Source of the DNA: Sulfurisphaera javensis
Lineage (GTDB): Archaea > Thermoproteota > Thermoprotei_A > Sulfolobales > Sulfolobaceae
Length of the DNA: 64,000 nt
Reading direction: 5' to 3'
Assembly: GCF_041154675.1 (NCBI RefSeq)
Contig: NZ_AP031322.1
Location: 248,001 to 312,000 of the forward strand
The translations under genes were made by a program, and so were the position numbers. Within the stretch, counting starts at the first letter, position 1. Each line of letters begins with the position of its first letter. This document shows, in pieces, positions 1 through 64,000 of the stretch. The notes beneath the pieces were generated by a model. It made no database searches. It worked only from the letters and a program-made list of their open reading frames with translations, and was not told the origin of the DNA.

Positions 1-1
1 C

Positions 2-535
2 GGAAGAGGTGGACAAGGTGTTGTTACTGCAGCGAACTTATTAGCTATAGCTGCAGATATTGAAGGTTTTTGGAGTTCTGCATTCCCTTTTTATGGTGCA
101 GAAAGAAGGGGTGCAGAAATTGAAGCTTATTGTAGAATTGATTCACAACCTATTAGGATAACTTCTCCAATTGAGCAACCAGATTATGTTGTAATTTTAG
201 ACCCTACATTGTTAAAAATCTCAAATCCCCTTAAAGGTTTAAAAGAAGAAGGATATGTTATAATTAATTCGTCCTCAAATCCTAATTTAAATCATACTAC
301 ATTTTACGTTAATGCTACTCAAATTGCAAAAGATTTAGGTTTAGTCAAATCTGGTTGGCCCCTAGTTAATATCATTCTTTTAGGTTCATTAATTAAGGCA
401 TTAGAGCATATCTCCTTGTCCTCTCTTGAGAAGGCTATAGAGGAAGAATTTGATGAAAAGTTAGCTGAACTAAATAAGAAAGCAGTTAGGATAGCTTATG
501 AAAACACAAAGGTGGTGAGCCCAATTGTCGCTTAA
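2..535 (+). CDS. porG: 2-oxoacid:ferredoxin oxidoreductase, gamma subunit (5' partial)
   Basis: The frame is open from the window edge, so the start lies outside; 177 residues are visible. It begins with GRGGQG, the glycine-rich loop near the N-terminus of POR gamma subunits, so probably only a few residues are missing. FPFYGAERRGAEI and the hydrophobic VVILDP strand also fit the gamma family (about 180-190 residues). The subunit forms part of the cytosolic enzyme that oxidatively decarboxylates pyruvate or other 2-oxoacids to acyl-CoA and reduces ferredoxin. It overlaps porD by 11 bases and heads the order gamma-delta-alpha-beta. The four-subunit arrangement resembles pyruvate/2-oxoisovalerate oxidoreductases; sequence alone does not fix the substrate. 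Confidence 0.93.
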   Translation, partial: GRGGQGVVTAANLLAIAADIEGFWSSAFPFYGAERRGAEIEAYCRIDSQPIRITSPIEQPDYVVILDPTLLKISNPLKGLKEEGYVIINSSSNPNLNHTTFYVNATQIAKDLGLVKSGWPLVNIILLGSLIKALEHISLSSLEKAIEEEFDEKLAELNKKAVRIAYENTKVVSPIVA

Positions 536-785
536 TTATCAATATTTTCCCGTTAGTAGACCATCAGAAGGTGGTGGTGGTAAAACAGGTAATTGGAGAA
601 TAGTAAGACCATTAGTTGATTTAAATAAATGTATTGGTTGTAAAGCTTGTTATTTATGGTGCCCAGAAAATACCATAATCCCATCTGATGGGAAAGTAAC
701 AATAAATTATGAATATTGTAAAGGATGTGGAGTTTGCTCTAATGTATGTCCAGTAAAAGCTATTTCTATGGTGAATGAGTTATGA
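525..785 (+). CDS. porD: 2-oxoacid:ferredoxin oxidoreductase, delta (ferredoxin) subunit
   Basis: An 86-residue two-cluster ferredoxin subunit. Cysteines 36, 39, 42 and 46 (CIGCKACYLWC) and 65, 68, 71 and 75 (CKGCGVCSNVC) form two CxxCxxCxxxC(P) motifs for two [4Fe-4S] clusters that carry electrons from the TPP site to free ferredoxin. The start is TTG, supported by the ribosome site GGTGGTGA at 509-516 just upstream. The gene overlaps the end of porG and its TGA stop overlaps the porA ATG (ATGA). The N-terminal extension with RPLVDLNKCIGC is typical of PorD. Translational coupling with all other subunits is expected. Confidence 0.95.
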   Translation: MSLNYQYFPVSRPSEGGGGKTGNWRIVRPLVDLNKCIGCKACYLWCPENTIIPSDGKVTINYEYCKGCGVCSNVCPVKAISMVNEL

Positions 786-1972
786 TGAGTAAGGTAATTT
801 CTGGGAACGAGGCTGTAGCTTTAGGTGTAAAGTTATCAAGAGTTAAAGTTATTGCAATATATCCAATAACCCCTCAAACTTATATAATTGAAGAACTTGC
901 TGCAATGAGAGATAAAGGAGAATTAGACGCTGAAGTAATAAGAGTTGAAAGTGAACATTCAGCTATGGCTGCAATTTATGGTGCAGCATCTACAGGGGTA
1001 AGAGTTTACACAGCTACTGCATCTCAAGGATTACTTTACATGCATGAAATGGTCTGGTGGGTTGCAGGGAGCAGAATACCAATTGTTATGACCGTAGGAA
1101 CCAGAGCTGTAGGTGCACCATGGAATATATGGAATGAGCATACTGATTTCATGAGTGAAAGAGATAGTGGATGGATTATGACTTTTGCCTCTACACCTCA
1201 AGAAGCTTTAGATTTAACATTACAAGCATTCAGAATTTCAGAGGACGAGAGGGTCTTCTTACCAATGATGGTAGGAATGGATGGTTTTATATTATCTCAT
1301 ACTAAAACTAGAGTTTATATTCCTAGCCAAGAGGATGTAGATGAATTTTTACCTCCAAGAAAACAACCATACACTCTTGATCCTGAGGATCCAGTAGACA
1401 TTGGAAATATGTTTCAACCAATTGATTACATGAAATTTAGACACTCTATTCATTTAGCAATGCTTCATTCAATTGATGTTATAAAAGAGGTAGGTAAAGA
1501 ATATGAAAAGAAAGTAATTCCTATAGGTTCTTACTCTACACTTAATGATTCATATAAGCTTGATGATGCAGAATACGCTATAGTATCCATGGGAGCATGG
1601 TCGCTGGATGTTATGCAAGTTGTAGATGAATTAAGAAAAGAAGGAATAAAGATTGGTCTTTATAGGATAAGATATGTAAGACCTTGGGATGAAGAAGACA
1701 TTAAAAAGAAACTAGGAGATAAACAAGGAATTTTAGTTCTTGATAGGTCTGTGAGCTTTGGAAGAGGAGGGCATCTTTACTTAGAGTTAAAATCCACATT
1801 ACCAGAAGCTAACATAAAGGGTGTAGTTACTGGCCTAGGAGGGGTTTCAATAGGAAAAGACATGATTCTTCCTCTTACGAGGAAGTTTATTGAAGGTAAT
1901 ACAAACAATGAATGGTTCTATCCATCCGAGGTGGAAAAGGTTGAGCTTAGGAATCCGAGATATATCAAATAA
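782..1972 (+). CDS. porA: 2-oxoacid:ferredoxin oxidoreductase, alpha subunit
   Basis: A 396-residue alpha subunit of the normal family length. It starts with SGNEAVALGVKLSRV and AIYPITPQT, the conserved N-terminal POR alpha signature, then RVESEHSAMAAIYGA and a TASQGLLYM stretch of the pyrimidine-binding domain; the C-terminal half (from about residue 240) is the transketolase-C-like domain. The alpha subunit contributes part of the TPP pocket and binds CoA/substrate. The ATG at 782 overlaps the porD stop; a second ATG three bases later is an alternative start. The gene overlaps porB by 32 bases, suggesting coupled translation. Confidence 0.95.
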   Translation: MMSKVISGNEAVALGVKLSRVKVIAIYPITPQTYIIEELAAMRDKGELDAEVIRVESEHSAMAAIYGAASTGVRVYTATASQGLLYMHEMVWWVAGSRIPIVMTVGTRAVGAPWNIWNEHTDFMSERDSGWIMTFASTPQEALDLTLQAFRISEDERVFLPMMVGMDGFILSHTKTRVYIPSQEDVDEFLPPRKQPYTLDPEDPVDIGNMFQPIDYMKFRHSIHLAMLHSIDVIKEVGKEYEKKVIPIGSYSTLNDSYKLDDAEYAIVSMGAWSLDVMQVVDELRKEGIKIGLYRIRYVRPWDEEDIKKKLGDKQGILVLDRSVSFGRGGHLYLELKSTLPEANIKGVVTGLGGVSIGKDMILPLTRKFIEGNTNNEWFYPSEVEKVELRNPRYIK

Positions 1973-2846
1973 ACCTAGATTGTTACCCGGTACATCAGCA
2001 TGTCCAGGGTGTCCAGAGAATATAGCATTAAAGGCTATAAGCATGGCTTTAGGTGAAAATGCTGTATTTATTGTAGTTGCTGGTTGTTCATCAATAATTC
2101 AAGGAATGGGTCCAAAATCAACTTACAATTATCCAGTACTTAATATTGCTTTTGCTGCTGGTCCTGCGGCTGCTGCTGGAATGGCAAAAGCGTTTAAGCT
2201 AAGAAATAAGGATATTAAGCCAGTAGTATGGGCTGGGGATGGCGGGACAGCAGATATAGGGTTTGCGTCATTAAGCGGTGCTGCTGAGAGAAATGATAAT
2301 ATTTTATACATTTGCGTCGATAACGAAGCTTATATGAATACTGGTGGGCATAGAAGTGGTTCAACTCCTTTTGGAGCAAAAACCGCCTCAACTCCTGGAG
2401 GAAAAAAAGAAAATAAGAAAGATTTACCATTTATTATGATAGCTCATCATGTTCCTTATGTTGCAACAGCAAGCGTTGGTTATTTGCATGACCTTATGGA
2501 TAAAATAAAAAAAGCTAGAAGCATAGAGGGATTTTCTTATGTTCAAGTCCTAACTCCAGACCCTTATGGATGGATGTTTGATCCTTCAAAAACAGCTGAA
2601 TTGGGTAAACTTGCAGTTCAAACTTGTTACTGGCCTTTAATAGAATATGAAAATGGAAAGTTGTTTATATCTCAAGAAAGTATGCATTGTTTAGATAAAA
2701 GGACTAGGAAACCTATCAAAGAGTTCCTTAAATTACAAGGCAGATATAAGGGAGTTTCAGAAGAAGTGATAAGAGGATTAGAGGATTATATTGACAGAAT
2801 GTGGGAAAGAATTAAAAGCATCTACGAAGGTAAAGTGATTTTATAA
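1941..2846 (+). CDS. porB: 2-oxoacid:ferredoxin oxidoreductase, beta subunit
   Basis: The TPP-binding subunit, 301 residues from the chosen TTG at 1941. That start is preceded by GAGGTG at 1928-1933 with about 7 bases of spacing; the in-frame ATG at 1890 would add 17 residues lying wholly inside porA and is less likely. The TPP/Mg motif appears as WAGDGGTADIG followed by NEAYMNTGG. Cysteines in SACPGCPEN near the N-terminus and further cysteines in VAGCSS and QTCYW match those binding the proximal [4Fe-4S] cluster in POR beta subunits. It is the last gene of the operon; the convergent lyase gene overlaps its end by 6 bases. Confidence 0.93.
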   Translation: MSLGIRDISNKPRLLPGTSACPGCPENIALKAISMALGENAVFIVVAGCSSIIQGMGPKSTYNYPVLNIAFAAGPAAAAGMAKAFKLRNKDIKPVVWAGDGGTADIGFASLSGAAERNDNILYICVDNEAYMNTGGHRSGSTPFGAKTASTPGGKKENKKDLPFIMIAHHVPYVATASVGYLHDLMDKIKKARSIEGFSYVQVLTPDPYGWMFDPSKTAELGKLAVQTCYWPLIEYENGKLFISQESMHCLDKRTRKPIKEFLKLQGRYKGVSEEVIRGLEDYIDRMWERIKSIYEGKVIL

Positions 2847-3650
2847 TGACGATAATATTCTTTTAGCTATACGATAATGAACTGCATCAACTAATTTACC
2901 ATCAACAGTAATTGCACCCCTTCCTGCAGAAGAAGATTTTTCGTATTCTTCAACTACTTTTTTTGCCCATTCAATTTCCTCCTTACTTGGAGAAAAAACT
3001 TCATTTGCTATACTAACTTGGTTAGGATGAATTGCCTGTTTTCCATCAAAACCAAAAGATTTAGCCAGCTCACACTCCTTTCTAAAACCTTCAAGATCTT
3101 TTACATCAAAAAACACTTTATCAATAGGTGAGATTCCATAAGTTCTTGCTATACTAACTAATTTTAGTCTTATATATTCGCTTCCCTCTATGCTTTTTAC
3201 GTTTGCCTTTAAGCTATCTGCTAAATCTGCTGCTCCCCAAGTAATACCTATTATTCCTTCACTTCTTGCAATGTCTTCAATCTTCACTAATCCCCTTGCA
3301 GTTTCTATTATGGGAATAAGTTTTTTTCCAGTCATTTTATATAAAAAAGATATATCACTTTCAGTTTTTGGAATAACTAAGCAATCCACGTTACTATTTA
3401 TTACAAAGTCTAAATCTTTGATAACCTCTTTAGTAGAAAGAGAATTAATTCTTGTGCAAATTACACTTTCTTTTATATTTAATTGAGGAAGAATTGAGGA
3501 AAGCAATTCTCTAGCCTTTTCTTTTTCTTGTTGTGGAACAGCATCTTCTAAATCAAAAATAAAGGAGTCAGCCTTAATTGTTTCAGTCTTTCTGATCATT
3601 TTTTCATTATTAGCTGGGACATATAATTGTGATCTGAACAAGGGTCTCAC
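2841..3650 (-). CDS. HpcH/HpaI aldolase / citrate lyase beta (CitE)-like protein
   Basis: A 269-residue TIM-barrel protein of the CitE-like/malyl-CoA lyase family. Visible family marks are RSQLYVPANNEKMI at the N-terminus, SFIFDLEDAVP (Mg-binding acid and loop), CTRINS, the IETARGLVKIEDIA strand with the conserved Glu, and GAADLA. Members cleave or hydrolyse (3S)-malyl-CoA, citramalyl-CoA or similar thioesters with Mg2+. The start is GTG (GTG AGA CCC), 10 bases after the peroxiredoxin stop, so the two are probably co-transcribed. The exact substrate cannot be assigned; with POR beside it, a role in acyl-CoA metabolism is an inference. Confidence 0.8.
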   Translation of the reverse strand: MRPLFRSQLYVPANNEKMIRKTETIKADSFIFDLEDAVPQQEKEKARELLSSILPQLNIKESVICTRINSLSTKEVIKDLDFVINSNVDCLVIPKTESDISFLYKMTGKKLIPIIETARGLVKIEDIARSEGIIGITWGAADLADSLKANVKSIEGSEYIRLKLVSIARTYGISPIDKVFFDVKDLEGFRKECELAKSFGFDGKQAIHPNQVSIANEVFSPSKEEIEWAKKVVEEYEKSSSAGRGAITVDGKLVDAVHYRIAKRILSSL

Positions 3651-3660
3651 GGAAAAAATG

Positions 3661-4149
3661 TTAACTTAAAGATTTAACAACTTTTTCAATTTCATCATAA
3701 GGAGGTTCTTTCGTCGGGTCATCTGATACCCATTTATACCTTATTTTCCCTTCCTTATCTATTACGAAAACTGCTCTTTTTGCTAAAACATATCCTGGAA
3801 GAGCTGGAAATTCCCATGAAATACCATATTTTTTAATTACTTCTCTATTATAATCACTTAGTACAGTGAAATTTAATTTATTTTGTTCTTTAAATGCTTT
3901 GTTACTAAAGGGTGGATCAACACTAATACCAAGTACAACAGCATTAACTTCATTAAATTTTGCCATCGAATCTCTAAAAGTACACATTTCTTTAGTACAA
4001 ACACTTGTAAAGGCTGCAGGATAAAACGCTAATACTACTACCTTTCCACGATAGTCAGAAAGTTTTACCTTTTTTAATTCTGTATCTGGAAGTTCAAAAT
4101 CTGGTGCAAATTCTCCTACTTCTGGCATCATATATTTGTTGTAACTCAT
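3661..4149 (-). CDS. Peroxiredoxin, BCP/PrxQ type
   Basis: A 162-residue thioredoxin-fold peroxidase that reduces peroxides with thiol electrons. [15 protein letters not shown] carries the peroxidatic Cys51 and a second Cys56, the C-x4-C spacing of BCP/PrxQ proteins, with the conserved Phe-Tyr-Pro and Thr around the site. APDFELPD and [10 protein letters not shown] are the family N-terminal strands. Alternative starts exist at Met7/Met8 ([12 protein letters not shown]), which would suit the family equally well. It lies upstream of the CitE-like gene on the same strand and diverges from the rhodanese gene. An antioxidant role fits an aerobic thermophile. Confidence 0.92.
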
Positions 4150-4232
4150 GAATATAAATATGGTTTCAAATCGTGCTTAAACATCATAAATGCATATTAA
4201 AAGTTTATTATCTTTAATTTCGTCTTCAACTC

Positions 4233-5033
4233 ATGCTTGTCAGTACTACATGGTTGCATGAAAATTTAAGTGATGTAAAAATTATTGAAGTAGATTTTGA
4301 CCCAGAGTTTAACTACTTTGAAGGACATATACCTAATGCAATTTTACTACGCTGGAAAGACTTGCTTCATGACACAATTAGAGATTTTGCACCCCCAGAG
4401 AAATTTAGTAAAGTTCTGGGAAGTTTAGGAATCAAAGAAGACGATTTTATCATTTTATATAGTGATATGGGAAATAGGTACGCGTTTTATACTTATTGGC
4501 TAATGAAAGCTTATGGACATAAAGACATTGCAATTCTTGATGGAGGAATATTTAAATGGCTAAAGGATGGTTATGAGGTTAGTCATGAAATTCCATCCTT
4601 AACAAAATGTAATTATCAAGTGAAGAAAATCGATTGGAGTTCTAGGATATTAATTTGGGAGTTACTTCCTAAATTGAACGTTGTTGAATTAATTGATGCA
4701 AGGAATAGAGAAGAATATGAAGGAATAACTACAGCACCTCCAGAACATAAATGTGAGCAAACTCAAGTTGCTGGTCACATTCCTAGAGCTAGAAACATTC
4801 CTTGGACAGTTCTTTTTAACGATAATGGAACTATGAAGTCGAGAGAAGAGTTAGAAAAAATATTTTCTAGTATAAGCAGAGAAAAAGAGATTGTGGTTTA
4901 TTGTAGAACTGGAGCTAGAGCTTCAGCAGTCTGGTATGCTCTCAAGGAAGTTTTAAATTATGAAAGAGTTAGACTTTATGACGGTTCATGGGTTGAGTAC
5001 GGTAATTTAGTAGGTGTTCCAATAGAACGTTAA
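4233..5033 (+). CDS. Thiosulfate sulfurtransferase, two rhodanese domains
   Basis: A 266-residue tandem rhodanese. The N-terminal domain (about 1-130; DFDPEFNYFEGHIPNAI) is the non-catalytic repeat. The C-terminal domain contains LIDARNREEYEG, AGHIPRARNIPW and the active loop CRTGARAS with catalytic Cys224. The CRxGxR loop is typical of thiosulfate:cyanide sulfurtransferases rather than the CG[S/T]GVT loop of mercaptopyruvate enzymes. It moves sulfane sulfur between thiosulfate and thiol acceptors, likely in the cytosol. The host also carries an sHdr locus (61-64 kb), so a link to sulfur oxidation is plausible but not shown. It sits alone, divergent from the peroxiredoxin. Confidence 0.9.
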   Translation: MLVSTTWLHENLSDVKIIEVDFDPEFNYFEGHIPNAILLRWKDLLHDTIRDFAPPEKFSKVLGSLGIKEDDFIILYSDMGNRYAFYTYWLMKAYGHKDIAILDGGIFKWLKDGYEVSHEIPSLTKCNYQVKKIDWSSRILIWELLPKLNVVELIDARNREEYEGITTAPPEHKCEQTQVAGHIPRARNIPWTVLFNDNGTMKSREELEKIFSSISREKEIVVYCRTGARASAVWYALKEVLNYERVRLYDGSWVEYGNLVGVPIER

Positions 5034-5214
5034 ACAAATGAAAAGCTAGTATATTTTTAATTTCGAACTTATTGTCCCAGAATCTCTTACTATCTTTCTC
5101 TCAATATAGTAGGTTAAGTAATATTAGCTAATACCAAAAACAGTATAAAAATAAAATATGAATAACTATACATATTTTGCATTAATTACTTTTTATTTGA
5201 AATGAAGGAGAAGA

Positions 5215-5222
5215 TTTTTATA
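5215..5222 (+). promoter_or_regulatory. TATA box of the cutBCA operon
   Basis: TTTTTATA is centred about 26 bases before the cutB ATG at 5245, so the transcript should start at or next to the start codon (leaderless). The preceding 5034-5210 stretch is plain AT-rich spacer. Confidence 0.6.
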
Positions 5223-5244
5223 TTGTGTCAAATACAATATAATA

Positions 5245-6096
5245 ATGTTTCCTCCTCAGTTCGGATATTATAGACCTTCTTCGCTTGCCGATGCGTTAGA
5301 TTTCATGAGTGGTGGAGGAGTAAAGCCGTTAGCTGGAGGACAAAGCTTAATACCGATGTTAAAATTTAGGCTAGTTCAGCCAAAATTTCTTGTTGATTTG
5401 AATCCACTTAGAGAGTTATATTTTGTTAGGGATGAAGGGAAAACAATATCAATTGGTTCGATGACAAAACATTCTGATATAGTAAAAGATCTTACAATAA
5501 AGAATAAACTTCCTTTACTTTCCCAAACTGCTTCAAAAGTAGGGGATATGCAAGTAAGAAATATGGGTACAATTGGTGGAAGTCTAAGTAATGCTGATCC
5601 TTCTGCAGATTATCCAGCTGTAGCTTTAGCTTATGATGCAACAATGATATTAGTATCTTCATCTGGTGAAAGAAATGTCTCAGCAAAAGACTTCTTTAAA
5701 GGTCCATTTACGACAGAATTAAAGGAAGATGAAATATTAAGAGAGATAAAGTTTCCAGTTCTTGAAGGGTACAAATTCAAATATGAGAAGATAGTTAGAA
5801 GAGCTGGAGACTTTGCTTTAGTAGGAATGGCAGTTCTAGCTAAGGTTGAAAATAACAAGGTTGATGATATTAGAGTTGCTTATACTGGTGTGTCAGACAA
5901 GCCTTATAGGCCTTATGAGTTAGAAAAAATGCTGATTGGTAGTGTCACGCTAGATAAAATTAAGGAGTTTGCCGAAAAAGTTTCTAATTCAGTAAATCCT
6001 CCCTCTGATTCTAGAGGGAGTTCTTCTTATAGAAGGAAAGTCATGCAATTAGTTACGATAAACGTCTTGAAAGAGGTGTTAGGTGTTGTTAGTTAG
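5245..6096 (+). CDS. cutB: Aldehyde oxidoreductase, FAD-binding medium subunit
   Basis: A 283-residue FAD subunit of a xanthine-oxidase-family molybdenum enzyme. The FAD signatures are [17 protein letters not shown] near residue 30 and [14 protein letters not shown] near residue 112. It accepts electrons from the iron-sulfur subunit. In Sulfolobus the related CutABC trimer oxidises glyceraldehyde in the non-phosphorylating Entner-Doudoroff route. The order FAD-FeS-Mo and the overlapping genes match that enzyme. The mRNA is predicted leaderless. Substrate assignment to glyceraldehyde rests on family knowledge; other aldehydes are possible. Confidence 0.88.
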
Positions 6097-6574
6097 ACCA
6101 GGTGAAAAGGTAAAAATAAGAGTTAAAGTAAATGGAATATGGTATGAAAGGGACATAGAACCAAGAATGTTGTTAGTTCATTTTTTAAGAGATGAGTTAG
6201 GTTTAACTGGAACTAAAATTGGATGTGATACATCTACATGCGGATCATGCACAGTATTAATGAATGGTAAAAGTGTTAAATCATGTACAGTACTAGCTGT
6301 TCAAGCTGACGGAGCAGAAATCACAACTATAGAAGGCCTTTCATCAGATAGTAAATTACATCCAATTCAAGAAGCTTTTAAAGACAATTTTGCATTACAG
6401 TGTGGTTATTGTACTCCCGGTATGATAATGCAATCATACTATTTACTAAAAGAGAATCCAAACCCTACAGAAGATGAAATAAGGGATGGACTTCATGGCA
6501 ACATCTGTAGGTGTACTGGATATCAAAATATTATAAAAGCTGTACAAGACGCTTCTAGGAGGATGAGAGCATGA
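6083..6574 (+). CDS. cutC: Aldehyde oxidoreductase, [2Fe-2S] small subunit
   Basis: A 163-residue subunit with two [2Fe-2S] clusters. The plant-ferredoxin-like cluster uses cysteines 48, 53, 56 and 68 ([12 protein letters not shown]...SC); the second uses CGYCTPGM and CRCTGY in the helical C-terminal domain. It relays electrons from the Mo centre to FAD. The start is GTG at 6083 or TTG at 6086, both behind GAGGTG at 6073-6078 and inside the end of cutB. It overlaps cutA by four bases. Confidence 0.93.
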
Positions 6575-8805
6575 AATATGTTGGTCAACCAATAAAAAGA
6601 CTTTATGATGATAAGTTTGTTACTGGTAAAAGTACATATGTTGATGATATACAGATTTCAGCGTTATATGCAGGATTTGTAAGGAGTCCCTATTCTCATG
6701 CTAAAATAAAGAGTATTGATGTTTCTGATGCATTAAAAGTGCCAGGGATTGTAGCCGTATATACATACAAAGATTTAGAACCTCTCATAAAAGATGGAAT
6801 AAGAATATGGAATACTTATGAAGACCCAAGACAATGGAAATTCATTCCTAGAAAGCCATTAGCAGATGGAAAAGTAAGATTTGCTGGTGAACCAGTAGCA
6901 ATTGTCATTGGTGTCAATAAATATGTAGTTAGAGATGCAATAGATAAAGTTAACGTAGATTATGAGAAATTACCACCAGTTGTAAAAATGGAAGATGCTT
7001 TAGAAGATAAGATTTTAGTACATGAAGAACTAAAGACTAATGTAGCCTTTGATCAGACCTTTAACGGTGGAGACGTAGAAGGTGCATTTAAGCAAGCTGA
7101 CAAGATAATTCCAGTTGAAATCACTAACAATAGACTAATCCCATCTCCTATGGAACCTAGAGGAATAGTATCACGTTATGAAGGTGGAAGTTTAACCATA
7201 TGGTATTCCACACAAGTACCTCATTTAGCTAGAAGTGAGTTCTCTAGAATCTTTGGTATTCCAGCAAGTAAAATAAGAGTTATAATGCCAGATGTTGGAG
7301 GAGCTTTTGGTAGCAAAGTTAACTTCTTGCCAGAAGAAATCAGTGTTATAGCTTCATCAATAAAATTAGGAAGGGCAGTAAGATGGACAGCAACCAGAAG
7401 TGAAGAAATGATAGCTTCAGAGGCTAGACACAATACTTTCAAAGGAGAGGTGGCAGTTAAGAATGATGGAACTGTATTAGGAATTAAAGGTGATTTGTTT
7501 ATTGATCTAGGAGCTTATCTAACATTAACTGCTCCATTACAACCAGCAATCATTCCCTTGATGGTTCCCGGTCCTTATAAGATTAAGGGTGTTAGTATAA
7601 GGAGTAGGGCAGTATACACGACAACTCCTCCAATTACAATGTATAGAGGAGCAAGTAGGCCTGAAGCTACGTTCATTATTGAGAGAATAATGAGCATTGT
7701 TGCTGACGAGTTAAAATTAGATGATATTACTGTCAGAGAAAGAAACTTAGTAAGAGCAAACGAAATGCCCTATACTAATCCATTTGGACTGAAGTACGAT
7801 TCTGGTGATTATCTCTCACTTTTAAGAGATGGATTACAGAAATTACAGTATTATGAATTAAAGAAGTGGGCAGAGGAAGAGAGAAAGAAAGGAAGAAAAG
7901 TAGGAGTAGGAATGGCTTTCTATCTAGAAATATCTGGATTTGGTCCTTGGGAATTCGGCGAAGTTAGAGTTGACGAGAATGGAGATGTTCTAGTAATAAC
8001 AGGAGGAACTCCACATGGTCAAGGAACTGAAACAGCTATTGCTCAAGTAGTTGCAGATACTTTACAAATAGACATTAATCGTGTAAAAGTAATTTGGGGA
8101 GATACTGAGATAGTTGTTGCAAGTATGGGTACTTATGGTTCCAGAACTGCAGCTACAGCTGCAAGTGCAGCAATGTTAGCCTCTAAGGAGGTATTAGAAA
8201 AGATGAGAAAGATAGCAGCTAGATTATTAAATGCTGACGTAGAAGAGGTTGAATATGAGAATGGCGAATTTTATCATAAAAAAGATAAAAGCAAAAAAGT
8301 AAGCTGGAACGAAGTAGCTAAAAGCGGTTATTATGGGAAAGAACTAGGAATATCAGCTCAAATTATATTACCTGGGGACGTAACATTCCCCTACGGTGTT
8401 CATGTTGCAGTAATTGAAGTTAATGATTACGGCATACCTAAAGTCTTAACATATAAGGCTTATGATGATATTGGAAATGTAATTAATCCAGCATTAGCAG
8501 AAGGACAAATCCATGGTGGTGCTGTACAAGGAGTAGGTCAAGCATTGTACGAAGAAGCAATAATAAATGACGATGGTCAGTTAACTGTTACATATGCTGA
8601 TTACTTTATACCAACTGCAGTAGAAGCACCAAAGTTTGAATCACACTTTGTTGACAAGCCACACGTATCAGCATGGCCTACTGGAGCTAAAGGGGTTGGA
8701 GAGGCTGCATTAATTGTAGGTCCAGCGGTCATAATTAGAGCATTAGAGGATGCTACTGGTAAAAGATTTACAAAAACTCCCGTTAGGCCAGAAGATATCT
8801 TGTAA
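6571..8805 (+). CDS. cutA: Aldehyde oxidoreductase, molybdopterin large subunit
   Basis: A 744-residue catalytic subunit that binds molybdopterin cytosine dinucleotide. Visible motifs are [33 protein letters not shown] and, close to the C-terminus, GVGEAALI with the catalytic Glu at about residue 711. The AYxCSFR loop with the Cu-binding cysteine of true CO dehydrogenase is absent, so this is an aldehyde or hydroxylation-type enzyme. The ATG overlaps the cutC TGA. The nearby sugar dehydrogenase at 37 kb fits sugar catabolism but is not linked to this operon. No Mo-cofactor maturation gene is seen beside it. Confidence 0.9.
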
Positions 8806-9088
8806 TACTTTTTATTTCGAAAATTTATAAGATAATTTTTTACACTTTGTAAAAATATAGAATTGTTCCTTTTTATTTTCTACTACGAATTTACAATGTG
8901 AATTAGCTAAGTTGTTAAATGGAATAGTACATAATGTCCTTGTTTTTAATACTCTTTTTTATTTATTCATTTCTACTTTCAACTTTAAAATCTATATTTC
9001 TTATCAATTTTTGTAGTTTATAAAATTCAATATGATTTTAAAAATACCAAATGTAAACTTAAATACATATGATTAGATATTATAGTTG

Positions 9089-10894
9089 ATGAGAATATTT
9101 GTTTCAATTAAGCAAGTTCCAGATGCTGATGATTTAAGAATTGACCCAGTAACTAATAATTTAGTTAGAGAGGGCGTTCCAGCGGTTATAAATCCCCCAG
9201 ATCTTCACGCTATAGAAGAAGGAATAAGACTTAGGGAGAGATATGGTGGAAAAGTTATTGTAATAACTATGGGTCCGCCTCAAGCTGAATCTGCCTTAAG
9301 GGATGCTATAGCAATGGGAGCTGACGAGGCTTATTTAATAACAGATAGAGCCATGGCTGGGGCAGACACGTGGGCAACCTCATATACATTATTTAAAGCT
9401 ATTCAAAAGATTGGTCCAGGTGACATCTATCTTTTTGGAAGGAGAGCTGTTGACGGTGAAACTGAACAAGTTGGTCCTCAAACTGGGAAATGGTTAGGGA
9501 TTCCATCAGTAGGTTATGTATCTAAATTTATTGACATTAGCAATGGTAAAGCTAGGGTAATAAGAACTACTGAGGTCGAGGAAGAGGAAGTTGAAGTACC
9601 ATTACCAGCTGTATTCACAGTTTTAGAGACTATTAACAAGCCAAGAGAACCCGATATTCTTAGTTTAATTAAAGCTAAGACTGTAAAAATACCGAGACTC
9701 TCAAAAGAGGACATAGGAGCAGAGCCAAATAAAATAGGATTAGCTGGTTCTCCCACAAAGGTAATAAAGGTTCATCCTCCACCAAAAACAAGAAACCCAG
9801 AAATTTACAAGGGAAACGATGCTAGTTCCTGGGTTTATGACAAAATCGTTAAATCGTTAAAAGAGGTGAATGAGATAAAGGAGACTTATATAAAGCCTCA
9901 ACCTAAAGTTAAAGCTAATGGTGAAATTTGGGTTTACATTGATCATTATGGTGAGGAGGTAAACAGAGTATCATGGGAAATAATGTCTGAAGGTAGAAGG
10001 ATAGCAGATTTGTTAGACACTAAACTCGCTGGAGTGATAGTTGGTGATAACGTTGAAGGCATAATTAAAGAAGCATTTAATTATGGCGCTGATAAAGTTT
10101 ATTTTGCAAGGACAAAGGGATTTCCATTTTACGTAAATGACGTTTATACAAGGGGTTTATCACTTTTAATTAAGAAATATAGGCCAGAGGCAGTCTTCTT
10201 CCCTGGAACAAGGAATTCAAGGGAATTAGCTTCAACAACAGCAATAGAAGTAAATACTGGATTAATTGCTGATTGCGTTAGTTTCGACGTAGATGAAAAA
10301 GGAATAATATACTCTACTAGGCCGGATTTTGGAGGGAAGGAAATGAGTACAATTATTTGTCCTAATCATAAGCCAGTAATGATAACTGTAAGGGGAGGAG
10401 TATTTTATCCTATAAGGATACCTAAAGAAGGAGAAGTAATTACTGAAGAAGTTGATGATTTATCCACGAAATTCAGAGTTTTGAACTACACTAAGTTACA
10501 GAAAAAGAATATTTTAGCAGAAGCTGATGTTGTTATAGGAGTAGGAAGAGGAATAAAATCGCCGGAGAATATAAAAATAGCTGAAGAATTAGCCTCATTG
10601 CTTCATGGTGTAGTTGGGGTAAGTAAGCCTTTAGCGGATATGGGTTGGTATCCCAAAGAAAGACAAGTAGGTCAAACTGGTACAACTATAAGACCTAAGC
10701 TTTACATAGCTTTAGGCATATCTGGAGCAGTACAGCACTTAGTAGGAATTACTGGAGCAAGAAGAATTATCGCAGTAAACATTGATCCAGATGCACCAAT
10801 TTTCCAAAATTGTGATTATGGGGTTATAGGGGACTTGTTTGAAGTCGTACCAGATTTAATAAAAATTATTAAAGAAAGAGGTGTCCCAGAATGA
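9089..10894 (+). CDS. Electron transfer flavoprotein, fused beta-alpha (EtfBA)
   Basis: A 601-residue fusion of both ETF subunits. Residues about 1-255 are the beta subunit (IFVSIKQVPDAD, VITMGPPQAESALRDAIAMGADEAYLI, GRRAVDGETEQVGP); about 280-600 are alpha, ending in the FAD domain (VGVGRGIKSPENI, GQTGTTIRPKLYIALGISGA, INIDPDAPIF-like strand). It carries electrons between acyl-CoA dehydrogenases or ferredoxin and a quinone reductase. I chose ATG at 9089 rather than the TTG three bases earlier because a TATA-like run at 9057-9065 predicts a leaderless start there. It is followed directly by fixC and fixX, the arrangement of crenarchaeal EtfABCX complexes. Confidence 0.9.
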   Translation: MRIFVSIKQVPDADDLRIDPVTNNLVREGVPAVINPPDLHAIEEGIRLRERYGGKVIVITMGPPQAESALRDAIAMGADEAYLITDRAMAGADTWATSYTLFKAIQKIGPGDIYLFGRRAVDGETEQVGPQTGKWLGIPSVGYVSKFIDISNGKARVIRTTEVEEEEVEVPLPAVFTVLETINKPREPDILSLIKAKTVKIPRLSKEDIGAEPNKIGLAGSPTKVIKVHPPPKTRNPEIYKGNDASSWVYDKIVKSLKEVNEIKETYIKPQPKVKANGEIWVYIDHYGEEVNRVSWEIMSEGRRIADLLDTKLAGVIVGDNVEGIIKEAFNYGADKVYFARTKGFPFYVNDVYTRGLSLLIKKYRPEAVFFPGTRNSRELASTTAIEVNTGLIADCVSFDVDEKGIIYSTRPDFGGKEMSTIICPNHKPVMITVRGGVFYPIRIPKEGEVITEEVDDLSTKFRVLNYTKLQKKNILAEADVVIGVGRGIKSPENIKIAEELASLLHGVVGVSKPLADMGWYPKERQVGQTGTTIRPKLYIALGISGAVQHLVGITGARRIIAVNIDPDAPIFQNCDYGVIGDLFEVVPDLIKIIKERGVPE

Positions 10895-12051
10895 AATTTG
10901 ATGCAGTTGTAATAGGTGCAGGACCAGCAGGTAGTGCTTCAGCATACACAATGGCAAAGGCCGGTTATAAAGTATTAATGATAGAAAAAGGATCCGAGCC
11001 TGGAGCTAAGAACGTTTCTGGGGCAATGATAAGGGAAGCAGTAATATCTAAAGTTTTTGAAACTAAGGATTTACCTTTTGAGAGAATAGTAAAAAGAGTG
11101 AGGCTTATTTTCAAAACTAGAGAAAATGAGACAGAGATAAGTGTTAAGCCAAAAGATAAATTGTATACTATTGCAAGACTTAAGTTCGATAAATGGTTAG
11201 CTCAAAAAGCTGAAGGCGCTGGTGCTGTCTTGATTACTAAGACTACCGTAACTGGGATAGAAGGACAAAAAGTTATAACCGAAAGAGGAGAAATTGAGGC
11301 TGGTAAAATAGTTATAGCTGAAGGTGCAAATGCACTTCTTTCAATGTCTTTGGGTTTAAGAAGAGAACTGAGGAGTGAGGAGACGGTTCTTGGGATAAAA
11401 GAAGTTTATGCATCTACAAGAGATGAAGTGGCAAAAAGATTTGGGTTACAAGGCGATGAGGGTGAAAGTTGGAGAATAATAACAGATTATCCTCTTCCTT
11501 CAGCTGGCTTTATTTATACATATAAAGATGCTGTAGCAATAGGTATAGGGGCTAAAGTTGATGAAATAACTCAAAGAGATATTAGACCTTTTGAACTTTT
11601 AGATACTTTCAAAGAACCATACTCTGAACTAATAAAAGGATTTTCCCTTAGAGAATATTCAGCTAAAATTATCCCAGAGAATGGTTTTCCCTCGTTTAAA
11701 CCATGTGAAGGCTCAATATATGTGGTTGGTGATGCTTTAGGTTTGGTAGATCCGTTAACTTTCGATGGTATTGGACCAGCTGTAATTTCTGGACATCTTG
11801 CTGGAAAGGCTGAAAGTTGTAATGCTTATTCTAATTCCCTCTATGAAGCTAGTGAAATACTTAAGGTTATGAGATCAAGACCATTAACAAGAGAGCTATT
11901 AAAGGGCGATAACCTATCCCTTTACATTCATTTAGTGACTGACTTTTCTCTTAGCTGGGCTGAAGGAGATTTGTCCAAATTAAAGTACTACAAGAACAGT
12001 TTGGGAACTATATTAAAACATCTATTGTTAGGTTTAGAGGTGGTTCAATGA
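10891..12051 (+). CDS. fixC: ETF:quinone oxidoreductase-like flavoprotein (FixC)
   Basis: A 386-residue FAD protein of the FixC/ETF-QO family. GAGPAGSASAYTMAKAG at residues 9-25 is the Rossmann dinucleotide loop, EKGSEPGAKNVSGAMI matches the FixC loop after the second strand, and VGDALGLVDPLTFDGIGPA is the second FAD motif. It is shorter than bacterial FixC (about 430 residues) and shows no transmembrane helix, so peripheral membrane binding is expected. It overlaps etfBA (ATGA) and fixX (ATGA). It should pass ETF electrons to the membrane quinone pool. Confidence 0.9.
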   Translation: MKFDAVVIGAGPAGSASAYTMAKAGYKVLMIEKGSEPGAKNVSGAMIREAVISKVFETKDLPFERIVKRVRLIFKTRENETEISVKPKDKLYTIARLKFDKWLAQKAEGAGAVLITKTTVTGIEGQKVITERGEIEAGKIVIAEGANALLSMSLGLRRELRSEETVLGIKEVYASTRDEVAKRFGLQGDEGESWRIITDYPLPSAGFIYTYKDAVAIGIGAKVDEITQRDIRPFELLDTFKEPYSELIKGFSLREYSAKIIPENGFPSFKPCEGSIYVVGDALGLVDPLTFDGIGPAVISGHLAGKAESCNAYSNSLYEASEILKVMRSRPLTRELLKGDNLSLYIHLVTDFSLSWAEGDLSKLKYYKNSLGTILKHLLLGLEVVQ

Positions 12052-12329
12052 GAGTAGAGGAGAGACTTTATACTTTGAGATATAAGAGGGATGAGAAACC
12101 CCATTTAGAAATTAAAGATCAGGCTAACTGTGCGAAATGTTATGATACTTATAAATCGCCATGTATAACAGTCTGCCCAGCTAATGTATATTCTTTCACT
12201 GAAGGAAAGATTGTAATATCTTATGAGAATTGCTTAGAATGTGGAGCGTGTAAAATTGTTTGTCCATTTAATAATATTATTTGGAGATATCCTAGATATG
12301 GTTTAGGAATATCTTTAAGATACGGCTAA
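12048..12329 (+). CDS. fixX: Ferredoxin-like protein FixX
   Basis: A 93-residue ferredoxin of the FixX type. The C-terminal motif CLECGACKIVCP binds one [4Fe-4S] cluster with help from Cys in SPCITVCPANVY; the first motif (CAKCYDTYKSPC) is altered compared with a normal two-cluster ferredoxin, as in FixX. The ending WRYPRYGLGISLRYG is typical of the family (YPxGGxGIxYRYG-like). It completes the etfBA-fixC-fixX operon and should bridge electrons between FixC and the quinone. ATG overlaps the fixC TGA. Confidence 0.92.
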   Translation: MRVEERLYTLRYKRDEKPHLEIKDQANCAKCYDTYKSPCITVCPANVYSFTEGKIVISYENCLECGACKIVCPFNNIIWRYPRYGLGISLRYG

Positions 12330-12416
12330 TATAAGAGAAATAAAAATACTTTTATTAAACATAATGATTTTTTATCTATAGAAAGGCTAAAATACTTTTA
12401 TTGCGTATATATATTT

Positions 12417-12806
12417 ATGATAATAGGTCAATTAATTACCAAAAATTTAGTAAATCTTCCAATAAATTCTACTATAAAGGATGTAGCTGATGTCATGATG
12501 AGGGAAGGTGTAGGATCAGTAGTTCTTAAAGATGGTGAAAAAATAGTTGGAATTGTAACGGAAAGGGATATAGTTAAAGCAGTTCATAAGGGTCTTTCTC
12601 TTGACTCTTCGGCAATCGAAATAGCTTCAACAGACTTAGTGAGAATAGATTATAACAAGAGTATTTATGATGCTTTCTATTTGATGGCTAAAAATAATAT
12701 AAGGCACTTGATAGTGGAAAAGGATGGTAAGTGCGTAGGAGTAGTTTCTATTAGAGATGTTGCGAGAGCTTTCTCCCTTATGGTAGCTGAAGGGATGACT
12801 TATTGA
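12417..12806 (+). CDS. CBS-pair domain protein
   Basis: A 129-residue protein made of two CBS domains. Each domain ends in the usual pattern: VGIVTERDIVKAV (about residues 45-57) and VGVVSIRDVARAF (about 107-119). CBS pairs bind adenine nucleotides or S-adenosylmethionine and act as small regulatory or sensing modules. No enzyme domain is attached. It is monocistronic, with AT-rich promoter DNA before it (12350-12416) and the PadR operator region after it. Its partner is unknown. Confidence 0.88.
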   Translation: MIIGQLITKNLVNLPINSTIKDVADVMMREGVGSVVLKDGEKIVGIVTERDIVKAVHKGLSLDSSAIEIASTDLVRIDYNKSIYDAFYLMAKNNIRHLIVEKDGKCVGVVSIRDVARAFSLMVAEGMTY

Positions 12807-12892
12807 TAGTAAATATTGCTTATACTAAGTTAGTTTACTTTTATTTTTTACTAACTATAAATTTTGAATAACCTTTTACGCTTATCTATCGG

Positions 12893-12940
12893 TTTCGATA
12901 TATCGAAAAATTTAAATTTATTACTATCGATATCGATAGT
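12893..12940 (+). promoter_or_regulatory. Two palindromic operators flanking the padR promoter
   Basis: Two perfect palindromes with an ATCGAT/TCGATA-type core bracket the TATA region (12910-12922): TTTCGATATATCGAAA at 12893-12908 and ACTATCGATATCGATAGT at 12923-12940, the second abutting the ATG at 12941. Their centres are 31 bp apart, about three helical turns, so two dimers could bind the same DNA face. Autoregulation by the PadR protein encoded immediately downstream is the simplest reading. Confidence 0.7.
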
Positions 12941-13348
12941 ATGAGTGAATTAATAGCGAAACAAAAAGGAAGGCTTAGGAATATAATACTTTGGCTACTA
13001 TGGCAGTCTCCAAAGAGAGGCATAGATATTATTGATGATATATATAAAATGACCTGGGGCTGGTGGAAACCATCGCCAGGGTCAGTTTATCCTTTGTTAA
13101 ATAAGATGGAGGAAGAAGGAGTAATAGAGAGAGTTTCAGATGGAAAATATAGGATAACACAGAAGGGGATAGAAGAAATAAAGGAATTATTGCCTAGCAG
13201 ATATTCTGGAAGTATTGAAGATGCAGTCGAAGAATTAGAAGGATTAGTCCAATATTTTAAGGAAACTGATAAAGATAAACTTTCTCTATATAAAGATAGA
13301 ATTTTAGAAGCCCTAAAGAGCATGGAGGAGGTGATAAAGAATGTCTAA
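12941..13348 (+). CDS. PadR-family transcriptional regulator
   Basis: A 135-residue winged-helix regulator. The N-terminal two-thirds is the PadR domain (LRNIILWLLWQSPKRGIDIIDDI, SPGSVYPLLNKMEEEGVIER, GKYRITQKGIEEI) and the last 45 residues form the helical dimerisation arm. PadR proteins usually repress a neighbouring multidrug pump and release DNA on binding the drug. Here it overlaps the ABC ATPase gene by 8 bases and carries palindromes in its own promoter, so it probably controls the whole padR-ABC operon. The ATG at 12941 directly follows the operator palindrome. Confidence 0.9.
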   Translation: MSELIAKQKGRLRNIILWLLWQSPKRGIDIIDDIYKMTWGWWKPSPGSVYPLLNKMEEEGVIERVSDGKYRITQKGIEEIKELLPSRYSGSIEDAVEELEGLVQYFKETDKDKLSLYKDRILEALKSMEEVIKNV

Positions 13349-14339
13349 CATTGCAATAAAAGCAATAAACCTAACAAAAATGTATGGTAAATTCATAGCT
13401 GTCGATCATATAAACTTTGAGGTGTATGAAGGAGAAATTTTCGGCTTCTTAGGCCCAAATGGTGCTGGTAAATCTACTACAATAAAAATGTTAACTACTG
13501 TATTGAAACCTACAGAAGGTACAGCAATAGTAAACGGTTATGATATTATAAAACAACCTGCATTAGTAAGACAATCTATTGGTGTAGTACCTCAAGAATA
13601 TACAGCAGATGAAGATCTCACTGGATGGGAAAATATGATGATGATGGCAGGCCTTTATGGCATACCAAAGGATATAGCAAAAGAAAGAGCGAAGGAATTG
13701 TTAGAAATGGTTGAATTAACACATGCTGCAAATAGGAAAGTTGAAACATATTCTGGAGGAATGAGGAGAAGACTAGAAATTGCGATGTCCTTAATTAGTA
13801 GGCCAAAAATCCTTTTCCTTGATGAACCAACATTAGGATTAGATGCACAAACTAGAGCAGCTATATGGCAATACATACTGAAATTAAAAGAAGAATACAA
13901 GATGACCATATTCGTTACTACTCATTATTTAGAAGAAGCCGATATGTATGGGGATAGAATTGCAATAATTGATAAAGGTAAAATATTAGCAATAGGTAGC
14001 CCAAAGGAATTAAAGGAAAAAGTTGGAGGAGATGTAATATCTTTACAAACTTCAAATGATGAAGAAGCATTAAAGATTATTTCTTCTGTAGAAGGTGTCA
14101 TTGACGTTAAAAAGATGAATGATGGAATAAGGATCAAGGTAAAGGACGGAGAAGAAAAAGCTCCAGAAATTCTTGAGTCTCTAATGAAAAATGGTATAAA
14201 AGTATCTAGGATGTCCATAACAGAACCTACTATGGATGAAGTATATATGGAGTTTACTGGAAAAAGACTAAGGGATGAAGAGGCAAGTGCACAAGAGATG
14301 TTCGCATTTAGAAGAACTGTTAGGAGGGCGAGAACATGA
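13341..14339 (+). CDS. ABC transporter ATPase (DrrA-type exporter)
   Basis: A 332-residue ATP-binding subunit. Walker A is GPNGAGKST at about 38-46, the Q-loop is in VVPQEYTADEDLTGWEN, the signature is YSGGMRRRLEIA, Walker B is ILFLDEPTLGLD and the switch His is in TTHYLEEAD. The C-terminal 80 residues form the extra regulatory domain seen in DrrA/CcmA-type exporters. It pairs with the following ABC-2 permease (ATGA overlap) and is co-regulated by PadR. Export of a drug or lipid-like compound is likely; the substrate is unknown. Confidence 0.92.
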   Translation: MSNIAIKAINLTKMYGKFIAVDHINFEVYEGEIFGFLGPNGAGKSTTIKMLTTVLKPTEGTAIVNGYDIIKQPALVRQSIGVVPQEYTADEDLTGWENMMMMAGLYGIPKDIAKERAKELLEMVELTHAANRKVETYSGGMRRRLEIAMSLISRPKILFLDEPTLGLDAQTRAAIWQYILKLKEEYKMTIFVTTHYLEEADMYGDRIAIIDKGKILAIGSPKELKEKVGGDVISLQTSNDEEALKIISSVEGVIDVKKMNDGIRIKVKDGEEKAPEILESLMKNGIKVSRMSITEPTMDEVYMEFTGKRLRDEEASAQEMFAFRRTVRRART

Positions 14340-15208
14340 TTGAAGAGGAAAAAAGGAACTTAAGTGTAACACACGGTTTATGGACTTTAACAGTCAGAGA
14401 ATTGAAGAAGTGGTATAAGGCACCAGTAATATTATTACTTTCAATTATTCAACCAATATTCTGGATCGGACTGTTTGGAAAAGCTATGAACTTAGGTAAC
14501 ATATTTACTGGTACTTCATTTAATATACCAGGCGTAAATATTCCTAAGCAAGTAATTGATCAGATAGGATTGGCAATATTAAAGCAAACTTTCGGAACCA
14601 CTGATTATTTCTCGTATTTAGCAGCAGGCATGTTATCTTTCATAGTATTATTCACATCAATGCAAAGCGGAATGTCAATAGTTTGGGATAGAAGACTTGG
14701 AGTATTAGATAGATTATTAACCACTCCAGTACCAAGGGGAAATATCATCTTAGGTAAAGTACTTAACTCAGTGATTAGATCTTTAGTACAAGCTACAATA
14801 GTTCTTGCTGTCGCAACAGTATTAGGAATGACATTTGCACCAAACATTAATGCTTTAGATTTCTTAGGAGTATATGCTGCATTGTTCTTAATGTCATTTG
14901 GGTTATCTTCGTTGTTCTTAATGTTAGCATTAAGAGCTACAAGTTGGGAATCACAAATGGCAATCATGAATTTGCTAAACTTACCATTACTCTTTACTAG
15001 CAATGCGTTTTATCCGATTAAATCAATGCCGAGTTGGCTAAAACCAGTAGCCTATGTAAATCCACTAACATATTCAAATGGCGTTGCTAGAGGGTTATTA
15101 TTAGGGATACCTACTAACTTAACTGTTGACTTCCTGTATCTAGGGTTATTTGCTTTAATTTTATCTTCAATAGGGATTATATTATCTTGGAAATATCTAT
15201 CCTCATGA
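14336..15208 (+). CDS. ABC-2 type transporter permease (DrrB-type)
   Basis: A 290-residue membrane subunit with about six transmembrane helices and the ABC-2 pattern: a first helix after VRELKKWYKAP, an extracellular loop, then LGVLDRLLTTPVPRGNIILGKVL and the late NLPLLFTSNAFYPIKSMPSWL loop characteristic of DrrB/NodJ permeases. It forms the pore of the PadR-controlled exporter. The stop codon TGA lies inside the C box of a C/D sRNA that begins at the end of this gene. Confidence 0.9.
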   Translation: MIEEEKRNLSVTHGLWTLTVRELKKWYKAPVILLLSIIQPIFWIGLFGKAMNLGNIFTGTSFNIPGVNIPKQVIDQIGLAILKQTFGTTDYFSYLAAGMLSFIVLFTSMQSGMSIVWDRRLGVLDRLLTTPVPRGNIILGKVLNSVIRSLVQATIVLAVATVLGMTFAPNINALDFLGVYAALFLMSFGLSSLFLMLALRATSWESQMAIMNLLNLPLLFTSNAFYPIKSMPSWLKPVAYVNPLTYSNGVARGLLLGIPTNLTVDFLYLGLFALILSSIGIILSWKYLSS

Positions 15209-15254
15209 TGAGCTTGACCGGAAATGAAAGGTGATGTAAAGGCCAGCAAGCTGA
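15205..15254 (+). ncRNA. C/D box sRNA (2'-O-methylation guide)
   Basis: Box order and spacing fit an archaeal C/D guide RNA: C box ATGATGA (15205-15211), 12-nt spacer, D' ATGA (15224-15227), 3 nt, C' GTGATGT (15231-15237), 13-nt spacer, D CTGA (15251-15254). The sequence is much more GC-rich than its surroundings and is followed by a T-rich run (15255-15265) that could end transcription. The D guide (ending GGCCAGCAAG) would pair with a target containing CTTGCTGGCC. D' is not a perfect CTGA. The C box overlaps the stop codon of the permease gene. Confidence 0.72.
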
Positions 15255-15258
15255 TTAT

Positions 15259-15590
15259 TTTTTATTTAGTGGTAAAACAAGAAATATTTAGTAAGGAAAC
15301 CTTAATCTATAATATAACCAATGCTAATAGATTTCTTTTTTAGAAAAGATATTAAAGAGTAAAAATAAAACTTTATTTGCATATTCTTTTTGAAGGATAC
15401 TATTTTTATTTTATTTTGATTACATTATACTTTATATCATTTTGGTTTTTACCCAAGAGAAACGACTTTCTGCCCACAGTTTTTGTAAATTATACTACTA
15501 ATCAAATAACTAACTAATGTGTTATTTAACTAATAACGCATCTAGATTTGACTAAGCTATTTTTTAACTTCAAATTCCTTATAGTTATTT
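15259..15590. other. AT-rich intergenic spacer
   Basis: About 330 bases between the C/D sRNA and the S9 peptidase gene. I see only very short open frames, T-rich runs and no conserved box. The last 50 bases should hold the promoter of the peptidase gene (AT-rich ahead of the ATG at 15591). Confidence 0.6.
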
Positions 15591-17201
15591 ATGGACTATG
15601 AGGATCTTTTTAAGATAAAACCAGTGCTAGATTTCGACGTATTAGGTGGAAAAACCCTATTAATTATAAGGGATAAGAAACCTATAGTATACTCTCCTTT
15701 TGGAGTTATTGATATAAAGGGTTATGCTGAAGAAGTAAGTTGGATAGGTAATGATTCATTCTTTATAACTATTGACCCTAATGGAAGTGAATTAAGGCAA
15801 ATATTTATCTGGGATAAAGGAAAACTCGAGAGAATAATTTCTGACCAATATGATAATTTTTCTCCATTATATACTAAAAATGGTATACTTTTTCTTTCCA
15901 ATAGAGATGGAAAAACTATACATCTTTACTTATATGATAAGGAAATAAAGAAGCTAAGTAAAGGAGACTTACCAGTATTCAGCTATTGCGCAAATGATAA
16001 ATATATAGTTTACTCTCAAGGAATTTACGATAACGATATTCATGTAATAGATTATGAAGGAAACGAGATAGCTGAAATAGACTTTCCAGAATCTGAGCAA
16101 GAATTGCCATCTGACCAATGTTTTCTTGATGAAAAAACTTTTCTCTTTATTTCAAATCACGAGGATCTTTTCAAATTATTTGCTTATGATATTAAAGAGG
16201 AAAAAATTGAAAAAATTAGAGAAAGTAAATATGAAATCGTAGAGGCAGTCCCTTACAAAGGTTCAATAGCTTATGTCGAAGATAGGCATGGTGATTTTGC
16301 CCTAGTTCATGAAAAGGAGATTCTGAATGAGGGATTTATAGTAGGATTAAAGAGCGATGAAGAATCCCTTTATTTTATTTATTCAAATCATGAGTCTTCA
16401 TATAATTTATATAAGTATGACGGCAAATTATCCAGGTTAACTAATTCCATGAACGGCGTAAAAGGAGAGTTCGTCAAACCTTCTCATGTTGAATATAATT
16501 CTGATGGGATAAAAATTCATGCTCTTCTTTATTCCAAAGGAAATGAAGATAAAGGCGTTATTTATATTCATGGAGGTCCAGATTGGGAATGTGTTAATTC
16601 GTTTAATCCAGAAATACAATTCCTTGTAAATAAAGGTTTCAAAGTAATATGCCCAAATTATAGAGGTTCTATAGGATATGGAAGGAAGTTTAATCACCTA
16701 AACGACAAGGATTTAGGTGGGGGTGATTTAAGAGATGTTATTAATGCTATTAAAGTCTTAAACGTTAAAAAGGTTGCAATTACTGGAGCAAGTTACGGTG
16801 GTTATCTTACAATGATGGCTGTTACGAAGTATCCAGATTTATGGTGTTCTGCTGTAGCAGTTGTCCCTTTTGTAAATTGGTTCACTGAGAAGAAATTCGA
16901 AAGGGAATATTTGCAACAGTATGATGAGATGAAGATGGGAAATGATGAGGTATTATTAAAGGATAGATCTCCTATATTCTTTATAGATAGAATTAAAACA
17001 CCATTGATGCTATTAGCTGGTGAGAATGATCCTAGATGTCCAGCAGAAGAGACTTTGCAAGTTGTTAATGAACTTAAAAAATTAGGAAGAGAAGTTAAGT
17101 ACAAAATATATAAGGATGAAGGTCATGGATTTGCTAAAGTTGAAAATTATATAGATTCAATAAAAGAAACTGTAGAGTTTATATCTACTCACTGTCAGTA
17201 A
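15591..17201 (+). CDS. S9-family serine peptidase (acylaminoacyl/oligopeptidase type)
   Basis: A 536-residue prolyl-oligopeptidase-family enzyme. Residues about 1-290 form a beta-propeller of WD-like strands (for example IYDNDIHVIDYEGNEI); about 300-536 is the alpha/beta hydrolase. The nucleophile is in GASYGGY (Ser at about 400), the acid in AGENDPRCPAEE and the histidine in DEGHGF. GVIYIHGGPDWE is the oxyanion region. These enzymes release acylated or blocked N-terminal residues or cut short peptides in the cytosol. No signal peptide is present. It stands alone, convergent with the TldE-like gene. Confidence 0.9.
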   Translation: MDYEDLFKIKPVLDFDVLGGKTLLIIRDKKPIVYSPFGVIDIKGYAEEVSWIGNDSFFITIDPNGSELRQIFIWDKGKLERIISDQYDNFSPLYTKNGILFLSNRDGKTIHLYLYDKEIKKLSKGDLPVFSYCANDKYIVYSQGIYDNDIHVIDYEGNEIAEIDFPESEQELPSDQCFLDEKTFLFISNHEDLFKLFAYDIKEEKIEKIRESKYEIVEAVPYKGSIAYVEDRHGDFALVHEKEILNEGFIVGLKSDEESLYFIYSNHESSYNLYKYDGKLSRLTNSMNGVKGEFVKPSHVEYNSDGIKIHALLYSKGNEDKGVIYIHGGPDWECVNSFNPEIQFLVNKGFKVICPNYRGSIGYGRKFNHLNDKDLGGGDLRDVINAIKVLNVKKVAITGASYGGYLTMMAVTKYPDLWCSAVAVVPFVNWFTEKKFEREYLQQYDEMKMGNDEVLLKDRSPIFFIDRIKTPLMLLAGENDPRCPAEETLQVVNELKKLGREVKYKIYKDEGHGFAKVENYIDSIKETVEFISTHCQ

Positions 17202-17247
17202 GGCCGGAGAATTTTCGTCACCACTCTTATTCTGGCGGTCTCATCAT
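17195..17247 (-). ncRNA. Candidate C/D box sRNA
   Basis: Reading the minus strand, C box ATGATGA (17247-17241) begins at the stop codon of the TldE-like gene; a GC-rich 12-nt spacer (GACCGCCAGAAT) follows, then a weak D' (AAGA), 3 nt, C' GTGACGA (17221-17215), 16 nt and D box CTGA (17198-17195). The local GC content is far above the neighbourhood. The C' and D' boxes are imperfect and the last spacer is long, so this remains a candidate. Confidence 0.42.
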
Positions 17248-18269
17248 TAGAATAATATTACTCTTACTGGCATTAAAACATATGGTGCATAAACTCCATG
17301 GTACTCATCGATAGCAAAAGGCTTAGATGTTTTCGAAATAGCATTAATAAATAAAAGTTCTTGGAATGGAATAGCGATCTCCCTAATCTTTAAACCAATC
17401 CCACCTTTCTCTACGATTTTAGGAGTAATTCTTATGCTATTTTCAACTATTTGTACTGACTCAACTCCATAAATTACTACTCCATCTTTATTTTCATTCA
17501 TCATTTCTTCTAAATTCCAATCTCCAGACTTAATTTCAAGAGTGAAAAAGTCTGGCTCTGGTGGTATTCCTCTTGCATTCCCTGAAGAACCATATTTTGT
17601 ATAAAGCGTACCTAAGTAATCTTGAACAATACCATCTCCAATAAGTTCTTTGCGTTTCGTTAAAACTCCTTCATCATCAAAGGTGCTAAATGCAGGGGAA
17701 ATCTCATTAAGTGGGTTATCTACAATAGTCAATGTTGAAAACTTTTCGTAAAGTTTTAACCTCGGTAAAATACCATTCAGTAACGCTTTAACTGTATAAG
17801 CTATTATAGTCCCAAAAACTTCAGGTGAAAGTAAGGCATTAATTCTTCCACCTATTTGATAATCTCTTGTTATTCTTTTTACGCTCTTAATCTCATTTTG
17901 TAAATAACTGATTATACCGTCTAGATATTGAATTCTTCCTCCAACTTTTAAATACTCTTTTTCAACAATAACCAAATGCTTTACTTCTTTGCATTCATCT
18001 ATTTCTCTTTCAATTTTCTTTATTATTATTTTATCTACATAAGGGGCAAGATTCTCAGCCTTAGTTATAAAGTTCTCAAGATCAACTTTCTCCTCGAAAG
18101 ATTTACAAGTTGAGTACTCCTTTTCCGGTTTATAATCTATTTTATCTCTTTTCAGTAACCATCCTTCTGGTGTTAATGCCATTTCTGCTTTAGTATGTTT
18201 AGTTTCAAAATATTTTCCAGACTTAGTAATAATGATTAAATCCTCCTTAAAAATGAGGTTCTTTATCAT
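17247..18269 (-). CDS. TldD/PmbA (U62) family protein, TldE-like
   Basis: A 340-residue protein recognised by the C-terminal TldD/PmbA block: SPAFSTFDDEGVLTKRKELI, then GIVQDYLGTLYTKYG and SSGNARG. In the family, TldD carries an HExxxH-type zinc site and TldE/PmbA does not. I find no such site here, and the protein is about 100 residues shorter than bacterial members, so it looks like a non-catalytic or divergent TldE-type partner. No TldD partner lies in the window. It ends convergently with the S9 peptidase gene, and a candidate C/D sRNA overlaps its stop. Confidence 0.72.
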   Translation of the reverse strand: MIKNLIFKEDLIIITKSGKYFETKHTKAEMALTPEGWLLKRDKIDYKPEKEYSTCKSFEEKVDLENFITKAENLAPYVDKIIIKKIEREIDECKEVKHLVIVEKEYLKVGGRIQYLDGIISYLQNEIKSVKRITRDYQIGGRINALLSPEVFGTIIAYTVKALLNGILPRLKLYEKFSTLTIVDNPLNEISPAFSTFDDEGVLTKRKELIGDGIVQDYLGTLYTKYGSSGNARGIPPEPDFFTLEIKSGDWNLEEMMNENKDGVVIYGVESVQIVENSIRITPKIVEKGGIGLKIREIAIPFQELLFINAISKTSKPFAIDEYHGVYAPYVLMPVRVILF

Positions 18270-18294
18270 ATAATATAATAAAAAATTTCCTAAC

Positions 18295-18432
18295 TTATAA
18301 TGGTGAAGCTAGGGAATCTTTTACTACACAAGCTACTAATTTACATACCTCTTTACCATTTTCTATTCTACATTCATATAAGCCGTAATTTGTTGGACAG
18401 TAGTATGTCTGTTTTACTGTATAATATCTCAT
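18295..18432 (-). CDS. Four-cysteine microprotein
   Basis: A 45-residue frame starting MRYYTVKQTYYCP and ending KDSLASPL, with cysteines 12, 21, 30 and 35. Support for it being real: a TATA-like AATATATAAA (plus-strand coordinates 18454-18463) is centred about 26 bases before the ATG, giving a leaderless transcript; codon use matches neighbours; and the cysteine spacing suggests a zinc-binding or disulfide fold. No signal peptide is seen. It sits between the TldE-like gene and the coil-rich unknown on the same strand. I do not recognise its family. Confidence 0.6.
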   Translation of the reverse strand: MRYYTVKQTYYCPTNYGLYECRIENGKEVCKLVACVVKDSLASPL

Positions 18433-18470
18433 ATATAATTTTCTGTTTATCCAAATATATAAATATTTGT

Positions 18471-18500
18471 TAATCTGTGTGCATCTATATACACAGATTA
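18471..18500. repeat. Perfect 10-bp inverted repeat
   Basis: TAATCTGTGT and ACACAGATTA face each other across a 10-base loop. The element lies between the 3' end of the coil-rich gene (ends 18506, minus) and the TATA box of the microprotein. It could be an operator upstream of that promoter or an RNA hairpin ending the upstream transcript. Confidence 0.6.
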
Positions 18501-18505
18501 ATTTT

Positions 18506-19483
18506 TTAAAAAACTATAATATCAATAAAATTCGACAATGTAATATTTACAAAATTATCAAGAGTTCCGAATTCTACTATAGAGGGAACTGAGATTTTGA
18601 ACGTAGAAATTCCATGTTCTTTATGAGTAACTACAAGGTCTTGTTCTCTAAGTATAATCACTTGATTGCCAACTAATATTCCAGAGACTTGAACTAAATG
18701 GGGAGAAGTATAATGGCCATATCTTAATTTTAACTTTTCCTCTTTTGTAATTATAAATTCTTTGAATTTATCTCTCATAGATAATATTTTCATGAAATAT
18801 ACTCTATTCCTATCTACAAGTCTTTTAGTTTTCATGATACTCTTTATCTTCTCTTTAACTTCTTCTTCAATCATAGAAAGTTCTTTAACTCTTTTACCTA
18901 ACATCGTATTTATTCTTCTTATTCTTCTTATTTCCTCAAGTACATTATAAAGTTTTTCAATCTCTTCTAATTCTTCATCTGTAGACAAATATTTTCTTAT
19001 AAATTCTTCCCATAAAGTACTTCTTACGTCATTGAGTCCTAAACCTGGAAAATAAGATAAATAGTTTAAGATTTTATCTAGCGAGGAGAAAGTCTTTATT
19101 ACTCTCATTGCAAAATCTCCTTGTATCCTTATTATTTGTCCTTTTTTCAATGAAGTGACTTCCCACTTATTATGAGTAAAACCCATAAAGCTTTTCAGTC
19201 TCTGAAGCCTTTTGTCTTCTCTCTTATTTCCGTCTAAAATAAGTCTAGGATCACCATTTATTAATCTAGCGAATATTTTTCCAGTGGTATCATCAATTCC
19301 CAAAACATAAAAACTCCTAGAAAGAGACATAGGAAAGATAACATAATCTCCAATTTTTTGTGCCTTATCAGAGTAAATTAAAGCAGTTCTTCCTCGGAAA
19401 TAATGATCTTCAGACAGAAAGCAATCTTTCCTACTTTCTAATTTAGAAGGATCGTGATAGAGTAGTTCTTTGCAATCTTCCAT
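18506..19483 (-). CDS. Coil-rich protein of unknown function, linked to TGT-like gene
   Basis: A 325-residue protein I do not recognise. The N-terminal part (1-130) is mixed alpha/beta with IGDYVIFPM and FYVLGIDDTTGKIFARLING, resembling a small beta domain; residues about 165-240 are highly charged and helical (EELEEIEKLYNVLEEIRRIRR and following), probably a coiled coil; the last 80 residues are beta-rich. There is no signal peptide or membrane helix. It starts 8 bases after the stop of the TGT-like gene, so the two form an operon and probably act together. A nucleic-acid role is an inference from that linkage only. Confidence 0.8.
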   Translation of the reverse strand: MEDCKELLYHDPSKLESRKDCFLSEDHYFRGRTALIYSDKAQKIGDYVIFPMSLSRSFYVLGIDDTTGKIFARLINGDPRLILDGNKREDKRLQRLKSFMGFTHNKWEVTSLKKGQIIRIQGDFAMRVIKTFSSLDKILNYLSYFPGLGLNDVRSTLWEEFIRKYLSTDEELEEIEKLYNVLEEIRRIRRINTMLGKRVKELSMIEEEVKEKIKSIMKTKRLVDRNRVYFMKILSMRDKFKEFIITKEEKLKLRYGHYTSPHLVQVSGILVGNQVIILREQDLVVTHKEHGISTFKISVPSIVEFGTLDNFVNITLSNFIDIIVF

Positions 19484-19491
19484 AAGTAATA

Positions 19492-20376
19492 CTATGTATT
19501 ATCCTTTATAAATTGTTTTTTACAATAAGTATCAATTTGATCCTCTATCTCGTTTTTCGAAAGTTTATCTATTTCCTTTGAAATCTTAATTTCCCAAGTT
19601 TCTCCCTCATACTCAGAATTAATCATAACCCATGCGTTAATTAAAGCCCTATTTACCCAATCTGTAAGTATTACTGGATAAGGATATTTAGTCTTTTCAA
19701 GAAATGAATATAAAAATTCAATTTCCTCATCAGAGGCTCTTCTTGCATTCCAAACAATTTTTCTATTTCCAACATATCTTTCTCCCTTTCCCGGAATAAT
19801 TACAAGACCATTAGCACCTTTTATTCTATAAGTTGCAGTATCAACGCTATCTGCATTAAAAAATATTTTTCTCATATAAGGTGAGCCAGCGCCTAAAACA
19901 TGTATTATCTTTATTGATTTTCTTATATAATGGTAAAGAAAGATAACAAATTTCCTTCCCCCTCTGAGAGAAGGGGGAACAATGCCTCCAAATGCTATTA
20001 GGTCAGTATATTGTTTATAAAAGTCAATTGCTCTGTTTATATCTTCTATGTTATACCCATGAATTACTGGAATTACTTTAATTTCTTTTTCATAGAAGTA
20101 TTCAAAATGCTTGAAATTTCTCTCGTCCATTCTTTGACAAGGCATTGATGGAATATCTAAATTTATGTAAGCCTCGGCATTCAGTATCTTGTATTTCTTT
20201 TCTATTTCTTCTGGGTTTAATGGAATTCCTTTTTTCATAATTTGATATCCACCAGAGTCAACCCAAGTTCTATTCTTCCAAGGTATGGAATCCCATCTTA
20301 ATTGGTTAATCATAATTGGAGATCCAAATTCCCAAACTGGAATCTTCAAATCTTGTACTCCAAGAAAAACATCCAT
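19492..20376 (-). CDS. tRNA-guanine transglycosylase (TGT)-superfamily protein
   Basis: A 294-residue TIM-barrel protein of the TGT superfamily. DSGGYQ (residues 40-45) matches the DSGG[FY]Q substrate loop, AFGGIVPP (about 128-135) fits the GG loop, and SVDTATY places a conserved Asp179 where archaeosine TGT has FDSASY with its nucleophile. The CxCxxC zinc motif and the C-terminal PUA domains of archaeosine TGT are absent, and the protein is about half that length. It could be a catalytic-core TGT for tRNA or a DpdA-like enzyme inserting a 7-deazaguanine. It shares its promoter region with the divergent ArcS-like gene. Confidence 0.72.
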   Translation of the reverse strand: MDVFLGVQDLKIPVWEFGSPIMINQLRWDSIPWKNRTWVDSGGYQIMKKGIPLNPEEIEKKYKILNAEAYINLDIPSMPCQRMDERNFKHFEYFYEKEIKVIPVIHGYNIEDINRAIDFYKQYTDLIAFGGIVPPSLRGGRKFVIFLYHYIRKSIKIIHVLGAGSPYMRKIFFNADSVDTATYRIKGANGLVIIPGKGERYVGNRKIVWNARRASDEEIEFLYSFLEKTKYPYPVILTDWVNRALINAWVMINSEYEGETWEIKISKEIDKLSKNEIEDQIDTYCKKQFIKDNT

Positions 20377-20399
20377 AGAGAATTATGGGTAACACCAGG

Positions 20400-20405
20400 T
20401 TTAAA
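20400..20405. promoter_or_regulatory. Possible shared TATA box for divergent TGT-like and ArcS-like genes
   Basis: The self-complementary TTTAAA is centred about 26.5 bases from the minus-strand ATG at 20376 and 29.5 bases from the plus-strand ATG at 20432. A single symmetric TATA element could serve both genes of this 55-bp divergent spacer. Confidence 0.45.
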
Positions 20406-20431
20406 GGTATTACTAATATAATATTTTTGCC

Positions 20432-20980
20432 ATGCAATGTCCTCCACTTCATGGTGAACCAATTGTAAAGAAAGATGGGGAGGATCCTTTCAAACATCCT
20501 GTTGTGAGAAAGTGGCATGAAATACTTCTAAATGAATGGAAATCTGAAAAAGAGTACGCTATTCTTCTTCCATGTACGTCAGTAAAGCCTTATTATCTTT
20601 CTGCTACGCATAAGTTAGCTTATTCAATTATGAAAGGCTTTGAAGATAAGATTCAGTTTTATTCTGTATCAGAACCAATGTTGTTAGTACCTAGGGAATA
20701 TGAGGATTGTTACCCTTTCAATTCTTATGATTATCCCCCATCTAAAATGACTATGGAAGAGAAGGAAGAGTTTGTTGAATTATTAAGCAAAGCCCTTTTA
20801 AAAGTTTCAAAAATGCACTCACATATTGTAGCAATTTTACCAAAACATCATTATCAGATAGTGAAAAGAGCATCTGAGTTAGTTAATGTTAATGTGGAAT
20901 TGCATCCTTACGGTAGGTTAGCATTTAAAACTATAGGAGAAGTATTGAATAATGTGATGATGAGAGCCCGCCACACTTAG
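20432..20980 (+). CDS. ArcS core-like (DUF5591-type) protein
   Basis: A 182-residue protein resembling the core domain of archaeosine synthase ArcS. LLPCTSVKPYYLSATH (from residue 45, Cys48, Lys52, Pro53) matches the PCSxxKPYSxSxSH motif, and SEPMLLVPREYEDCYPFNSYDYPP matches the family block with VPRELE and YD-P. ArcS acts on preQ0 in tRNA; here the flanking catalytic, zinc and PUA parts are missing. Divergence from a TGT-superfamily gene over only 55 bp supports a joint role in 7-deazaguanine chemistry. Its 3' end overlaps a candidate C/D sRNA. Confidence 0.68.
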   Translation: MQCPPLHGEPIVKKDGEDPFKHPVVRKWHEILLNEWKSEKEYAILLPCTSVKPYYLSATHKLAYSIMKGFEDKIQFYSVSEPMLLVPREYEDCYPFNSYDYPPSKMTMEEKEEFVELLSKALLKVSKMHSHIVAILPKHHYQIVKRASELVNVNVELHPYGRLAFKTIGEVLNNVMMRARHT

Positions 20981-21008
20981 TGATGAAGAGAAAATGATTA
21001 AAAACTGA
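20957..21008 (+). ncRNA. Candidate C/D box sRNA overlapping the ArcS-like stop
   Basis: C box ATGATGA (20957-20963), 12-nt GC-rich spacer GAGCCCGCCACA, D'-like CTTA (20976-20979), C' GTGATGA (20980-20986), 18 nt and D box CTGA (21005-21008). The first guide has exact archaeal spacing; the second is AT-rich and long, so only the D' guide looks functional. The boxes lie across the last codons and stop of the upstream gene. Confidence 0.5.
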
Positions 21009-21077
21009 TTTAAAGTAAACGTGTAGTAATACGCTTACCAAAAATAATATATACAACTAAGAGAAATACCATTCGAT

Positions 21078-21374
21078 ATGAAAAAAAGATACGTTATCCT
21101 ATTGGGCTTATTAAGTGGATTAGCAAGCATATTTCTATTCACTAGTCTGGATTTTTACTTCTTCTTAGATGGTCCAGCAAGGTTATGGTTTACGCCAATA
21201 AATATATTCGTAATGCCAATAATCGTAGCTCTTGTGATTGTCAATATAGTTTCTCATAAATTCTCTTTTAGCGAAAAAATATATAGTAACCTTATTTCTG
21301 GGATAACTGCCTATATTGGCTCATTAATTCTTATTTCAATAATCGAAAATTTAGTTTTATATCTAAGACCTTAA
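21078..21374 (+). CDS. Small membrane protein
   Basis: A 98-residue hydrophobic protein with three predicted transmembrane helices (about 6-28, 38-60 and 74-94), starting with KKR so that the N-terminus is probably cytosolic. I recognise no family. It is preceded by its own AT-rich promoter region (21040-21070) and its end overlaps the convergent hyuB gene by 12 bases. No function can be proposed from the sequence. Confidence 0.6.
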
Positions 21375-22877
21375 ACCATATCCTCCACCTCCAGGTGTTT
21401 CTATTATAACCTCGTCTCCTTCGTCTAAATCTATAGTGAATTTGCTGGGTATTTCTATTATTCTGTCCTTTTTCCTTATATATACTCTTGCAGGTTTACC
21501 GTTTTCACCACCTTTTAATCCCCATGGAGAAGTCTTAAATCTGTCTGCAAGAATTGAAAGTCTAGTAGATGAAAGGACTTTAAAACTTCTTATAATTCCA
21601 TCCCCTCCCTTATATTTTCCTTCTCCTCCACTTTTCTCCCTAATTTTATAAGAGGTAAAAAGAATTGGATAAGTCATTTCGGCAATCTCTATTGGGGTAT
21701 TTAATGTATTAGTCATATTTGTATGAACAGCAGATACGCCATCAGATGTAGGTCTAGCCCCGCTACCTCCTGCTATAGTTTCATAGTAAGACCAGAATTT
21801 TCCATTATATAAACCACCCATCATAACATTCATCATAGTTCCAGAACTTGCCGCAGGTATATAAGGTAAGAACTTTGATAGAGCTAGAAAAGTGACATCA
21901 GCTATTCTTTGCGAAGTCTCTACATTTCCCCCTCCTACAGCTGCTGGTTTTTTGGGATTTACTAAAGACCCCTCTTCAGCCTTAACTTCAATAAATGAGT
22001 AAAAGCCATCATTAGTTGGAATATCCTTATTTAAGGCAGAACGTATAGCAAAAGATACTGCTGAGTATGTTACTCCGATAACGGCATTTAACGGTCCATC
22101 TATCTGTTTATGACTCCCAGAGAAATCAGCAACTATCTTATCTTTTTTAATATAAAGATGTAATGTAATATTCAACAGTTTGTCATTCCACTCAAGATAA
22201 TCTTCCGCCTCATAAACTCCTTCTTTCCAGCCATGACTAAGGGTTAGTTTCTTAGCATACTCTATGCTTTTATTCCAACTTTCTAACACTTCCTTTTTAC
22301 CATATTTGTCAATTAATTGTTTTACTCTCTCTATCCCAATTTTATTTGCAGAAATTTGTGCATTTAAATCCCCTAAAGAAACTTCCGGTACCTTGAAGTT
22401 TTCCTTAATTATCTTAATAACTTCATCATTCAATTTAACTGGCGGTATGACGAATCCTTCTTCATAAAGAGTCTTTGCATTGGGATTAATACTTCCTGGT
22501 ATAGGTCCTCCTACGTCAACATGATGGGCTTTATTAATTACATAACCTATCAATTCGGATTGATAATAGATTGGTGAAATAATTCCAACATCATTTAAAT
22601 GAGTCCCAGAAATATAAGGATCGTTGAAAATTATACTTTCTCCTTCTTTTAATTCTTCTATATAATTTAATAGATTTCTTACGGCAATTTTAAATGAGCC
22701 TAAATGTACTGGAATATGCTCGGCTTGAGCAATAATTCTTCCTTCAGTATCAACTATAGCACAGCTATGATCCATTCTTTCTCTTATGTTAGGTGAGAAT
22801 GCAGATTTCTTTAACATTACTCCCATTTCTTCTGCTATAAATATCATTGCTTTATTAATAACTTCCCAACTTATCAA
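21363..22877 (-). CDS. hyuB: Hydantoinase/oxoprolinase B-type subunit
   Basis: A 504-residue HyuB-family protein of about the usual length. Typical blocks are the N-terminal [46 protein letters not shown] and the glycine-rich C-terminus [15 protein letters not shown]. Together with HyuA it forms an ATP-dependent enzyme acting on cyclic amides (hydantoin, 5-oxoproline) or carboxylating ketones. The TTG start is clearly supported by AAGGAGGGAT just upstream, inside the end of hyuA; the stop-to-start gap is one base. Substrate unknown. Confidence 0.9.
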
Positions 22878-22878
22878 T

Positions 22879-24804
22879 TTAATCCCTCCTTATATCTATA
22901 AAATAATTCGGTAAAATTTCAAAACTCCAGCCATCTGGAATGACTGTTGTAGCACTATACTCCTCAATAATAGCTGGTCCTTTTCCCTTGAATCCAATTG
23001 GTAAGGTTTCCCTAATATAAACTTTAGAATTTACCCAATCATCAAAGTACACTTTCCTTTCTTTTATCTTCAACTCCCCAGAATTTGAAAATGTAAGTTT
23101 TGGTTTCTTCATTTTCTTTATAGCAAAAACTCTTATGTTAGTAATTTCTATGTCGTAAGGTAAAGTAAAGCCATAAATTGCCTTATGTCTTTCTTCAAAG
23201 TTTTTCCTTATATCACCGTCAGCAGGAACCGTTAATTCCCATCCCTGTCCTTTATATCTAACATCAGCATATCTTAAGAAGTAATCAATATCTTTAACCT
23301 TTTCTCTTAAAGTATTTTCTAGTTCTCTGAAATCATTTTCAACATCTTTAGGAAACGCTTTTCTTAATTCAAACTTTTGATCAGCTAACAGCATTGATAA
23401 TGCACTAAAAAGCCCAGGGTAGATGGGTATTAACACTCTCTTTACTCCTAGTTCCTCAGCTATGTCTATTGCAAATTGTGGCCCAGCACCACCAAAGGCA
23501 AATAAGGTAAATGAAGAGGGATCAAGCCCTCTCTCAACTGTTACTAAACGTATTGCTCTAGCCATCTCTAAAGTAGCTAATTTAATTGCTTCTTTAGATA
23601 TCTGAATAGGATCTCCTAGTTTTTCTAAGCCTTTTAAGGCAAGATCTTTATTTAACTTTAAATTACCACCAATTAACTCTTCTCCTATCCTTCCCAATAT
23701 TAAATTTGCATCAGTTAATGTAGGTTTATCTCCACCTTTATTATAACAAATCGGTCCAGGTTCAGCACCAGCGCTTATTGGTCCAACGTTTAAGGCTCCA
23801 GCTTCATCCATCCAAATTATAGTACCTCCACCTGCTGAAACTTCAGCTAAGTCAATAAATGGGAATCTTACCGGATATCCTGAACCTTTTACGATCCTAC
23901 CGTGATGAGTTCTTCCGCCGACCTCATATTCATTAACAATTTCAATCTCTCCATTAACTATTGAACCAGCCTTAGCTGTCGTTCCTCCCATATCAAAACT
24001 TATAGCATCTTTAATTCCCATTTCTTCAGAAAAATATTTAACTCCAATAACCCCTGCTGCAGGACCAGACTCAATAATTTGTACTGGTCTTCTTATTGCT
24101 TCTTCTGAATCTATTAATCCTCCGGAACTAGCCATAATGAAAAATTCTTTCGGTTTTATCTCATTAACTAATGATTCTATATATTTACTGACTAATGGCA
24201 TAAGCATTGCATTAATTACTGTAGTAGTTGTTCTTTCGTATTCTCTCTGTTCTGGCGAAACTTCAAAAGAAGCTGAAACATACTTAATGTATTTAGATAC
24301 AATTTCTTTTGCTATTTTTTCGTGGATAGGATTAAGATAGGAATGGAGGAAGACAATTGCAACAGCCTCAGCGTTTAAACTTTGGGCAACATTTTCAACT
24401 TCTTCTTTATTTATTGCTTTTATTATTTCTCCTCTTGCGTTAATTCTCTCATTTATTTCAAATCTGAGTTCTCTAGGGATTAATGGTTTTGGTTTTGTAA
24501 AAAATAAGTTATAAAGTTCAGGTCTATTTTGTCTCCCTATTTCAATTATATCTGAAAAACCTTTTGTAGTAAGCAAAGCAGTTTTAGGCAATTCAAGGTT
24601 AACTTGTCCTAATAGTGCGTTAGTTGCAATTGTAGTTGCATGGATTAAAGTATCAACTTTAATTCCTAAGTTTTCTAATCCTTTTTTAACTCCAATCTCT
24701 GGATTTTTAGGAGTAGTAAGACCCTTATAGTAAATTATATTTCCTTCATCATCAACTGAAATTATATCAGTAAATGTTCCCCCTATGTCTACTGCAGTAA
24801 TCAT
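22879..24804 (-). CDS. hyuA: Hydantoinase/oxoprolinase A-type subunit
   Basis: A 641-residue HyuA-family ATPase. [11 protein letters not shown] at residues 6-16 is the phosphate-binding loop of the actin/acetokinase fold, repeated as [12 protein letters not shown] near 270; [32 protein letters not shown] and FGGAGPQFA are other family blocks. It phosphorylates the substrate amide before ring opening by HyuB. It is the first gene of hyuAB. No transporter lies beside it, so the nutrient cannot be guessed; acetone or acetophenone carboxylase relatives are the main alternative. Confidence 0.9.
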
Positions 24805-24950
24805 GGTTATATTTTATGTAAAACTCATTTTTTAGTGTTAATCATTTTGTAGAGAAAAATACCAACAAAAGATGAAAAATAAAAATAACTAAAGTGAGTA
24901 TTTTGTATATAAACTAAATTTATATATTACAAAAGCAGATTACATATTCA

Positions 24951-25472
24951 ATGGAAAATAATATCGTTGTCAAAAAAAGTAGAGAAGAAGTTATGAGAGT
25001 TATTGTTGATCCTTTCAGACTTTTTGGAATTATATCACATATCAATATTCTTCAAGTATATGATGAAGAGAAGAACATCTATACTACATTAGACAAAGTA
25101 AATGTATTTCCAAGAAAGTTTAGAGTAATGTATATTTTCGGTACTCCAGATACTAAAATAACCACGTTTTTAGGCTATATGGAGGGTCCAAAAATTGTTC
25201 CGGGAGGAGTTAGGTATCAAGGGAGAGATAACGAGGAGACTTTCTATTGGGATTTAGAAATATACGTGAAAGAAAGACAAGAAGGTTCTTCTTTATCCTT
25301 TCATATGAATACTATATATAAGCCTAAAATAACTCATAAGCTTTTAGGGAAAGAAGTTAAAGAATTAAAAGAAGAGTTTAACTTTCCGGATCATATATTG
25401 AAAGCTCATCTAATTCCATATTTTAAATTTTATGGCTTTATCGACGATACTTTATTATCACAAGAGCAATAG
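24951..25472 (+). CDS. START/SRPBCC-like protein of unknown function
   Basis: A 173-residue soluble protein. The beginning (NNIVVKKSREEVMRVIVDPFRLFGIISHI) followed by alternating beta strands (TFLGYMEGPKIVPGGVRYQG, TFYWDLEIYV, SSLSFHMNTIY) and a long C-terminal helix looks like the SRPBCC/START helix-grip fold that binds hydrophobic ligands. This is a fold guess, not a family match. A TATA-like element (about 24920-24930) lies about 26 bases before the ATG. The 3' end overlaps the convergent S53 protease gene by 35 bases. Confidence 0.6.
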   Translation: MENNIVVKKSREEVMRVIVDPFRLFGIISHINILQVYDEEKNIYTTLDKVNVFPRKFRVMYIFGTPDTKITTFLGYMEGPKIVPGGVRYQGRDNEETFYWDLEIYVKERQEGSSLSFHMNTIYKPKITHKLLGKEVKELKEEFNFPDHILKAHLIPYFKFYGFIDDTLLSQEQ

Positions 25473-28400
25473 CTACTATTGAAATGGCTATAGAAACAAT
25501 AGCTAGAATTAAGAGACTATTATTAGAAACAGTAGTGATATAGACATTAAACTCCTCTGTCTCTTCTTCACCATCTGTTTGATATACTATAATTTTTATC
25601 CCATTATATCCCGTTTGTAAACTTATTGGAATAGATGTTTTTGTTCCATTATAAATCAATTTACCGTTATCATAGATATTAATTTCTTTAATTGAAATTC
25701 CTTCAATCTTTATTTCATTACCATTAAATAAAATTTTTGGCAGGGCCGGATATAAGTAAGTTATTTCACTTGTTCTATTACTTAAGACCGAGTTGATTAA
25801 AGTTAGATTTAATACCTTTGAGTCAAAGATTGCAAGAGTAGAGTTTATTGCTATGATTTTTTCTGCCTCTATATTGTTTAATGTAATATTAGAATCTTTG
25901 ATAATTATGATTCCATTAAATTGAGTATTTGAAATAGTTAAATTACTTCTATAAATTGTATCATTAATTAGAATATCACTGAATAATTTACCATTTAATT
26001 GAATTGTATCATTTTGGAATATTGCATAAAATGTTTGAGTTAAATCAACTATCTCATTCTTTATAAGAGTATAAGGTTGCACAATGAACTCTCTTTCTGA
26101 GTTTAAATTATTTGTAGTTGGATAACCATCTGCTGATATTCCAGAGATGAATATTGCAAATGGCCCAAAGTAGTTGCCAGATAAGTAAGTTAAATTACCT
26201 AAAGTGTAAGTAGATGGTAATGTAAAGTTGCCTATCCATAAGCTTCCGTTAAACCATAATGGTATTTCTAAGGTTTGAGTTAAGTCCTCATATTCACTTT
26301 GCAATTGTAATGGATAAACGGTGGCTGAGAACATACCAAATTTAACTTCAGTACCGTTAGGATATGTTATATTAGCTAATATTTTTACGTTGCTTCCTTC
26401 AGTTAGCAATCCATTAAGTTTAACATTTATTGATAAGTTTTGAGGAACTATGTAGATTTGAGAGTAATATTTTCCTTCAAGGATTGTTCCATTTCCTAGG
26501 GGAACATATTCATTCAAAATAATTGTATACAAACCTTGACTGACTTTAGGTGGAATTGGTAAATATCCAATGTATACGTATGCTAATAATCCATCTATTG
26601 GAACTAAAACCCACGAAAGATTTCCGTAAGATATAGGTTTCCCTTCATTGTTATAAAGGACTGCTGATATATTGATATTACCATAAGGTATGTTAGAAGG
26701 CTCTATAAACAGTGATTCGCCTGGAGTTGCAACTCCAGGCTCTACAACAACTGGGGGAATAATTAAAGTGTTTAGTAAAAGTGAACTTCCAGCAAAGGTA
26801 GAAATATATCCATAAACATTGTTTCCGACAATAAGTATTGGTCCTGCAGTTAAGTTTATTGGTAAAGTAGCAAAGTAACTACCATATCCTTTTTGTTTTA
26901 ATATAATGTTTGTGATTTTTATAAAACTATTATCTATTGGATTATATTCATATAATGTAATATTTAGAAATGAAATATTAACCTCATTTTGATAAATGTT
27001 GTATACTTTAGCTTTAATTGTAGGATAAATAACGTTAAGATCACCCTTAATACTCATAATATACCCTATAAAAGCGTTAGTAAATCCCTCAGAGTTATTT
27101 CCCTTTACTAATATTTCAATAGGGCCTACAACATTAGGAGATATTAAGTATACTCCAATCCATCTGCTTCCATTAAAGTGAAGTTCTATGCTATCAACCC
27201 TACCTTGTAATGTGTAAATGTAAGCTTTATAATTCCCAGAAGTTATTTCTTCTCCTTTATATGTAATATTTGCAATTATTTCCATGGATTGATTAGGTAA
27301 GAAATAAAATGAATAATTAGTTCCATTGTATAGATTTACTGTTATTATGGGGACTTTTAAAGTATTAATGTCTTTTACGAGATAAGCTATTTCTCCTATA
27401 TTCGGAGATCCAAGACCAGTAACCAAATTATATCCATAATGAGCAACCCAAGGTATGTTATAGCCAAAGGTTATTGGATAGTAAGCCTCATTATAATAAT
27501 GTTCCCCTAAGTAGTAAAGCAAAGGATTAATTAGCCCAAAGGTAGTATTATCTTTTTGCATAATTAATGTGAGAAAACCAGCAAATAATGGTGAAGCTTC
27601 GCTAGTGCCTCCAGTTACATAGGTAATGTTACCGGGGAATACTACTTGTATTCCAGGGAATACATTAGCATTTAATGAAATATCTGGAACCATTCTACCA
27701 TCTGGATACGTTGAGGGAGTTTGAATATATGCTTGATACCATGGCTCAACGAAAAGTACACTAACTCCTCCGGTAGAACCACCATAATTTATGAAATAAG
27801 GAATAAAACCATAGTTTGACCATGCAGTTTGATAAGCACTTCCGTTTAACTCAATGTATGTAGTTGTACCTCCTACTGCAGTAACAAATGGAGAAGTTGA
27901 AGGAAATGATACAGAGCCTATAGGTGAAGTACTGTAACCACTACCTCCAACATCGCCAGTGGAAGCTAAGAATGTAATTCCTTCAAGAGAACCCAAGGCA
28001 TAATAGAAGTTCATTTCATAAACCATTTCTAAGTTTGCTGGATTATCTACTATTTCAGACTCTGGAATACCCCAGCTTTGTGACAAAACGTTCACTTTAT
28101 CTTCTTGAACTATTTTAGCTAAAACAGCTGGCAATGGGATGTTCGGATTTGCTACATAAAGGATTATATTAGCTTTTGGTGCAACAGCGTGAGAAACTTC
28201 AACGTCAAGGCTAATCTCTAAATTCCAACCTGACAAAATACCTCCAAATGGACATGGTGGTCCAATATACTCTATTTTAAATGAGGGTGGAGGTGAAATA
28301 TTATAAAGCTTATCAAAGTAAGCTAATTGTTGAACAATAGATGGATCTCCATAAAAGTCTAAGATACCTATAGTATAACCTTCACCAGTTGCATTTAGAA

Positions 28401-28968
28401 CAGTTGCGTTATAAGCTTTAGATAACCATGTAACTGGATAAGACTCATCTGCATATGTAAAGTTAAGCGTTATCGCTTTCTTTTCCATTTGAGATATGAG
28501 AGTAGGTGTAACTAAATCTGTTGGTTTACTTAAAAGACTTGAAGTGAGATTAGAAGCGATTACTATATCTCCTCTAAAGAATCCCATGCCTTGATAGTAA
28601 GTAGAATTATTTAGTTGATAAAATTCTATGCTAGTATTTAAATAATTCTCTATTTGGGAAGGTGTAGCATTGATAACTATTATATTTAATGAGCTCATGA
28701 TAATTTTTATTCCATGATTAGTAAGATAATGTAGAAGGTTTATATATTCTTGATTATATATTAATTTTTCTATTTGTGAAGAGTTCATGAAATGGTGGAA
28801 AAGTGGAGATGAAGGATTAGAAACTTGATACGCCATTGAGTAAATTTGACTAATATCGTTAGGAGGAACGAATATGCTTGCAATTATATATTCTTGTTTA
28901 GTTTGGGAAAAGAATATTGGTAAAATTGAAATTGAAAGAAGTAATAAAAATAGTAATGCTTTTTTCAT
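25438..28968 (-). CDS. Cell-surface S53 (sedolisin) peptidase
   Basis: A 1176-residue secreted acid protease. A signal peptide (about 1-21) precedes a pro-domain (to about 160) and a subtilisin-like catalytic domain with Glu251 and Asp255 (WNLEISLDVEVSHAVAP), oxyanion Asp339 (STGDVGG) and Ser456 (GGTSEASP). The calcium-site sequence LVTGLGSPN closes the domain near 520. About 530-1050 holds beta-sandwich repeats rich in N-glycosylation sequons, then a right-handed repeat-like NNTI/NSTL stretch, and a final transmembrane helix (about 1152-1172) with a basic tail. It should sit outside the cell on the S-layer side and digest proteins at low pH. Confidence 0.9.
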   Translation of the reverse strand: MKKALLFLLLLSISILPIFFSQTKQEYIIASIFVPPNDISQIYSMAYQVSNPSSPLFHHFMNSSQIEKLIYNQEYINLLHYLTNHGIKIIMSSLNIIVINATPSQIENYLNTSIEFYQLNNSTYYQGMGFFRGDIVIASNLTSSLLSKPTDLVTPTLISQMEKKAITLNFTYADESYPVTWLSKAYNATVLNATGEGYTIGILDFYGDPSIVQQLAYFDKLYNISPPPSFKIEYIGPPCPFGGILSGWNLEISLDVEVSHAVAPKANIILYVANPNIPLPAVLAKIVQEDKVNVLSQSWGIPESEIVDNPANLEMVYEMNFYYALGSLEGITFLASTGDVGGSGYSTSPIGSVSFPSTSPFVTAVGGTTTYIELNGSAYQTAWSNYGFIPYFINYGGSTGGVSVLFVEPWYQAYIQTPSTYPDGRMVPDISLNANVFPGIQVVFPGNITYVTGGTSEASPLFAGFLTLIMQKDNTTFGLINPLLYYLGEHYYNEAYYPITFGYNIPWVAHYGYNLVTGLGSPNIGEIAYLVKDINTLKVPIITVNLYNGTNYSFYFLPNQSMEIIANITYKGEEITSGNYKAYIYTLQGRVDSIELHFNGSRWIGVYLISPNVVGPIEILVKGNNSEGFTNAFIGYIMSIKGDLNVIYPTIKAKVYNIYQNEVNISFLNITLYEYNPIDNSFIKITNIILKQKGYGSYFATLPINLTAGPILIVGNNVYGYISTFAGSSLLLNTLIIPPVVVEPGVATPGESLFIEPSNIPYGNINISAVLYNNEGKPISYGNLSWVLVPIDGLLAYVYIGYLPIPPKVSQGLYTIILNEYVPLGNGTILEGKYYSQIYIVPQNLSINVKLNGLLTEGSNVKILANITYPNGTEVKFGMFSATVYPLQLQSEYEDLTQTLEIPLWFNGSLWIGNFTLPSTYTLGNLTYLSGNYFGPFAIFISGISADGYPTTNNLNSEREFIVQPYTLIKNEIVDLTQTFYAIFQNDTIQLNGKLFSDILINDTIYRSNLTISNTQFNGIIIIKDSNITLNNIEAEKIIAINSTLAIFDSKVLNLTLINSVLSNRTSEITYLYPALPKILFNGNEIKIEGISIKEINIYDNGKLIYNGTKTSIPISLQTGYNGIKIIVYQTDGEEETEEFNVYITTVSNNSLLILAIVSIAISIVAIALVIIKYRR

Positions 28969-29006
28969 TTGAAAAAGATTGAAAAATCCAAGATATAAAT
29001 CTATTC

Positions 29007-29444
29007 CTATCTTCTCCTTTTAATATATATTCTTCTATAAGAAATTAGAAATCTACCTAATGCAATAACAATAACTAATCCTGCATATGTGAGTAAATCT
29101 TGATAAGTATAACTACCGTTGAAAATTTCTATGATTATTTCCCTAAGAATAAATGAGATTGTTGCATCCATTACGTAAATAACACTTCTTCCTTTCCCTT
29201 TACCAAAATCAACAATACTTTGATAAATTTCTAGCAAAACAACTAATAAGAAAGCATTACCAACTAAACCAATGACTTCAGTAATGAAACCTTGAAAGAT
29301 AGAAACTATTAGATCGTAAACAGTGTAAACAATGATAGTTGCTATAGCAACTAAGATAATTATTTCTATTATTCTAGTTACATAATGAACTACAACCTCT
29401 TCTTTTGTTAGTTTTTTCAAAATATCGGATATTTTCATCAACAT
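29007..29444 (-). CDS. PsiE-like membrane protein
   Basis: About 145 residues from the chosen ATG at 29444 (a second ATG lies six bases on). Four transmembrane helices and the blocks VGNAFLLVVLLEIYQSI and IYVMDATISFILREIIIEIF match the PsiE/phosphate-starvation-inducible E family. The frame is open for 80 more codons upstream, but that part is lysine-rich, unlike PsiE, and would make the protein unusually long, so I exclude it with moderate certainty. It follows the S53 protease start divergently spaced by 38 bases on the same strand. The role of PsiE proteins is unknown. Confidence 0.65.
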   Translation of the reverse strand: MLMKISDILKKLTKEEVVVHYVTRIIEIIILVAIATIIVYTVYDLIVSIFQGFITEVIGLVGNAFLLVVLLEIYQSIVDFGKGKGRSVIYVMDATISFILREIIIEIFNGSYTYQDLLTYAGLVIVIALGRFLISYRRIYIKRRR

Positions 29445-29863
29445 ATTATGATATGTGTAGGTAAAAAGAGAGTTGGTTATAAAACTAAAAATAAATTCAA
29501 ATATTTTCGCAGAGACTAATTTTACTTTTTTGGTATTTTTGTCTATGATAAATGTACCATATTGTAAAATCAATTTGGCATTATTTTTCCATTTCTTTGC
29601 ACCATTCAAACATTTTTCATATGTGTCAATTTTATCATATATAAAATGAAATAGAAAAACATTGTAATACTTCCTTTTTCTCAAGTACTTCTTCTCTCAC
29701 GACAATTGTATTCAATCTGAGCCTAGTTTCTTTCAAAAATGTTAATCTAAAGTTTCTCAAATCGCATCTTTCTTTGCAACTAAACAATCTAGACTAGATC
29801 AGAGTTTTCCTATTCCAAAAATTTGATAGCTAGAGTTTTTTCTTTAGTTCTCTTAGTATTAAC

Positions 29864-30220
29864 TTATAGCTTTCTTAAATAATCCCATTTTTTAAGATAT
29901 TTATCTGCAATTTTTATCACTTCTTCAATATATTGTAAGCATATTTCTTCTGATACATATTCTTCTAGTTCTATAGCTTCATCTCCGCTTAAGAAAAAGT
30001 GTCTAGATGTGTTCCAAGTATCACTTAAACAGTCTAATGCTTCAAGTACAGTGTCTAAATTCCTGCCTAACTTAGTTTGCCAGCTCCGTAATTATCTCAT
30101 ACTTTTTCTTGTATATCAGTTTTATCTATAACATTGCTTTTGAGGATTTTCTACGCTTTGCTAAAAATAAAAGAAACCTTTTGGGCAGTCTTTATCCTTA
30201 AGAACTCTTTTAGCTCTTCC
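29864..30220 (-). pseudogene. Remnant of a HEPN-domain protein gene
   Basis: The minus strand holds an intact C-terminal block of about 75 codons (30094-29864) with LDTVLEALDCLSDTWNTSRH, EEYVSEEICLQYIEEVIKIA and ADKYLKKW, the helix pattern of small HEPN proteins. Upstream, related coding sense continues but only in other frames (KKKYEIITELAN, then EELKEFLRIKTAQK), broken by a frameshift near 30075 and by stop codons. No start codon or promoter serves the intact block. HEPN proteins are often toxin partners of MNT nucleotidyltransferases; no partner remains here. Confidence 0.55.
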
Positions 30221-30366
30221 TAAGCCTTTTAAAGAGACTTAATAATTAACCAATTGCTTTAACTTGTTAGGTCTCACAAGATATATTAACATGACAAATA
30301 TAGATTATTCCTTCACTTTTTGTTATAATAAAATAATTTAAATAACTTCTTTATTAGTTGTAAATT

Positions 30367-30894
30367 ATGATTGATCCAAACGATTTTGCTCCAATACTAA
30401 GAATGGGAATAACTATTGATGAGGAAATTTTTATTGCAAAGAAGATAGCAAACCTATTAAAAGGCGAAAGGGGAAAGATATTGGATTATGCTTGTGGAAA
30501 TTGTTTAATTCCAATTTTCCTCTCCTTATCATTAAATAATGAAATATATGCTACTGATGATTGGAAACAATTTGATAAAAAGAAAGCTGAAGAGTTAATT
30601 TCAAAATATAGAAGCAATGTGAGATTATTTTATGGATTAGAAAAAACTCCATTTCCAGATAGCTATTTTGATTTAATCTATTCAGTCCTTTATTTTTACA
30701 ATTTAAAAAGAGATAGGGTAAAAAATCATGTACAAGAGATAAATAGAATTTTAAAAAGTAAGGGTAAATTCCTTGTAGTTGATATAATTTCAGTCAGGGG
30801 AAAAGTTAAAAAAGAGCTAGAAGAAATTCAATATTCTCTTTCAAATTACGAGGAGGCAAATGGTCTCTTTTTCTCCCTTTGGCAAAAATCATAG
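30367..30894 (+). CDS. Class I SAM-dependent methyltransferase
   Basis: A 175-residue protein with a Rossmann methyltransferase core. Motif I is ILDYACGNCLIP (about 40-51), the acidic end of strand 2 is IYATDDW, and PFPDSYFDLIYSVLYFYNL matches motifs II/III of UbiE/class I enzymes; RILKSKGKFLVVDI follows. It is shorter than most members and lacks an obvious substrate-recognition cap after residue 150, so the substrate is unknown. TATA-like AT-rich DNA (30330-30345) precedes the ATG. Its end overlaps the convergent roadblock-like gene by 6 bases. Confidence 0.82.
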   Translation: MIDPNDFAPILRMGITIDEEIFIAKKIANLLKGERGKILDYACGNCLIPIFLSLSLNNEIYATDDWKQFDKKKAEELISKYRSNVRLFYGLEKTPFPDSYFDLIYSVLYFYNLKRDRVKNHVQEINRILKSKGKFLVVDIISVRGKVKKELEEIQYSLSNYEEANGLFFSLWQKS

Positions 30895-31359
30895 TCGATA
30901 TGCCATTGATGATTTAGATGCTACTAATAGCATAATACCAACTATTACTAGAATCGACGGTAAATAGAACCTAGGCTCGGGAGCTAGCCAAGACATATAC
31001 GGTGTGAAGGCTAATCCGAAAAGTATTATTGATAACGCAGTTATAATGATTCCAGTTATTAATATGCTCCACGAATAGGTGTAATATGTAAATAACTCTT
31101 GCCAATCAGCCTTTTTAGTATCAACAACAACTCCTAATCCTTTCATAAATGTCAGAGTATAGTCTCTACCTATCATTGCGAAACCGTTCATTTTATTAAA
31201 TCCTAGTTCTTTTGCCTCTTCATTACCCTTTTTTACATTAAATGAGACTACTTTTGCCCATTCCTCTGGATTATCAATATTTTTAGAATTTGTTACATTT
31301 CCATTTTCATCTACGGCTATATGACCATAATATCCTTTTATTTCATCAGCTCTTTTCAT
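30889..31359 (-). CDS. Roadblock-like (DUF2173-type) domain with two membrane helices
   Basis: A 156-residue protein. Residues 1-90 (GYYGHIAVDENGNV, KGNEEAKELGFNKMNGFAMI, YTLTFMKGLGVVVDTKKADW) resemble the DUF2173/roadblock-type fold and are clearly related to the protein encoded just upstream. Two transmembrane helices (about 95-117 and 130-150) anchor it, leaving the domain in the cytosol. It overlaps its upstream neighbour by 14 bases. Roadblock proteins often bind small NTPases; the MinD-like ATPase gene 65 bases further upstream is a possible partner. The family name is from memory and moderately sure. Confidence 0.62.
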   Translation of the reverse strand: MKRADEIKGYYGHIAVDENGNVTNSKNIDNPEEWAKVVSFNVKKGNEEAKELGFNKMNGFAMIGRDYTLTFMKGLGVVVDTKKADWQELFTYYTYSWSILITGIIITALSIILFGLAFTPYMSWLAPEPRFYLPSILVIVGIMLLVASKSSMAYRL

Positions 31360-31675
31360 AAATACCCACCTCTCTTAGTACACTTTTAATCAGAAAATCC
31401 CAATTAGTTTTCTTCGCTTCACTTACAATTAGAAGATTGTTTAGGTAAGTTATTCCTATATCATCAACTATCATTGCAAAACCTAAAAAGGGATCAATTA
31501 ACTTTAGTTTTTTAGCCTCTTCTTCTCCAATTCTCATATTTTCGGTTAAAATATTTTTTAATTTATTTAGATCAATTTTAATATCTCTTCCATATAATTT
31601 TATAACTGTGTCATTATCAATTTTGTATACAGCAATTAAACCAGGTATTCTATCAAAATTAATTTGTGACATCAA
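31346..31675 (-). CDS. Roadblock-like (DUF2173-type) protein
   Basis: A 109-residue soluble protein, a paralogue of the next gene: IPGLIAVYKIDNDTV, MRIGEEEAKKLKLIDPFLGFAMI, IGITYLNNLLIVSEAKKTNW align block by block with the first 90 residues of its membrane-anchored neighbour. No enzyme motif is visible. The pair probably arose by tandem duplication and may form a heterodimer. Transcription from the AT-rich region 31680-31735, or read-through from the MinD-like gene, is possible. Confidence 0.62.
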   Translation of the reverse strand: MMSQINFDRIPGLIAVYKIDNDTVIKLYGRDIKIDLNKLKNILTENMRIGEEEAKKLKLIDPFLGFAMIVDDIGITYLNNLLIVSEAKKTNWDFLIKSVLREVGIYEKS

Positions 31676-31740
31676 ATTAACTATTGTTTTACTAATTAAT
31701 AAATCTTTCTTAGTTAAAATTAGAATAATTATAAGTTAAT

Positions 31741-32349
31741 TTATAATTGTACTAAAATATCTAACAAATCTTTTATAATATTTCTAACTATTGATGAATT
31801 TTCAAATTCTGAAAAAGAAGAATAATAAGGAATAGTATAAACCTTTAGAAAAAGTCCTTCTCCATACACATAATCAAGTAGGTTTTCCTCTATGGTTTTT
31901 CTCTCATTATCTTCTAAAAAATTCACAATTAACACCTTAGGATCCATCCACTTTCTAGCATAATTCATAGTTTCTTTTATTGTAAATTTATCAGTAATAA
32001 AGACATTAAGATTTTTATCAGTTATTTTATTCTGGAATTTTACAATTTCGCTTTCAGGGTCGACATTAGTAAACATATCAGCAATACTTATTTTCCATTG
32101 ATATCTACTATATTCTTTATTTAATCTTTTTTCATCTATCTTAAGTCTATTATAAAGAAAATCATTGATAGAAAAGTATTTTATAGTTGGATAAGCACAT
32201 GAAGTAATAACACATATCGTTTCTAATGGATCTAACTCTTCAATTACAAAAGGAACTTCAACCTCATGTAGATAATTAGCTATTTGTATTGCTAATGTAG
32301 ATTTTCCTACACCGCCTTTCAAACTTAACAATCTTATTCGTTTATTCAT
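31741..32349 (-). CDS. MinD/ParA-like P-loop ATPase
   Basis: A 202-residue SIMIBI-class ATPase. RLLSLKGGVGKSTLAIQIANY has the deviant Walker A with signature Lys11 and Lys16. The switch I Asp region appears as VIEELDPLETICVIT, where EELDPLE replaces the usual D-DPQ. The protein is short (ParA/MinD are usually 240-270) and lacks the MinD amphipathic tip. It may position or switch a membrane complex, possibly with the two roadblock-like proteins that follow in the same direction. Plasmid partition is unlikely since no ParB-like gene or centromere repeats are seen. Confidence 0.78.
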   Translation of the reverse strand: MNKRIRLLSLKGGVGKSTLAIQIANYLHEVEVPFVIEELDPLETICVITSCAYPTIKYFSINDFLYNRLKIDEKRLNKEYSRYQWKISIADMFTNVDPESEIVKFQNKITDKNLNVFITDKFTIKETMNYARKWMDPKVLIVNFLEDNERKTIEENLLDYVYGEGLFLKVYTIPYYSSFSEFENSSIVRNIIKDLLDILVQL

Positions 32350-32582
32350 TAATAACCCTCAAGCGTTTGGTATACTTTAAACTTTTGAAAAGTAATAATA
32401 TCTGTGATTTAAGTCTAACTGTATATAAGTAAAGTGTCTACAGGCTCAAATTATATAAAGAAATAAAGTGATAAAAAGAATCCCTTTTCTTTCAGAGAGC
32501 AAATTAATAAAACATCCATTAACAGTTTAATATAGTCTTAGTTGGAAAAAGATTAATTACCTTAATTATCATTTATATCCTA

Positions 32583-33488
32583 ATGGCAAAGAGAAAAAGC
32601 AAAAAACAAGAAAGTAAAGAAAGCAAACTACTTTACATTCCATTTATTGCATTATTTATTGTCTTAGTTATTTTCTTTACTTTACCAATGATTCATAGTT
32701 CTTCAACTTCTAATAATAACTCTTTATCTACTTCATCTCAGAATTCTCAGGGACCATTCTTTCAATTTGTAAAAGTGTCAAACAAAGATTATGCTCCCAA
32801 TAATACTGTCGAAGTGTATTTTATTAGCTGGTACGGATGTCCTTTTGGTGCATCAGATTCTTGGGGATTATATATTGCTTTAAGTCATTTCGGAATACTG
32901 AATGTTACTCCTACATATTCTGATTTGGAGCAACTACCTATTTCACCACAACAAAACCCAATTAGCGGCAAAGTCCCAGGTTTAATATTTAACTCATTCA
33001 AATCTAATAGTAGTGTAGAGTTTTACCCAATATATTTACTAGGAAGAATCTACAATAATAACAATACAGCTTCTCTTCCTAATGGCACAATAATTTCATA
33101 TTCTGGCAGTAGCTTAGTAAATTTTGAATTGAATGAACTCAATAAGACAGCTCCTTCATGGGTTTATAACCTAGTATATCAGTATCAAATCCAAACACCT
33201 TTCCCTGGAAGAACGCAAGCTATAGCTTACTTAGGAAATCCACCACATATAGTTTCTACAATTATTATAACTGGTCCTAATGGTACATGGATGATAATGG
33301 GCTATGACCAAACAATTAACTATGGTATGCCTGGATTGTTAGCGCAATATGCAGCCTCTAATGGTTATAGTCCAACATTACCGTCCCAAATATTACAATA
33401 TGTTAAAAATAATAATGTTCCAGCACAATTATCTTTCATAGAAGCCGAAGGACAACAAATATACAATATAATTGAGCAAGAATTATAA
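32583..33488 (+). CDS. DUF929 family membrane-anchored protein, thioredoxin-like
   Basis: A 301-residue Sulfolobales-type protein. A basic N-terminus (KRKSKKQ) and one membrane helix (about 18-38) anchor it; a Ser/Asn-rich linker follows; residues 65-301 are extracellular. VYFISWYGCPFGASDSWGLY resembles a thioredoxin-fold strand and active-site position but has only one Cys, so disulfide exchange by a CxxC pair is not possible. The family is restricted to Sulfolobus-type archaea and has no assigned role. It converges with the membrane polyferredoxin gene (9-base gap). Confidence 0.8.
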   Translation: MAKRKSKKQESKESKLLYIPFIALFIVLVIFFTLPMIHSSSTSNNNSLSTSSQNSQGPFFQFVKVSNKDYAPNNTVEVYFISWYGCPFGASDSWGLYIALSHFGILNVTPTYSDLEQLPISPQQNPISGKVPGLIFNSFKSNSSVEFYPIYLLGRIYNNNNTASLPNGTIISYSGSSLVNFELNELNKTAPSWVYNLVYQYQIQTPFPGRTQAIAYLGNPPHIVSTIIITGPNGTWMIMGYDQTINYGMPGLLAQYAASNGYSPTLPSQILQYVKNNNVPAQLSFIEAEGQQIYNIIEQEL

Positions 33489-33497
33489 ATAAAAAAT

Positions 33498-35438
33498 TTA
33501 TATATTTACCTTTTTTCTATGTAGATAACTTGTTATATCAATTATTTCAAGGTTATCATAAGGGCATGCCTCCACACAATCCCCACAGCCCACACAAGAT
33601 ATTCTGTTAGTATAACCTTTTTCAATAACGTCCCTAGATATTGGTATTTTAATTGGACATACGCTTTCACAGGCTTTAGTTTGGCACACTTTACAAGTTT
33701 CCACATCTTTAGCCTTTACCCTAAATAGTACTTTATTAAAAATTCCCGTAAAAGTTCCGAAGCCACACCATCCTTGTCTGGCACAACTATAAGTTCCAAA
33801 GACTGGAGTTAAAAAGTAAAATATCCACCAAATGTAATTTAAAGTGAACATTCCGTAAAAGTTTAGAGGATCTAAAGTTGTCATTCCAATTTTTGGTGGG
33901 ATCCACAGTTTAAGTTCCATAGCTATATATGCTGAAAAAGCTATTACCATTATTACAACAAATATCCATCTGGTATAGTCCCATATTTTACTAGTCTTTT
34001 TAGGCTTAAATTGGTCATAAAATATGTTTGTCCACATATGAGCAGACATACATACAGTATTGCAATATGCTCTTCTTCCAAACAGTGTTGAAGCTATCAT
34101 AACAGCTAATAATGAGATTATGAAGGGCAACAAAGTAACTGGGAATATCATGCCACTCATTCCGAAGATATAAAAGTTAGTGTAATATGGTATTAATATC
34201 ACAAAAATTGGTATTCCTAAAAGGATAACTAATGCCCATCTCTTTACTCCTAAGTTCTTAGCATGTTTATATCTCTCATAAACTAAATAACTCATTTCTG
34301 CCCCCATCATTATTACGTAAAAAGGAGACATTGTTGTAGCCATTACAAACATGTAAGATGTTAAAATTGAATTGATTAAAACGTTATGAGTAGCATGAAT
34401 AAACATTAATCCCATTGCTAGTGGGTTTATGGGGAATAGCCACCAGAATGGATTAGAAAATGGACTTCTCATCATCATGTGCATATTACTCATCATCATT
34501 TTCTTCATTGAAGTGACGAACAAACTATTAGTTATGTTAAATCCTAGAACACTCTCTCCAAATCCCATAGTTAATTCTGCTAAGTTTACTAAGACCAAAA
34601 AGACGAAAGGATATCTTAATTTCGTCTCAATTCTTCTATTTGGAAATTCATGAAGAACTAACAAGAAATACCAAACCATTGAAGAAGCTATAGAGATAGT
34701 TATAGTCCACATGTCATTAAGGGAGGCAAAAGTCGATAATCCTAACATCATAAAGAAATCGAAGAAAGCTAATGATAAGGATATTAACTGTCCTTGAAAT
34801 GTCACTCTTCTTATTTCAATAAGGTATAAAGTCACAATATTTATTATCATTATTACAGTTGAAATTAAGGAAGCGATAAACTCAGCGATTTTTGGAAGTT
34901 CAATAAAAATTGATGGTAAGAAAGCCATTGAAATAGCAAAAGTAGCTAATGAGAATTCAATTATATCCTTAACTCTAGATATTAATAAGAAGTAAATTCC
35001 ATCTGCAACCATCATAATTCCAAATGCTATATTACTTACAGCGTCAATAAATGGATTAAACATGTGAGGGCCAAAAGCTGATGCATATAAGTAACCCATT
35101 GCAATTTCATCGAAAACTACAGAGAACGATAAAAGAAGCGATAATGAATTTGAAGTTTTAACTCTAACTACTTCACTCTTTACTAACGCTGAAAAGATTA
35201 AGGGTATTGATGCAAGGAATAAGACTAATGGTTCTATAAATAAACTGCCATGGTAAAAGATAATGTAACCTAGAGATATACTCTCAACTCCCATGTAGAG
35301 GATAATAGAGGTAAAGAATAATACTGCTCTTCTATTAATGTATTCTTTTCTTAGAATATATCCTAAGATTGCGAAGTTAATTGCCATCATTAATACTATA
35401 TACGTTATAACAACATAGGACAGAAGATTTAACTCCAT
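33498..35438 (-). CDS. Multi-spanning membrane polyferredoxin (NapH/CcoG-like C-terminus)
   Basis: A 646-residue protein. About residues 1-440 form ten or more transmembrane helices with a Met-rich loop (SMKKMMMSNMHMMMRS). The C-terminal 200 residues look like NapH-type electron carriers: RRAYCNTVCMSAHMWT, CARQGWCGFGTF, then CKVCQTKACESVCPIKIP and CVGCGDCVEACPYDN, which would bind two [4Fe-4S] clusters on the cytosolic side. It may pass electrons between quinol and an outside acceptor. The Met-rich loop could bind copper; that is inference. It is not a known named complex. Confidence 0.75.
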   Translation of the reverse strand: MELNLLSYVVITYIVLMMAINFAILGYILRKEYINRRAVLFFTSIILYMGVESISLGYIIFYHGSLFIEPLVLFLASIPLIFSALVKSEVVRVKTSNSLSLLLSFSVVFDEIAMGYLYASAFGPHMFNPFIDAVSNIAFGIMMVADGIYFLLISRVKDIIEFSLATFAISMAFLPSIFIELPKIAEFIASLISTVIMIINIVTLYLIEIRRVTFQGQLISLSLAFFDFFMMLGLSTFASLNDMWTITISIASSMVWYFLLVLHEFPNRRIETKLRYPFVFLVLVNLAELTMGFGESVLGFNITNSLFVTSMKKMMMSNMHMMMRSPFSNPFWWLFPINPLAMGLMFIHATHNVLINSILTSYMFVMATTMSPFYVIMMGAEMSYLVYERYKHAKNLGVKRWALVILLGIPIFVILIPYYTNFYIFGMSGMIFPVTLLPFIISLLAVMIASTLFGRRAYCNTVCMSAHMWTNIFYDQFKPKKTSKIWDYTRWIFVVIMVIAFSAYIAMELKLWIPPKIGMTTLDPLNFYGMFTLNYIWWIFYFLTPVFGTYSCARQGWCGFGTFTGIFNKVLFRVKAKDVETCKVCQTKACESVCPIKIPISRDVIEKGYTNRISCVGCGDCVEACPYDNLEIIDITSYLHRKKVNI

Positions 35439-35517
35439 ATTTATTAGTTTAACGTTTAGTTTATAAACTTTGTAATTATAATTAACAATAAAGTAAAAAA
35501 TACGGTTTAGTTTATTT

Positions 35518-36735
35518 TTATAATAAAAATTCTCTGTAAAAATTCTTTATAATTCGGTTCCATAAATCTACTTTATCTTTTAATTCGCAAGAATCACAGA
35601 CTTTTGCTTCTTCTCCTTTATTTTTATAATACCAGAAGGAAATGGGATCAATTATTGATATCGAATTCCCAGAAACTGCTCTTACTAATTGGATATCATA
35701 TAATATAGTTTCTAACTCAAATACATCCTTAACGTACTTTGCTCCAATTCCCTTTGATAAAATTGAATTAACAAAATTGCTTAACAATTTATCAAAATTC
35801 TGATAATCAATGGTAAAGTCTTTTTGGCTAACTATGAATGAGGAAAATAAATAAGCGTTAATGGTGAAAATGTTCTTTTCATGATAATCTAATAGGTCAA
35901 ATGAATTAAGTTTTATGAATTTCTCTCCATCATGAACAAAATAACCTACTTGCAAAGTGTTTTTCTTCTCTTTTGATATATCCAAATATTCTAGAGGAAT
36001 TGGCCTTAGATTTCCTCTGGTGGTTACTGAGAAGAATTTACCTTGTTTTTTTATCATTTTTCTTCCGTGGAATTCACCTTCACCGATATCTCCCATATCC
36101 TGGTATAAGGCTGAAAAGAAAGAGTACTTATCTAATTGAGAGAAAGGTGTCCCTTTCTGTAAATCAAATTTTAATGTAGAAATTACATAAATTAAAGTTA
36201 CTGGATCAATCTTAACTTGGGAGAGATTACCATCACTGACTTTAGATACTGTTTTAACTATCTTGTCAGTTAAAATTAGAGACAGATTTTCTGGCACAAA
36301 AGCTATTAATTTCCCGTTTTCAGTAAATAAGGGAACTATATTATATTCTGCTGGTAATTTTTTCATCTCCTCTATGAGACTTTTCGTATCTATTACATTT
36401 TTCCTTTGTGGTTTGTGTTCTTTTCTAGGCAATGGTTGTCTAGAAGGCACGCAGTCCTCAAATTTAACAGTATTTGTAATGTTAAGTTCCTCTATGTCTT
36501 TTCCTATATAGTTAGAAAGTTCTTCTAAAAGTTCAATTACAGCCCTATGAATTGTTGGTTTATCATAAACTTTATGAAATTTCTTCACGTTTTCGTCTTT
36601 GCAAACGTATATTGTAACGTCATATTCACTATCCTTTGATAGCATTAAAGGTATACCTTCAGTTGTGACTAAAGCTGTAACTGAGTTTGGTTCTAGATGT
36701 TCTAATAGATATGCTAGTAGGTCGTAAGCTTTCAT
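35518..36735 (-). CDS. Conserved-looking protein of unknown function
   Basis: A 405-residue soluble protein. The first 60 residues (LLAYLLEHLEPNSVTALVTTEGIPLML) read like a roadblock/LC7-type start, with two similar strands later (YNIVPLFTENGKLIAFVPE), so it may contain two such domains; this is weak. The C-terminal region ends with a CDSCELKDK pair of cysteines. There are no membrane segments. It lies 80 bases upstream of the polyferredoxin gene on the same strand and 34 bases downstream of the DUF1404 gene, so co-transcription is possible. Function unknown. Confidence 0.72.
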   Translation of the reverse strand: MKAYDLLAYLLEHLEPNSVTALVTTEGIPLMLSKDSEYDVTIYVCKDENVKKFHKVYDKPTIHRAVIELLEELSNYIGKDIEELNITNTVKFEDCVPSRQPLPRKEHKPQRKNVIDTKSLIEEMKKLPAEYNIVPLFTENGKLIAFVPENLSLILTDKIVKTVSKVSDGNLSQVKIDPVTLIYVISTLKFDLQKGTPFSQLDKYSFFSALYQDMGDIGEGEFHGRKMIKKQGKFFSVTTRGNLRPIPLEYLDISKEKKNTLQVGYFVHDGEKFIKLNSFDLLDYHEKNIFTINAYLFSSFIVSQKDFTIDYQNFDKLLSNFVNSILSKGIGAKYVKDVFELETILYDIQLVRAVSGNSISIIDPISFWYYKNKGEEAKVCDSCELKDKVDLWNRIIKNFYREFLL

Positions 36736-36769
36736 CTTACTCTTTCATATACTTAGTGGTTTATACGTT

Positions 36770-37336
36770 TTAGCCAAAAATGTGAAGGTTCTTAAACGCC
36801 TTAAATACCAGATACCCAAGAATAGCTGTCATCGCAATTATCATTACATATCCAGTGATGGGCTCTTCATAAGCTGGATAAGGCGAATAAGATAAGGGAG
36901 GAGAAGTATAGAATGGATATTGAATTACTAAAACTACAGCTAATGTTGTATCTCCTAACATCCATAAGACAAAAAGCAAAATTTTCTCTATTAATTTCAT
37001 TTGTCTAACTGCTATTCCAATAAGGAAACCACCAGCCAGAATAGATATCTCGTCCAAAATCCTAAACAATAAAACTCCCCCGCCTAATACAAAAAGAGGG
37101 GGTAAATGCCATAAAACTATTAAGAGAGAACCCAAATATGCAAAATAATTTTTTCCTGAAAAGTAATAATAACCTAAAAGCCCACCAGCAATGGCTAATG
37201 CATAATGAGAAGCCATAAACACTCCTTCTTGATTAAACATTATTTCCTCTACTAAGGGATTTACAAATGCTAAGATTAACACTATTGGTGGTATTAGATA
37301 AACTTTTGAATTAGATAGCCTTCTCATATTCACCAT
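36770..37336 (-). CDS. DUF1404-type membrane protein
   Basis: A 188-residue protein with about six transmembrane helices and few charges between them; HYALAIAGGLLGYYYFSGK and WHLPPLFVLGGGVLLFRILDE match what I remember of the archaeal DUF1404 family. Two conserved-looking histidines lie within helices (SHYALA, WHLPP), which could suggest haem or metal binding but is unproven. The start is ATG at 37336, with an internal ATG three codons later. It diverges from the sugar dehydrogenase gene across 50 AT-rich bases. Confidence 0.7.
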   Translation of the reverse strand: MVNMRRLSNSKVYLIPPIVLILAFVNPLVEEIMFNQEGVFMASHYALAIAGGLLGYYYFSGKNYFAYLGSLLIVLWHLPPLFVLGGGVLLFRILDEISILAGGFLIGIAVRQMKLIEKILLFVLWMLGDTTLAVVLVIQYPFYTSPPLSYSPYPAYEEPITGYVMIIAMTAILGYLVFKAFKNLHIFG

Positions 37337-37386
37337 TTTAGAATTTTTACATAAAAAATTTTTACTCCAAAAACTAAAAGAAAGGT

Positions 37387-38469
37387 ATGAAAGCAGTTAT
37401 AGTAAACCCTAAAAAACAAGGAGTAGAAGTAAAGGACGTTGACATTAAGGAACCTTTAGGAAAAAGACAAGTCAGAGTGAAATCAATTTTTACTGGTATT
37501 TGTGGTACTGACAGAGGAATTGTTAATGCTAAAATCACCTTTACTTATCCTCCTAATGGTTACAATTTTCTAATTTTAGGTCATGAAGAATTAGGAATTG
37601 TTGAAGAAGTTGGAGAAGATGTTACAACTTTAAAGAAAGGGGATTACGTAGTCCCAGTAGTAAGAAGAGGTTGTGGAGTTTGCTTAAACTGTAAAATAGG
37701 TAGGCAAGATTTTTGTGAGACTGGAAACTTTGTTGAAGCGGGAATAAGAGGAAAACATGGTTTCATGAGAGAAGAGTTTGTAGATGATGAATTGTGGTTA
37801 GTGAAAGTGCCAGACGAATTAAAAGAGATTGCAGTCCTTACTGAACCTCTCTCTAACGTTGTGAAAGCAATTGATGAATTACTTTTTGTTCAAAGGAGAA
37901 TGGTATGGACATGTGAGGATTCTACTTTCGAGTGTAGGAACGCTTTTGTTGTAGGGAGTGGTCCTATCGGTACTTTCTTTTCTTTAATTTTGACAACGCT
38001 GGGATTTAACGTTTATATAATAAATAAGAGGGATCCCTCACCAATTGAGGAATATATTGCTAAAAGGCTAGGGGCTGAGTTTATTAATTCCAAGACAGAG
38101 ACAGAGGAAAAATTGCCTAACGCAGATTTAATAGTAGACACTAGTGGAGTTCCTTCAGCCTTTATACCTTTAATGAATAAGATGAAGCCAAATTCAGCGT
38201 TGATCCTTTTTGGCACGGTTGAAGGAGAGAAATATGAAATAACTTCTGATTTAATTACAGCAATTGTTGAAAAGAACATTATAGTAATGGGTAGCGTTAA
38301 TGCGAGTAAAAAAGACTTTCAAGGAGCTTTAAATTACTTAAGTATTTGGAGAAGTAGATATTTAGACATCTTAGAAAAAATGATAACGTCAAAAGTTCCT
38401 GTAGATAAGGCTCCAGAAGTTCTTATAAGTAAACCTAAGGGAGAAATAAAGACTGTTATTCAATGGTAA
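37387..38469 (+). CDS. Zinc-dependent sugar (glucose) 1-dehydrogenase
   Basis: A 360-residue medium-chain dehydrogenase. GICGTDRGI holds the catalytic zinc Cys, GHEELG the second ligand region, CGVCLNCKIGRQDFC the four structural-zinc cysteines, and FVVGSGPIGTFFSLIL the nucleotide loop; INKRD after the next strand suggests NADP use. Length and layout match the Sulfolobus glucose/galactose dehydrogenase, which also accepts pentoses, and starts the non-phosphorylating Entner-Doudoroff route. The FAH-family gene converging on it would fit a shared sugar-acid pathway. Confidence 0.85.
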   Translation: MKAVIVNPKKQGVEVKDVDIKEPLGKRQVRVKSIFTGICGTDRGIVNAKITFTYPPNGYNFLILGHEELGIVEEVGEDVTTLKKGDYVVPVVRRGCGVCLNCKIGRQDFCETGNFVEAGIRGKHGFMREEFVDDELWLVKVPDELKEIAVLTEPLSNVVKAIDELLFVQRRMVWTCEDSTFECRNAFVVGSGPIGTFFSLILTTLGFNVYIINKRDPSPIEEYIAKRLGAEFINSKTETEEKLPNADLIVDTSGVPSAFIPLMNKMKPNSALILFGTVEGEKYEITSDLITAIVEKNIIVMGSVNASKKDFQGALNYLSIWRSRYLDILEKMITSKVPVDKAPEVLISKPKGEIKTVIQW

Positions 38470-38482
38470 GAGGAGGAAGTTT

Positions 38483-39331
38483 TTATTTTAAATCATTTTT
38501 CACAAAATTCTTTAGCACTCCAATCTTTTCAACTTCAATTTCTATTATATCTCCTTCCTCAAGATATTTTTTACCGGAAAACTCAGCAACTCCAGCTGGT
38601 GTACCAGTAGTAATTATGTCTCCCGGTTCAAGAGTTATTCCTTGACTTAAATAAGATATCATATCTTCAACTGAAAATATCATGTCTTCAGTATTTCCAT
38701 CTTGAACAACTTTGCCATTTAATCTAGTTACAATTCTTAGAGTAAATTCCTTAATTTCATCTTTAGTAACTATCCAAGGACCTATTGGCATGGCTGTATC
38801 TAAAGCCTTGCCCATAACCCAGTTTAAACCATAAGGATGCATTTCTGGAAATTGATAATCTCTAAAACTAACGTCATTAACTATTGTATATCCAAAGACA
38901 TAATCTAAGGCTTCTTCTTTCTTTATATATTTTCCTTTTTTCCCAATAACTATTCCTATTTCACCTTCGTAGTCAACTCTTTTAACTCCTTTAGGTATTA
39001 AAATTGGATCTTCAGGTCCTATGATTGAATTACTAGAAAACTTAGTAAAGAAATAAGGAGATGAAGGAGGTTTCATTGAGGTTTCAGAAGAATGTGATTT
39101 AAAATTAACTGCTGGTAAAAATATCTTGTTAGGTATAACTGGAGGTAAGAGCTTTATAACTTTTGTCTCTCTTTTTGGTAGTTGAGATAAAAGGTCAAAA
39201 GCTTTAATGAATGAAATAGGGTTTGACATTACACAATCAAGTCCATCCTTCTCTATTTCTAGGTATTTTCCATCTTGATAAATTAAAACTCTCCTTTCTC
39301 CTCCTTCAACTAAACCGTAAGCTATTTTCAT
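38483..39331 (-). CDS. Fumarylacetoacetate hydrolase (FAH)-family enzyme
   Basis: A 282-residue protein with the FAH C-terminal fold. [13 protein letters not shown] supplies metal-binding acids, [14 protein letters not shown] and [14 protein letters not shown] are family blocks, and [13 protein letters not shown] is the terminal signature. In Sulfolobus a relative dehydrates 2-keto-3-deoxy-arabinonate; others hydrolyse acylpyruvates. Its neighbour is a sugar dehydrogenase, which favours the sugar-acid role, but I cannot separate the options. It diverges from the ECF ATPase gene with only 21 bases between starts. Confidence 0.82.
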
Positions 39332-39352
39332 TTCCCTTCACTTATAATTCTT

Positions 39353-40453
39353 GTGTTAGTTATAAATGATAAGCTGACCATAAACGATGATGAGATTATA
39401 GGATTAGTGGGTAAAAATGGGAGCGGTAAAACTACACTTATAAAGAATGCTCTATGTCTTTATGGTAATGCAAAAGTGGTTATTGATGGAGAGGATTTCT
39501 GTAAATCAAAAGATTATTCAAAATTATCTGCGGTATTTCAAGATCCTTCAACTCAAATTTTAGCCTTAACTTGTGAAGACGAGTTAAAGCTACAATCGCT
39601 CTTTCATTCAGTTGATTTCAAAATTGCTAAAGAAATTATGGGAGAATACTTCGATAAAGATTTCTATACTCTATCTGATGGTTATAAAAAGAGATTTGTT
39701 ATATCTACGGTAGTATCTTCTAAACCCAAACATATTCTTTTCGATGAGCCCTTTGCGAATCTAGATAAATATGCAGTAAATTTAGTTAAAAGTGCTATTC
39801 CTAAAGGAAGTTTAATAGCTGAACACAGAATTAAGGAGATAAGAGATCTTATTTCTAGAGCTTATTTAATTAAGAATGGAGATATAAGAGAGATAGATAA
39901 AGAAAAATTATATGATGAAAATTTCCTAAAAAGTGAAGGACTTAGAGGATTTTCTCTACCGAAAATAGAGATGGACGTAGGTAAAGAATTACTTAACTAT
40001 GAAGGAATAAGAGTTAGGGAAAGTGAAGTTGTATGTTTAGTTGGAAGGAATGGAATAGGGAAAACTACAAGGTTAAAGAAGTTAGTAGGAAAAATTTACC
40101 TTGTCTTACAAAACCCTGATCTTCAGTTCTTTGAGGAAACCGTAAAAGTTGAAGTAAAAGATGACTACGCTCTATCACTCTTCAACTTAAAAGATAAGGC
40201 TGATAAAAGTCCTTTCACACTCAGTTATGGTGAAAAAATGAGAGTACTAATTGCTTCCGCATTTGCTTCAAAATATAAAGTAATTGGATTAGATGAACCC
40301 TCAGTAGGAATGGATGGTGATGCACTCATTTCTTTTTATGATGCTATAAAAATTTTGAAGGAAGAAAAAAGAGGAATCATTATAGCAACTCATGACGAAG
40401 ATATTCTTGCTCTTTGCAATACAATAATCGATTTGGAAAAATTAAATAGTTAG
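39353..40453 (+). CDS. ECF-type ABC ATPase, two fused nucleotide-binding domains
   Basis: A 366-residue fusion of two compact ABC domains. Domain 1 has [19 protein letters not shown], a degenerate signature LSDGYKKRF and [11 protein letters not shown]; domain 2 has [28 protein letters not shown] and [12 protein letters not shown]. The Q-loop xQxPxxQ pattern is typical of EcfA1/A2. It powers uptake of a vitamin or metal with EcfT and an S component; both lie just downstream on the opposite strand. The GTG start (39353) is inferred. Fused EcfA1-A2 of this small size is unusual but consistent. Confidence 0.85.
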
Positions 40454-40591
40454 AATTTGAACTCAAAAGATATATAACATTAGATGATAAAAGTATTGAA
40501 TAGATAGTCCTATATAAAGTTGAATAACAAGTTAAATTTTACTATCCTTGATGTAGCTTGAGATTTATCTTATAACGAATAAATCAGTGGC

Positions 40592-41191
40592 CTACGTGAT
40601 CTTCATCCCTTCAGTTGCAAGGTTAATCATCACTAATAATAATGATAATGAAAGGAGAATTAAATCCATTCTAGTCGGTTTCAAGTTTCTTTTTCCATTA
40701 AACTTACCGTAAAGTTTTATCGTATATGAAGTGTAAAGATCTTCGGCTACTTTAACCATCTGAACAACAAGAGGTAACACTAACTTAGTTATATGGAAAC
40801 CAATTTTTCTTGCCCTAGCGTTAAAACTTATTTCAGAAGCTATTCTGTAAAAAAGAGGATAATACGCAAACCCAACAACTAATGGAACTCCTTTTTCTCC
40901 TAAAATGTTTATGATTGAGTTATAATCAACATATTCACTCATTATAAAATAAAGGTTAATATAGGAAATTGCTCTTATCGTGTAAATAAATAAACTTTCT
41001 CTTCCAACCAAATGAAGAAATATAAAAGAGATTAGAGTAATTATAACTTCTACTACTAATATTCTCCATCTTTTATAAATAAGTCCTCCAGTAATGATAA
41101 GAGAAAAGTATGTGGAGTATATGGTTGTTTCTACAGCAACAATTACAAGAAAAATTATTGAATAGAGAAAAGTTGACTTTGGCAAGCTCAT
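40592..41191 (-). CDS. ECF transporter T component (EcfT)-like permease
   Basis: A 199-residue membrane protein with about five helices and a cytosolic FNARARKIGFH segment that resembles the Ala-Arg coupling helices of EcfT that contact the ATPases. It is shorter than the usual 250 residues. Its ATG overlaps the stop of the S-component gene (ATGA). Convergent placement with the ATPase gene is odd, but no other ECF parts are nearby. Confidence 0.75.
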   Translation of the reverse strand: MSLPKSTFLYSIIFLVIVAVETTIYSTYFSLIITGGLIYKRWRILVVEVIITLISFIFLHLVGRESLFIYTIRAISYINLYFIMSEYVDYNSIINILGEKGVPLVVGFAYYPLFYRIASEISFNARARKIGFHITKLVLPLVVQMVKVAEDLYTSYTIKLYGKFNGKRNLKPTRMDLILLSLSLLLVMINLATEGMKIT

Positions 41192-41724
41192 CCCTTAATT
41201 ATTCCACTCTTAAGTAAATATGAACCCAACTTATAAGATATTATACCCATTATTGCGCTTTCTATTAGATATATCACTGTGAATACTATGTAAGCTAACA
41301 TAAGGTCATTGAAGGGTGTTACACCATAAAGTTTAACCATTATTATTCCAAAAACTACACTTAAAATTCCAGCAAGAGTTCCAACTACTGTTGTATTTAT
41401 TAGAACAGCTCTAAAACTTCTATATCCAACAAACCAAGTTATTACCTCATCTACAACGCCAGCAATTATTAAAGTTGGAACCATAAAGAGTAATCCAGTA
41501 GCAGCATATAATGCTGCATTAATTAACGTTAAAAGTAATACGCTAAATTTTTCGTTCATTGCTTGTAATCCTATTGATATTAAAATTAAAGGTACTGTAA
41601 GGGTTACTATAGGGTCAGCAAAAGAGCTTAATACATAAGCACCTATACCTAATGCTAGAACTGCAGCGGCTGCGTAAGATGCTATAGAAAAGATAACTCC
41701 ATAAATTATTGTTCTCCTTTTCAT
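41188..41724 (-). CDS. ECF transporter S component-like membrane protein
   Basis: A 178-residue protein with five or six helices and conserved small-residue stretches (VVDEVITWFVGYRSFRAVL), fitting an ECF substrate-binding subunit. I start it at ATG 41724 (KRRTIIYG) because TTTAAATG at 41750-41757 (plus coordinates) is a TATA box about 28 bases upstream; the longer frame from 41766 would cross that box. It resembles the fused-type S/T proteins of unknown specificity; the substrate cannot be read. Confidence 0.72.
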   Translation of the reverse strand: MKRRTIIYGVIFSIASYAAAAVLALGIGAYVLSSFADPIVTLTVPLILISIGLQAMNEKFSVLLLTLINAALYAATGLLFMVPTLIIAGVVDEVITWFVGYRSFRAVLINTTVVGTLAGILSVVFGIIMVKLYGVTPFNDLMLAYIVFTVIYLIESAIMGIISYKLGSYLLKSGIIKG

Positions 41725-41877
41725 AAGATGAATTTTAGCATTGTAGTTTTTAAATGTACTTATCAAATTTTGTTAATGTGTTAAATAAAATAGCTAGTGA
41801 TACTTAGTATTCTCTTTTTGAAAAATTAATCCTTTAAAAATTAATCTCTGATCATTTTATTATGAAAAAGTTAAAAG

Positions 41878-41900
41878 CTTAAATTTTAAGTATGTACATA
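41878..41900 (+). promoter_or_regulatory. Inverted repeats before the MFS-MarR operon
   Basis: CTTAAATTTTAAG (41878-41890) is an inverted repeat with a one-base centre, and it is followed directly by the palindrome TATGTACATA (41891-41900), which runs into the ATG at 41900. Either could be the operator for the MarR protein encoded at the end of the operon. Confidence 0.45.
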
Positions 41901-43552
41901 TGCAGTATAAGTGGATTGCATTAAGTAATACGACTGTTGGAGTTTTAATGGCATCAATAAATGGTACTATTACAATAATATCCTTGCCAGCGATATTTAA
42001 TGGAATCCACATTAATCCCTTCACCTCTTTTCAATACCTTCTTTGGATTTTAATGAGTTATAACATAGTAACGGCAACTCTTTTAGTTTCTTTCGGAAGA
42101 CTTTCAGACATTTATGGAAGGGTAAGGTTGTATAATTTAGGTTTTTTAATATTTACAATAGGCTCTATTCTTCTATTTATTACACCAAATACTGGTGACT
42201 TAGGTGCTTTAGAACTAATTTTGTTTAGAGTAGTTCAAGGTATTGGTGGTGCCTTTTTATTTGCTAATAGTGCTGCGATTTTAACTGATGCCTTCCCCCC
42301 AAATGAGAGAGGAAAAGCTTTAGGAATTAACCAAATAGCGGCTTTAGCTGGTTCATTAATTGGTTTAATCTTAGGAGGAATACTTTCAACTATAAACTGG
42401 AGGTATGTTTTCTTAGTTAGTGTTCCTGTTGGTTTATTCGGTACTGCATGGAGTTATTCTAAGTTAAAAGAGCTCTCAAAGCCAAACAAAAACGAAAAGA
42501 TAGACTGGATAGGAAACACTTTATTTGCTGGTGGTTTAATTTTAATTCTTATTGCAATAACTTATGGTCTCTTACCTTATGGATCCTCACAGCTAGGTTG
42601 GGGCAATCCTTACGTCATTGCATCCTTAATTAGCGGATTAGGGTTAATTGCTGGTTTTATTTACGCTGAAACTAAAGTAAAATACCCTATGTTTAGGCTC
42701 GAACTATTTAAGATAAGAATTTTCGCCGCTGCCAATATTGCTAGTTTTCTAAGATCAGTTGCCTATGGAGGATTAATGATTATGTTAGTAATATTCCTTC
42801 AAGGAATATGGTTACCTTTACATGGTATACCTTATTCAGAAACTCCATTTTGGGCTGGAGTTTATACAATTCCCTTAATGTTAGGTTTTGTAACTATGGG
42901 ACCAATTAGTGGTTGGCTTTCAGATAGATATGGTAGTAGACTTTTAGCTACTCTTGGCATGGTCATTGTAGGTATAGGATTTCTTTTGTTAACAACTTTA
43001 CCTTATGACTTCAACTACCTAGAATTTGCTTTAATTATCTTTATGCTAGGAATAGGTAATGGAATGTTTGCTTCTCCAAACACAGCATCAATTATGAATA
43101 GTGTACCATCACAGCATAGAGGAGCTGCCTCTGGCATGAGAGCTACTTTGCAGAATACGGGGCAAACTATGAGTATTGCAATATTCTTTACTATTGTGAT
43201 AATATCTTTAACCTCATCTTTGCCATCAGCACTGCAAAATGCTTTAATTCAAGCGGGAGCACCTCAATTAGTTCCTTACGCTCAGCATATACCAGTAACT
43301 GGTGCTTTATTTGCTGCTTTCTTAGGTTATGATCCAGTAAAGACTATGTTAGCGTCTCTACCCCCTGGTGTTAGTATTCCACAATCAGCTATCCAAATAA
43401 TGGAACAACGTACTTGGTTTCCTACTGCTATTGCACCAGCATTTATGTACGCTTTAAGAAATGCATTTTATATAAGTGCTATATTAGTATTTATAGCTGC
43501 AATTGCTTCAGCATTAAGAGGAACTGAGGTGAGGCAAAGTGTTAGAGAGTAA
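41900..43552 (+). CDS. MFS drug-efflux transporter (14-helix, EmrB/QacA type)
   Basis: A 550-residue transporter with fourteen predicted helices. [17 protein letters not shown] is the loop 2-3 motif [21 protein letters not shown] matches motif B/C of DHA2 proteins, and [16 protein letters not shown] repeats motif A in the second half. It should export toxic organic compounds with proton entry, a strong force in an acidophile. The stop overlaps the GTG of the MarR gene by 14 bases, so the pump and regulator are one operon. Confidence 0.9.
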
Positions 43553-43976
43553 TGAAGATAGAATTCAAGTAATGTCAAATATTGCTAAGATATATAGGGC
43601 TATGAGTAGGGAGTTAAATAGGAGATTAGGAAAGCTAGGGCTTTCTTATCTAGACTTTTTAGTTTTAAGAGCTATTACTGATGGTCCTAAAACTATGGCT
43701 TATTTAGCAAATAGATATTTCGTCACTCAATCTGCAATTACAGCATCAGTTGATAAGCTCGAAGAAATGGGGCTAGTAAAAAGAGTTAGGGATAAGGAGG
43801 ATAGGAGAAAAATACTAATTGAAATAACAGATAAAGGAGTTGAAACATTTAAGCAAGGCATTGAAATTTATAAGGGTTTAGCTATGGAAGTCACTAAAGA
43901 TCTAAAAGAGAGTGATGTTCTTATCATTATCGATTCTCTATCTAAAGTACTAAAGAGATTCGAAGAAATGGAATAA
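43539..43976 (+). CDS. MarR-family transcriptional regulator
   Basis: A 145-residue winged-helix protein. The HTH is [20 protein letters not shown], the wing is [19 protein letters not shown], both textbook MarR. The N- and C-terminal helices form the dimer. GTG start at 43539, preceded by GAGGTGAGG at 43525-43533. It likely represses its own operon until a ligand such as a phenolic compound binds; inverted repeats at 41878-41900 are the likely sites. Confidence 0.9.
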
Positions 43977-44026
43977 TCAGTTGGTAACCACACTGTCATC
44001 AATCCATCTCCCCTAAAAATCATCAT
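43977..44026 (-). ncRNA. Candidate C/D box sRNA
   Basis: On the minus strand: C box ATGATGA (44026-44020), 17 nt containing a G-rich guide, C' TTGATGA (44002-43996), 15-nt spacer ending GGTTACCAA, D box CTGA (43980-43977). The D guide would pair with a target containing TTGGTAACC. No good D' box is visible. It lies just after the MarR stop, on the opposite strand, in a spacer otherwise AT-rich. Confidence 0.45.
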
Positions 44027-44183
44027 TAAAAAAGATTCTTAATTATTATGATACATAAATTATTATCTTAAAAAGATTATTGAAAATCTCTCCCGACTTG
44101 TGGGTCATAAAATTCTGTTGGATATAGTGAAATAAACGGAATTAAGAGTAAGACAAATATTTTTCTGAGACTTAATATTTATT

Positions 44184-45947
44184 ATGTCAACTAACAGCAC
44201 GGTGATTAACTCTTCTTCTTTACTTTCACAGTATATTAACTTTATTGAGTTAGGAATTGTAATACTCACCTTTGTTATCCCCCTAATTTATTTAATATAT
44301 TTTATGAGAATGATGAGAATAGGTCATTCTCAGCAAAAACAATTAGAGAAAAGAATGATTAGAGTACCCTCTATAACCTGGGACCAGATATTTGATATGA
44401 AGGAATTAAAACAGAGACTTGAAGAAATAGCTCAATATGTAACGACAAAGAATAAGGCTTATGGTGTTATCTTATTCGGTCCACCAGGAACTGGCAAAAC
44501 AAGTATTGCAAAGGCCCTAGCAAACAAACTTAGGTGGAATTACTTTGAATTAAAAGCTACAGATATAATGAGTAAATGGTATGGCGAAAGCGAATTTTTA
44601 CTTGATAACTTCTTTAATACAGTAGAATTAAATGCACCAGCAGTAGTTGTTATTGACGAAATAGATAGCTTTACTTTAAAAAGGGAAGGAGACATTCATG
44701 AGGTTACTCATAGGTTAATTAACATTTTTCTTATGAGGCTTCAAGATTTGCATGATAAAAATTTGCCAATAATAATTATAGGAACTACTAATATACCACA
44801 AGAGATCGATGAAGCTCTCTTAAGACCAGGCAGATTTGATGAAGTCATTTACGTACCTTTGCCGGATGAAAAAGCTAGGGAAGAAATATGGTGTGGTTAC
44901 ACTCAGAATGTAGATTGCAGAGAGTTAGCTAAGAGAAGCAATAGACTTTCTCCAGCTGATATAAAGGAAATAGCTGAAGAGGTAAAAATTAAGGCAGAAA
45001 AAGAAGGAAGACAACCAACTACTGAGGACTTTTTAAAAGCATTAGAGGACTACAAACCCTCTGTATCAATTCAAACATTAATAAAGTTTGAGAACATAGC
45101 CAAAAAATACACGAGACATAAATTAGGAGAAAAACCCTTTGGGGTCCCAGATGTTAAATGGGATGATTTAGGTGATTTAGAAGATGTTAAGAAAGTGATA
45201 AGAGAGTCCATTGAATTGCCTTTAAAAAACAAACAAATTGCCGAAAAACTTAATATAAAACCTGTTAAGGGAATCTTACTTTATGGCCCTCCTGGGACTG
45301 GTAAAACAAGTATTGCAAAGGCCCTAGCAAATGAACTGAACGCAACTTTCATAATACTTTCTGGAGAAGAGATTTCATCAGCTGGTCCATTTAATGCTGG
45401 TGAAATTATTGCTGAGAAGTTTCATATAGCTAGAGATAATGTTCCAGCAGTAATATTCATAGATGAAATAGATATGATAGCTAGGGCAAGAGGAGAAAAT
45501 GAATGGAGAACTGCATTAACTGAACTACTTTCTCAAATGGATGGTGTCAGAGAGAATGAGGATATCATTGTAATTGGTGCTACAAATAGGCCTTGGGATT
45601 TAGATCCAGCAATCCTTAGACCTGGGAGATTTGATAAAATAATTTATGTTCCTCCGCCAGACGAAAAGGGAAGAGTAGAAGTTTTAAAAGTACTATGTAA
45701 AGGATTAGAAGTAGATGAAGATACACTTCAGAAAGTTGCTAAGATTACAGAGGGTTATACTCCAGCTGATTTGAAATTGGTAATTGATGAAATAAGGAGA
45801 AATTTATTAAAAGAAGCTACAACGACTGGAGTAGTGAGAACAAAAATAAACTTTAATGATTTTGTTAAAGTTTTAGCCAATGTCAAACCTAGTGTTGATA
45901 AAGAGACTGTGAAAATGTATGAAGATTTTAGAGCTCAGAGACTATAA
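44184..45947 (+). CDS. Membrane-anchored double AAA ATPase
   Basis: A 587-residue protein with one N-terminal membrane helix (about 18-40) followed by two AAA domains. Walker A motifs are GPPGTGKT at 99-106 and 368-375; Walker B motifs are VVVIDEID and VIFIDEID; both have LRPGRFDE/K with the arginine fingers. The Cdc48-type N domain is missing; the helix takes its place. It may extract or remodel membrane proteins, like an archaeal analogue of Msp1 or Pex-type ATPases. A 29-base run is identical between the two Walker A regions (44496-44524 and 45303-45331). Monocistronic. Confidence 0.85.
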   Translation: MSTNSTVINSSSLLSQYINFIELGIVILTFVIPLIYLIYFMRMMRIGHSQQKQLEKRMIRVPSITWDQIFDMKELKQRLEEIAQYVTTKNKAYGVILFGPPGTGKTSIAKALANKLRWNYFELKATDIMSKWYGESEFLLDNFFNTVELNAPAVVVIDEIDSFTLKREGDIHEVTHRLINIFLMRLQDLHDKNLPIIIIGTTNIPQEIDEALLRPGRFDEVIYVPLPDEKAREEIWCGYTQNVDCRELAKRSNRLSPADIKEIAEEVKIKAEKEGRQPTTEDFLKALEDYKPSVSIQTLIKFENIAKKYTRHKLGEKPFGVPDVKWDDLGDLEDVKKVIRESIELPLKNKQIAEKLNIKPVKGILLYGPPGTGKTSIAKALANELNATFIILSGEEISSAGPFNAGEIIAEKFHIARDNVPAVIFIDEIDMIARARGENEWRTALTELLSQMDGVRENEDIIVIGATNRPWDLDPAILRPGRFDKIIYVPPPDEKGRVEVLKVLCKGLEVDEDTLQKVAKITEGYTPADLKLVIDEIRRNLLKEATTTGVVRTKINFNDFVKVLANVKPSVDKETVKMYEDFRAQRL

Positions 45948-46689
45948 GTTTGTTTTACTGTAATTATTTTAGCATATATCCATTATTAGTTCATTCTAGA
46001 AAGCTTCATACATTACTTTGTTTAACTTTAATTTTATTATCATTGTGTTTTATAATTTATAAACTTTATTATAATTTAATTTGAATTATTGGCATTTATC
46101 TTAAAACTGGAATTATTTGTGAAAAATGTATTTATAAATTAAATAAAATAATATCTATATAATTAAAATATTAACGAAGATTATTAAAAGTATTTTCTCA
46201 TGTTAATCTTTATGACTAGCTTTCACAAAAAACTTAGGTTTCATGAGAAAAGTTTATATATAGCCAGACCTTAAGGTAATAAGCTCTTAATGTTTTAATA
46301 CTTATTATTATTAATACTAAATTAAAAGATATCATTAAATTTATTTATGATAATTATAATATAATTATTATTTGAAAAAAGAAATATTATTACCAAAGTT
46401 AATTTCTAGTAAACTATATAATCTTATTTAATTTAAGAATGATATTGCTAAAACTGGGAAAAACTAAGATTCCGAGTGCTCATAACTCAAATTACGAGAA
46501 CGTAAGAATTTTACTCATATCCAGCGATATAAGAAGTCCTATAACATAAACATTAATAAGGGTGTTCTCTTGTTTTCTTACGCTCTACTCTTGGCTCATT
46601 TACTAATCTATTTTTGTATTCATGAACTTTGGAACCCCCCTTGGCCTTAAATGCTACATTGGGCAGTTTTCTGATTTTACTTCTAAAGT
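45948..46689. other. Long AT-rich spacer with an orphan promoter
   Basis: About 740 bases without an intact gene. It contains a strong promoter-like element (46237-46265), the palindrome ACCTTAAGGT (46268-46277) just downstream, very AT-rich DNA to about 46440, and a more GC-rich tail (46440-46689) that reads like broken coding sequence on the minus strand. Confidence 0.55.
46237..46265 (+). promoter_or_regulatory. Promoter element, copy A (orphan)
   Basis: GGTTTCA, then AGAAAAGTTTATATATA and CC: a TATA box with upstream BRE-like purines. It matches the element at 47350-47378 at 26 of 29 positions. No open frame follows within 150 bases, so it may drive a non-coding RNA or be left from a lost gene. 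Confidence 0.5.
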
Positions 46690-46690
46690 C
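46553..46690 (-). pseudogene. Coding-like remnant, unknown family
   Basis: A frame of about 45 codons downstream of the secreted-protein stop but in a different register reads DFRSKIRKLPNVAFKAKGG and continues KVHEYKNRLVNEPRVERKK before a TAA. The charged, protein-like composition and higher GC content than the spacer suggest a decayed gene, possibly mobile. There is no start, and the reading breaks up further along. I cannot name the family. Confidence 0.3.
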
Positions 46691-47313
46691 TAATTAACAA
46701 GAGTAATATTTGCATAATCTACTATCGTATTATTTATTGTGAATAAAGGAATTATGGATTGTTGGGGAATAAAGCCCTGAATTCCAAAGAAAATGGTTAT
46801 ATTATAATATCCTTTGGGTAATGGTACAAGTAAGTAATAATTATCTGAGGTTAAGTTACCGTAAAGTCCGCCAGATAAATTGAAAATATTATAATAAAGT
46901 AACATGGAACTATTATTAGGAGAATGCCAACCAATATAATACAAATTTGAATTATAGGATATACAAAAGGTAATGTTTTTCCAATTGCTTGGAGTGTTCT
47001 TTATGAAGGTTATGTATCCCTCAGAGAGATTAAATAACAGGATTGTATTCTGTGTTACGTTTAAGGAGAGTATTCCAATATACTTACTGCTATAATACTC
47101 TGAAGGGTTTGTAATATTCACTGTCAGATTAATGTTATATGTTCTAATAAAAACTATATTATTAATATTTATATAATGCTCACTTTTAACATTATTCTCT
47201 TTATTCTTAATTATTGAGAATTTTATATTTAATAGTGTTTGAGTATAAAATGAATAAACTACTAATGAAATTAAAATAGCTAGAATTATAAATATCGAAA
47301 TATAGGCTTTCAT
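46690..47313 (-). CDS. Secreted/membrane-anchored protein of unknown function
   Basis: A 207-residue protein with an N-terminal membrane helix (about 4-24) and an extracellular part rich in Asn, Tyr, Ile and N-glycosylation sequons (NLTVNIT, NNSSML, NLTSDN). The strand-rich pattern suggests a beta-sandwich. TATA-like TTTAATATATAAC lies about 26 bases before the ATG (plus coordinates about 47333-47345), so the transcript is leaderless. It diverges from the small secreted protein at 47440. The family is not recognised; a surface or appendage role is only a guess. Confidence 0.65.
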   Translation of the reverse strand: MKAYISIFIILAILISLVVYSFYTQTLLNIKFSIIKNKENNVKSEHYININNIVFIRTYNINLTVNITNPSEYYSSKYIGILSLNVTQNTILLFNLSEGYITFIKNTPSNWKNITFCISYNSNLYYIGWHSPNNSSMLLYYNIFNLSGGLYGNLTSDNYYLLVPLPKGYYNITIFFGIQGFIPQQSIIPLFTINNTIVDYANITLVN

Positions 47314-47349
47314 ATGAGTATATCTGAATAAAGTTATATATTAAAGTAT

Positions 47350-47413
47350 GGTTTCAGTAGAAAAGTTTATATATAACCTTGTTTTGAAACCGAGCCAACT
47401 TTTATATGAAACC
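47350..47413 (+). promoter_or_regulatory. Promoter element, copy B, with repeated GGTTTC/GAAACC motif
   Basis: The 29-base element at 47350-47378 matches copy A. The hexamer GGTTTC occurs at 47350-47355 and its complement GAAACC at 47386-47391 and 47408-47413, three sites in 64 bases. A second TATA-like TTTTATATG (about 47400) lies closer to the gene at 47440. This looks like a controlled promoter; the membrane HTH protein downstream is the natural candidate regulator. Confidence 0.55.
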
Positions 47414-47439
47414 TTTTAGAGAAAGTAACTTGAGAAAAA

Positions 47440-47922
47440 ATGAAGACAAAAATATTAATTCCAGCTATAATAGGAATAACAGTAAGTTTAGTAGCTTTAG
47501 CATCTTTCGTTTTTATTGGAAATCTGGTAAATGTAACTTTTACAGTTAATCCTTCATATGCGCAATTTAATTTAATAACAATTAATCTAGGAAATTTAAC
47601 AACAAGCCAGTATGGTTATGCTACATCAACTATAACAATTAATATAGAGAAAAGTGGAGATTACCAATTTGTGTTAGAAAATCAACAAATACTACAGCAA
47701 GAGTTTTCCAATTTCACTATTGTGTTATCAGTAGTAAATTCAACTGCGTATTCAAGAGTAATTATCGGGGGCTCTAATATAACTGGCTGGATTGCTAATG
47801 ATACGCTTTACTTTAATACTGGGACTTACACAGTTTCAGTGGCAATATATTATACTGTCTCGTCTAATGCGCAACCTCTAACCTTTGATGGAAACATTGT
47901 AGGTTTAAGATATGTATCTTAA
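47440..47922 (+). CDS. Small secreted protein of unknown function
   Basis: A 160-residue protein with an N-terminal hydrophobic segment (about 5-28) after MKTK, then a beta-rich extracellular domain with sequons and Thr/Ser-rich strands (TTSQYGYATSTITINIEKSG). It resembles small surface or pilus-associated proteins in composition only. It overlaps the next gene by 11 bases, which encodes a membrane-bound HTH regulator, so the two are co-expressed from the controlled promoter upstream. No class III signal (KR-G before the hydrophobic part) is clear. Confidence 0.7.
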   Translation: MKTKILIPAIIGITVSLVALASFVFIGNLVNVTFTVNPSYAQFNLITINLGNLTTSQYGYATSTITINIEKSGDYQFVLENQQILQQEFSNFTIVLSVVNSTAYSRVIIGGSNITGWIANDTLYFNTGTYTVSVAIYYTVSSNAQPLTFDGNIVGLRYVS

Positions 47923-48304
47923 AAGTAAATCTTTTTTTATTTTTTCCATATCTAATCATGTGATAACTCTCTTACAGTTTATACCAATCGATATATTATT
48001 GGGAGTTTTGGCTTTTTTCATTTCATGGTTCATTATAAATAGAAAAGAAAAAGATAGTGAGGAAGTAGTCTTAGTAGATAAAGACAATTTAGATGATAAA
48101 GAGGTAATTGTATTAGAAGCAGTTAAGAATGGTGCAAAGAATTTAGGTGATGTGATGAGAATGACTGGGTTACCTAAGGCTACAGCTTATAGGAAGATAA
48201 AAAGTCTCATAAAGAAAGGGAAATTAAAAGTAAAATCCGAAAATGGTAAGAGATATATTTATATTAATAATGAAGAAAAAAAGAAAAATAATAATAATAA
48301 ATAA
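47912..48304 (+). CDS. Membrane-anchored winged-HTH regulator
   Basis: A 130-residue protein. Residues about 5-45 are hydrophobic, one or two membrane helices; after an acidic linker (EKDSEEVVLVDKDNLDDKE) comes a winged helix with recognition helix TGLPKATAYRKIKSLIKKG and wing VKSENGKRYIYI, then a lysine/asparagine tail. The layout (membrane part plus cytosolic HTH) recalls one-component regulators such as ArnR of Sulfolobus archaella but with the HTH at the other end. Coupled to the secreted protein gene, it may sense an envelope state and act on the GGTTTC-bearing promoters. Confidence 0.72.
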   Translation: MYLKSKSFFIFSISNHVITLLQFIPIDILLGVLAFFISWFIINRKEKDSEEVVLVDKDNLDDKEVIVLEAVKNGAKNLGDVMRMTGLPKATAYRKIKSLIKKGKLKVKSENGKRYIYINNEEKKKNNNNK

Positions 48305-48371
48305 AATTTGAAATATATTAAATCTTGAAATTAACATTAAATAATAAATTAAAGAAACATGCTAAATTATC

Positions 48372-50579
48372 TTATTGAATAAAACTCCATAAAGCTACTG
48401 AAACACTATTCATTGACATAGCTAAGGCTGCATACTCTGGTGGTAAGTAAAAAGGATACAAGACTCCAGAGGCAATAGGTATTAAAATAGCATTATAAGT
48501 AAATGCCCATACTATATTTTCCTTTACTTTCCTTACTGTTTTATTAGAACGATTTAAGAGGTCTCTTAAAGAGAGGACAGAAGGTATTATTATATCTCCA
48601 GCGTATTTAGCAATATCAGTACCACTAGAGACAGCAATACCCACTAAAGCTTCTTTTATAGCTTGAGCATCATTAACTCCATCGCCAATAAATATTGCTT
48701 TTCCTAATTTCTTTATTAATTCAACCTTATCGTCTGGCGTTAAACCTTTATACACCTTAACCCCTAAAATCTCACCTATTTTATCTGCAAAGTTACTTGA
48801 ATCCCCGGTTGCAATTATAATCTCATATTTTTTCTTTAGCTCATCTATTAACTCCTTCACTCCTTCCCTTAGCTTATCCTCTAAAATAAATCCAGCTTTA
48901 ACTTTTGAATCAACACAGACTAATATATCAGCGTTTAAATCTCCCTCACAGTTCCTTAGTATAAACTCTCTCTTGCCAACAATTACATCATGATTATTTA
49001 CTTTGCCATAAACCCCTTCGCCTTCAAATTCATTGAAGTCTTTAATTTCTGCAGAGTAATTAGAAATTGAAGCAATTACTTTTGCCACTGGATGTGAGCT
49101 TAACCTTTCTACAGCAGAAGCTAACTTAATTGCATCTTCATCACCAACCTTCTTAAGACTAAACTCTCCAGTTGTAATAGTACCAGTTTTATCAAACACT
49201 ATGTATTTTGCTTCACGTAATTTCTCTAAACTTTCTCCATCTCTTATAATAATACCTTTCTTCACTAACTTTCTTATTCCAACCATTATAGCCATAGGAG
49301 TGGCTAAACCGAAACCACATGGACAAGCTGATGCCAATACTGAGACTGATATAAGGATTGAAAAATCTAAGGAGCGAGTTAAAAGATACCATAAGGAACC
49401 GACAGTTACAGAAATTAAGATCACCACGGGAACAAATATTGATGAAATCTTATCAACTAAACTTTGTATCGGTAGCCTTGTAGTTTCAGCCTCTCTTATA
49501 GCTTCAATTACTTGAGAGAGATAAGTTCTATTTCCACTTCTTGTAATATAAACCTTTAAGTAACCAGAAACTAATATTGAACCACCTATTACTGGATCTC
49601 CTTTTTTCTTTAGCACTGGTAAAGTTTCTCCGGTATAAATAGATTCATTAACATATCCTTCTCCCTCATCAATCACTCCATCAGCTGGTATTACCTCTCC
49701 AGACTTAACTATTACAATATCACCTACTTTTACATCATTAATGATCTCTTCTTTTCCGTTTCTTAATACTCTAGCTTTTACTGACTGAAGTTTTACAATA
49801 TCATTACTTGTCCTTTCTTTAATGTAGGCTTCAAGAGTTTTTCCAGCCAAAATGAAAGTAATTAATAAAGAAGACGCATCAAAGAAAGTTTGAGTATGAA
49901 AAATGAAAAGAGAAAGTACACTGTAAAACCATGCAATGTTTGAAGATAGGGAAACTAAAGTATCCATATTACTTGTCTTATTCTTTAATGCCCTAATGAA
50001 ACCTAAATGGAATCTTAGTCCAGAGTAAAACTGTACTGGAATAGATAAGATAAATTGTAAGTATACTGGGGTAATGAGAATAAGGGGAGAAAGTATTACT
50101 CCAACAATTAATCTTTTCAATAAGTCTTGAAAATCACTTTTACCTTTTACACTTTGAGTAACTATTTCAGCCTTATATCCTTGTTCTTTCAATTTCTCAA
50201 CAATCTCCTCAGCAGAAGTAGATACTGGATTAATTTCTATAACTATAATACCAGATGCTGGATTTATCTTAACATCAATAACTCCCTTTTGACTTTCTAT
50301 TAATTTAACTAATTTTCCACTTTCCTCTTCACTTATGTGAACCTTAAGTGTAGCTTTTTGTGTTATTACATCATACCCAGCTTTTCTGACAGCATTAATA
50401 ACCTCTTTAAGCTTAACGTTATCTTTAGCAATTATCTTTGCCTCTCCAGAGGCTAAATTTACATTAACATCTTCAATTCCTTGTACACTCTTTATTGCTT
50501 TTGAAACAGTATTAACACAAGTTGCACAATGCATTCCAATTATTTTTAACTCTTCCTCCTTCTTTATCCTCAAACTCAC
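48372..50579 (-). CDS. copA: Copper-exporting P1B-type ATPase
   Basis: A 735-residue heavy-metal ATPase. The first HMA domain has GMHCATC (residues 15-21); a second ferredoxin-like domain (about 75-145) has lost its CxxC. Then come membrane helices, TGETLPV, the CPC ion site (SACPCGFGLATP), phosphorylation site DKTGT, SSHP and GDGVNDAQA. It pumps Cu(I) out of the cell. The GTG start overlaps the TGA of the small YHS protein gene copM, giving a copM-copA operon facing away from the TRASH-domain regulator. Confidence 0.93.
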   Translation of the reverse strand: MSLRIKKEEELKIIGMHCATCVNTVSKAIKSVQGIEDVNVNLASGEAKIIAKDNVKLKEVINAVRKAGYDVITQKATLKVHISEEESGKLVKLIESQKGVIDVKINPASGIIVIEINPVSTSAEEIVEKLKEQGYKAEIVTQSVKGKSDFQDLLKRLIVGVILSPLILITPVYLQFILSIPVQFYSGLRFHLGFIRALKNKTSNMDTLVSLSSNIAWFYSVLSLFIFHTQTFFDASSLLITFILAGKTLEAYIKERTSNDIVKLQSVKARVLRNGKEEIINDVKVGDIVIVKSGEVIPADGVIDEGEGYVNESIYTGETLPVLKKKGDPVIGGSILVSGYLKVYITRSGNRTYLSQVIEAIREAETTRLPIQSLVDKISSIFVPVVILISVTVGSLWYLLTRSLDFSILISVSVLASACPCGFGLATPMAIMVGIRKLVKKGIIIRDGESLEKLREAKYIVFDKTGTITTGEFSLKKVGDEDAIKLASAVERLSSHPVAKVIASISNYSAEIKDFNEFEGEGVYGKVNNHDVIVGKREFILRNCEGDLNADILVCVDSKVKAGFILEDKLREGVKELIDELKKKYEIIIATGDSSNFADKIGEILGVKVYKGLTPDDKVELIKKLGKAIFIGDGVNDAQAIKEALVGIAVSSGTDIAKYAGDIIIPSVLSLRDLLNRSNKTVRKVKENIVWAFTYNAILIPIASGVLYPFYLPPEYAALAMSMNSVSVALWSFIQ

Positions 50580-50737
50580 ATTGGCATCCCCTTAGGTCCT
50601 TCTCTTAAATAGGTCTCCGGATCTTTTTCAAACGCTTTTTTACAATGTGGACTACAAAAATAGTAAACTTTTCCCTTATACATTGTCTTATAGGGAGAAG
50701 ATTCATCTACTTCCATCCCACAAACTGGATCTATCAT
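50576..50737 (-). CDS. copM: Small YHS/TRASH-domain copper chaperone
   Basis: A 53-residue protein, MIDPVCGMEVDES at the start, then a strand VYYFCSPHCKKAFEKDP: the DPVCGM and CSxxC-type YHS pattern with cysteines able to hold Cu(I) or Zn. It matches the small metallochaperone (CopM) known from Sulfolobus copper loci. Its stop overlaps the copA GTG (GTGA). The ATG at 50737 lies about 27 bases from a TATA-like AATAAATAAA (plus coordinates 50760-50769), so the transcript is leaderless. Confidence 0.85.
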   Translation of the reverse strand: MIDPVCGMEVDESSPYKTMYKGKVYYFCSPHCKKAFEKDPETYLREGPKGMPM

Positions 50738-50748
50738 ATGATAAAATT

Positions 50749-50782
50749 GTTTACAAAGTTTATTTATTCAACGTTTACAAAG
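50749..50782. promoter_or_regulatory. Direct repeats GTTTACAAAG in the copMA promoter
   Basis: GTTTACAAAG occurs at 50749-50758 and 50773-50782, on either side of the copM TATA box. The 24-bp period is a little over two helical turns. The regulator gene lies on the other side of this spacer, so these are good candidates for its binding sites. Confidence 0.55.
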
Positions 50783-50844
50783 AGACTTTTATCCCATAAA
50801 TCTTCGTCATAAAAATAAAAGTGTAAATTCATAAAGGATATATA

Positions 50845-51342
50845 ATGGCAAAAGTAAATCAACTTGAATATAAGATTTTACAAATGTTAAAGGAAGACTC
50901 AAGGAAAAGCGCAAGCAAAATAGCAAAAGAATTAAACATTAGTAGAGCAACTGTAGCAAAAATAATTCATTCATTAAAAGAAAAAGGGGTTAAGTTCACA
51001 GTAGACTATTATGAAGAAGGAGAGTTAACAGCATTTATAATTTCTGACAAATGTTTGGAAAATTCTGAGTGTTACAAATTGATTAACGGTGAGTTTCTGA
51101 GCTTAGTAAAGGGTGATATGAAAGAAATACATAAGAGACTCTCAGATATTAAGGCTGAAAAATTCTTCCTATCTATAGAAAAAATGAACACTGAGAAAAT
51201 CGAAAGGAGTGAATTATATTGTGATTATTGTGGTAATGAAATTAAGGGAAATCCATTTCTTTTAAAGATAGGAAAAAAAGTCTATTACACTTGCTGTAAA
51301 ACTTGTCAAACTCAATTAAAGAAAAAATTACAGAAAGAATAG
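50845..51342 (+). CDS. copT: Copper-responsive regulator (HTH plus TRASH domain)
   Basis: A 165-residue protein. The N-terminal HTH is Lrp/AsnC-like (LEYKILQMLKEDSRKSASKIAKELNISRATVAKIIHSLKEKG, shown here in parts: SASKIAKELNISRATVAK is the core). The C-terminal TRASH domain has CDYCGNEI and CCKTC, cysteines that sense Cu. This is the regulator found beside copMA in Sulfolobus (named CopT or CopR in different studies). It is divergent from copMA, with repeats between them that it may bind. Confidence 0.88.
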   Translation: MAKVNQLEYKILQMLKEDSRKSASKIAKELNISRATVAKIIHSLKEKGVKFTVDYYEEGELTAFIISDKCLENSECYKLINGEFLSLVKGDMKEIHKRLSDIKAEKFFLSIEKMNTEKIERSELYCDYCGNEIKGNPFLLKIGKKVYYTCCKTCQTQLKKKLQKE

Positions 51343-51384
51343 AGAGATAAAGATGTCCACATTACAAAAAGTGTGGAAAGAAAG

Positions 51385-51408
51385 CCTCACCCCTTCAGGG
51401 CGTGGAGG
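51385..51408 (+). mobile_element. IS200/IS605-type right-end hairpin remnant
   Basis: CCTCACCCC-TTCA-GGGCGTGGAGG forms a 9-bp stem with two bulges, followed by AAGTCAG. This closely resembles the hairpin at the 3' end of TnpB-carrying elements in Sulfolobales, preceded by GTGGAAAGAAAG. It is much more GC-rich than its surroundings. No tnpA or tnpB frame is left nearby, so it is a solo end. It also follows an inverted repeat TCCACA/TGTGGA (51356-51377) after the regulator gene. Confidence 0.6.
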
Positions 51409-51416
51409 AAGTCAGT

Positions 51417-52850
51417 TCACATATCCATCTTTCTGAATCTCCATATTCCAATAAGCAGAGGGATGGTAATCCACAAAATTTCCGATAAAATACTAATTCC
51501 TACGTTAAATCCAGAGAAGTTATAATTGGTAGCGTAATATGTTAATGCACTTTGTAAAGATGTCGGACTTATGTAATATTGTAATGATATAGCATCCTTA
51601 GGGAAAACTAATACTAGTATAGAGAATAAAACGTTTAAAATAAAATATAATACTATACCCAGTCCTAAAGATGCTATTGGTGATAGTAATGTTGATAAGA
51701 AGAATTCTAGTGTATACCAAACTATAATTCCTACAAATATAGATATAAAGAAATAGATAATGAGTAAAGAAGGAACTAACTTCAGTAAAATTAAAGAAGA
51801 AATTCCTATTGCTAAACTAAACACAAGGGATGATAAGAGAATTGATAAGATTCCTGCAAAATACCTAATCAAATAAAACTGAGTCCTAGTTATCGGTTTA
51901 GATAATATGAAAATTAATCCAGCGTTTTTAAGTCTTCCAAATATACTGTATGCAATATAAATAAAGATTATACCAAACCCAAATAAGAATATTCCTGCGC
52001 TAGAGAACATTGCTTCTCCTAGCTCACTTTCAATTTCTGGAATTGGTAAGAACCTAAAATTTTGAGTATATACCTTAGAGGTAATAACACTAATATAACT
52101 GGTTCCAGAAGGAATATGAATAATGAAGTTACCAATTCCATTTACAGTAACGTTTGTCTCTCCCAATAATTTTCCACCAACTTTATTGTAGAATTTTACA
52201 GCGAAAGTTCCATTACCCGCTACTATTAAATGAGCTGTTTCTCCGTTATATCCAAAGATTGTAATTATTGGATATCCATAAAAGAAGGATTCACCTAGTC
52301 CAAATGGTGAAATGAAAGATGTTGGTGTGTTAGTAAATTCAGTAATATTTTCAAATGTAAAAATATAAATAGGGCCACTAGGATAAGAATACGGAGCAAT
52401 TCTAGCAAGGGAAATAGAAGTCTCATTCTGTTTATTATAATTTACTATTAAGACAATCGTTAATGGTATCTTTATAGATGTTAAATTATATGAGAAAATT
52501 CCAGAAGCATTAGTAGTAAAAGAATACATTTCGGGATCTTTAACACTATTATAATATACGATATTAATATTCGAAACTGTAGGATAAATCAACTTAAGAT
52601 AAACTTTAACATTAGATAAGGGATTACCATTATTATCAAACACTAATCCTAAAACATGAAGACTATGCGTGATATTCGAATAAGTTGCATAACCTACAAA
52701 ATTAAAGCTATATAGAGCTGATGACGAAAGTGAAAGAGTTTTATATGCTAAGTATGTTAGTCCAATTCCACCTACAATAAAGATTATTAGAAATAAAAGT
52801 ACTGAAACGCGTAAGAATGATCTTTTAAAGTCATAAAGAATAGGATTCAT
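51417..52850 (-). CDS. ABC-2-like permease with large outer domain
   Basis: A 477-residue membrane protein from ATG 52850. I prefer this over the TTG 18 bases upstream because a TATA-like TTTAAATA lies about 28 bases before the ATG. One helix (about 15-40) precedes an extracellular beta-sandwich region (about 50-280; GLVFDNNGNPLSNVKVYLKL resembles a carboxypeptidase-regulatory/Ig-like fold), and five or six helices follow with the cytosolic loop ILSKPITRTQFYLIRYF, typical of ABC-2 permeases (SKPITR). No ATPase gene is next to it. Substrate unknown. Confidence 0.75.
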   Translation of the reverse strand: MNPILYDFKRSFLRVSVLLFLIIFIVGGIGLTYLAYKTLSLSSSALYSFNFVGYATYSNITHSLHVLGLVFDNNGNPLSNVKVYLKLIYPTVSNINIVYYNSVKDPEMYSFTTNASGIFSYNLTSIKIPLTIVLIVNYNKQNETSISLARIAPYSYPSGPIYIFTFENITEFTNTPTSFISPFGLGESFFYGYPIITIFGYNGETAHLIVAGNGTFAVKFYNKVGGKLLGETNVTVNGIGNFIIHIPSGTSYISVITSKVYTQNFRFLPIPEIESELGEAMFSSAGIFLFGFGIIFIYIAYSIFGRLKNAGLIFILSKPITRTQFYLIRYFAGILSILLSSLVFSLAIGISSLILLKLVPSLLIIYFFISIFVGIIVWYTLEFFLSTLLSPIASLGLGIVLYFILNVLFSILVLVFPKDAISLQYYISPTSLQSALTYYATNYNFSGFNVGISILSEILWITIPLLIGIWRFRKMDM

Positions 52851-53136
52851 ACTTAATAAGCTCAACAATGAAGAAGTATTTAAAATTAATCAAAATAAAA
52901 GAATTGTGCCCAAAAATTCTATTATTTCAATAAAAACTTGAGAAAAATTCTACTTATAAAGATTTAAGCAAAAACAAAATATTGAACAGGGAAAAACCAA
53001 AGAGTATAAGAATGTTTTACATAGCGTCTTTATGTAGTTAAAAATTTTACATATTTTATTTCTCTTCATTAAGTTAAATGGGAAAATACCTATACTTGAA
53101 TGTTCTAAAAATAATTTACGTCCATTTAACGATGCT

Positions 53137-53466
53137 ATGGACACGCACGCTTTATTTATAATATTAGCCGGTGGTTCTGATACTCGTCTTAAGCCTTTAA
53201 CTTATACTGATAATAAGCTCACTTTATAAATAGCTAATGGTTCTATACGCTTTCGAAACCTCGTTAACGCTGGGATAAAGGATATTGGAGTAATTATTTA
53301 TCCTCTTAAGGAAACCACGATTGAAATTCTATCACCCGTTAATTTTTCTAACATTTAACTTACTTCTATTAAGCAAACAGATCCTCTCGGTCTAGCTCAC
53401 GCTGTTATAGCAACTGAACCTTTTCTGAAAGACAAACCTTTGAGTGTGTTAAACAATTTTTATTAA
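53137..53466 (+). pseudogene. Sugar-1-phosphate nucleotidyltransferase remnant (RmlA-like)
   Basis: One frame reads MDTHALFIILAGGSDTRL, then KPLTYTDNKLTL, a TAA stop, NLVNAGIKDIGVIIYPLKE, another TAA, and TSIKQTDPLGLAHAVIATEP before the end. The LAGGxxTRLxPLT motif, VNAGI and QTDPLGLAHA are hallmarks of glucose-1-phosphate thymidylyltransferases. Two in-frame stops (53227-53229 and about 53350) and a shortened middle show it is dead. It stays in one frame, so the decay may be recent. G in the GGSGTR loop has become D. Confidence 0.75.
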
Positions 53467-53623
53467 TAATTTTATTAAATAAATAGACTTAAAACAGAAT
53501 AGTGTTATCATAAAGATATAAATTACTTCTAGAACTCTTTAGTTATTTAATTTCGTCTTATCTTGATGAAGATACATTACATAATAAAATTTTCAACTAT
53601 CTGATGACAATATGGACACATGT

Positions 53624-54283
53624 TCACGGGAAAATTATATCAATGCCCATTGTTTTTGCTATTGCTTTTACCTTGTCTGGATATTTATCATGAATGAAAG
53701 GAGTTACTACTATGACTCTTGTAATTTTAACATTCTTCTCTTTTTCGTAGAATTCCTTTTCCTTCTTTATTGTTGGTAAGTCACCTCTCTTCACAGCCGA
53801 GGTTACTTCCACCATTATTATCTCATGATCCTTTATCACTATGTCATATTCAACATCTGATGGTTCTCCATAAGCATCCTCTTGCTTATCATAAAGAATT
53901 TCATAAGTAACGTCAAAGCCCTCTGTCTTTAAAATCTCATACATCCCACGTCTAAAAGCGTCCTCGCCTATTAGTCCCCATCTGGCACCCAAACCCACTA
54001 TTATTGTTTCCAGTCTATTAATTTCTTTTTTGAACTCATCTTTTGTAACAAAGTTTTTAGCGTCCTCATTCGTAACCAAATTCTTGAGATCTTCTTTAGT
54101 TGCCATATTGCGTTTGATCTCCTCAACATCACTTTTTAACTTCTCTACTTCGCTTAGGAGAGTTTGCCAAGGCATTAACTTAGCTAACACTTCATATAAA
54201 ATTGCTGGTTTTTGCATTAAAGCCTCCACTATAATTGATGGGTTCTCCTTTAGCACTTTCTTAATCTCTTCTTGTAATGACAT
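53624..54283 (-). CDS. DUF3782-type PD-(D/E)XK nuclease-like protein
   Basis: A 219-residue protein. An N-terminal helix and coiled-coil section (about 35-100; repeated KNLVTNEDAKNFVTKDEF units) leads to a nuclease-like domain: GLIGEDAFRRGMYEIL, then VEYDIVIKDHEIIMVEVTS, where D-x-E-V fits the PD-(D/E)XK core. This architecture is typical of the archaeal DUF3782 family found in many copies in Sulfolobales. The role is unknown, possibly defence or mobile DNA. The ATG is preceded by AT-rich promoter DNA. Confidence 0.78.
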   Translation of the reverse strand: MSLQEEIKKVLKENPSIIVEALMQKPAILYEVLAKLMPWQTLLSEVEKLKSDVEEIKRNMATKEDLKNLVTNEDAKNFVTKDEFKKEINRLETIIVGLGARWGLIGEDAFRRGMYEILKTEGFDVTYEILYDKQEDAYGEPSDVEYDIVIKDHEIIMVEVTSAVKRGDLPTIKKEKEFYEKEKNVKITRVIVVTPFIHDKYPDKVKAIAKTMGIDIIFP

Positions 54284-54462
54284 CTAATTAAACATCGCAT
54301 TTATTCAATTAAAACTTGACTATATTCATTATTCTGAGAATTCATAAAACGACTAAGTCGCAGGGAGTTACTCAAATAAACGTTATATTTTTAGAAAATG
54401 ATCCATTAGTATGCTAATTTAAGCTCATTATTTTATATGAAAATAAGCATATATTCCTTAAT

Positions 54463-54675
54463 ATGGAAGTGTTTCCGATAATTAAATCTAATGTAATATT
54501 ATCTGTAATTATTTTCATGTTTTATAGCGTAGTTATTAGATAGATATTGTTTTTCATGATAAGTGCAAACTCACTTATAATTACCTTTAATAAAAGATTG
54601 GCAGATTTATTAACGATATAAGGAACAGCATTATTTATAATATCTAAGGAATTCAATATCCTATTCAAAGTTTAA
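54463..54675 (+). pseudogene. Possible membrane-protein remnant with two stops
   Basis: A 71-codon frame starts MEVFPIIKSNVILSVIIF and stays hydrophobic and protein-like across TAG and TAA stops (after VVIR and LLTI) to a final TAA. A single frame with two stops in a decaying zone suggests a dead gene, but AT-rich DNA can give this by chance. Confidence 0.28.
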
Positions 54676-54803
54676 AAGATATTATACATCTTGTAGAAGA
54701 TTTTTACATTTATCGGAAAGTTTTAGAACTTTAACAATGTGAGAACAGTTAAAAACTTATCATAATTGAAATATGAAGAGAAACAAATAACTAAAAGGTA
54801 AAA

Positions 54804-54965
54804 TTACATTAGATATATTAAAGGATCTTCCATTTTTCTTTTTCTTATGCTATTGTAATAGCTTGGAAACTCGTTTTTAAGATACTCATCTGGTAATTTT
54901 GCTAGGTCATATAGTGGAAGCTCTACTTTTTTGCTCTTTGATTTTAATATCATATTTTTCATCAT
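54804..54965 (-). CDS. 53-residue small protein, unknown
   Basis: MMKNMILKSKSKKVELPLY followed by DLAKLPDEYLKNEFPSYYN and SIRKRKMEDPLIYLM. The composition (Pro/Glu/Lys-rich, amphipathic helices) looks like a real short protein, reminiscent of antitoxin-sized proteins. A TATA-like TTTTTTAAAC lies about 28 bases upstream (plus coordinates about 54987-54996). The next ATG three bases on is equally possible. No partner gene is adjacent. Confidence 0.45.
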   Translation of the reverse strand: MMKNMILKSKSKKVELPLYDLAKLPDEYLKNEFPSYYNSIRKRKMEDPLIYLM

Positions 54966-55156
54966 TTATATATTGTATATTATAGTTTAAAAAACTATGT
55001 CCATCATTTTAACATAAATAAATTTTTCAACACATGCATAAGCATACTATAAAAAACTGAGTAGATAATACTTCAAATTGTTCTATCTTTTTTATTTTTG
55101 AAATCGCGTACGAGTGTATAGTAATATTTTTAAAAAGATACGTATTACGAGGAATT

Positions 55157-55336
55157 ATGAAAAGACTAATTTTGTCTCTATTATTTTCATTATCAGTAGC
55201 GTTAATTATCAGTAGTAATCTTAACTCTAACAATGGCTATATTATATTTAGTTCTACTTTTTTAATGGACTTTATTCTATCTCTAGTTTCATTCATTCTT
55301 GTAATTTATTCTTTATTAAGAAAGCTAAGCATTTAA
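55157..55336 (+). CDS. Small two-helix membrane protein
   Basis: A 59-residue frame starting MKRLILSLLFSLSVALIIS with two hydrophobic segments (3-20 and 35-54) and a basic end (LLRKLSI). A TATA-like ATATTTTTAAAAA (about 55124-55136) lies about 27 bases before the ATG, with GAGG at 55149-55152 as a possible weak ribosome site. Its stop overlaps the stop of the convergent membrane protein gene by four bases. Family unknown. Confidence 0.5.
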   Translation: MKRLILSLLFSLSVALIISSNLNSNNGYIIFSSTFLMDFILSLVSFILVIYSLLRKLSI

Positions 55337-56052
55337 CCTAAGACCCATTCTTTTTGATTTAATTTTGAAATCAGAAAACCCTTTAGATATTCAAAGTGGA
55401 AATCTAAAAATTCCTTAAATTTATTTTTTCTTAGATCTTTTAGATAATATTCAATGCATACTAGTATTCCTACTCTACCTTTATTTATTGCATAAATTTC
55501 TATGAAATCGTTAAATATTACTCCTTCATGATTTCCTAAAAGAGATAAAGATAACTTATAAGGAGATAACCTAAGCTGACTTTTGAATAAAATGAAAGGA
55601 GCTTCATCTATTATTATATCATACAATAGATTTGATGCAGAAACACTGAATGCTAAATACATTTTTCCTTTTCTATGACTAAAGAATGAATAAAGAAGTA
55701 AAGAAAAAGAAATAAAAACTATAATTCCAATTTTTTCGCTTAAAAAGAATATAGAAGAAAATAATAAGTAAAAAGAAAGAAATTTAGGATCAACATTCTT
55801 TGCCACTTCAGTGCCTAATAAGTACCATAAAGGAATGAGAATTAATGAAAAAAGATAGAAGGAAAAAAAGGAAATAAAAATTATAATAATTGAAAGTATA
55901 GTATAAGTAAACAATAGGAGAGGAGATGTTTTCTTTATGTTGATCTGTTTAGTATCTTCATAAATAGGTTTTATAGAACTAATCTTAGAAAGATACTCTT
56001 TATGACTCAAATAAATATTCTTGTCATCAATAACGTTCCATGGAATTGACAT
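55333..56052 (-). CDS. Membrane protein of unknown function
   Basis: A 239-residue protein: a polar N-terminus (1-45), four hydrophobic helices (about 46-75, 78-98, 100-125 and a weaker fourth), and a soluble C-terminal 110 residues with KMYLAFSVSASNLLYDIIIDEAPF and YKLSLSLLGNHEG, probably a cytosolic alpha/beta domain. I recognise no family. It sits in an accessory region and is convergent with the small membrane protein. Confidence 0.6.
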   Translation of the reverse strand: MSIPWNVIDDKNIYLSHKEYLSKISSIKPIYEDTKQINIKKTSPLLLFTYTILSIIIIFISFFSFYLFSLILIPLWYLLGTEVAKNVDPKFLSFYLLFSSIFFLSEKIGIIVFISFSLLLYSFFSHRKGKMYLAFSVSASNLLYDIIIDEAPFILFKSQLRLSPYKLSLSLLGNHEGVIFNDFIEIYAINKGRVGILVCIEYYLKDLRKNKFKEFLDFHFEYLKGFLISKLNQKEWVLG

Positions 56053-56699
56053 ATTTGTAAATTCAAATGACTTACCTAGATATATTATTTTCGAATATAA
56101 ATAAATCTTAAAAAATCATTCATAGCGTTCAGTAATAAATCTTTTGGTCAGAAATTTTGCATACTCCCCACTTATATAAGTGTCGTTAAGTATGTAAAAA
56201 ATTTAAAGTGTTTATAATCTATTTATAAAAATCAAAGAGAAGATTCATATGTTATTAAAACATTTTGAGAAATCGTAGAAATTATTCATTGTGTAGCCAT
56301 TAAGGGGTAATTCAGGTTTTCATTGCTATTTGTATTTATCTCATTCAATTATAATAATGCAGTGAAGAAATACGTGAAAATATGTATATTGTGAGTACGA
56401 TTGTTTTTATATTCATTGTGTTGATGGCATTACGTAATGCCCTTGCCCTTATCCCAATCACTTGCAAATATTCTCAAAATTTTTTTACTGTTACTGATTT
56501 TTTTACAATTAGCAATGGAGCCCTGAATGACTCCATTAAGGAATAAAATTAAGATATCTATAGTCTTTACACTAAGGTTGAAAGAAAGTTTATGTATAAT
56601 GAAGGTTAAATTCTATCGAGAAAATCATAGAAATAATTTATATCTTAGTAATGACATAATGAAATTATTTCTACTTTAATGTAGTATATAATCATCTAT
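56053..56699. other. Intergenic region with palindromes
   Basis: About 650 bases upstream of the unknown membrane gene and downstream of thiC. It holds the perfect palindrome CACTTATATAAGTG (56169-56182) nested within outer arms CATACT/AGTATG (about 56159-56194) and GGCATTACGTAATGCC (56426-56441). A 54-codon frame (56382-56546, starting MYIVSTIVFIFIVLM) is open but has no supporting signal. Confidence 0.5.
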
Positions 56700-57980
56700 C
56701 TACTTTTTAACTTGTTCTAATGCCCACATCATGGGGCAATAACCTCCACACATAGTACAAGCTTTTACTTTAGGTTTGCCAAATTGAGTATAAACTTTCA
56801 TAGCTCTTTCTGGGGCAATTAACAGGGAAATCATCTTATCCCATTCTAATTTTCCTCTATAATAACTTACTAAATCATCCCATTTTCTTGATTTCTTACC
56901 AAGCTTAACTATATCACCAGCATGAGCTGCTATCCTATAAGCAATTGCTCCTTCTTCGACTTGTTGCACATTTGGTAAACTTAAATGTTCCGCTGGAGTG
57001 AGGTAACATAAAAGATCAGCACCACTGGCTGAAGCAATAGCAGCTCCTATAGCTGAAGCAATATGATCATAAGGAGCTCCAACATCTATTGGTAGAGGTC
57101 CTAAAACATAATATGGCACACCATTAGTTAGCTTTTTCATTAATTTTACATCCCAAGCTATTTCGTTTAACGGCACATGCCCTGGTCCTTCTACCATTAC
57201 CTGGACTCCTTTAGATAAAGCACTTTTTACTAATCTAGCTGTCTCTAATAATTCACCTATTTGAAATTCGTCATGCGCATCTCCAGTTGCTCCAGGCCTT
57301 AAGGCATCCCCTAAAGATATGACAGCATCGTATTCTTTAAACATTTCTAAAATATAATCCCAATTTTTCCTATATGGATTTTCAGAATTATTGTGAATCA
57401 TCCATCCAGCTATCATATCTCCTCCTCTTGAAACTATAGGAATTATTCTGTCACTTTTTAGAGCCCTTATTGCAAGATCCTTAGTTAAGCCAGCATGAAT
57501 AGTCATAAAGGCTACACCATCTTTCAAATGTTTTTCTATAGTATTTAACAATTCGTCTTCAGTAAAGTATGCGCCACCTGATTTTTTCTTAAAAGATTCT
57601 ATAAATACTTGATAAACTGGTACAGTGCCTACTGGCAATTCTGAGTTCCTTATAATTTCTTTCCTTATATAATCAAGATCTCCACCAGTAGATAAATCCA
57701 TTAAAGTATCTCCCCACTTATTAGCTACCTTAACTTTCTCTAATTCCATATGTAGATCTACTACTTCGCTTGATGTACCAATATTTACATTAACCTTTGT
57801 AGTTAAGCCTTTTCCTATTGCGACAATCTTCTTGGAAGGATACTTTACATTTCTTATTAACATAATTTTTCCTTCAGCAATTCTCTTCCTAATTTTTTCT
57901 ACTGATACTTTCTCTATTTCACTTATCTTTTTCATTTCATCTGTAATTATACCTTTTCTCGCATCATCAATTATAGCCAT
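56700..57980 (-). CDS. thiC: Phosphomethylpyrimidine synthase ThiC
   Basis: A 426-residue ThiC. It converts aminoimidazole ribotide to the hydroxymethylpyrimidine phosphate of thiamine using SAM and a [4Fe-4S] cluster. The cluster motif CTMCGGYC (CxxCxxxC) is at the C-terminus; [48 protein letters not shown] and the N-terminal [14 protein letters not shown] are family blocks. It is the archaeal length, lacking the plant/bacterial N-terminal extension. Monocistronic; no TPP riboswitch is visible in the short 5' region (57981-58010). Confidence 0.96.
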
Positions 57981-58088
57981 GATTTTAATTCATATAAGTA
58001 ACTTATAAATTTTATTATATTCAATTTGACTATGACTTTTTGATTTTTCAAAGATTAAGTTTAATTGCTCTAGTTCTGACTTTACTCT

Positions 58089-59327
58089 ATGATAGTAGTT
58101 ATAGGTTCTGGTCCAGCCGGATTATATGGAGCTCTTACTGCGTCACTATTGGGAGAAAAAGTGAAATTAATTGAGGAAAATGAAAAACTTGGAGGAACAT
58201 GTGTTCTTTATGGTTGTATACCATCGAAAGCAATGCTTCATCCCTTAGCTTTAAAGTACTCTCTTGAAAGAATAGGAAAGAAAGTTGACTTTACCTATGA
58301 AGAGTTAACTAAATTAGCTCAAGATGCAATAAATAGGCTTTCTAAAGGAGTTGAATATATGTTAGAGAGTGCAGGAGTAGAAGTAATTCATGGTAAAGGT
58401 ATTTTAAAAGGAAAAGAAGTTGAAGTTAGTGGACAAGTTCTATATCCAGATAAAGTATTAGTCGCAACTGGAACATTAAAGCCTGAAATAAAAGGGACTA
58501 TTGCTTCAGATGACTTGCCTTATTTAACTAAAGATTTCAACGTTGTTACAGTTATTGGAGGAGGAGTTGGTGGTGTCGAATATGGTTGGTTATTACATAA
58601 GGTTGGTAAGGAAGTACACATAGTTGAAAAGGATAATCTTCTTTTACCTAAACATGATATGGATTTAAGAAATAGTGTAACAAATCATTTTAAGAGAATA
58701 GGTGTTAAGCTTCACTTAAGAACTGAGGCTAAAATAGAGGAAGGAAAAGTAAAACTTTCTGATGGAAGTGAAATTAAATCAGACATAATACTAATGAGTT
58801 TTGGAAGAAAACCTAACTTGAACGGAATAGAAAGCCTACCACATGATTATTGGATTAAAGTAAATGAATACATGGAAACTCCTTTAAAGGATATATATGC
58901 TGCCGGAGATGTAACGGGGTCATTTACTGCACATGAAGCAATACATAAGGGTTATATAGCTGGCTTAAATATGAAAGGAGTAAAAAAGGCGTATGATGGA
59001 ACTGCAGTTCCTAAGGTTATTTATACAATGCCTCAAGTTGCTTATGTAGGCAATACTGATAGAGGTAGGTGTGTTAAGGTAGAATTATCTAGTTTAGGTA
59101 GGGCAATAACTGAAAAGAGGACTGAAGGCTTTGTAAAAATATGTGAAGAAAATGGTAAAGTAATTGGTGGTGTTGCTTTTTCAGAAAGAGCTGAAGAGAT
59201 TATATCACTTATTGCCTTAGGAATAAAATTAAAGGCTACTGTGGATGAGTTATTAGATTTTCACTATCCGCATCCTTCTTACCTAGAAATAATTTGGGAA
59301 ATACTAAGACGTTTTAAGTTGGGATAA
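58089..59327 (+). CDS. Dihydrolipoamide dehydrogenase-like flavoprotein disulfide reductase
   Basis: A 412-residue member of the disulfide-reductase family. GSGPAGLYGALTAS at 6-19 binds FAD; GGTCVLYGCIPSKAML contains the redox pair Cys38/Cys43; VIGGGVGGVEYGWLL binds NAD(P)H; FHYPHPSYLEIIWE near the end matches the HxHP...E active-site dyad. It is about 50 residues shorter than bacterial Lpd. Sulfolobales lack typical 2-oxoacid dehydrogenases of full bacterial form, and an sHdr locus using lipoate-binding proteins lies 2 kb away, so serving that lipoate pool is plausible. Confidence 0.88.
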   Translation: MIVVIGSGPAGLYGALTASLLGEKVKLIEENEKLGGTCVLYGCIPSKAMLHPLALKYSLERIGKKVDFTYEELTKLAQDAINRLSKGVEYMLESAGVEVIHGKGILKGKEVEVSGQVLYPDKVLVATGTLKPEIKGTIASDDLPYLTKDFNVVTVIGGGVGGVEYGWLLHKVGKEVHIVEKDNLLLPKHDMDLRNSVTNHFKRIGVKLHLRTEAKIEEGKVKLSDGSEIKSDIILMSFGRKPNLNGIESLPHDYWIKVNEYMETPLKDIYAAGDVTGSFTAHEAIHKGYIAGLNMKGVKKAYDGTAVPKVIYTMPQVAYVGNTDRGRCVKVELSSLGRAITEKRTEGFVKICEENGKVIGGVAFSERAEEIISLIALGIKLKATVDELLDFHYPHPSYLEIIWEILRRFKLG

Positions 59328-60261
59328 GTATTTTCTTTTTATCTAACTCTTTCAAGAATAATGCGTTTTGATATACTTCATTTTCATTGAATTTTAAATC
59401 ATTAAGAAGTTTTTTTGCAATGCTACAATCATATTTAGTTCCTTCATATCTTATTAAACTCCTAATTTCTTTTGGTAATGCTGATTTTACTATGCCTTTA
59501 GGAATTGGGATTTTAATTGTCTTTTTACCTAAAGCCTTAGAGTATATTTCAAAAAAGGAGTCTAAAGATACTGGTTCACACTCAGTTGCGTAAAAATAAA
59601 GTAATTCTGGTTTTTCCTTAATTAATTCTAAAATCATTTTACCAATATAATTAGCACTTATAGGCATAAACGATATACCAGTTTTAGGGATTATTCCCAT
59701 TTTTACAAGCCTATACATAATTACGAATTGAATATGTGCAGCATATTTTCCATAAACTAAAGTTGGCCTAAGGATTACTAAAGGAAAATTACCTTTAGCA
59801 ATTGAATATACTTCTTTTTCACCTTGTAATTTTGTTATCTCGAAAGGTGTCTGAGGATTGAACCCTTCTCCTAATTCTTTTTCAATTTTCACTTCCCCGG
59901 TAATTCCATATGTCGAACCGGAAGTATGGATAAAAAGAGCCTTGTTATTTACTTCCTTTATCGTCATTGCAATTATTTTAGGTATTTCTACGTTAGCAAT
60001 ATAAAGAGTTCTCTCATCACCACTAATTTCACCTATAAAATTAATTATTACATCACTCTTCTTTATTTCTTCCTTTAATTTATCTCTTTCTGTCAAGATA
60101 TCAAGTTTTATTAATTTGACACCTTTTTCTTCCAATATCTCTTTATATAACTTTTTAACAGGATTTAGGTTCCTATAAGTTAATATAACTTCATTTGAAG
60201 AGGATAAAATTTCAGCAACATGAGTTGCAATAAATCCTAAACTAGTTATGAAAATTCTCAT
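59314..60261 (-). CDS. NAD-dependent epimerase/dehydratase-like protein (degenerate)
   Basis: A 315-residue extended-SDR protein. The fold is clear (LRPTLVYGKYAAH, HTSGSTYGI), but two key sites deviate: the N-terminal dinucleotide loop reads ITSLGFIATH, lacking the first glycine of GxxGxxG, and the YxxxK site reads FEITK (Phe140, Lys144). Loss of the catalytic Tyr suggests no normal epimerase chemistry; a structural or quinone-linked role as in NDUFA9-like proteins is possible. It is convergent with the Lpd-like gene (14-base overlap) and downstream of an HTH gene. Confidence 0.78.
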   Translation of the reverse strand: MRIFITSLGFIATHVAEILSSSNEVILTYRNLNPVKKLYKEILEEKGVKLIKLDILTERDKLKEEIKKSDVIINFIGEISGDERTLYIANVEIPKIIAMTIKEVNNKALFIHTSGSTYGITGEVKIEKELGEGFNPQTPFEITKLQGEKEVYSIAKGNFPLVILRPTLVYGKYAAHIQFVIMYRLVKMGIIPKTGISFMPISANYIGKMILELIKEKPELLYFYATECEPVSLDSFFEIYSKALGKKTIKIPIPKGIVKSALPKEIRSLIRYEGTKYDCSIAKKLLNDLKFNENEVYQNALFLKELDKKKILIPT

Positions 60262-60300
60262 AAGAGATAGGAAGAGGGAAAAAATAAATTATTTTATCAG

Positions 60301-60681
60301 TTATTGTTGTTTGCCTAATTCTCTCGGAATTAATTGACCAAAAAGTTCAGCACATCTCTTGAAGTCATTAACAATTTTCTCAATTAATTTTTCTGTGGGT
60401 ATAGCTTTGTATATGTACCTTGGTCTTCCTCCCTTAGAAGAAGAGTCCTTAACTCTCTCTACAAATCCTAAGGAAACTAATTTGTTAACACTCCTATTTA
60501 TGGAAGCCTTGGATAGTTTTAACATTTCAGCTAACGAATCTTCGTTTTTACCTTCGCTATTTAGTAAAACTTTAAGAACTTGGAAATCTGTGTCCGAGAT
60601 ATCGTAGCAGAAACTAAGGGCCTCAATTATTCCTACTTCTTTCCCGCTAGGAAGTCTTATTTTAGTTACTTCTAATTCCAT
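60301..60681 (-). CDS. Winged-HTH transcriptional regulator
   Basis: A 126-residue regulator. The HTH is [25 protein letters not shown] with wing [12 protein letters not shown], then a C-terminal helix ([14 protein letters not shown]) for dimerisation. It resembles small archaeal MarR/TrmB or Lrs14-like proteins; I cannot choose between them. A TATA-like ATATACTTTAAATAC stretch lies upstream (60690-60705). It is 39 bases upstream of the SDR gene on the same strand and may control it. Confidence 0.78.
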
Positions 60682-60883
60682 ACTTTATCATGATATATAC
60701 TTTAAATACAAGTATTTAAATCTTTGTATTTTAAGCAAATAGATTACCCAAGTATTAAAACCTAATCTTCACATTTCTAATTATTTAAAAGAATAAAACT
60801 AATACCACAAGTATAGAAATCCTTGGTAATATCAAGAATCTCTTAAACATAAAGGTTAATTATAACCTAATAAACTTTATAAT

Positions 60884-61345
60884 GTGGATCAACCAGAGGG
60901 AATACTAATCGAAGAGAAAGAAATTAAGGACCTTAAAGATAGGAAACGATTAGAAGAACTAGGATATAAAATAATTAAGGAGAAAAGTGACGAAAACATA
61001 ATAAAAATATTTGATGAAGATAAAACAGTATTACTTTGTGATAGAAATGAAACTATTTTCAGAGTTAAACTGTTGAATTCTACTCTTTGTAGGATTATGA
61101 TAACAGATAAACTTACTTCTATTATCATTTTCTCAACTAAGAGAATAAGGACTTTTAGTTTTAAAATTCAGAGATCGACCTCTATTAAGGGACTGAGAGA
61201 AACTTATTCAAGATCTAACTCATATTTAGACTTTATAGAAAAATATATTAATTTCCTAAAGGAAAACAATGACGAGAAAGTAATTGAATGGTTAAAATAT
61301 TTTATGAAAGAAAAAGATGGAAGAAAAGAGGAAGAAGAAAAATAA
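60884..61345 (+). CDS. Conserved-looking protein of unknown function
   Basis: A 153-residue, highly charged protein: N-terminal helix (IKDLKDRKRLEELGYKII), a small beta domain (KTVLLCDRNETIFRVKLL, SIIIFSTKRIRTFSFKI) and C-terminal helices ending GRKEEEEK. Start is GTG at 60884, with a TATA-like TTAATTATAACC centred about 26 bases earlier (60856-60867), so a leaderless GTG start. Convergent with hdrB2, 7 bases apart. No family is recognised. Confidence 0.65.
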   Translation: MDQPEGILIEEKEIKDLKDRKRLEELGYKIIKEKSDENIIKIFDEDKTVLLCDRNETIFRVKLLNSTLCRIMITDKLTSIIIFSTKRIRTFSFKIQRSTSIKGLRETYSRSNSYLDFIEKYINFLKENNDEKVIEWLKYFMKEKDGRKEEEEK

Positions 61346-61352
61346 AGAACTT

Positions 61353-62272
61353 TTACAAGTACCTCTTTAATACACTCATTGGATTCGTCAAGTTCGCATT
61401 TAACAATGCTTCCTCTGGGGAGTGACCAAATGCAAAAGCTAACAACTGACTGAAATACACTACTGGCATTCTTAGATCTTCACCGTATAGTTCAGCAATC
61501 TTATTCATATTATTCTCAAAAGCTACACCACCTAATGGACAGTCAACAACTAACAATTCAGCACCGTTCCTTCTCGCTTCTTTTAATATTCTTGCTTCCA
61601 GATTTAGAGCAACATTTGCATCAGAATATACATGAGGTCCTCCACAGCACATAGTCTTTGCTTCAAATGGAACTGGTTCAGCTCCGGTAGCCTCTAATAA
61701 CTTGTCCATGAAGAATGGTCTTTCTGGGTCATCCTTAATTTTCATATATCCAGTGAGTATGTATTGCTTAGGTCTTGCATATAAACAACCATAGTAAGGG
61801 GCAACCTTAAGCCCATTTAATGGTCTCTTGACTCTAGCCTTAATTCCTTCTGGTCCTACAGTGTTATAAATAAACTCAACAGCATGAATCATTAATAGTT
61901 TTAAATCATATGGTTTTTCTCCCATCTTCTCTAGATAAGCGTTTACTTTCTCTTTTAATTTAGGATACTTTGTCATATAATAGTGAGTTCTTGATAGAGA
62001 ATAGTGACAACCCGGACATGCAGACATTACAGTGTCTGCTCCCATTTGTCTTGCTAATGATAGATTTCTTGCAGGTAGTAATAAACCAGCCATTGTATTA
62101 ACGTTCTTAACTTCCAATGCACCACAACAGTTATAATCTTCAATTTTTTCATATTCTAATCCTAAATCTTTCGCTACTAATGCTAATGATACATCATACA
62201 TTTTCCCCATACCATCTAAGGAACAACCAGGATAGAAGGCTACTTTACCATAAGGATTATTTATTCTGAGAC

Positions 62273-62276
<4 letters not shown>
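61353..62276 (-). CDS. hdrB2: Sulfur-oxidising heterodisulfide reductase-like subunit B2
   Basis: A 307-residue HdrB with two CCG domains: an N-terminal [11 protein letters not shown] preceded by YNCCGALE, and C-terminal [12 protein letters not shown]. These cysteines bind the non-cubane [4Fe-4S] clusters that do disulfide chemistry. It overlaps hdrC2 by 4 bases and belongs to the sHdr locus of sulfur oxidisers, where the complex is thought to oxidise protein- or lipoate-bound sulfur in the cytosol rather than reduce CoM-S-S-CoB. It is the last gene of the run. Confidence 0.9.
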
Positions 62277-62951
<675 letters not shown>

Positions 62952-62965
<14 letters not shown>

Positions 62966-63680
62966 ATTTTATCACCTTAATAAAGGGTTTTAACCCAAGA
63001 ACTAAAGCTGTAGTTGTGAGATGAGTGGGGAGTAACCCCGCGGCTTTTTTATCTATTGCAAGGTGTGTAGTATAATCTAAAAGCCTAACATATGCATAAA
63101 CTAAAAAAATTGAAGTAGGATAATAATTTCCAGTATCTAAACCAAAAACATTTAATACTGATTTAAGTTCAGATAAAGCTTCAAAAAATTCTGAAGGAGA
63201 TGTAAGCGTAATATTATCTTTTAACACATAAGTAATTGATCCAGTGTTTCTCTCCTTATTCCAAATCCATCTTGTCCATAGAGGATATTTATCTGGCTCA
63301 ATAAAGTGAATTATCTCTTTTGCCATATCTTCTATGTCTTTCTTATTTCCTCCTTTAACAATAGAAACAAATCCTTCTACTCTTTCATCATATGATTTAG
63401 AAGTATCTTTTAATAAAGAATAAGCTTTAGATAATTGTGGTAATCCAGTTTGTGAAATTACTTCATCTGCATATTTCTTTGCATAAAATATAATCTCAAA
63501 TAATTTCTTTGCATCTTCATGAGTAGTTATGGTAAGTTTACTAAGAAAATCTGACTTCATTTTCATTGAATCTAAAATTAAAGAAAGTGATTTCTTTGGA
63601 TCTGATGCAGTATTATTTATATCCTTATCTAACATAGCATTAAAAATATCTCTAACATAATCAACGTTTAAAAAATTCAT
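62952..63680 (-). CDS. sHdr-locus protein of unknown function
   Basis: A 242-residue soluble, mostly helical protein without cysteine clusters or known motifs. It lies between hdrA and hdrC2, 1 base after the hdrA stop, overlapping hdrC2 by 14 bases. A protein in this position is a recurrent part of archaeal sHdr loci as I recall them. [20 protein letters not shown] is its most conserved-looking block. It may be a structural or assembly partner of the complex. Confidence 0.75.
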
Positions 63681-63681
63681 G

Positions 63682-63999
63682 TTAATGATGAGCCACCTCA
63701 GCAGTAGCTACCTTTACTGGTTCCTCCCATGTACCCTTCATTATATATTCATAAGCCTTCATAGCAGCTGCATATCCTTCGGTTATCGAATCTGATATTG
63801 TCTTAGGACCAGTTATAGCACCAGCTAAGAATATTCCTTTCTTTGTTGACTGTACTGGTAATCTATCTGGATCTAATGGCTTTACGAAACCATGACTTTC
63901 AAACTCTAATCCTAATACTTTAGCTACTTGTTTTGATCCTAAACCTAGCTCCATACCATTTGCCAATATTACCATATCGTATGGAACTACTAAAGCTCT
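63682..63999 (-). CDS. hdrA: Sulfur-oxidising heterodisulfide reductase-like subunit A (5' partial)
   Basis: The C-terminal 105 residues of an HdrA-like flavoprotein; the frame runs off the window edge. VPYDMVILANGMELG and KKGIFLAGAITGPKTISDSI followed by TEGYAAAMKAYEYI are the NAD(P)/FAD domain blocks typical of HdrA and its sHdr version. The visible part has no ferredoxin cluster, in line with the compact sHdrA (about 350 residues). Upstream genes of the locus must lie beyond the window. Confidence 0.9.
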   Translation of the reverse strand, partial: RALVVPYDMVILANGMELGLGSKQVAKVLGLEFESHGFVKPLDPDRLPVQSTKKGIFLAGAITGPKTISDSITEGYAAAMKAYEYIMKGTWEEPVKVATAEVAHH

Positions 64000-64000
64000 G

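What the first reader, a model, noticed from the sequence alone, without database searches (positions are those of the whole stretch)
18295..21008. TGT-superfamily and ArcS-core-like genes share a bidirectional promoter beside a coil-rich unknown
A short TGT-fold protein (DSGGYQ and SVDTATY present, CxCxxC zinc motif and PUA domains absent) forms an operon with an unrecognised coil-rich protein and diverges from an ArcS-core-like protein (LLPCTSVKPY motif) over 55 bp that contain one symmetric TTTAAA at TATA distance from both starts. Known archaeosine enzymes are larger and carry zinc and PUA domains. The trio could be a minimal 7-deazaguanine route, either a crenarchaeal tRNA pathway or a DpdA-like DNA modification. 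Motifs are seen; the pathway is inference.
Basis: partly seen in the sequence, partly recalled or inferred. Interest (0 to 1): 0.72.

Follow-up and report, generated by a model that had tools for sequence, protein, structure and literature searches.

The report
Archaeal DpdA-ArcS DNA-modification gene pair
Two neighbouring genes in a heat-loving archaeon look like the two halves of an enzyme route that swaps guanine in DNA for a 7-deazaguanine, a pair that also sits in Sulfolobus viruses and, in related archaea, beside DNA-translocase and nuclease genes, as if it were the self-marking half of an unrecognised restriction system.

Summary
The observation largely holds. The TGT-like protein (window 19492-20376, -) has a confident TGT fold (Z 20 to ArcTGT) with both catalytic Asp motifs and no zinc or PUA part. 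It falls in the same viral family as phage 9g DpdA, a proven DNA enzyme. The divergent protein (20432-20980, +) is an ArcS-core (DUF5591). The coil protein is a genus-local bystander. The genome has a separate full-length ArcTGT and a Gat-QueC-like protein but no detectable RaSEA, so the pair is not needed for tRNA archaeosine.

Across 165 Thermoproteota genomes, 45 of 47 with this DpdA-like gene carry the same distinct ArcS class, against 1 of 118 without it (that one has a DpdA remnant). STSV1/2/4 viruses carry the same pair as overlapping genes. In nine Sulfolobaceae genomes the pair runs into HerA, a 1000-aa ATPase, a coil protein and NurA. That ATPase occurs in exactly the same 18 of 31 genomes. 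A Desulfurococcales cluster repeats DpdA-ArcS-NurA-HerA-ATPase.

Best reading: a 7-deazaguanine DNA self-marking pair, probably coupled to a HerA/NurA restriction module and carried by viruses as a shield. Chemistry and restriction role are inferred. New variant of a known kind.

The parts
19492..20376 (-). DpdA-like (TGT-superfamily) protein, 294 aa, catalytic domain only; D40 (DSGGYQ) and D179 (SVDTATY) are the predicted catalytic pair
   Evidence: AlphaFold pLDDT 92.3 and fold match to ArcTGT/TGT; phrog_887 E 1.6e-35, the family that holds phage 9g DpdA; profile match to 9g DpdA E 1e-11; dN/dS about 0.07 against one congener, dS saturated for two
20432..20980 (+). stand-alone ArcS-core (DUF5591) protein, 182 aa, PCTSVKPY motif; predicted to convert the preQ0 base after insertion
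   Evidence: PF17884 72.5 bits, phrog_34505 E 6e-75, 63-67% identity to STSV1/2/4 proteins; 'DpdA-linked' ArcS class distinct from the RaSEA-linked class
20377..20431 (.). 55 bp divergent intergenic region with TTTAAA at 20400-20405
   Evidence: congeners have TTTATA here and a second box near the ArcS-like start, so a shared symmetric box is not conserved
18506..19483 (-). coil-containing protein of unknown fold, 325 aa; neighbour, judged not to be part of the system
   Evidence: found in 8 of 31 family genomes, with 4 copies in this genome, three of them at unlinked places; model pLDDT 89 without a PDB match; absent from viruses searched

Best explanation
The divergent pair is a host DNA-modification system. 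The DpdA-like enzyme exchanges guanine in DNA for preQ0, made by the host FolE/QueD/QueE/QueC route. The stand-alone ArcS-core protein then elaborates the nitrile, giving deoxyarchaeosine or a lysine (preQ0-Lys type) adduct. The mark labels self DNA, and in Sulfolobaceae it is probably read by a HerA-ATPase-coil-NurA module that attacks unmarked DNA. That module is directly downstream of the pair in sister genera and at 1.61 Mb in this genome. Spindle-shaped STSV viruses (whole pair) and rudiviruses (DpdA only) carry the modification half, presumably as a shield. Shown here: fold, catalytic motifs, family membership, obligate co-occurrence of the pair, viral copies, and linkage and co-occurrence with HerA/NurA/ATPase. 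Inferred: DNA as substrate, the chemical product, the restriction role.
For: TGT fold. Same family as phage 9g DpdA, and DpdA inserts preQ0 in phage DNA (PMC6884629). A separate ArcTGT and a Gat-QueC-like protein cover tRNA archaeosine. Pair co-occurrence is 45/47 versus 1/118 genomes. The pair is closely linked in 18/18 Sulfolobaceae genomes, in three gene arrangements and three genomic places, with one 2.3-kb separation. STSV1/2/4 have the pair as overlapping genes, and the viral DpdA branch lies within the Sulfolobaceae clade. Pair>HerA>ATPase>coil>NurA occurs in nine genomes, and the ATPase is found in exactly the same 18/31 genomes. Independent DpdA>ArcS>NurA>HerA>ATPase cluster L187, with HerA grouping with the Sulfolobaceae module HerA. 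DpdA/HerA>NurA>PAPS-reductase>ArcS cluster in L156, and HerA-NurA-ArcS in L160.
Against: No chemical data. In Ignisphaera and Pyrodictiaceae the two genes are unlinked, lie in housekeeping contexts and show no HerA/NurA beside them, so the restriction half is not universal. The Sulfolobaceae co-occurrence with the ATPase covers only 5 versus 6 genera (p about 0.002 by genus) and those genera may be related. The HerA next to DpdA in Thermoproteaceae is close to canonical repair HerA. T. kodakarensis ArcS needs RaSEA for lysine transfer (PMC11298593), and no RaSEA homologue was found in the Sulfolobaceae listed.
Confidence: 0.6

Rival explanations
1. The pair modifies an RNA other than, or in addition to, tRNA G15 (another tRNA position or rRNA), and viruses use it to tune host translation.
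For: Cellular archaeal TGT and ArcS enzymes described in the papers read act on RNA (PMC11298593); the genes are stable, under purifying selection and unlinked to defence genes in Ignisphaera and Pyrodictiaceae.
Against: No PUA or zinc/tRNA-binding part; closer in profile comparison to phage 9g DpdA than to the genome's own ArcTGT; recurrent linkage to the DNA translocase/nuclease pair HerA-NurA; carried by DNA viruses. Archaeosine in S. acidocaldarius tRNA is reported (PMC11298593), while DUF5591 was not found in that genome (control).
Confidence: 0.18
2. The pair is a domesticated viral anti-restriction cassette whose DNA mark protects against other restriction or superinfection; the HerA-NurA linkage is incidental.
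For: Close STSV homologues with the same gene order as in several host genera; modification-only copies in viruses; HerA-NurA absent beside the genes in several lineages.
Against: The gene pair is old and broad in Thermoproteota and Njordarchaeota, and viral sequences nest inside or beside the Sulfolobaceae branch. ATPase co-occurrence 18/18 versus 0/13; same HerA subfamily beside the pair in distant L187.
Confidence: 0.15
3. The ArcS-core acts on free preQ0 or on the nucleotide pool before insertion, so DpdA inserts an already modified base.
For: ArcS transfers lysine to preQ0 nucleoside and 5'-nucleotide in vitro (PMC11298593); for Gat-QueC in phage the order of steps is unknown (PMC6884629).
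Against: In the archaeal tRNA routes described, ArcTGT inserts preQ0 first and it is modified afterwards (PMC11298593, PMC6884629).
Confidence: 0.07

Closest known systems
Phage DpdA (Enterobacteria phage 9g, PMC6884629)
   Same: Short TGT-fold protein, same PHROG family, aligned catalytic Asp motifs
   Different: Chromosomal in Thermoproteota, partnered with a stand-alone ArcS-core instead of a Gat-QueC gene cluster
DpdA2 + ArcS of Vibrio phage nt-1 (PMC6884629: dPreQ0, dG+, dADG in DNA)
   Same: A DpdA-class enzyme together with an ArcS homologue
   Different: Viral, with its own preQ0 genes; nt-1 DpdA2 was reported as not detected from 9g DpdA by PSI-BLAST, whereas this one shares the 9g family
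ArcTGT / ArcS / RaSEA tRNA archaeosine pathway
   Same: Homologous catalytic domains and the same precursor
   Different: No zinc, PUA or RaSEA; the genome has its own ArcTGT; the ArcS class is distinct from the RaSEA-linked class
Bacterial Dpd modification-restriction island
   Same: Logic of DpdA marking plus linked restriction genes
   Different: ArcS-core where DpdC (DUF328) would act; HerA-ATPase-coil-NurA instead of the bacterial dpd restriction genes
BREX-related capture (BRC) systems with HerA/FtsK and TGT (PMC12839542)
   Same: HerA translocase plus TGT homologue plus ATPase
   Different: No PglZ, DUF6079 or DUF4007 hit in the modules scanned; NurA nuclease and ArcS-core present, neither mentioned in that paper
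DndFGH / HerA-anchored defence
   Same: HerA resembles DndH weakly (E 3e-6 to 7e-9)
   Different: No phosphorothioation genes in the Sulfolobaceae modules scanned; a PAPS-reductase-like gene appears only in some other lineages

Membership tests
DpdA (DNA preQ0 transglycosylase) | TGT-type catalytic fold | tested here: met
   Z 20.2 to 1iq8 over 260 residues, Foldseek E 7e-10
DpdA (DNA preQ0 transglycosylase) | Both catalytic Asp motifs | tested here: met
   D40 and D179 invariant in 24 relatives, aligned with the DSGAYQ and DSFDSASY motifs of ArcTGT and with 9g DpdA
DpdA (DNA preQ0 transglycosylase) | Matches the viral family that holds experimentally studied 9g DpdA | tested here: met
   phrog_887 E 1.6e-35; 9g DpdA hits the same family at 2e-98
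DpdA (DNA preQ0 transglycosylase) | Conserved His of the 9g-type DpdA (position 196 in the literature) | tested here: inconclusive
   Invariant H106 aligns with a His of 9g DpdA, but the published numbering was not checked
DpdA (DNA preQ0 transglycosylase) | Inserts preQ0 into DNA | not testable with these tools
   needs LC-MS/MS or an in vitro assay
ArcTGT (tRNA) | CxCxxC zinc site and PUA/C-terminal domains | tested here: not met
   294 aa, two Cys; no zinc-type Cys columns; TgtA model 16 bits against cut-off 350
ArcS (archaeosine synthase alpha) | DUF5591 core | tested here: met
   72.5 bits, cut-off 26; profile hit to AF0587 structure 2q07 E 2e-12
ArcS (archaeosine synthase alpha) | Full-length multi-domain ArcS over the curated cut-off | tested here: not met
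   182 aa; 70.2 bits against cut-off 440
ArcS (archaeosine synthase alpha) | RaSEA partner in the genome | tested here: not met
   TIGR01210 gives no match at E 1e-3 in the window genome or any Sulfolobaceae row shown
Bacterial Dpd island | DpdB and DpdC plus restriction genes DpdD-K | not tested
   no whole-genome search for DpdB/DpdC was run; none among the scanned neighbours
BRC system | PglZ, DUF6079, DUF4007 and STAND beside HerA and TGT | tested here: not met
   Pfam scans of module proteins gave HerA, NurA and P-loop ATPase only

The most novel reading that the evidence does not exclude
Thermoproteota carry a previously unrecognised DNA restriction-modification system in which DpdA plus a stand-alone ArcS-core write a 7-deazaguanine mark (possibly a new DNA base such as a preQ0-lysine adduct, since no RaSEA is found in Sulfolobaceae) and a HerA-ATPase-coil-NurA machine destroys unmarked DNA, with STSV and rudiviruses carrying the writer genes to pass as self.
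Probability: 0.4. Interest if true: 0.88.

Novelty: new variant of a known kind. Interest (0 to 1): 0.68.

Why it matters
It would extend 7-deazaguanine DNA marking from bacteria, phages and a few archaeal viruses to the chromosomes of many hyperthermophilic archaea, give ArcS a DNA role in cells, assign a possible purpose to extra HerA-NurA copies in Sulfolobales, and explain why rudiviruses and STSV viruses carry 'queuine tRNA-ribosyltransferase' genes. All of this is directly testable by nucleoside mass spectrometry.

Tried and rejected
Coil protein as third pathway member: rejected. Shared symmetric TATA box as a conserved element: rejected. Need for the pair in tRNA archaeosine: not supported. 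PDB sequence search with the TGT-like profile found nothing, so only fold comparison identified it. Rfam and tRNA scans of the window were empty. HerA adjacency in Thermoproteaceae/Caldivirga was down-weighted after a tree placed those HerA near canonical repair HerA. Homology of the L187 1314-aa ATPase to the Sulfolobaceae 1018-aa ATPase is only suggestive, limited to the P-loop region (prob 26, E 7e-4). STSV1 DNA being 'modified in an unusual fashion' is recalled from Xiang et al. 2005 (J Virol); the paper is not held, so it is not used as evidence.

Full report
What was checked. The window lies at 248001-312000 of a single 2,569,661-base chromosome. It belongs to a family of 31 held genomes, labelled Sulfolobaceae in matching public records; the genus is probably Sulfurisphaera, which is my inference from genome size and not tested.

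The DpdA-like protein. Pfam TGT does not reach significance, but PHROG family 887 matches at 1.6e-35. AlphaFold on a 24-row alignment gives pLDDT 92.3 and pTM 0.90. Foldseek's best match is P. horikoshii ArcTGT (E 7e-10), and VIA-align gives Z 20.2 to it and 20.6 to human TGT, with all 50 rows being TGTs. Invariant residues across 24 relatives include D40-S-G-G, Q45, D74, H106, G130-G131, H159, S177, D179, R184, K186, E199, R243 and N247. D40 and D179 align with the DSGAYQ and DSFDSASY motifs of the genome's own ArcTGT. The protein has two cysteines, so no zinc site. DpdA of phage 9g hits the same PHROG (2e-98) and aligns with the profile at E 1e-11, better than ArcTGT at 7e-8.

The ArcS-core protein. 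DUF5591 at 72.5 bits, and a profile hit to the solved AF0587. In Thermoproteota, stand-alone ArcS cores fall into two cleanly separated classes by HMM score. One sits beside or fused with a RaSEA-like radical-SAM gene and scores 138-421 bits on its own model and 47-80 on the other. The other class is the one in the window and scores 73-235 bits on its own model against 12-57. The window class occurs in 45 of 47 genomes with the DpdA-like gene and in 1 of 118 without it. The two misses are MAGs of 82-86% completeness, and the single exception carries a 3' remnant of the DpdA-like gene (Fisher p about 1e-36 ignoring relatedness).

tRNA archaeosine does not need them. The genome encodes a 498-aa ArcTGT with CSCPVC. 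A Gat-QueC-sized protein (QueC hit in a 463-511 aa frame) occurs in 30 of 31 family genomes, with a shorter QueC in the remaining incomplete one. RaSEA gives no match in the window genome or in the other Sulfolobaceae listed. Twelve family genomes lack both genes.

Genome context. In 12 genomes the pair lies at one syntenic place, in 11 of them as DpdA>ArcS on one strand with overlapping or touching genes; in the twelfth, G016, the genes are split by 2.3 kb and ArcS is inverted. In the window genus it is divergent at another place. In a third genus it is ArcS>DpdA, followed by a NurA-domain gene. So linkage survived rearrangement. Substitution rates show purifying selection where dS was not saturated (omega 0.07-0.12). 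The coil protein is adjacent only in the window genus and has unlinked paralogues.

HerA/NurA. In nine genomes the pair continues into HerA (PF01935), a roughly 1018-aa P-loop ATPase, a 231-aa coil protein and NurA (PF09376). The ATPase is in exactly the 18 genomes with DpdA, and nowhere else in 165 genomes apart from weak P-loop-type hits. In the window genome this module is at about 1,606,544-1,612,620. By genus the association is 5 of 5 against 0 of 6 (p 0.002), which is modest. A Desulfurococcales contig, L187, has DpdA>ArcS>NurA>HerA>1314-aa ATPase, and its HerA groups with the Sulfolobaceae module HerA (91/95 support). In another lineage, L156 has DpdA divergent from HerA>NurA>PAPS-reductase>ArcS, and L160 has HerA-NurA near ArcS. 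HerA genes number 3-13 per genome. HerA within three genes of DpdA in about 6 of 15 lineages would be unlikely by chance (roughly 5e-7), but lineages were defined after the fact and two of the six have canonical-like HerA. Ignisphaera and Pyrodictiaceae show no such linkage.

Viruses. STSV1, STSV2 and STSV4 carry the pair as overlapping genes (53-54% and 63-67% identity). Rudiviruses carry only the DpdA-like gene. In the tree the STSV branch lies inside the Sulfolobaceae group and rudiviruses are sister to it; the exact STSV position is weakly supported. Hutinet et al. 2019 (PMC6884629) already counted 2 Bicaudaviridae and 12 Ligamenvirales among viruses with DpdA or related genes, so the viral side is not new.

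Mechanism. Shown: fold, motifs, families, co-occurrence, linkage. Inferred: DpdA exchanges G for preQ0 in DNA; ArcS-core adds a nitrogen donor to the nitrile; the mark is read by HerA-ATPase-NurA. Because T. kodakarensis ArcS transfers lysine and RaSEA then releases archaeosine (PMC11298593), the absence of a detectable RaSEA in Sulfolobaceae leaves a stable preQ0-lysine-type base possible, but equally direct amidation.

Novelty. DpdA, ArcS in phage nt-1, and TGT beside HerA in BREX-related capture systems (PMC12839542) are known. I found no description of the chromosomal archaeal DpdA-ArcS pair with HerA-NurA in the library searched; papers outside that library were not searched.

Noticed in passing
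L230 (G113), L217, L218, L220 and L221-L225: In several Thermoproteota families an ArcS-core gene lies beside, or fused in one 450-500 aa frame with, a RaSEA-like radical-SAM domain, suggesting a crenarchaeal ArcS-RaSEA tRNA route.
   Followed up: partly
L075 9295-10051 (G010): A genome with an intact ArcS-like gene but only a 3' remnant of the DpdA-like gene and no HerA-linked ATPase: a natural decay case.
   Followed up: partly
window 18506-19483; L044-L051: The coil-containing protein family has 4 copies in the window genome, one beside a Cas6-like ORF (L050 434-1156); confident model, no PDB fold match.
   Followed up: partly
L148 1944-2855, L156 4554-5444, L186, L278: PAPS-reductase/DndC-like genes adjacent to DpdA-like or ArcS-like genes in three lineages; possible link with sulfur-based DNA modification.
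   Followed up: no
L064 8357-8953 and L075 8007-8624: A Holliday-junction-resolvase-related endonuclease (PF10107) gene flanks the ArcS-like gene in two genera, hinting at transfer of the cassette between them.
   Followed up: no
L055 and L057: In STSV1/2 the pair lies downstream of thyX and near a virus-encoded DNA methyltransferase, so viral DNA may carry more than one modification.
   Followed up: no
window 17247-18269: The neighbouring gene is a PmbA/TldD C-terminal-domain protein of only 340 aa, shared next to the cassette within the genus.
   Followed up: no
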